The translations under genes and the position numbers were made by a program. The notes beneath the pieces are model-generated. The model had not been told where the DNA came from. It saw nothing but the letters and a program-made list of their open reading frames with translations, and searched no databases. From positions 1-29,124 of IMG/VR virus record IMGVR_UViG_3300027749_004422: a DNA stretch of 29,124 bases. One strand, written 5' to 3'. Below are positions 1 to 29,124 of the stretch, piece after piece; positions within the stretch are counted from its first letter, which is position 1, and the number at the start of each line of letters is the position of its first letter. The DNA is from a virus.

Positions 1-230
1 AAAAAGAAGCAATGAAAATACAAGGTAGCGGTTGGATATATTTGGCAAGTGATGGTACTATCAAAACAATTAAAAATCATCAAATAAAACTAGATATTGT
101 GCTTATTATCGATTGGTGGGAACATGCATGGGCGTTGGACTACCAAGCTGATAAGAAAGGCTATCTAGCCAATCAGTGGAAGATAATAAACTGGAATATT
201 ATCAGTTCTAGAGTTGGTCTACGGTCTTAA
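1..230 (+). CDS. Fe/Mn superoxide dismutase, C-terminal part (5' end outside window)
   Basis: The reading frame is open to the left edge, so this is the 3' end of a longer gene; the ATG at 12 is internal to the conserved domain and is not the start. Visible family landmarks are GSGW near the beginning, then DWWEHAW, LDYQ, a later Y, and INWN at the end. In Fe/Mn superoxide dismutases the Asp and His of D-x-W-E-H are two of the four metal ligands; the other two His lie upstream, outside the window. The enzyme converts superoxide to oxygen and hydrogen peroxide. Oddities: the family signature expects two aromatic residues after WEHA, and here there is W then A; the loop between GSGW and the WEH motif is short. 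The last 23 bases overlap the minus-strand zinc-ribbon gene. The neighbouring ErpA-like gene suggests a redox role. Metal preference cannot be decided from this part. Confidence 0.85.
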   Translation, partial: KEAMKIQGSGWIYLASDGTIKTIKNHQIKLDIVLIIDWWEHAWALDYQADKKGYLANQWKIINWNIISSRVGLRS

Positions 231-498
231 GACTGCTAGCCGGAATACTCCATACATTTCTACTCTCAACGCCTTTGGCCTGTGCAAACTTTTTGGCGTC
301 GCAATTGTCACACACGTGATACACACTATTTGTTAATCGATTTGGATCCATTGATCCTTTATCTCGATTAAACACTTCCCCACAACAATCGCACCTAAGT
401 ATCAACACTGTTTTATTACGGCTGTAGGTATGATGTTTACCACGTTTGCTGGTTCTCACGTGTTGAGTTTGACGAAATTCGGTGCCTATGAACATCAT
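208..498 (-). CDS. small zinc-ribbon protein of unknown function
   Basis: A 96-residue basic protein read on the minus strand. The middle holds CDCCGEVF and, about 25 residues later, HVCDNCDAKKFAQ; the two C-x2-C pairs are the layout of a four-cysteine zinc ribbon. The N-terminal third is rich in Arg, Lys and His, as in nucleic-acid-binding proteins. Start is at 498 or the adjacent ATG at 495; no good Shine-Dalgarno is seen. Its 3' end overlaps the superoxide dismutase gene tail-to-tail by 23 bases, and its start faces the ErpA-like gene across a 55-base gap. I judge it a real gene, not a shadow, because the cysteine pattern is regular and no other gene occupies most of its span. Similar short zinc proteins of unknown function occur in marine T4-like phages, from memory and unchecked. 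It could be a small transcription or recombination accessory factor; the sequence does not say which. Confidence 0.7.
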   Translation of the reverse strand: MMFIGTEFRQTQHVRTSKRGKHHTYSRNKTVLILRCDCCGEVFNRDKGSMDPNRLTNSVYHVCDNCDAKKFAQAKGVESRNVWSIPASSLKTVDQL

Positions 499-528
499 GT
501 ATTTACATTAAGATTATAAAAATCTTTT

Positions 529-536
529 GATAAATA
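529..536 (+). promoter_or_regulatory. candidate T4-type late promoter (GATAAATA)
   Basis: GATAAATA followed by CTCT closely matches the T4 late-promoter octamer TATAAATA. The TAAATA core begins 23 bases before the ATG at 554, so a transcript would have a very short leader containing the GAGG ribosome site. The same core lies 24, 25 and 31 bases ahead of three other genes in this window. Confidence 0.45.
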
Positions 537-553
537 CTCTATCGAGGACAATC

Positions 554-880
554 ATGATCACCATTTCCAATTCAGCCAAGTTAAAAATACTAGATCTGTT
601 AGCAGAAGAAAACAATCCTAATTTATCTTTACGTACATTTGTCCAAGGAGGCGGTTGTAGTGGATTCAGTTACGGGTTTACATTTGATGAAGTAATGAAC
701 GAAGATGATTTTGAAATTCCGTTAACTGATAGTTTTAAAGTACTTGTAGATGCAATGAGTATGCAATACTTGTCAGGTGCAGAAATAGATTATAAAGAAG
801 AATTAATGGGTAGCACATTCAGCATAAAGAATCCTAACGCACAAACAACATGTGGTTGCGGTTCTAGCTTTGGAGTTTAA
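554..880 (+). CDS. erpA: A-type iron-sulfur carrier protein (ErpA/IscA/HesB family)
   Basis: A 108-residue protein with the complete A-type carrier pattern: [11 protein letters not shown] around Cys35 and TCGCGSSF at the C-terminus with Cys100 and Cys102. These three cysteines bind the Fe-S cluster that the family hands to apo-enzymes. The stretches NPNL-L-R and SMQYL-G--IDY resemble bacterial ErpA more than IscA. The ATG at 554 is preferred because GAGG lies five to six bases upstream; a TTG at 527 in the same frame would add nine residues lacking family similarity. The gene is followed after four bases by the giant structural gene, so they may share a late transcript. Fe-S carriers are known as auxiliary metabolic genes in marine phages. 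Here it sits beside a superoxide dismutase, which protects Fe-S clusters; the functional link is inferred. Confidence 0.92.
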
Positions 881-884
881 ATAA

Positions 885-12913
<12,029 letters not shown>

Positions 12914-12914
<1 letters not shown>

Positions 12915-13426
12915 TGTCTAAACAAAATATATTTGTTGGTGCAAGTGCAAATGACAAAGGCGGGGATGCTATACGAACTGCTTTTATAAAGTGTAATAAT
13001 AATTTTGATGAGTTGTATGCCAGTTTAGGAACTGGTGTGGTTCCGGCCCCTGGAATAGGGGACGCTAATAAGTTATTGGCTGTGAATGGTTCAGGAACAG
13101 GCTACTTACTGGTTCCCGATGCGTTTGGTAATGCTGTGATTACATTAGCTGATAATCCTCCTGGTAATCCAAACGAAAATAATATGTGGTACGACGACCA
13201 AAGTGGTAGGTTATTTGTGTACTATCAAAATCACTGGGTTGAAGCTAGTCCTCCTCTAAGTCAATGGAAGGCAATACCTCCTGAACATGCAGAAGGTGCA
13301 AGCGGTGACACTCAGGGTGAATGGAGTGCAGACGATAATTATTATTATTTTTGCACAGCCACTTGGCAAGGATTGGCCACACCAATTTGGCGCAGAATAG
13401 CGTTTGATAATAATAATAATTGGTAA
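12914..13426 (+). CDS. small structural protein with the shared fibre N-terminal motif
   Basis: A 170-residue protein joined to the giant gene by a TAATG overlap, so translation is probably coupled. Residues 10-37 (NDKGGDAIRTAFIKCNNNFDELY) are clearly the same motif as in the giant protein and the proteins at 16925 and 20810. The middle holds WYDDQSGRLFVYYQNHWVEASPP, a pattern common near the ends of phage fibre subunits. The C-terminal third is Trp-rich. It lacks a large shaft or tip and may be an adaptor, connector or minor fibre part. Nothing catalytic is seen. Virion role is inferred from motif and location. Confidence 0.75.
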
Positions 13427-13438
13427 TAAGGATCAATA

Positions 13439-16400
13439 ATGACTACACTAAATTTTCCAACTCCTACATACCAGGGACAAACTTTCCTTGCACAAAACGG
13501 AATTATCTACACCTGGGATGGAGAAAAGTGGATTGTAGAAGGCGCCCAAGCTGGTAGCATTGGTTACATACTTCCTCCGGCTAGCAATAGCAGATTGGGT
13601 GGTGTTACTGTTGGTACAAATATCAATGTGGATCTAAATGGTGTTATCAGTATTCCCAACCAAACACAAGCTGATTGGAATGAAACTGATTCCACACACA
13701 TTGACTATATCAAAAATAAACCAGCCGATTTGAGTGCATTCACCAACACAGCTGGCTATGCATTAAGGACTGATCTTACTTGGAACAATATCACAAGTGC
13801 TCCAAACTTTGCTGTGTTACCCACCAGCACCGCTGGTTACTTGTACAACAACGGTAGTGGTACACTGAGTTGGAGTACCCCTGCTGGTGGAACTGGTGGT
13901 TCTACCAATGAATTAGTAAACGGAATTTATACAGTTAGTTTAGGGACAGGCGGTGTGCTAACATTGCCCAATGGCACTAATATATACGGAGATGGAATAT
14001 TCCAGGCCGACGCAGTTGGCGGATTTGAATTAAATTCATTTACTGATAATATCGGCGGCGGCAAGAAGACATGGACCTTTGGCACGGATGGTTTGCTAAC
14101 ATTGCCCGGTGGACAACTAATTGGATCTCTAGAAGGCTCTGCTGGTATCTTTGGTCCAAACGGAACAGATTTTTTAATCAATACTCGCTTTGATAACACA
14201 GGTTCTTATCAGGCGTGGACATTTGGCACAGATGGTAAGTTAACATTCCCAGGTGCGGAAGGATTCCAAGCAACGTTTGGCAGTGTTGAGCCTGTAGGCG
14301 ATGTGCTACACAGTGTCAACAGTTTATATCTAGAATCAGAATTGACTGTTGGCTTGACCAGTGGAACTCAAGTATACGATTTAGAAACTGCCTACAATGA
14401 TCAACTAACAGTGCTAACCAGTCTGATGGAAGCAACGCTGTTTGGCACCGTGTTCTGGCCACCAAGTCATGATTCAATCATTGCGTTGGCTATAGAAAAA
14501 GCCACCAATCCACTCATACCAGATGCAGTAATAGAATCTGCCCAAGCAGTGTACGATGCATGGAATGCTTGGCAGTCAGCAAGAACCTCATCTGGCGTAC
14601 TGATCAATGTTGCTGACAAACATTGGGTGTTTGGAGCGGCTGGTGATTTGAGAGTTCCGGGCACAATTAGTAAAACTAATATCCTGCAACTGAATAGTGC
14701 TGGTACCTTCCCTGAGGGCGGCAGTAGTGGCAATACTGCGTCGGTTAGCATTGACGGCTTTAATGGTAGACTACTGGTAAGAACTGGCAATAGCGATACC
14801 AACAAAGATTGGATATTTGGCACAGATGGCAGTTTGACACTGCCTGGCAGTTTGACACTACCCGCATCAGCACCTATAACATTTACAGCAAATCTAGTGC
14901 CTGTTTATCACGCAGGTGGCGGCGATGCTTGGTATTATACAGTGATATTCCAACCTCACGCAAACGGTGATGTTGAAACAATGATCAGTGGTGGCAGCAG
15001 AGTATGGGATCACAATCCAGGTTATCAATCAGGCGATTCTTGGAACTTTACCGAAGCTGATCACGGTATTCCAGGATATACATTTACCTTGACACTTGGC
15101 ATTGTGAACGACCTTGGCGGTGGTCAGTGGTCTGCTAATTTCGCTACAGGGGAAGGTCCAGAATATCCATCAACTGTTAAATCTCCCGCAACTATCAAAC
15201 TATCAGCTGATACCAAAAATTGGACCTTTGGCACAGATGGTAATCTAACATTACCAGGTGGTGCCGGATTACAATCAGTAGGTGTGACTGGAGCAGAAGG
15301 CCGTCAGAGTTTAGCCAGCACTAGAACGGATGGTAGTTTATTCCTTACTGCTAATAGTCCTACAGTAGGCAGTGTATTTTTAATGGGGCAAAACAATTAT
15401 ATTATCTCAGGTTCAGATATATCTGACGGCGCAACTTATAGTCAATGGACATTTGACTCTAATGGCAGTTTAACATTGCCAGGTGGTAGTGCCATAGGTT
15501 ATACGCCTTCTGTCAGTACTGATATCACAGTCAATAATAAAAAATGGGCGTTTGATGTAAACGGCACATTAACAGTACCAGGCAATATCAGCGCCCAAGT
15601 AGGCAACAATCTAAGCATTAAAACTAAATCAGTTACTAATATAGCAATTGAATTCGCTGGGTCAGGATACCCTTCATTAGGTGGACTATTTGCCACTACA
15701 GGCGGCAGCGGTACAGGAATGACAGTACAAGTGTATGGCCCTAGCGGCAGTCTTGAGGCTGTAAGTATAGGCAATCCAGGATCAGGATACTTAAACGGCG
15801 ATGTTGTCAATGTAGTAGGAGGTAACGGAACTGTTAGAGTCAGTATAACTCAAGGCAATTGGACCTTTGGTACAGATGGTGGTTTAACATTCCCAGATGC
15901 TACTGTTCAAACCACAGCATGGCGAAATCAACTATCTTCAGATCTATTAGTAAACAATCATAAAATATTTGGCGGTAATGGCGGTACAGTTGGTATACGA
16001 ACTCAATCATATTTTAACGGCACCGGCCTTGACCCAATTGATTACGATTGGACCTTTGGCACTGATGGTAATCTAACATTGCCCAACAACGGTAAAATTA
16101 CCAGTGGTGTTAACACAGCTCAGGTTGGTTCTACGACAACTATTGCACTCAATGATGGTGGCCGCCAAGAGGCGTACGATGTTACATGGGCGGGAATAGC
16201 TTGGACTGGCAACGAATCTGTGTTTACCACATACGCGGCAGGCAGCACAATCACTTTTGCCAATGGTGATGTAAGAACTATTACTGAAATTCAGAAAAAT
16301 ATGGTGGAGGAGGGGGAATTTACCATTGACATATACTGGTCAGGATCAAGAACACTAGCACCAGACTTAGCATTTCCAATCACGCTAAAGACCAGCAACT

Positions 16401-16894
16401 ATGCGGCAGCTTATACAGCACCGGAATGGCGATTTGGCACAAATGGTAGTTTGACATTACCAGATGCCAGTGTTATTGCCAGTTACAAACCTGTCACAGT
16501 GATTGCCCAAACATCAACTACAAGAACAATCACAGATCAAGCAAGTGCCGCCTACATTCTGTTTACTGAAACAGTGGATACTGCTAATGCATACGCCAAT
16601 GGTGTATTTACAGCACCATATACAGGATACTATCAATTTAATTTATCTATATATTTCTCAACATCAGTGACATTAAACTCAGGTAGCTTTTTCCTTATAG
16701 ACAGCAGTGACAGCACTAAAAGAGTTACAATCATGCAAGATGCATGGTCAGGACGATATCTACACTACTCAACTGTGGTTCAAGCAACCGCTGGAGACAC
16801 CATTCATTGTTTTGTTCTAAGGAATGCTAGCGGAGCAAATATTGAACTAGCCAGCGGCTGTAGATTGACTATACACAGAGTAAGCATTAGCTAA
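13439..16894 (+). CDS. repeat-containing tail fibre protein with C-terminal C1q-like domain
   Basis: A 1151-residue protein with TAAGGAT six bases before the ATG. The N-terminal 40 residues (LNFPTPTYQGQTF...YTWDGEKWIV) are of the short carbohydrate-binding or docking type seen on phage fibres. Then come SRLGGVTVGTNINVDLNGVISIP and QADWNETDSTHIDYIKNKP, both familiar in tail fibres. The shaft, residues about 210-1010, carries ten copies of W-x-F-G-T-D-G-x-L-T-L-P-G, separated by variable inserts of about 30 to 140 residues. Residues about 1030-1151 (VFTAPYTGYYQFNLSIYF, then a long beta-rich end) look like a C1q/TNF-like jelly roll, a trimeric receptor-binding fold. Absence of the shared NDGTGD motif separates it from its neighbours. 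Likely a trimeric host-recognition fibre. Confidence 0.8.
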   Translation: MTTLNFPTPTYQGQTFLAQNGIIYTWDGEKWIVEGAQAGSIGYILPPASNSRLGGVTVGTNINVDLNGVISIPNQTQADWNETDSTHIDYIKNKPADLSAFTNTAGYALRTDLTWNNITSAPNFAVLPTSTAGYLYNNGSGTLSWSTPAGGTGGSTNELVNGIYTVSLGTGGVLTLPNGTNIYGDGIFQADAVGGFELNSFTDNIGGGKKTWTFGTDGLLTLPGGQLIGSLEGSAGIFGPNGTDFLINTRFDNTGSYQAWTFGTDGKLTFPGAEGFQATFGSVEPVGDVLHSVNSLYLESELTVGLTSGTQVYDLETAYNDQLTVLTSLMEATLFGTVFWPPSHDSIIALAIEKATNPLIPDAVIESAQAVYDAWNAWQSARTSSGVLINVADKHWVFGAAGDLRVPGTISKTNILQLNSAGTFPEGGSSGNTASVSIDGFNGRLLVRTGNSDTNKDWIFGTDGSLTLPGSLTLPASAPITFTANLVPVYHAGGGDAWYYTVIFQPHANGDVETMISGGSRVWDHNPGYQSGDSWNFTEADHGIPGYTFTLTLGIVNDLGGGQWSANFATGEGPEYPSTVKSPATIKLSADTKNWTFGTDGNLTLPGGAGLQSVGVTGAEGRQSLASTRTDGSLFLTANSPTVGSVFLMGQNNYIISGSDISDGATYSQWTFDSNGSLTLPGGSAIGYTPSVSTDITVNNKKWAFDVNGTLTVPGNISAQVGNNLSIKTKSVTNIAIEFAGSGYPSLGGLFATTGGSGTGMTVQVYGPSGSLEAVSIGNPGSGYLNGDVVNVVGGNGTVRVSITQGNWTFGTDGGLTFPDATVQTTAWRNQLSSDLLVNNHKIFGGNGGTVGIRTQSYFNGTGLDPIDYDWTFGTDGNLTLPNNGKITSGVNTAQVGSTTTIALNDGGRQEAYDVTWAGIAWTGNESVFTTYAAGSTITFANGDVRTITEIQKNMVEEGEFTIDIYWSGSRTLAPDLAFPITLKTSNYAAAYTAPEWRFGTNGSLTLPDASVIASYKPVTVIAQTSTTRTITDQASAAYILFTETVDTANAYANGVFTAPYTGYYQFNLSIYFSTSVTLNSGSFFLIDSSDSTKRVTIMQDAWSGRYLHYSTVVQATAGDTIHCFVLRNASGANIELASGCRLTIHRVSIS
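14072..16470 (+). repeat. ten W-x-F-G-T-D-G coding repeats
   Basis: Copies start near 14072, 14216, 14625, 14812, 15220, 15446, 15543, 15859, 16048 and 16427. Each is about 40 bases and codes for a WTFGTDGNLTLPGG-like segment. The copies near 14072, 15220, 15859 and 16048 share the stretch tggacctttgg exactly, and five copies (14072, 14216, 14812, 15220, 16048) read ttggcac followed by a Asp-Gly codon pair. DNA-level similarity this high between copies whose inserts differ completely is compatible with recombination between them. Copies near 14625 and 15543 are degenerate. Confidence 0.85.
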
Positions 16895-16898
16895 TTAC

Positions 16899-16906
16899 GG
16901 TAAATA
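16899..16906 (+). promoter_or_regulatory. candidate late promoter (GGTAAATA)
   Basis: GGTAAATA followed by CACT lies in the only 30-base gap inside the structural block; its TAAATA core starts 24 bases before the ATG at 16925. The spacing and the following C match the element ahead of the ErpA-like gene. It deviates from the T4 octamer at the first two bases. Confidence 0.35.
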
Positions 16907-16924
16907 CACTAAAGAGAGCGGATT

Positions 16925-17923
16925 ATGACAATACCAACATTAAAAGAGATAAAATTAGGAAATTATCCAAACGACGGCACGGGTGATGATTTACGTACGG
17001 CATTTCTTAAAGTTAATTCTAATTTCAAAACACTGTTTGATGAAGGTGCCATAATTAATGGAACTAATCTTGGAAATGGCGCGGCCATACTTACTGGAAA
17101 AAATACAACTAATTTAAATTTAGAATTTAAAACAATAACAACTGATACCACTATAATTGTAGATACAACTAATACTAACCACATACACTTATCATCAGTT
17201 ACAAAATTAGAAAACGATGGCTCGCCTAAACTTGGATCTAATTTAAATCTCAACGGACATTACACTTTTGGCGGCGATACACAAAGTACAATATACGGTT
17301 TAGATTTTCCTGTATTAAATAATTTATTATCATCTGTACTGTCTAGCAATAATTTAAATTTAGATTTAGGGACAATTTCAAATCCAACAGGATTCCAGCA
17401 ATATCCCAAGGGTTACCCTATAGATTTAAACGGTACTGGGGTTATTAATGGATTCAACGACCCGTTAGAAAATGATTACGACTTTGGGGAATTAATTAAT
17501 ACTCAAATTATACCAGTCAGTACCACAGTAACAACGGCTATCTTAGCGTCAGTGCAAACTATACCAACTAGTGCAGAAACAATTATAACACTATCTGCAG
17601 AATCGGATATAAATGTTTGGTTTTCAAATAATAGATTTCAACCAAACATTCCAGGCTGGTATAATATATCATATTCTGTAACATTTGCATCTGGTTTAGG
17701 AACAGGTTCAATGTATGTAAAAATATTTAAAAACACCAGTTCTGTTCATCTAAATGAAAATCAAGTTAATACAAATGTTAATAGAACAGTACCAATGTCT
17801 TTTCCAGTTTATCTAAATGGTATTAACGATTATGTGTTGTTAAAGGCGTATACAAGTTCCAGTTCAGGACAAGTTTTACAAGTAAATCCCAGCACTGTGT
17901 TTTCTGCTGTTTTAATCAAGTAA
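16925..17923 (+). CDS. structural protein with shared N-terminal motif and C1q-like end
   Basis: A 332-residue protein. Residues 9-37 hold GNYPNDGTGDDLRTAFLKVNSNFKTLF, the motif shared with the giant protein. A linker with FGGDTQSTIYGLDFP follows. Residues about 215-332 (NVWFSNNRFQPNIPGWYNISYSVTF...YVLLKAYTS) have the alternating pattern of a C1q/TNF-like jelly roll, parallel to the end of the 1151-residue fibre, although the two ends are not closely similar in sequence. A weak GAGAG ribosome site precedes the ATG, and a candidate late promoter lies just upstream. It reads like a short fibre: an attachment motif at one end and a receptor-binding fold at the other. Confidence 0.75.
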   Translation: MTIPTLKEIKLGNYPNDGTGDDLRTAFLKVNSNFKTLFDEGAIINGTNLGNGAAILTGKNTTNLNLEFKTITTDTTIIVDTTNTNHIHLSSVTKLENDGSPKLGSNLNLNGHYTFGGDTQSTIYGLDFPVLNNLLSSVLSSNNLNLDLGTISNPTGFQQYPKGYPIDLNGTGVINGFNDPLENDYDFGELINTQIIPVSTTVTTAILASVQTIPTSAETIITLSAESDINVWFSNNRFQPNIPGWYNISYSVTFASGLGTGSMYVKIFKNTSSVHLNENQVNTNVNRTVPMSFPVYLNGINDYVLLKAYTSSSSGQVLQVNPSTVFSAVLIK

Positions 17924-17933
17924 AGGTTGCTAA

Positions 17934-20813
17934 ATGCTGAACATTTGGACTAAGGCATCAGGTTATAGTTTTGGAGTTCTTGCAGAAGAACTTGCTGTGA
18001 ATATTCCATTGCCAGTGGCAAACGATACCGGAGTAAATTATAGTGTAATTTCGGGTAAGTTACCTGGTGGACTATATATTAAAGAAAAACACATTATCGG
18101 TAGTCCCTTCATTGTTGCATATTCTACTAAATTTGAATTTTGCATACGAGCATCTGCAAATGCTAGCAGCACTAATAGCACAATTGTTGGTGGTGCATTT
18201 GTTCCCACAACAGTTACTTCAGGAACATTCTTAGTTGGCATGAAATTATCGGGAGCCGGTATTCCAGCGGGAACATATATCACGTCCGATCATCACAACG
18301 GAACATTTGGGGTTAACACTACAGAAAATATTAATTCTGTCAATGTTACCGCAACTGGCTTTGCAGATCGAACATTCTTCATATCAATCGACAGTAACCA
18401 TTTTCCAACATTTATTACATCTGCAGGAAATTTACCCATTGGGCCCAATCAACAATTTTACACCACTGATCAAACTTATGTAGAATATCAGTTAGAGGTT
18501 ATAGATATAAGCATTGCAACAAATCGAGCATTGAATTTTTTTATAGCTAGTGGCGACGGAAGTTTGCCACCAGGTTTAACATTAAGTAATTCTGGCCTTA
18601 TTAGTGGATACATTTTACCTTTGCCAAAAATAACTACAAATGTTGGTTTAATGAGTGTGAATGATGTGGGAGGGAGTACCAACAGTTTTGATAGTTACCA
18701 GTACGATACTATAATGTTTGATTATAATATCCCAGCTTCGGTTAAACATTCACTAAGTTTAAATTATCAATTTAAAGTAACAGTAACCGACGGGGTTAAT
18801 AATGCTTACCGAATTTTTAAAATATTTGTTGCAGGAACTGACGAATTCCGAGCTGATGCAACTATTTTAGATGGTCAGGCAGATGGGTTTACTGCGGACA
18901 GTACATATGTAAGAAGTCCACAATGGTTAACTAACAGTAGTTTAGGAACATTTAGATCTAACAATTATCTCACAGTACCTGTAGCGTTGTATGATAACAC
19001 CGGGGTAACATTCCGAAAAGAACCAACTAATCACGAAACATATGCAGTAGCTTATCAAATATACGGTCTTGATAATATTATCACAAGCAATACTGTGACC
19101 ATAGACAATGTATCAGTTGCTCCAAAAATTGGACAGTGGTTCACACTTAATTACTATGTAGAAGGAGCATTGGACAACCTTTATCAAATAATACAAGTTG
19201 ATAAATTAACTTCTACACGATACAGATTAACACTGACGTCTAAATTATTAGTTAGTATTCCAAATAATACAGCATTTTACATAGGAACATTGTGCAGATT
19301 TCCAACTGGAATTAATTTTGATCCGTTGACCGGTGATTTATACGGAATGGTTCCGTATCAGCCCAGTGTGACAGAAAAGTTTACATTTACAATTACAGCA
19401 ACCCGAACTGGTGATAGTAGTCAAGAATTAGTCAGTACTAGCAAAGAATTTAATTTAATTATGCTAGGAAGTATTCATAGTCAGATTACTTGGATTAGTC
19501 CAAGTAATTTAGGAACTATTTCTGCAGACTATATTTGCACACTTAGATTGTTGGCCGAGACATCTGTAGCAGCTGCAACAGTTACATATACCGTAGTTAA
19601 AGGAAGTTTACCCCCAGGAATAAATTTAAAATTAGATGGTGAATTAGTTGGGATTCCAAATCAATTTTATAATGCAAAAACACACACCCTAGGGTTAATA
19701 ACTATTGACTCTGGCTCAACTACTTTTGATAGAAATACCACTACTATAGATCGAACATATACATTTAGTGTTGAATCTGCCGATCAATACGGGTATAGCG
19801 CAATTACTAAAGAATTTACGCTTACAATTGATTCACCTAACGATATTGTTTATAATAACATCATCGTGAGACCTTACCTAATTCCTGAACAAAGAAATAT
19901 GTTTAAGAGTTTTATTAATAACTCAACTGTATTCACGCCGTCGAGTATCTATCGACCAACCGACACAAATTTTGGTATACAAACATCACTGACTATGTTG
20001 GTATATGCTGGAATAGAAGCTCAATCAGCAGCATCAATTGTGGGTGCAATGGGACTAAACACCAAGCGTAAACGTTTTCAATTTAAAAGTATACAAAAAG
20101 CAATAGCTGTGGATCCTGTATCTAATGAGCCAGTGTACGAAGTAGTATACATAAAAATGATAGATCCCTTAGAGCCAAACGGAAAGCACTTGCCGTTATC
20201 AATTAACTCTGTAAATTCATCGGAAAAAATTACAGCAGATACAAGCAATTCACTTTGGCAAAAAGGTTTTGAAGTTCATAAATTATTAGACGGCTCTGGA
20301 AATATTATGTTGGATCCAATTACAGGCGAGCAAGTAAGAAATCCTACAACTATTGAACAAGCTGAATTAGATGGTCTAGCAATTAATGCACCGTTTTTTA
20401 ATCGTCCTGATTACAATATCACAGTAGACAGCACAGGATATCAAATCAATACTCCTAACCCCAACACGTATTTTCCTAGTAGTATTACAAATTGGCAAAA
20501 AAGAATTAGTACATCAATTAATAGTTACACGGTAGACGGAAGTCCTATATTAGCAAAAACCGAAAGAAATTATTTGCCGCTTTGGATGCGCTCTATTCCG
20601 TCAGGACAAAAGCAACAACTAGGATACATATTAGCTATACCACTATGTTTTTGTAAAGTTGGAACAGCAGATACTATTTTATTAAATATCAAGCATAGTG
20701 ATTTTGATTTTACCAAAATAGATTACACAATTGATAGATATACAATAACGTCGGCAGCTGGATATACCGACGATAAATATCTAATATTTAAGAACAACAG
20801 GATAACAGTATGA
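17934..20813 (+). CDS. structural protein with Ig-like (He_PIG) repeats
   Basis: A 959-residue protein starting ten bases after the previous stop with AAGG ahead of the ATG. Four putative-Ig motifs of the form [LF]P-x-G-[IL]-x-[FIL]...G-x-[IL]-x-G are visible near residues 43-60 (GKLPGGLYIKEKHIIGSP), 206-224 (GSLPPGLTLSNSGLISGYI), 455-478 and 556-580 (GSLPPGINLKLDGELVGIP). Near residues 80-140 there is one copy of the G-x-x-L-x-G-A-G-I-x-x-G-T beta module found several times in the giant protein. The last third is different: IIVRPYLIPEQRNMF, then YLPLWMRSIPSGQ, and an ending LIFKNNRITV. This ending recalls a conserved virion protein of marine T4-like phages, from memory. Ig-like domains on virions often bind surface sugars; the end may dock to the tail or baseplate. 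Confidence 0.75.
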   Translation: MLNIWTKASGYSFGVLAEELAVNIPLPVANDTGVNYSVISGKLPGGLYIKEKHIIGSPFIVAYSTKFEFCIRASANASSTNSTIVGGAFVPTTVTSGTFLVGMKLSGAGIPAGTYITSDHHNGTFGVNTTENINSVNVTATGFADRTFFISIDSNHFPTFITSAGNLPIGPNQQFYTTDQTYVEYQLEVIDISIATNRALNFFIASGDGSLPPGLTLSNSGLISGYILPLPKITTNVGLMSVNDVGGSTNSFDSYQYDTIMFDYNIPASVKHSLSLNYQFKVTVTDGVNNAYRIFKIFVAGTDEFRADATILDGQADGFTADSTYVRSPQWLTNSSLGTFRSNNYLTVPVALYDNTGVTFRKEPTNHETYAVAYQIYGLDNIITSNTVTIDNVSVAPKIGQWFTLNYYVEGALDNLYQIIQVDKLTSTRYRLTLTSKLLVSIPNNTAFYIGTLCRFPTGINFDPLTGDLYGMVPYQPSVTEKFTFTITATRTGDSSQELVSTSKEFNLIMLGSIHSQITWISPSNLGTISADYICTLRLLAETSVAAATVTYTVVKGSLPPGINLKLDGELVGIPNQFYNAKTHTLGLITIDSGSTTFDRNTTTIDRTYTFSVESADQYGYSAITKEFTLTIDSPNDIVYNNIIVRPYLIPEQRNMFKSFINNSTVFTPSSIYRPTDTNFGIQTSLTMLVYAGIEAQSAASIVGAMGLNTKRKRFQFKSIQKAIAVDPVSNEPVYEVVYIKMIDPLEPNGKHLPLSINSVNSSEKITADTSNSLWQKGFEVHKLLDGSGNIMLDPITGEQVRNPTTIEQAELDGLAINAPFFNRPDYNITVDSTGYQINTPNPNTYFPSSITNWQKRISTSINSYTVDGSPILAKTERNYLPLWMRSIPSGQKQQLGYILAIPLCFCKVGTADTILLNIKHSDFDFTKIDYTIDRYTITSAAGYTDDKYLIFKNNRITV

Positions 20814-21385
20814 CAAGCCAAATAAACTATTCAGCAATTAATGTAGCATACCCAGTAGCAGGCGTGGATAACAACAGCCAAGGGTTTAGAGACAATTTCA
20901 CAGCAATACAAGCCGGATTAGCCGAGGCATCCGCTGAAATCACACTCTTACAAACCAATGGGTTAGATGTTACTCAACCTGTTAATCAGTTACAAGGTAC
21001 AATATTCAACAATGGATTGTATTCACAATTTAATGGTGTATATTACAATGCTGGTACTGTTGGAGCAGGCGGTGCATTAATAAATGTAGACAACGGTCCT
21101 ATGCAAAAAGTAACGCTTTCGGCCAATGCAACTTTAACTTTTGAAAATTGGCCTGACGTTGGAATGTGGAGCACTATTAGGCTTGTATTGGCTAACAATG
21201 GAAGTCCGCGTGTTGCAACACTGGATACAACAAATTCAGGAGTATTAAAAACAGTTACCGGATGGCCGTATGGTACTAACCCAGTCACTGTATCTATTCC
21301 CACTACTGGAAAAATAGAGGTAATCGAAGCATGGACCGTCGACGGCGGCACAACTGTATATATAAAAAACTTAGGCCAATATTAA
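20810..21385 (+). CDS. structural protein with divergent shared N-terminal motif
   Basis: A 191-residue protein starting by an ATGA overlap with the preceding gene. Residues 4-35 (INYSAINVAYPVAGVDNNSQGFRDNFTAIQAGL) are a divergent form of the F-R-x-x-F-x-x-I motif seen at the start of three other structural proteins here; a short helix of AEASAEITLLQ type follows and could trimerise. The rest is beta-rich (LSANATLTFENWPDVGMWSTIRLVL, then a GTTVYI-like ending) and resembles small fibre-tip domains of phages. It closes the structural block. Virion role inferred. Confidence 0.75.
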   Translation: MTSQINYSAINVAYPVAGVDNNSQGFRDNFTAIQAGLAEASAEITLLQTNGLDVTQPVNQLQGTIFNNGLYSQFNGVYYNAGTVGAGGALINVDNGPMQKVTLSANATLTFENWPDVGMWSTIRLVLANNGSPRVATLDTTNSGVLKTVTGWPYGTNPVTVSIPTTGKIEVIEAWTVDGGTTVYIKNLGQY

Positions 21386-21615
21386 TGCATCCACTTTCTG
21401 GCAATTTATCAGAAATCAAAGACGGGGATCTTGAGACCAAGATCTTTGATCTTACCAAAAAATATTTCATGACAAGCAATCCTGGGGTCAAACAACAGAT
21501 AAGTTTGATGTTAGATACGTACAACGAAGAATTGAGCAAACGACGCCAAGAAACCCTAGCAAAAATGATGGAAAGTCGAGATAAAAAACTTGACAGTTTA
21601 ATTAAAGTCAGTTAA
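21385..21615 (+). CDS. small charged helical protein, function unknown
   Basis: A 76-residue protein. The ATG at 21385 overlaps the preceding stop as TAATG; a longer frame beginning at 21331 lies wholly inside the previous gene and adds an unlikely Arg-rich leader, so 21385 is preferred. The sequence (LSEIKDGDLETKIFDLTKKYF, then QQISLMLDTYNEELSKRR, ending DSLIKVS) is almost entirely predicted helix with heptad-like spacing, compatible with a coiled coil. A comparable short protein occurs in marine T4-like phages beside late genes, from memory. Its last codons contain a TTGACA box that may serve the next gene. I do not recognise a function; an assembly factor or transcription accessory protein are options. 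Confidence 0.7.
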   Translation: MHPLSGNLSEIKDGDLETKIFDLTKKYFMTSNPGVKQQISLMLDTYNEELSKRRQETLAKMMESRDKKLDSLIKVS

Positions 21616-21618
21616 AAT
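21590..21618 (+). promoter_or_regulatory. sigma70-type promoter, possibly leaderless
   Basis: TTGACA at 21590-21595, 17 bases, then TAAAAT at 21613-21618. The -35 box is a perfect match and the -10 matches five of six. The box lies in the last codons of the upstream gene (Leu-Asp-Ser). Transcription would begin around 21624-21626, on or next to the ATG at 21626, which has almost no Shine-Dalgarno. Confidence 0.5.
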
Positions 21619-21625
21619 ATAGGCT

Positions 21626-22135
21626 ATGCGCCTAGATAAATTTGGTAATCCTATTTTTAATACACAAGACATATTCAAATTCCTATACCAAGGAAAACTA
21701 ACCAACCTCAAAGATCTAACTGTGGATTATACAGAAGATATCAAACAGTTGGAACAAACAGCCGGACTTACATTTTCAAAATTCAACGATCAGTTAGATT
21801 CTATTAGTATAGAGGACTTTGATCAAGCACTGCAAAGTGACTGGTTTATGCCACCTGAATACAAAGATTTTGATGTAGAAGAATGGTGTCTTAACCGTTG
21901 CACAACTAAACAACAAAAAGAACGAGTATACGACGAAATGGAAGCATATCGTGATCGTAAGATGATCCCTTTGCTACAATGGACCAAACATTTTGTAGAT
22001 ACATGTAATGAAAACGGAATTGTTTGGGGTGTAGGACGTGGATCCAGCGTGGCCAGTTTTGTGCTGTATTTGCTAGGTGTACATCAAATAGATTCAGTCA
22101 AATATAATTTAGACTGGCAGGAATTCCTGAGATAA
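21626..22135 (+). CDS. stand-alone fragment related to DNA polymerase III alpha (DnaE/PolC palm start)
   Basis: A 169-residue protein. Residues about 108-169 match the start of the family C polymerase palm: a helix ending NENGIVWGVGRGSSVASFVLYLLGV, then IDSVKYNL and a final EFLR. In bacterial DnaE this region reads [33 protein letters not shown] and continues into the catalytic Asp-x-Asp. Here the protein stops exactly after FLR, so the Gly-Ser triphosphate-binding motif (residues 135-141) is present but the catalytic aspartates are absent. Residues 75-108 also resemble the helical region just before the palm. A polymerase is therefore excluded; a regulator, dNTP sensor or structural remnant is possible. 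The ribosome site is poor (AGG two bases from ATG). No downstream frame in 22136-22161 continues the domain, so this is a defined short protein and not an obvious frameshift. Confidence 0.7.
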   Translation: MRLDKFGNPIFNTQDIFKFLYQGKLTNLKDLTVDYTEDIKQLEQTAGLTFSKFNDQLDSISIEDFDQALQSDWFMPPEYKDFDVEEWCLNRCTTKQQKERVYDEMEAYRDRKMIPLLQWTKHFVDTCNENGIVWGVGRGSSVASFVLYLLGVHQIDSVKYNLDWQEFLR

Positions 22136-22161
22136 GTAGTAGTATAATTAAGGAGATTACA

Positions 22162-22440
22162 ATGGCTAATCAAAAAACAGGTATTTACAGAACAGCTAAA
22201 GGTCGTGAAGTAGACATGGGCAAACTAATTAATCAAAATGAGTTGCAACCAGCTGTGGGAAATATGAAGGTAAATGCTAGAGGCGACAAGTTAGGCGCTG
22301 GTGGCAAGATTATATCTTCAGGAATTCCAAGTCAAATAAATGCAAGCAGGCCTACGCCAGTGGCTGCACCAGTTGCCGAACCAGCGGTTGCACCAGGTAA
22401 AAAAGATGTATCTACTATGGATCCAGAAGGTAACGAATGA
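22162..22440 (+). CDS. small conserved phage protein with Ala/Pro tail, function unknown
   Basis: A 92-residue protein with a perfect AAGGAG ribosome site seven bases before ATG. The first 60 residues (YRTAKGREVDMGKLINQNELQPAVGNMKVNARGDKLG) form a conserved-looking basic block; residues 62-85 are a flexible Ala/Pro/Val tail. No membrane segment or catalytic motif is seen. I recall similar short proteins with the NARGD-LG-GGKI pattern in marine T4-like phages, annotated as hypothetical. Its stop overlaps the co-chaperonin start by ATGA, so the two are co-translated. A small virion or assembly protein is plausible. Confidence 0.75.
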   Translation: MANQKTGIYRTAKGREVDMGKLINQNELQPAVGNMKVNARGDKLGAGGKIISSGIPSQINASRPTPVAAPVAEPAVAPGKKDVSTMDPEGNE

Positions 22441-22835
22441 AAGTAACAGGAAAACTTATTCCAGTTCGTAATAATATCCTTATTACGGATATGAATTTTG
22501 GTGAGCAAATATCAAAAGGTGGCATTTTTGTTCTCAGCGATGATGGAAAAAGCGAAGGTGTTAAGCACCGATGGGGCCGTGTTTGGGCGATTGGGCCAGA
22601 ACAAGAAGACGTCTCTGTTGGAGAATGGATCCTGCTTGAGCACGGTCGGTGGACTCGTGGAGTCACAGTAGTTGAACAAGACGGTACTGAAATTACAATT
22701 CGTCGTGCAGATGTAAATGGAATTTTAATGGTGTCTGATGAAAAACCAGACGGCCTCGAATTAGGTAAGCATAGCAAAGTAGAGCATGCAACATTTGATC
22801 CGGCAACATTTTCAAGACCCAGTTTTGAACAATAA
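22437..22835 (+). CDS. GroES-like co-chaperonin (gp31 type)
   Basis: A 132-residue protein with the GroES layout: LIPVRNNILITDMNFGEQ (first strand), the mobile loop with KGGIFVLSDD that would contact host GroEL, WGRVWAIGP, VGEWILLEHGRWTRG (roof/loop part), and a C-terminal strand ADVNGILMVSD. T4 gp31 replaces host GroES so that GroEL can fold the large capsid protein; the same role is inferred here. Length exceeds both GroES (about 97) and gp31 (111): about 25 extra residues after the fold (GLELGKHSKVEHATFDPATF) look unstructured. It lies at the end of the structural cluster and is followed directly by a strong terminator, so it probably belongs to the late transcript. Confidence 0.85.
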   Translation: MKVTGKLIPVRNNILITDMNFGEQISKGGIFVLSDDGKSEGVKHRWGRVWAIGPEQEDVSVGEWILLEHGRWTRGVTVVEQDGTEITIRRADVNGILMVSDEKPDGLELGKHSKVEHATFDPATFSRPSFEQ

Positions 22836-22851
22836 TTAAAGTTGTTTGAGT

Positions 22852-22878
22852 AACAGGGCTATTGACTAGCCCTGTTTT
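22852..22878 (+). terminator. rho-independent terminator after the co-chaperonin gene
   Basis: A perfect 10-bp stem (AACAGGGCTA at 22852-22861, TAGCCCTGTT at 22867-22876) with the 5-base loop TTGAC, running into TTTT. It starts 17 bases after the co-chaperonin stop. The loop and the first stem base after it form the -35 box of the following promoter. Confidence 0.9.
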
Positions 22879-22890
22879 CACCTGTATACT
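22862..22890 (+). promoter_or_regulatory. consensus sigma70-type promoter for the replication operon
   Basis: TTGACT at 22862-22867, exactly 17 bases, then TATACT at 22885-22890. Both boxes match five of six consensus bases at ideal spacing. Expected start of transcription is near 22897, about 10 bases before the first gene of the operon and overlapping its AAAAGGAG ribosome site. The -35 box is the loop of the upstream terminator. Host-type boxes suggest early expression. Confidence 0.75.
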
Positions 22891-22907
22891 ACATAAAAGG
22901 AGAATCC

Positions 22908-23048
22908 ATGATTTTGCTAAATGCAGTATTAACTTTATTAGCTGTGTATTTTGCCAAAAAAGAATATGAATCTGGAAGAACCATATGGGCAATGTTTTGG
23001 GCATTTCTACTAGGCTGGGATGTTCATACACTGTTATCTGTCATATGA
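22908..23048 (+). CDS. small membrane protein (46 residues)
   Basis: ATG with an excellent AAGGAG seven bases upstream, stop TGA at 23046. The product begins ILLNAVLTLLAVYFAKKEY and continues with WAMFWAFLLGWDVHTLL: two hydrophobic segments, residues 2-16 and 26-37, around a short charged loop (KKEYESGR). It would be a two-pass inner-membrane peptide, or one segment plus an amphipathic helix. It is the first gene after the consensus promoter. No family is recognised. Strong ribosome site, tight spacing to the next gene and membrane-like composition argue that it is real. Confidence 0.7.
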   Translation: MILLNAVLTLLAVYFAKKEYESGRTIWAMFWAFLLGWDVHTLLSVI

Positions 23049-23069
23049 ACTACATATTGAGGAAATAAA

Positions 23070-23243
23070 ATGGAAATAGAAGTACAACCTAAAGATACAA
23101 GTCGTGGACATTTTTATGTCAGCCTTGCAAAAAGTGCAATTAGAATTTTGGCGGGCTTGGCACTTGTATATGGTTTGGTGTGGGAAGCTGGATGTTTCCT
23201 TATTTTAGCAGAAGTATTGGGTGTGGTTGAAGAGTTAGTGTAA
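23070..23243 (+). CDS. small single-pass membrane protein (57 residues)
   Basis: Starts at ATG 23070 behind TGAGGAAA; ends TAA at 23241-23243. A hydrophilic head (EIEVQPKDTSRGHFY) is followed by VSLAKSAIRILAGLALVYGLV, a hydrophobic run up to residue 53, and an acidic end (VVEELV). The pattern is one long or two short membrane helices. The -YVSLAKSAIRI- pattern is reminiscent of short hypothetical proteins in marine phages, from memory. The following gene starts on its stop codon (TAATG), which supports translation. Confidence 0.68.
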   Translation: MEIEVQPKDTSRGHFYVSLAKSAIRILAGLALVYGLVWEAGCFLILAEVLGVVEELV

Positions 23244-23380
23244 TGTGGAGAGTTAGGTACTATATGGTAGGCGGAACAAAGACAACAAAGTTGTTTCCTA
23301 CACTAACGGAAGCTACGTATTTTGTAGTGTATAAAATACGTTCTTGCGATGTTTACGAATTTTTAAAGGTTGAAAAATGA
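23243..23380 (+). CDS. small basic protein (45 residues), function unknown
   Basis: ATG at 23243 shares a base with the preceding stop; its own stop TGA at 23378-23380 overlaps the clamp-loader start by ATGA. Product: basic and aromatic (MWRVRYYMVGGTKTTKLFPTL, later YKIRSCDVYEFLKVEK), probably a small beta-alpha fold. No motif is recognised. Its perfect fit between two coupled genes is the main evidence that it is expressed, at least to keep coupling with the clamp loader. Confidence 0.65.
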   Translation: MWRVRYYMVGGTKTTKLFPTLTEATYFVVYKIRSCDVYEFLKVEK

Positions 23381-24291
23381 AGGAACTATGGGTAGAAAAA
23401 TACCGGCCGGCAACTATTGACGGTTACGTTTTTAGAGACAATCATCAACGAGAACAAGTCGAGTCTTGGATTAAACAAAAATCCATTCCGCATTTGTTGT
23501 TTAGCGGTAATGCTGGCATTGGCAAGACCACTTTAGCAAAGATTCTATTCAAGGAACTAGACCTCAATGATCTAGATGTATTAGAGATTAATGCCAGTCG
23601 AACAAATAGTGTCGACGATGTCCGTGACAAGATTATTAACTTTGTACAAATGATCCCGTTTGGTGATTTTAAAGTTGTTTTGTTAGATGAAGCTGATTAC
23701 TTATCGCCCAATGCACAAGCGGCATTGCGCGGTGTTATGGAAGAGTATCATACTACAGCACGTTTTATTCTCACATGTAATTACCCTAACAAGATCATTC
23801 CTGCATTGCATAGTCGATGCCAGGGTTTTCACATTGAAAGAGTTGATCTTGCTGAATTTACAGCTCGGGTTGCAACTATTCTTATGGAGGAAAAAATAGA
23901 GTTTGATCTTGATACATTAGATACATTTGTCAAAGCAACATATCCAGACTTACGTAAGTGTATCAACACAGTTCAAATGAATAGTCTTGACGGTACATTA
24001 CATACACCCGAGTCTGGGGACACTGGAGCTGCAGATTATAAAATTCGAATGGTTGAATTATTTAAAGCTGGTAAGATTGGAGAAGCTCGTAAATTAGTTT
24101 GTGGACAAGCTCGACCAGAAGAAATGGGTGATATCTATCGCTGGCTATATGATAATATTGAAATCTTTGGTGAAGAAGCATTACAAGACAAAGCAATTCT
24201 TATTATTAAACAGGGCCTTGTTGATCACACATTAGTTATTGATCCAGAAATTAATCTAGCGGCAACACTTATTCGATTGAGTCATCTGTGA
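23377..24291 (+). CDS. 44: sliding-clamp loader ATPase subunit (gp44 type)
   Basis: A 304-residue AAA+ protein. The N-terminus LWVEKYRPATIDGYV is the RFC/gp44 signature. Walker A is GNAGIGKT at residues 44-51, Walker B is VVLLDEADYL near 99-108, and the sensor/arginine-finger motif HSRCQ lies near 148-152. The C-terminal helical region (FKAGKIGEARKLV, then INLAATLIRLSHL) matches the collar domain of T4 gp44 (319 residues). The protein loads the gp45 clamp onto primed DNA using ATP. In T4 it works with small subunit gp62, whose gene usually follows at once; here a dCMP deaminase follows, and gp62 is not in the window. Start is fixed by ATGA coupling with the small basic gene. Confidence 0.93.
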   Translation: MKELWVEKYRPATIDGYVFRDNHQREQVESWIKQKSIPHLLFSGNAGIGKTTLAKILFKELDLNDLDVLEINASRTNSVDDVRDKIINFVQMIPFGDFKVVLLDEADYLSPNAQAALRGVMEEYHTTARFILTCNYPNKIIPALHSRCQGFHIERVDLAEFTARVATILMEEKIEFDLDTLDTFVKATYPDLRKCINTVQMNSLDGTLHTPESGDTGAADYKIRMVELFKAGKIGEARKLVCGQARPEEMGDIYRWLYDNIEIFGEEALQDKAILIIKQGLVDHTLVIDPEINLAATLIRLSHL

Positions 24292-24788
24292 AACAAAAGT
24301 TAAAAAAAGCGTACATGAAAACTGCAGAAACATTTGCAGAATTAAGTCATGCACGTAGGCTTCATGTTGGTGCTATTGTGGTCAAGGATGATCGTATCAT
24401 TAGTATTGGCTACAATGGTATGCCAGCAGGTTGGGACAACGATTGTGAAAATACTGTTTTTGTGTTAGGTAAAGAAGTAATCGACACCGACATGGTATCG
24501 TTAGGGTATACAAAAACAGATAATGGTAATTGGACGACACTTAAATCAAAACCGGAGGTATTACATGCAGAAACAAACGCAATCGCTAAGTTGGCTAAAA
24601 GTACTGAGTCTGGGGCTAATGCTACTATGTTTATTACTCATAGTCCTTGTTTGGATTGTGCCAAACTTATATTTCAGTCTGGGATTACTAGTGTGTTCTA
24701 CCGCGACTCTTATCGTAGCAAAGATGGAATACAATTCCTCACAAAATCAGGCGTAAAAGTAAAACAAATAGGAAAACAAAATGACTAA
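24288..24788 (+). CDS. cd: dCMP deaminase (zinc-dependent)
   Basis: A 166-residue enzyme of the cytidine/deoxycytidylate deaminase family. Landmarks: HVGAIVVKDDRIISIGYNGMPAGW, an upstream Cys in DNDCEN, HAETNAI with the zinc His and catalytic Glu, and SPCLDCAKLIFQSGI with the two zinc cysteines. It converts dCMP to dUMP, feeding dTTP synthesis for phage DNA. T4 Cd is 193 residues; this one is shorter at the C-terminus. The start is a GTG that overlaps the clamp-loader stop (GTGA); an ATG at 24315 would also keep the domain. It ends inside the next gene with an 8-base overlap. Function is close to certain; the allosteric dCTP response cannot be judged. Confidence 0.92.
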   Translation: MKQKLKKAYMKTAETFAELSHARRLHVGAIVVKDDRIISIGYNGMPAGWDNDCENTVFVLGKEVIDTDMVSLGYTKTDNGNWTTLKSKPEVLHAETNAIAKLAKSTESGANATMFITHSPCLDCAKLIFQSGITSVFYRDSYRSKDGIQFLTKSGVKVKQIGKQND

Positions 24789-25641
24789 ACGTATTTTAAT
24801 AATGGGACTACCGGGTGCTGGTAAAACATATCTTGCTCAAGCACTTAAAAAGTACCTTGAAACAAACGGCGATTTAATGAAAGTCAATCCCAGTCGAGTG
24901 ATGAACTATGAAGGTATACCAGGTCCTGGTTTTATGCGTGTAGGTGTTGATTGGTTCAATGCAGATGACATTCGTAAAAAGTATAACGATTGGGATTTTT
25001 CAAACGCAGGCCGTATTCGTCAAAGTTTGCGCATGTTTCAATTTGCTGTAGAGTGTACAGGTGAATATGTTATCTGTGACTTTGTTGCACCGTTAGTTGA
25101 GATGCGCAACAACTTCAAAGCAGATTGGACTATCTGGGTCGACACAATTAAAGAAGGTCGTTACGAAGATACCAACAAAGCGTTTATTCCGCCCGAAGTA
25201 TACGATTTCCGAGTTACGGAACAAAATTGCGAAAAATGGGCAGAGTTTATTGGGGAACATATACTAGCTGATCGTAGACGTCCTACATTCGATTGGCAAA
25301 AGGAAACTGTGCAAATGCTGGGACGTTGGCAACCGTGGCATGACGGCCACCGTGCATTGTTTGAACGATTGATAGCCAAGACTGGACAAGTAGTTATTCA
25401 AGTACGTGATGTACAAGGATGGCAAGGTAGCAATCCGTTCGAAGTAGCCAAAGTTAAAAGTTTTATCAAGCGTGATTTAGATCCATTGTATCAAGGACAA
25501 TATGAAATACAAGTTGTTCCTAACATTGTACACATCGGATGGGGACGCGGAGTCGGTTATACTAGCGGTGAAGAAACGTTTGATGAAACAATTACTAACA
25601 TTAGTGCTACTAACATTCGTAAAGAATTAGGTTTAAAATAA
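24781..25641 (+). CDS. P-loop kinase (APS-kinase-like) fused to HxGH nucleotidyltransferase
   Basis: A 286-residue two-domain protein. Residues 1-165 form a P-loop kinase: Walker A GLPGAGKT at 9-16, then FNADDIRKKYNDWDFS near 59-74 and ICDFVAP near 99-105, close in pattern to adenylylsulfate kinases (D-G-D-N-x-R, F-S, FISPY). Residues 175-286 form a cytidylyltransferase-type domain: GRWQPWHDGH with the HxGH motif at 187-190, and ISATNIRKEL at the end, which is the ISSTxxR-like motif of NMN and cytidylyl transferases. The order kinase then transferase is the reverse of NadR and recalls animal PAPS synthase. Candidate substrates are APS, a nucleoside, or a sugar-phosphate; none is provable. Last in the operon; its 3' end is duplicated downstream. 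Confidence 0.8.
   Translation: MTKRILIMGLPGAGKTYLAQALKKYLETNGDLMKVNPSRVMNYEGIPGPGFMRVGVDWFNADDIRKKYNDWDFSNAGRIRQSLRMFQFAVECTGEYVICDFVAPLVEMRNNFKADWTIWVDTIKEGRYEDTNKAFIPPEVYDFRVTEQNCEKWAEFIGEHILADRRRPTFDWQKETVQMLGRWQPWHDGHRALFERLIAKTGQVVIQVRDVQGWQGSNPFEVAKVKSFIKRDLDPLYQGQYEIQVVPNIVHIGWGRGVGYTSGEETFDETITNISATNIRKELGLK
25618..25641 (+). repeat. 24-bp duplication, copy 1 (native 3' end)
   Basis: This is the genuine end of the kinase-nucleotidyltransferase gene, coding R-K-E-L-G-L-K-stop. It recurs at 26325-26348 with 22 of 24 bases identical. Confidence 0.9.
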
Positions 25642-25671
25642 TTGCTAATTAGTTTTAACTATGACAAACAT

Positions 25672-25700
25672 TTAAAAATATCATAGAAAAAATTTATAAT
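25672..25700 (+). promoter_or_regulatory. candidate sigma70-type promoter of the inserted gene
   Basis: TTAAAA at 25672-25677, 17 bases, then a perfect TATAAT at 25695-25700. Expected start near 25707, leaving about 38 bases of leader. The AT-rich surroundings make chance matches easier, so confidence is moderate. Confidence 0.4.
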
Positions 25701-25714
25701 TTTCTTGATTTTTT

Positions 25715-25726
25715 GTATTTAAATAC
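25715..25726 (+). promoter_or_regulatory. perfect 12-bp palindrome overlapping a late-promoter-like core
   Basis: GTATTTAAATAC is a perfect palindrome. Its right part gives TAAATAC, whose core starts 25 bases before the ATG at 25745, the same distance as the other late-promoter candidates. It also lies just after the expected start from the TATAAT box, a position suited to an operator. Confidence 0.35.
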
Positions 25727-25744
25727 ATGATTATGAAGGCCAAT

Positions 25745-26329
25745 ATGAATCAAATAACAATTAAAGATCAAATAATATTCCTTCACGAATTTCTGCAAAC
25801 AGATATTGAAAAAGGAGTGTTTATAACCGGATCATCAATAACATACCTTATAGAATCCGAGTATAGGAAAGTATTGTGGACTCCAAATGATATAGATGTA
25901 TGTATCAACTCGCACGATTTCCAAGAAACACATAATAGATTACATGAACTACTAGCATCGAGATCAACAAAATGGGAAACCCTGACAACTACACCCGGCT
26001 ACACAAATAATAACTACTATATATCTGGGTTTGTCAAAGTTAGTTTACAAGGAACAAAAATAAATTATACTAGTCGTGTAGCATGGGCAGATTATAGTGT
26101 CTGTGCTATAATTAGTGATAGGCATCAAACAGTTACGCATGAACACACACGATCGGATATAGAGAATAAAATTCTTAGGCGTACAGGCCCGTTTAGAAAA
26201 AATGAAGCAGATTCTAAAGCATGGTTAGAAAAACGGTATCAATCTTATACTAGTAAAGGATTTTTAGACAACGATAAAATAGTTTGGAAACAAATACAAG
26301 AATTTATTAAAGAATCAGACTTACCGTAA
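25745..26329 (+). CDS. nucleotidyltransferase-fold protein, probable inserted cassette
   Basis: A 194-residue protein from the ATG at 25745, preferred over ATGs at 25727 and 25733 because GAAGG lies five bases before it. Residues 27-52 show the minimal nucleotidyltransferase signature: FITGSSITYLI with Gly29-Ser30, then PNDIDVCI with Asp49 and Asp51. A later strand (KINYTSRVAWADYSVC) would supply the third acidic position, and the ending (SKAWLEKRYQSYTSKGF) resembles other phage proteins of this fold, from memory. Substrate is unknown; nucleotide transfer to protein, RNA or a small molecule are all possible. It is flanked by a 24-bp duplication of the upstream gene's end and has its own promoter-like boxes, so it was probably acquired as a unit. 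Its stop codon lies within the second repeat copy. Confidence 0.7.
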   Translation: MNQITIKDQIIFLHEFLQTDIEKGVFITGSSITYLIESEYRKVLWTPNDIDVCINSHDFQETHNRLHELLASRSTKWETLTTTPGYTNNNYYISGFVKVSLQGTKINYTSRVAWADYSVCAIISDRHQTVTHEHTRSDIENKILRRTGPFRKNEADSKAWLEKRYQSYTSKGFLDNDKIVWKQIQEFIKESDLP

Positions 26330-26348
26330 AGAATTAGGATTAAAGTAA
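26325..26348 (+). repeat. 24-bp duplication, copy 2 (gene-end remnant)
   Basis: Reads R-K-E-L-G-L-K-stop in one frame, the same as copy 1; the two differences (GGT to GGA, AAA to AAG) are both synonymous. This copy is not translated in that frame now. It abuts the terminator at 26348, as the true gene end presumably once did. Confidence 0.9.
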
Positions 26349-26371
26349 AAAAGGGCCCCAGGGCCCTTTTT
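26348..26371. terminator. bidirectional rho-independent terminator
   Basis: A perfect inverted repeat, AAAAAGGGCCC, CA, GGGCCCTTTTT. Being A-tracted on one side and T-tracted on the other, it can stop transcription from the + strand cassette and from the minus-strand phoH, which converge here. Confidence 0.92.
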
Positions 26372-26399
26372 AATGACTATCTAAAATAGCAGGACTATT

Positions 26400-27131
26400 T
26401 TATTCTCCATAAACCGCTAACACCTCCTTCACGGCATTATGGCGTTCGATGTCACGAGCATCAAATTGAACTATGTCAATATGAGTCAATCCAGATTTCC
26501 CCGAGAGTAAGTTACAGAAATTTATTAAACCGTTATCATTCATACGGTCTGCTTGCGCTAAGTCGCCAGTTACCACCATCTTACTGCCTTCCCCTAAACG
26601 GGTTAACAGCATCTTCATTTGATTCACCGTAGCATTTTGCATTTCATCTGCGATAATGTATGCATTTTTAAATGTGCGGCCACGCATATAAGCAAGCGGA
26701 CTTATTTCAATAACACCTTCTTCTAACATGTTTGCTATGTCTTTTTGTTGATAATATTCTCCTAATACGTCAAATATAGGTCTTGTCCACGGTGCCATCT
26801 TTTCATTCAGCGTGCCTGGTAAAAATCCCAAATCTTCATCTACGGAAACGGCGGGTCTTGTCACAACGATTTTGTCAACTATTCCTTCCTGAAATAACTT
26901 TATACCATGTTGAACCGCTAGCATAGTTTTACCTGTGCCGGCTGGGCCGATAGCAAGAACAATGCTCTTGTGTTCGTCTTGAAGTTTTTGGAGGTATATT
27001 TTCTGATTAGAATTACGTGCTTGAATATTCACACGATTCTTCTTCTGAGGAAGATACGGCTGGAAATCAATTATGTTAACTTCTGATGTAAAACGCTTTT
27101 TCACTCTTTGTGTCGCTCGTTGTTTACTCAT
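26400..27131 (-). CDS. phoH: PhoH-family ATPase
   Basis: A 243-residue P-loop protein on the minus strand. Walker A is GPAGTGKT, followed by LAVQHGIKLF; RPAVSVDEDLGFLPG, the Walker B segment AYIIADEMQNATVNQMKMLLTR, and VVTGDLAQ are all standard PhoH motifs. The N-terminal 45 residues are basic and probably disordered. TAGGAG lies nine bases before the ATG. PhoH is very common in marine phages; bacterial relatives are linked to phosphate stress and RNA metabolism, and the phage role is not settled. It is the only large minus-strand gene here and ends at the bidirectional terminator. No clear phosphate-box is seen upstream; TATAAG in the 160-base gap is a weak -10 candidate. Confidence 0.93.
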   Translation of the reverse strand: MSKQRATQRVKKRFTSEVNIIDFQPYLPQKKNRVNIQARNSNQKIYLQKLQDEHKSIVLAIGPAGTGKTMLAVQHGIKLFQEGIVDKIVVTRPAVSVDEDLGFLPGTLNEKMAPWTRPIFDVLGEYYQQKDIANMLEEGVIEISPLAYMRGRTFKNAYIIADEMQNATVNQMKMLLTRLGEGSKMVVTGDLAQADRMNDNGLINFCNLLSGKSGLTHIDIVQFDARDIERHNAVKEVLAVYGE

Positions 27132-27259
27132 CTAGTTGTGCTCCTACTCTACTGGTTAAAGTAAGACTTATAGTGACCGCCCTGATAACTACAGAGGTCC
27201 TACACTATTATTTACACAATACACAGAATAATAAACTAATACGTTATGATTTTGAACCA

Positions 27260-27267
27260 GATAAATA
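27260..27267 (+). promoter_or_regulatory. candidate T4-type late promoter (GATAAATA)
   Basis: GATAAATA in the 161-base gap between the divergent phoH and the next + strand gene; identical octamer to the one ahead of the ErpA-like gene. Its TAAATA core starts 31 bases before the ATG at 27293. The rest of the gap (27132-27259) holds only the phoH ribosome site and no other clear element. Confidence 0.5.
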
Positions 27268-27292
27268 AGTATAAGATCACCTAGGACACCAA

Positions 27293-27871
27293 ATGTACCA
27301 CGATATTTTAGACGTTATACGCAACATACAAGATCTGTATGAAAACAACAGCAGCCTTGCTGTATTGAAGGATTTTGAACGTGTTTTAGAAGAAACAGAC
27401 ATGTATGTTTATGAAAACTGGGACGAGGGTGAATTAGCTTACGGCCCTAAAGTAGATCGTCACTGGATTACAGCTGGGTTTATGTGGGAGCATAGTAAGA
27501 TGCCTAACCCTACTGCTGCTAAACGCCTAACAGAATTAGGCTGCAAAGTTAAGTATCAAAAAAGTCAGTTAATAGAACCACGTAAAATACGTACTCCTGA
27601 AGATATCCGTCCTAATAGTAAGAAAGGCAAACTAGATCGCAAACCTATATGGATTGTAGAAATACAAATGCCTAAGAAAGTAGCATTTGACATCTATAAA
27701 GGTTATATGGACAAGATGAAAAATGATTACAAAGATAGTAAACCTACCGAGGCAGCTCCTCCAGGTGCTCCGGCAGCACCAGCAGGTGGGGCGCCAGCAG
27801 CTCCGGCAGCGCCAGCAGCACCAGCAGGTGGAGCACCGGCTGCACCATCGGGCGGAGGAGCACCTGTATGA
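27293..27871 (+). CDS. conserved phage protein with Gly/Ala/Pro repeat tail, function unknown
   Basis: A 192-residue protein with TAGGA six bases before the ATG. Residues 1-150 are an ordered, charged domain (DILDVIRNIQDLYENNSSLAVLKDFERVLE near the N-terminus; GPKVDRHWITAGFMWEHSKMPNP in the middle; PIWIVEIQMPKKVAFDIYKGY later). Residues about 155-192 are a low-complexity tail built from GAPAAPA and PAGGAPAAP units. The tail uses GC-rich codons unlike the rest of the window. I do not recognise the domain with confidence. It heads a late operon with the next protein and the endolysin, suggesting a virion or assembly role. Confidence 0.72.
   Translation: MYHDILDVIRNIQDLYENNSSLAVLKDFERVLEETDMYVYENWDEGELAYGPKVDRHWITAGFMWEHSKMPNPTAAKRLTELGCKVKYQKSQLIEPRKIRTPEDIRPNSKKGKLDRKPIWIVEIQMPKKVAFDIYKGYMDKMKNDYKDSKPTEAAPPGAPAAPAGGAPAAPAAPAAPAGGAPAAPSGGGAPV
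27752..27866 (+). repeat. GC-rich Gly/Ala/Pro coding minisatellite
   Basis: Imperfect repetition of ggtgctccggcagcacca-type units, coding the GAPAAPAGG tail. Such tracts change length by slippage, and may also vary between assemblies. Confidence 0.75.
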
Positions 27872-28602
27872 ACATAACAGAAAGTTTAAGAGCTAATGAC
27901 CTACAACATTTAGTTAAAAAAGTTTTTGAAATTGATAGTTTTAAAAGCAAAGTTGGTAATGACGAGGATGTTGTTGTATTGAGTTTCACTGTTGATCAAG
28001 AAGATCCAGCTAAAGATTTAGAAAACTTTTTTGAGATGGGTTATAACTTTGTATTGGATGCAGATTGCACTCCGGGTGAGTTAGACGACGGCCAGTATCG
28101 TGTTTATGTAGAACTAGAACGAGGACGTAAAGTTGCTGAACAAGTATTTGAACTTGTTGAAGGTATTAAAAAAGTAACCGGATTAGAAGAACTAAGATTT
28201 CGATATTTTAAAAGTTTTAAAAGTAAATTAGCTTCATTAGAAAATTTAGAATCCGCAATACCAAAAAGTCCAGACGACTATAAAATTGCTACCCAGGAAG
28301 ACAATTTAAATAATTTTAGTAATTTTTTTAGTAATAGCTATGCCGATACATTAAATGTAATCGATGAAAGCATTTCATTTACAAGACCTTATAGTGGAAC
28401 TGTTTCTTTTGACATTATTAATAGCGGAAGTAAAAACGAAATATACAATAGTATCAAAGGTCCAATAGTATTAGAAGGTAAAGACATGGCCGAAGTTATG
28501 TTCTTAACTAAGGTTATTGGTAACTATAATATTACAAAGATAGGTAAGACTTTTATATTTGAAAATAAAGGTTGGGCCGTTGCACTAGAAAGGAAAGCAT
28601 AA
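27868..28602 (+). CDS. conserved phage protein, function unknown
   Basis: A 244-residue acidic protein beginning by ATGA overlap with the preceding gene. Two parts are visible. Residues 1-115 (MNITESLRANDLQHLVKKVFEIDSFKSKVGNDEDVVVLSF, then YRVYVELERGRKVAEQVFELV) look like an alpha/beta domain. Residues about 130-244 (DYKIATQEDNLNNFSNFF, SISFTRPYSGTVSFDI, ending KGWAVALERKA) form a second beta-rich part. No catalytic motif, signal peptide or membrane segment is seen. Coupling to the genes on both sides points to a shared late role. Not recognised with confidence. Confidence 0.72.
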   Translation: MNITESLRANDLQHLVKKVFEIDSFKSKVGNDEDVVVLSFTVDQEDPAKDLENFFEMGYNFVLDADCTPGELDDGQYRVYVELERGRKVAEQVFELVEGIKKVTGLEELRFRYFKSFKSKLASLENLESAIPKSPDDYKIATQEDNLNNFSNFFSNSYADTLNVIDESISFTRPYSGTVSFDIINSGSKNEIYNSIKGPIVLEGKDMAEVMFLTKVIGNYNITKIGKTFIFENKGWAVALERKA

Positions 28603-29124
28603 TGAGTTTTGAATTTGATTTTACACAAGAAAAGTTAGAACAGATTATTGGAAAAAATCCGTATATTGAACACTGGTACGAAGCACTGTGTCAAATATTA
28701 CCCGACTACGATATTAATACAGTACCGCGTGTTGCAGCTTTTTTAGCACAAACTGCTCACGAGTCTGGCGGATATAAAGCTATTAAGGAAAACTTAAACT
28801 ACAAGGCAGCAAGTCTTTGTAAAGTTTGGCCCAAGTATTTCCCTAACATAGATGTTGCAAATCACTATGCACAACAACCAGAAAAGATTGCCAACAGAGC
28901 ATACGCCAATCGCATGGGCAACGGCCCAGAAGAGTCAGGTGATGGTTGGAAGTTTTGTGGACGTGGGCTTATACAGCTAACTGGCAAGGATAACTATACC
29001 AAATATGCACAAAGTTTAGAAATTAGCCTAGACGAAGCAAGCGAACATTTGACAACATTTGAAGGTTGTGTACAAAGTGCCGCTTGGTTCTGGGAAGCAA
29101 ACAATTTAAATCAATGGGCTGACA
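28602..29124 (+). CDS. GH19 (chitinase-type) endolysin, 3' end outside window
   Basis: Starts by a TAATG overlap and runs off the right edge after 174 codons. The family pattern is clear: VPRVAAFLAQTAHESGGYKAI with the catalytic Glu54, ENLNYKAASL with Glu63 a candidate second acid, WPKYFPN, then the highly conserved EKIANRAYANRMGNG and SGDGWKFCGRGLIQLTGKDNY. GH19 lysozymes of phages cut peptidoglycan; chitin is an unlikely substrate. No signal peptide or membrane segment is present at the N-terminus, so release would need a holin not seen here, or the enzyme could be carried in the virion. The near-universal FRGRG is FCGRG here, a minor change. Confidence 0.9.
   Translation, partial: MSFEFDFTQEKLEQIIGKNPYIEHWYEALCQILPDYDINTVPRVAAFLAQTAHESGGYKAIKENLNYKAASLCKVWPKYFPNIDVANHYAQQPEKIANRAYANRMGNGPEESGDGWKFCGRGLIQLTGKDNYTKYAQSLEISLDEASEHLTTFEGCVQSAAWFWEANNLNQWAD

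What the first reader, a model, noticed from the sequence alone, without database searches (positions are those of the whole stretch)
1..230. Fe/Mn superoxide dismutase encoded by a phage
The tail end of a SodA/SodB-like enzyme is clear, with the WEH metal site, and is followed by phage genes only. Fe/Mn-type SOD is an uncommon phage cargo as far as I know. The substitution in the WEHA[FY][FY] signature and the short loops suggest a reduced phage lineage.
Basis: partly seen in the sequence, partly recalled or inferred. Interest (0 to 1): 0.6.

Follow-up and report, generated by a model that had tools for sequence, protein, structure and literature searches.

The report
Phage superoxide dismutase, probably virion-packaged
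The window begins with the last 75 residues of an iron/manganese superoxide dismutase of giant T4-related phages; intact copies in hundreds of other phages carry a short start peptide like those that send proteins into the T4 head, so the enzyme is probably packaged in the virus particle and injected into the host with the DNA.

Summary
Observation confirmed: window 3-227 encodes the C-terminal 75 aa of an Fe/Mn superoxide dismutase (PF02777, 58 bits). The edge is not chimeric: independent contigs align colinearly over 1,500 nt. Full-length relatives contain both missing metal histidines. They form one clade apart from the bacterial SODs sampled, have a clear SOD fold, and lack His30 and Tyr163, which 46/46 sampled bacterial enzymes keep. 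New: nearly every full-length phage SOD has an N-terminal leader ending [LIV]-x-E|[GASN], e.g. MYNFIRYVSLNE|G, resembling T4 capsid-targeting sequences (IPII/IPIII: MKTYQEFIAE|A). The strict motif occurs in 92 of 119 non-redundant SODs against 4.2 in shuffles and 0 of 46 bacterial SODs. All nine SOD genomes of 280 kb or more encode a gp21-type prohead protease. Genes inserted beside SOD, including an Alt-like ADP-ribosyltransferase, have similar leaders. SOD follows a T4-type late promoter at leaderless spacing. Best explanation: a late, capsid-packaged, protease-matured, injected SOD. Packaging is inferred, not shown.

The parts
3..230 (+). C-terminal 75 aa of the Fe/Mn superoxide dismutase (residues 112-186 of the 186-aa relative L003), with Asp and His metal ligands in DWWEH; promoter, leader and N-terminal domain lie left of the window
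   Evidence: PF02777 58.5 bits; 95% identity to full-length L002/L003; colinear over the edge
208..498 (-). 96-aa C4 zinc-ribbon-like protein, conserved convergent neighbour of SOD
   Evidence: family in 77 of 81 SOD loci, next to SOD; no Pfam match; start preceded by TAAATA
529..536 (+). T4-type late-promoter-like element GATAAATA before the A-type carrier gene
   Evidence: ATAAATA at 530-536; 4 sites in the window against 15.9 expected
557..880 (+). A-type Fe-S carrier (IscA/ErpA-like), conserved neighbour of SOD, without leader
   Evidence: PF01521 65 bits; phrog_17776; in 75 of 81 loci
885..12914 (+). 4,009-aa tail-fibre-like protein that follows the SOD block (context)
   Evidence: same family in 72 of 81 loci

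Best explanation
The gene encodes an Fe/Mn superoxide dismutase that giant T4-related phages make late in infection, pack into the capsid and inject with the DNA. Proposed steps: (1) transcription from a T4-type late promoter placed so that the AUG lies at or next to the transcript start; (2) the N-terminal leader (about 8-25 aa, ending L/I/V-x-E) acts as a capsid-targeting sequence that puts the enzyme into the prohead core; (3) the gp21-type prohead protease cuts after the Glu, leaving a mature enzyme of about 174 aa in the head; (4) it is ejected with the DNA and removes superoxide in the newly infected cell before phage genes are expressed, sparing Fe-S enzymes and the incoming DNA (it might also protect the DNA inside the virion). 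Shown from sequence: SOD fold and conserved ligands, the leader and its motif, the protease gene in the large genomes, the late-promoter element and its spacing. Inferred: packaging, cleavage, injection, catalytic activity and the benefit. Predicted metal use is Fe or cambialistic rather than strictly Mn.
For: Leader motif [LI]xE[GAS] in 92/119 non-redundant phage SODs against 4.2+-2.0 in shuffles (max 12 of 1000) and 23/39 at 70% redundancy against 1.8; [LIVF]xE in 117/119; 0/46 in bacterial SODs and none or few in conserved phage neighbours. Leader disordered in the AF2 model (pLDDT <50 for residues 1-14) while the core matches SOD structures from residue 17-18 on. T4 gp21 cuts after L/I-X-E and a 10-residue leader suffices for packaging (PMC9026906); T4 IPII/IPIII leaders are MKTYQEFIAE|A. 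gp21-type protease in 7/7 SOD contigs of 280 kb or more and in both isolates tested. Unrelated genes inserted beside SOD carry like leaders, among them an ADP-ribosyltransferase (MRLYEFLNE|N), the kind of enzyme T4 packages as Alt. SOD-SGNH fusions have such a site at the junction. NTAAATA 4-7 nt before ATG in 154/173 SODs. Ligands conserved. Precedent: the PBCV-1 Cu/Zn SOD is late and packaged (PMC7019647).
Against: No direct virion data. The motif is short, and about a third of the 70%-redundancy groups lack the small residue after Glu; one SOD (L161) lacks a leader and the Vibrio phage SOD has none at its N-terminus. Enrichment of such leaders over the whole proteome of five contigs is only two-fold. 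Smaller contigs lack the protease, probably as fragments. Loss of His30 and Tyr163 could lower activity.
Confidence: 0.72

Rival explanations
1. Ordinary intracellular late SOD: it protects the infected cell and Fe-S proteins (with the neighbouring A-type carrier) during virion production and is not packaged; the N-terminal extension has another role.
For: A-type Fe-S carrier next to SOD in 75 of 81 loci; a marine phage contig in a Methylophilaceae MAG has SOD followed by SufB/C/D/S-like genes; late promoter.
Against: Does not explain a conserved protease-type site at the end of otherwise dissimilar leaders, its absence from bacterial SODs, or like leaders on unrelated neighbours.
Confidence: 0.2
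2. Packaged but non-enzymatic: a head protein derived from an SOD, kept for structure or metal binding.
For: His30 and Tyr163 lost in all phage copies, loop deletions, N-terminal Gln lost.
Against: Four metal ligands, Tyr34, GSGW, Trp158 and Glu159 conserved in the set, which points to selection on the active site; a human H30N/Y166F mutant still folds (1pm9).
Confidence: 0.07
3. Assembly chimera or bacterial contamination at the left edge of the window.
For: The ORF runs off the left end of the contig.
Against: Same gene order in most of 81 independent loci; colinear alignment; phage SODs form their own clade.
Confidence: 0.01

Closest known systems
Fe/Mn superoxide dismutases (SodFM family; e.g. 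E. coli SodB, Porphyromonas gingivalis and Bacteroides fragilis SodFM2)
   Same: Fold (Z about 23-24, rmsd 1.6-1.9 A), metal ligands, Tyr34, WEH motif
   Different: About 30-37% identical; separate clade from the bacterial SODs sampled; His30 to Leu, Tyr163 mostly Ala, N-terminal Gln replaced and His at the C-terminal water-coordinating position, Leu/Ile at XD-2, short alpha-hairpin; extra N-terminal leader
SODs of Pseudomonas PA5oct-like phages (Callisto, MIJ3, Paride) and Vibrio phage 2.275.O
   Same: Same clade and same residue changes; gp21-type protease in Callisto and 2.275.O; the Callisto leader ends IAE|A
   Different: Identity about 31-41% to the window type; other gene neighbours; the Vibrio protein lacks an N-terminal leader but has a C-terminal tail with MLDE|S; annotated as SOD or hypothetical; the MIJ3 and Paride papers do not mention SOD
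T4 internal head proteins IPI-III and Alt with capsid-targeting sequences
   Same: Short N-terminal leader ending L/I-x-E followed by a small residue; gp21-type protease in the same genomes; in T4 denV (UV repair) lies next to ipII/ipIII, here UvdE next to SOD
   Different: Cargo is a metalloenzyme; leader sequences vary; packaging not shown
Chlorovirus PBCV-1 Cu/Zn SOD (A245R)
   Same: Late viral SOD packaged in the virion and linked to lower superoxide in early infection (PMC7019647)
   Different: Unrelated Cu/Zn fold, eukaryotic algal virus, other packaging route

Membership tests
Fe/Mn superoxide dismutase (SodFM) | Sequence match to the SOD domains | tested here: met
   PF02777 in the window; PF00081 and PF02777 in full-length L008
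Fe/Mn superoxide dismutase (SodFM) | Four metal ligands (3 His, 1 Asp) | tested here: met
   Asp and His in the window; H26, D156 and H160 invariant in full-length relatives; the H73 equivalent is an invariant His one column off in the alignment; geometry could not be measured
Fe/Mn superoxide dismutase (SodFM) | SOD fold | tested here: met
   AF2 model mean pLDDT 90.6; VIA Z 24.4, rmsd 1.6 A over 167 residues
Fe/Mn superoxide dismutase (SodFM) | Superoxide dismutase activity and metal preference | not testable with these tools
   No assay; Fe or cambialistic predicted from HCterm and XD-2 (scheme of PMC10172142)
SodFM subfamily 1-5 | Placement in one subfamily by water-coordinating residue and tree | tested here: inconclusive
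   C-terminal His as in most SodFM3/4 and second His of HXXXHH lost as in SodFM4, but short dimer-type sequence; tree lacked SodFM3-5 references
T4-type capsid-targeted internal head protein | Short N-terminal leader ending in an L/I-x-E protease site, absent from cellular homologues | tested here: met
   the leader lies outside the window and is read from relatives, the nearest being L003 MYNFIRYVSLNE|G
T4-type capsid-targeted internal head protein | gp21-type prohead protease in the same genome | tested here: met
   All seven SOD contigs of 280 kb or more and both isolates; the 29-kb window itself is too short to tell
T4-type capsid-targeted internal head protein | Present, cleaved, inside mature virions and ejected | not testable with these tools
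   Needs virion mass spectrometry

The most novel reading that the evidence does not exclude
A large group of environmental giant T4-related phages carries a ready-made superoxide dismutase inside the capsid and injects it with the genome: a pre-loaded antioxidant (possibly counter-defence) enzyme delivered through exchangeable capsid-targeting leaders that also load ADP-ribosyltransferases and other cargo, expressed from leaderless late mRNAs.
Probability: 0.65. Interest if true: 0.8.

Novelty: new variant of a known kind. Interest (0 to 1): 0.68.

Why it matters
If right, a very common group of environmental phages brings an antioxidant enzyme into the cell with its DNA, which makes it testable whether superoxide at the moment of infection limits phages, as proposed for chloroviruses. 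The leader rule (short N-terminal peptide ending [LIV]-x-E before a small residue, prohead protease in the genome) gives a sequence test for finding injected cargo in uncultured giant T4-related phages. The enzymes are also natural Fe/Mn SODs without His30 and Tyr163, residues otherwise studied by mutagenesis.

Tried and rejected
Chimeric edge: rejected. Rare cargo: rejected. Leader as a secretion signal: not formally tested; considered unlikely because the leaders end in an acidic site and resemble those on an ADP-ribosyltransferase and other neighbours. A leader shared by all SOD neighbours: rejected; A-type carrier (7 of 52), UvdE (2 of 51), zinc ribbon (0 of 52) and tail protein (0 of 72) mostly lack the motif. 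A first regex scan of the loci for leaders found essentially only SODs; over whole contigs the enrichment is two-fold (41 of 693 N-termini against 2.8% at internal Met), so the argument rests on SOD and its neighbours. sigma70-type promoters near SOD: no excess over shuffles. The MIJ3 and Paride papers do not mention SOD; the PA5oct virion proteome paper was not found in the library. A wrong T4 region was fetched first.

Full report
Check of the observation. The left edge of the window lies inside a reading frame whose 75 residues match the C-terminal domain of Fe/Mn superoxide dismutases (PF02777, 58.5 bits). PHROGs has no matching family. The window is a whole linear IMG/VR record of 29,124 bases. 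Contigs L002 and L003 contain the intact gene (186 aa, 95% identical over the shared part) and align colinearly with the first 1,500 nt of the window at 88% identity, so the edge is simply the contig end.

How common. Contigs reach 385 kb. Among isolates, SODs of this kind are in Pseudomonas PA5oct-like phages and Vibrio phage 2.275.O. Bacterial SODs for comparison came from the genome collection. A tree of 53 phage and 38 bacterial SODs separates the two with full support. Only SodFM1/2-type bacterial sequences were included, and some end branches are long, so the deeper origin is open.

The enzyme. AlphaFold2 with 50 relatives gives a confident core (pLDDT about 96) and a disordered stretch 1-14. 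Foldseek and VIA-align place it among SODs (Z up to 24.4, rmsd 1.6 A over 167 residues, starting at residue 17-18). The metal ligands are conserved. His30 is Leu in 52 of 52 phage SODs, Tyr163 is never Tyr, and about 20 residues between the first two helices are missing, while 46 of 46 bacterial SODs keep both residues. From general knowledge of the family, these two side chains meet across the dimer interface at the substrate gateway; a human H30N/Y166F double mutant has been crystallised (1pm9, listed), so loss of the pair is compatible with a folded enzyme. In the scheme of Sendra et al. (PMC10172142) a C-terminal His and Leu/Ile at XD-2 suggest Fe-preferring or cambialistic use; this is a prediction only.

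The leader. Phage SODs start with an extension that the sampled bacterial SODs lack, usually ending in [LIV]-x-E followed by G, A, S or N. Its sequence and length vary greatly (MYNFIRYVSLNE|G, MEFKFIQKFIIE|G, MREYIKLLE|A, MYDIVERIAE|A, MRAVEFLTE|S), but the site stays: strict motif in 92 of 119 non-redundant proteins against 4.2 in shuffled leaders (max 12 of 1000), 23 of 39 at 70% redundancy (shuffled 1.8), and [LIVF]xE in 117 of 119 (an earlier set gave the same picture). Bacterial SODs have it in 0 of 46, and conserved phage neighbours in none or few. In T4 the protease gp21 cuts after L/I-X-E, and the first 10 residues of IPIII suffice for incorporation into the head (PMC9026906); T4 IPII and IPIII begin MKTYQEFIAE|A. 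The Callisto SOD begins MNDSIKKYISIAE|A. A gp21-type protease is encoded in all seven SOD contigs of 280 kb or more, and in Callisto and Vibrio phage 2.275.O. Smaller fragments lack it, which fits its distance from SOD (about 124 kb in the 356-kb contig). The protein next to that protease, by position the major capsid protein, has a YLLE|S site in its N-terminal region (by eye).

Neighbourhood. The block UvdE - K/A-rich protein (-) - SOD - zinc ribbon (-) - A-type Fe-S carrier - tail protein is conserved. Genes inserted just 3' of SOD often have similar leaders although their bodies are unrelated: an ADP-ribosyltransferase (PF03496, MRLYEFLNE|N), proteins of unknown function (MKIWELLNE|G, MRIWEIIKE|G) and a LysM protein (MRIKEIISE|E). 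T4 Alt is a packaged ADP-ribosyltransferase with a propeptide removed by gp21 (PMC9026906). In several phages SOD is fused to an SGNH-hydrolase-like domain (by eye; no Pfam match), with VISE|S, LVSE|G or IVNE|D between the two, as expected if the protease separates them.

Expression. Of 173 SOD upstream regions, 154 have NTAAATA 4-7 nt before the ATG, 113 of them at exactly 5 nt, and Shine-Dalgarno-like sequences are found in 4. The T4 late promoter TATAAATA occupies -13 to -6, and phage Aeh1 uses CTAAATA (PMC1524935), so the start codon would lie at about +1: a leaderless late mRNA. In the window ATAAATA occurs 4 times against 15.9 expected, three of them 20-30 nt before a gene start. A gp55-like match, weak but recurrent, is in all nine large genomes. 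The same leaderless arrangement occurs at 48 candidate starts in five contigs and the window.

Reading. The simplest account is a late-made, capsid-targeted, protease-matured SOD that enters the host with the DNA. A virion-packaged SOD has a precedent in chloroviruses, where the Cu/Zn enzyme is late, packaged and linked to lower superoxide (PMC7019647). Packaging, cleavage, ejection and catalysis were not shown here. The main rival is a cytosolic late SOD with an extension of another kind; the motif statistics and the like leaders on unrelated neighbours argue against it. As a family member it is an Fe/Mn SOD of a divergent viral clade; as a system it would work like T4 internal proteins, with virion membership untested.

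Novelty. Phage SODs are already annotated in databases (BFVD hit A0A6J5L7W0, 56% identical). I found no paper on their packaging, but the library is limited to open-licence papers and my searches were few.

Noticed in passing
G001-G004 and G007 contigs (loci L085-L121), window 208-498 (-): Late-promoter-like TAAATA 4-7 nt before an ATG at 48 candidate starts, not only SOD: these giant T4-related phages may use many leaderless late mRNAs.
   Followed up: partly
L024:4782-5570, L039, L040: ADP-ribosyltransferase (PF03496) directly 3' of SOD with leader MRLYEFLNE|N, a candidate packaged analogue of T4 Alt.
   Followed up: partly
L008:9668-10672, L011, L059, L061, L065: SOD fused to an SGNH-hydrolase-like domain with a prohead-protease-type site at the junction: possibly a two-enzyme packaged polyprotein.
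   Followed up: partly
L122 (contig CAJIZS010000002.1 in a Methylophilaceae MAG): Phage-like contig binned into the MAG: SOD (apparently frameshifted or truncated at the 5' end) followed by SufB-, SufC-, SufD- and SufS-like genes; it is the only PF02777 match in that 1.1-Mb MAG.
   Followed up: partly
SOD loci, two genes 5' of SOD (e.g. L033:7797-8816): UvdE UV-damage endonuclease (PF03851) conserved beside SOD; in T4 the UV-repair gene denV likewise lies next to ipII/ipIII.
   Followed up: no
L083:5713-6279 (Vibrio phage 2.275.O): SOD without N-terminal leader but with a C-terminal tail containing MLDE|S; T4 Alt is also processed at its C-terminus (PMC9026906).
   Followed up: no
window 21626-22135: Short protein matching only part of the DNA polymerase III alpha NTPase domain, with its own PHROG (phrog_11127, 171 aa): a split or remnant polymerase piece.
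   Followed up: no
window 22437-22835: Cpn10/gp31-like co-chaperonin candidate, just under the Pfam cut-off, with a PHROG head-morphogenesis match.
   Followed up: no

Follow-up and report, generated by a model that had tools for sequence, protein, structure and literature searches.

Prophage e14 and phage 21 integrate at the 3′ end of icd, and the gene is thereby provided with a substitute end. For T4-type phages, mobile regulatory cassettes, the so-called PeSLs, have reportedly been proposed (Arbiol 2010; Comeau 2014; as cited in PMC4503421). The free-standing GIY-YIG endonucleases of T4 (Seg proteins) are involved in intronless homing, with co-conversion of flanking sequences (review, PMC2988022), and homing endonuclease genes have also been described as marking the borders of exchanged phage segments, near or next to conserved genes (PMC10448857). 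The gain and loss of auxiliary genes by phages is constant, yet a case in which the empty site, a donor-type allele and both borders can all be seen is rare.

Here we describe a locus that offers the borders, the empty site and the donor-type allele, and whose design recurs in at least five further distinct cases. It is found in a viral sequence of 29,124 nucleotides, a single metagenomic record of 29 kb that we call the window. In the reading we favor, with a probability of about 0.82, the window would be the product of a scarred allele replacement, in which the resident kinase-nucleotidyltransferase gene was exchanged for a donor allele bringing a passenger gene behind it. As in the icd system, incoming DNA would have given a gene a new end while the old end was left downstream; unlike there, neither an integrase nor an att core is seen and nearly the whole gene, rather than just its end, would have been replaced. 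With the intronless homing of the Seg proteins the locus shares the replacement of a phage gene by a donor allele plus the neighboring gene, and also the presence, directly behind the kinase gene of the window's relatives, of an endonuclease family (phrog_314). It differs in that the passenger carries no recognizable nuclease and in that the right junction lies in the coding end of the replaced gene, where a readable remnant remains. Compared with segments bounded by homing endonuclease genes (PMC10448857), the unit consists of one gene and one passenger, and its border can be placed at codon-level resolution. Scarred replacement would be a variant of homing-type gene conversion; in the open-access literature searched, we found no description of gene-end scars of this type.

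The locus is marked by a direct repeat. The last 24 nt of the kinase gene (near copy, 25618–25641, plus strand, CGTAAAGAATTAGGTTTAAAATAA) recur at a spacing of 707 nt (far copy, 26325–26348, plus strand, CGTAAAGAATTAGGATTAAAGTAA) with 22 of 24 positions matching, and both copies encode RKELGLK followed by a stop. This repeat, pointed out in an earlier note on this DNA, stands up well to controls: 300 shuffles of the 3 kb downstream gave a maximum of 19/24, and at the other kinase loci examined the best downstream match to the gene's own last 24 nt was 17/24, except for one (L019) where an 18/24 match turned out to be a true remnant. The longest exact run common to both copies is 14 nt. The two differences are synonymous, as the note had also observed in arguing for a diverged allele; however, a random single change would be silent with a chance of about 0.21 and both with 0.04, so that synonymy taken alone is a weak argument for separate alleles. 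Unrelated ends reading RKELGLK mostly show 3–7 differences, against the 2 that separate the far copy from the near one, and the far copy matches the gene ends of L270 and L243 exactly over 20–21 nt. Naming the source allele of the remnant from its own letters was tried and abandoned, since these 24 nt are 1–3 changes away from many alleles.

Relatives were collected from an IMG/VR scan using as queries the window kinase protein, other kinases of the family and PhoH. The earlier note had proposed to look for phages in which the kinase gene is followed directly by the terminator, without the insert, and such phages do exist: the order kinase stop, terminator and convergent phoH gene is found in L260, L089/L242, L002/L173, L167, L154–L156, L254, L255, L263 and L296. 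The best of these empty-site relatives, L260, is collinear with the window at 20595–24840 and 26325–29122, with 84–87% nucleotide identity. Its blastn match to the window resumes exactly at 26325 and runs through the terminator and phoH, and the block of L089 likewise begins exactly at 26325 and continues through both. Since L260 resumes at this very base with collinear flanks, the far copy is, to judge from the alignment, the end of the original gene in its original position beside the terminator, much as the note had placed it. It corresponds to a scar formed by the last 8 codons, stop included, of the displaced resident gene, and its first base, 26325, marks the right junction.

The surroundings are also of the resident type. 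A terminator-like hairpin at 26348–26371 (fold −16.1 kcal/mol, z −2.9) separates the convergent kinase and phoH genes, and is found at the same position, directly after the kinase stop, in L089, L260 and L002. The phoH-like gene (26400–27131, minus strand; PF02562, E 3e-72) shows amino acid identities of 90% with L089/L242, 86% with L260 and 76% with L002. Upstream of the swap lies a dCMP deaminase gene (24288–24788, plus strand; PF00383, E 9e-22), the stretch 24543–24840 being 86.6% identical to L260. The same site is available in two states: occupied in the window, L019 and L355–L359, and empty in L260, L089, L002 and others.

The intact kinase-nucleotidyltransferase gene of the window (24781–25641, plus strand) encodes 286 aa with APS-kinase-like P-loop and cytidylyltransferase-like domains (phrog_10255 “kinase,” E 6e-43), and its history appears to be a different one. 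Its product is 93.4% identical to that of L169 and 93% to those of L001/L002/L167, and only about 80% to those of L260 and L089. At the nucleotide level, identity to L260 is 78.5% over 24952–25641 vs. 86.8% after 26325. Moreover, the L260 protein has an N-terminus about 23 aa shorter, and nothing in L260 can be aligned to the extra N-terminal part. The kinase is thus close to L169/L001/L002 but the phoH gene to L089/L260, and on this comparison the kinase gene is a separate allele, with a long N-terminus, and not the vertical counterpart of that of L260. Against a swap it may be noted that L002 and L167, which are other phages, already have a long-N allele in their phoH slot. Across the family, two N-terminal forms (window 24781–25100 and relatives) differ by ~23–30 residues after the P-loop region in otherwise collinear phages.

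The donor type is represented by L169, another phage in which a long-N allele occupies a different genomic setting. It matches the window unbroken over 24777–25726, a stretch that takes in the kinase gene with the near copy, its stop codon and 85 nt of 3′ flank (25642–25726, plus strand, 85% identical to the L169 kinase 3′ flank), and whose last base immediately precedes the inserted gene's first ATG. The flank aligns to L169 with a score of 101, the next best among 286 kinase loci being 26 and the best shuffle 32. Sequence of the donor type, comprising the kinase allele and its 3′ flank, then lies within resident-type surroundings, as in co-conversion of flanking sequence. That the near and far copies belong to different alleles, as the earlier note maintained, is borne out by the comparison of L169 with L260. 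The note had, however, a cassette alone being inserted and had it arrive from the allele of the far copy; the far copy is the resident one, and the near copy is the one that came in, with essentially the entire kinase gene, the 85-nt flank and the extra gene. In L169 the kinase gene precedes rubrerythrin-like and rubredoxin-like genes (names from reading of the sequences). These two genes and the 85-nt flank are missing from L001 (L169 4862–5560 vs. L001 from 3862 onward), though both sides match, as would be the case if a block made up of a promoter and two genes had been cleanly gained or lost behind one and the same kinase.

On the left, the passage from resident (L260-type) to donor-type sequence falls within 24777–24840 (plus strand), since L169 homology starts at 24777 and L260 homology extends to 24840. 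Sites match either parent up to about nucleotide 51 of the kinase gene, and only L169 from there on. A homologous exchange within the conserved first ~60 nt of the gene is plausible here. At the right junction, inside the last 8 codons, microhomology or end repair could have operated, and the microhomology might lie at CGTAA, which supplies the stop codon of the inserted gene; this stop (26327–26329) does fall within the far copy, as had been noticed before. The homologous recombination between alleles put forward in the earlier note is then plausible at the left end only. As a separate observation, the dCMP deaminase gene of the window ends out of step with that of L260 (24765–24788), with a TAA stop inside the kinase gene, unlike L260 and L002, in which a TGA stop overlaps the kinase ATG; this is possibly a second small scar.

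Putting these elements together, the ancestor would have been L260-like, with a dCMP deaminase gene, a short-N kinase-nucleotidyltransferase gene, the terminator and phoH. A donor allele of the L169 type, with its own 85-nt flank and the extra gene, would have taken the place of the resident gene, through the two exchanges just described. Replacement of the kinase gene as a whole would have kept it intact, with the extra gene travelling as a passenger, and the last 24 nt of the resident gene would have been left as an untranslated scar ahead of the resident terminator. As trigger we propose a double-strand break, located at the 3′ end of the kinase gene and probably made by a homing endonuclease of the family found behind the kinase in relatives. 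The empty site, the two alleles, the donor-type flank and the resident-type right side come directly from comparison with relatives; from these we infer that the swap in the window was a single transfer event, and that breaks at the 3′ end of the kinase gene drive such swaps.

The same architecture is found in five further distinct cases (L019, L355/L356, L357, L358 and L359), each time with a homing endonuclease gene ahead of the remnant. In L019, the order is an intact kinase gene, a homing endonuclease ORF (phrog_314, E 1.8e-12; PADLOC HEase, 8e-7), a 75-aa ORF, a 76-codon remnant of a second allele, the terminator and phoH. This remnant is 61% identical to the intact kinase copy and clearly represents a different allele; the block of kinase, endonuclease and ORF also occurs in other phages, in other settings. 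In the remaining four cases, the kinase and homing endonuclease genes are followed by a 37–39-nt remnant of the kinase end, which differs in protein from the intact end (e.g., SATKIRKELGLK-stop vs. the intact SGTAIRKSMGLK-stop). L358 and L359, which come from different samples, are 98–100% identical through most of the C-terminal part of the kinase and the endonuclease, with the similarity breaking off at the remnant, where each has its own resident end. An empty site is also available for L357, in L295, which matches its flank at 89.5%.

A profile of the last 36 nt, scanned over 286 loci, found remnants only in the loci with this design (28–42 bits), the next best match reaching 12 bits and the reverse-strand control 18. 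When the endonuclease alone was used as query, all 15 loci at ≥70% identity had a kinase gene directly upstream. Two other candidates were discarded: L326, whose kinase and phoH genes lie 685 nt apart, shows no scar but only an ORF for a small membrane protein and a dCMP deaminase gene located after the kinase, and L082, which matched a degenerate end-plus-terminator pattern, is unrelated. In L355 (1907–2158) and L358 (3612–3857), the downstream small-protein ORF starts inside the kinase remnant and out of frame with it, so that a new N-terminus seems to have arisen from the scar. Between L357 (1–1174) and L019 (557–1729), the 3′ part of the kinase is 95–100% identical and the endonuclease genes behind it only ~80%, a pattern consistent with a crossover between the kinase end and the endonuclease.

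That five other cases have scars at this one spot, each preceded by a homing endonuclease gene, suggests break-driven conversion, a possibility that the earlier note, which assumed plain allelic recombination, had not considered. In the window, whose insert is free of a recognizable nuclease, the nuclease may have come from a co-infecting phage, its gene may have been lost, or the recombination may have been nuclease-free. A broader, tentative proposal, which we consider possible and no stronger than that, is that the kinase-nucleotidyltransferase 3′ end might be a general docking site in environmental phages. The endonucleases of some relatives would cut the conserved end (around ISATKIRKELG); on repair of the break, with any donor allele as template, whatever lies behind that allele would be brought in, including metabolic genes that are not nucleases, with a scar of the last 8–13 codons (longer in L019). 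If so, the nuclease would drive the exchange of auxiliary genes in trans. Through its link with an endonuclease family, the driver of the swaps can be put to the test.

Other explanations must be considered for the repeat and the insert. A short direct repeat bordering a gene-sized insert, with just 2 of 24 positions differing, recalls the target-site duplication of a small mobile element that landed in the gene end and whose 24-bp duplication later acquired two substitutions. Such an element would have left its own sequence right behind the near copy, yet the 85 nt found there are the native kinase 3′ flank of L169, continuous with the gene through the stop codon, which strongly argues against this model. 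The last base of the near copy is that of the stop codon, the repeats are not identical, no transposase, integrase or terminal inverted repeat is seen at the insert, and the parallel loci carry two plainly different alleles. We consider a duplication of this kind very improbable, as the earlier note already had on other grounds. The same low probability applies to an assembly chimera of two phage genomes from one sample: a single metagenomic record with two alleles would fit it, but assembly k-mers are probably longer than the 14 nt of the longest exact run between the copies, the genes in the stretch of kinase allele, flank and insert are complete, and independent assemblies show the same design, with L355/L356 and L358/L359 coming from different samples.

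More attention is deserved by schemes in which DNA is exchanged in other ways. Shuffling of PeSL-type promoter/terminator cassettes, by recombination between similar intergenic regulatory regions and with no need of a nuclease, would account for the common 85-nt flank, with its promoter-like box, that precedes different genes in the window and in L169, and for a slot that ends in a terminator. Its junctions should lie in promoter or terminator hairpin motifs; the right junction at 26325 lies instead in the kinase coding end, outside the intergenic hairpin, and the promoter is putative. The flank does contain a TATAAT-like hexamer (25695–25700), the −10 box that the earlier note ascribed to the inserted gene, but this stretch is AT-rich and has many promoter-like matches (11 vs. 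5.0 expected by chance). The box was also discarded as a sign of an independent origin of the insert, given that the flank holding it belongs to the donor kinase allele. Altogether, cassette shuffling seems to us rather unlikely. A two-step history, in which an earlier homologous swap brought the long-N allele and its 3′ flank and the extra gene was added or exchanged later, the scar stemming from the first event or from both, can be entertained as a lesser possibility. The contrast between L169, where the kinase-plus-flank block is followed by rubrerythrin, and L001, devoid of both, indicates that what follows the flank is exchangeable, and no phage with the kinase, the flank and this exact insert appeared among the loci found. 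A single transfer, for its part, explains all the features with fewer steps, and the transfers of cassette plus allele in L358/L359 show that joint transfer happens.

As regards the passenger in the allele replacement that we favor, the inserted gene (25727–26329, plus strand; possible ATGs at 25727, 25733 and 25745) would encode 194–200 aa. Its protein gave no significant family match, and no nuclease match in Pfam, PHROGs, NCBIfam or PADLOC; relatives were found neither in IMG/VR nor in the PDB, and none that was significant among plasmids and phages. The sole relative, also among all ORFs of the fetched loci, is encoded in a Chitinophagaceae genome (L316, GTDB), with a weak identity of 38% over 55 aa. 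This protein belongs to DUF6932 (1e-22) and aligns with the inserted one over GS...PNDIDVCIN (GSS...PNDIDVCI in the window), a common stretch that suggests a nucleotidyltransferase fold. The assignment made in the earlier note can then be kept as tentative, the DUF6932 profile hitting the window protein below cut-off (E 0.08–0.14) and a single-sequence structure prediction giving a pLDDT of 35. The inserted gene is AT-richer than the adjacent ones, with a GC3 of 0.23 vs. 0.28–0.35.

From a wider perspective, the region 23377–27131, from the clamp-loader gene to the terminator and phoH, is a slot of variable gene content, and many relatives (L096–L104 and others) have nothing in it. In others it contains dCMP deaminase, ferredoxin-like, sulfotransferase-like, nitrilase-like or kinase genes (apart from dCMP deaminase and kinase, these names come from sequence reading). 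The swap described here is one change of this slot, caught with its scar, and recent gene gains could be searched for through this signature, in which a new gene is followed by a diverged copy of a gene end. The genes of the window include baseplate-wedge-like, structural, clamp-loader, PhoH and dCMP deaminase genes, none of them decisive for kinship with T4. Beside the structural genes, a 169-aa ORF (21626–22135) matches a short “DNA polymerase” family (phrog_11127, E 2e-39), and may represent a split or trimmed subunit.
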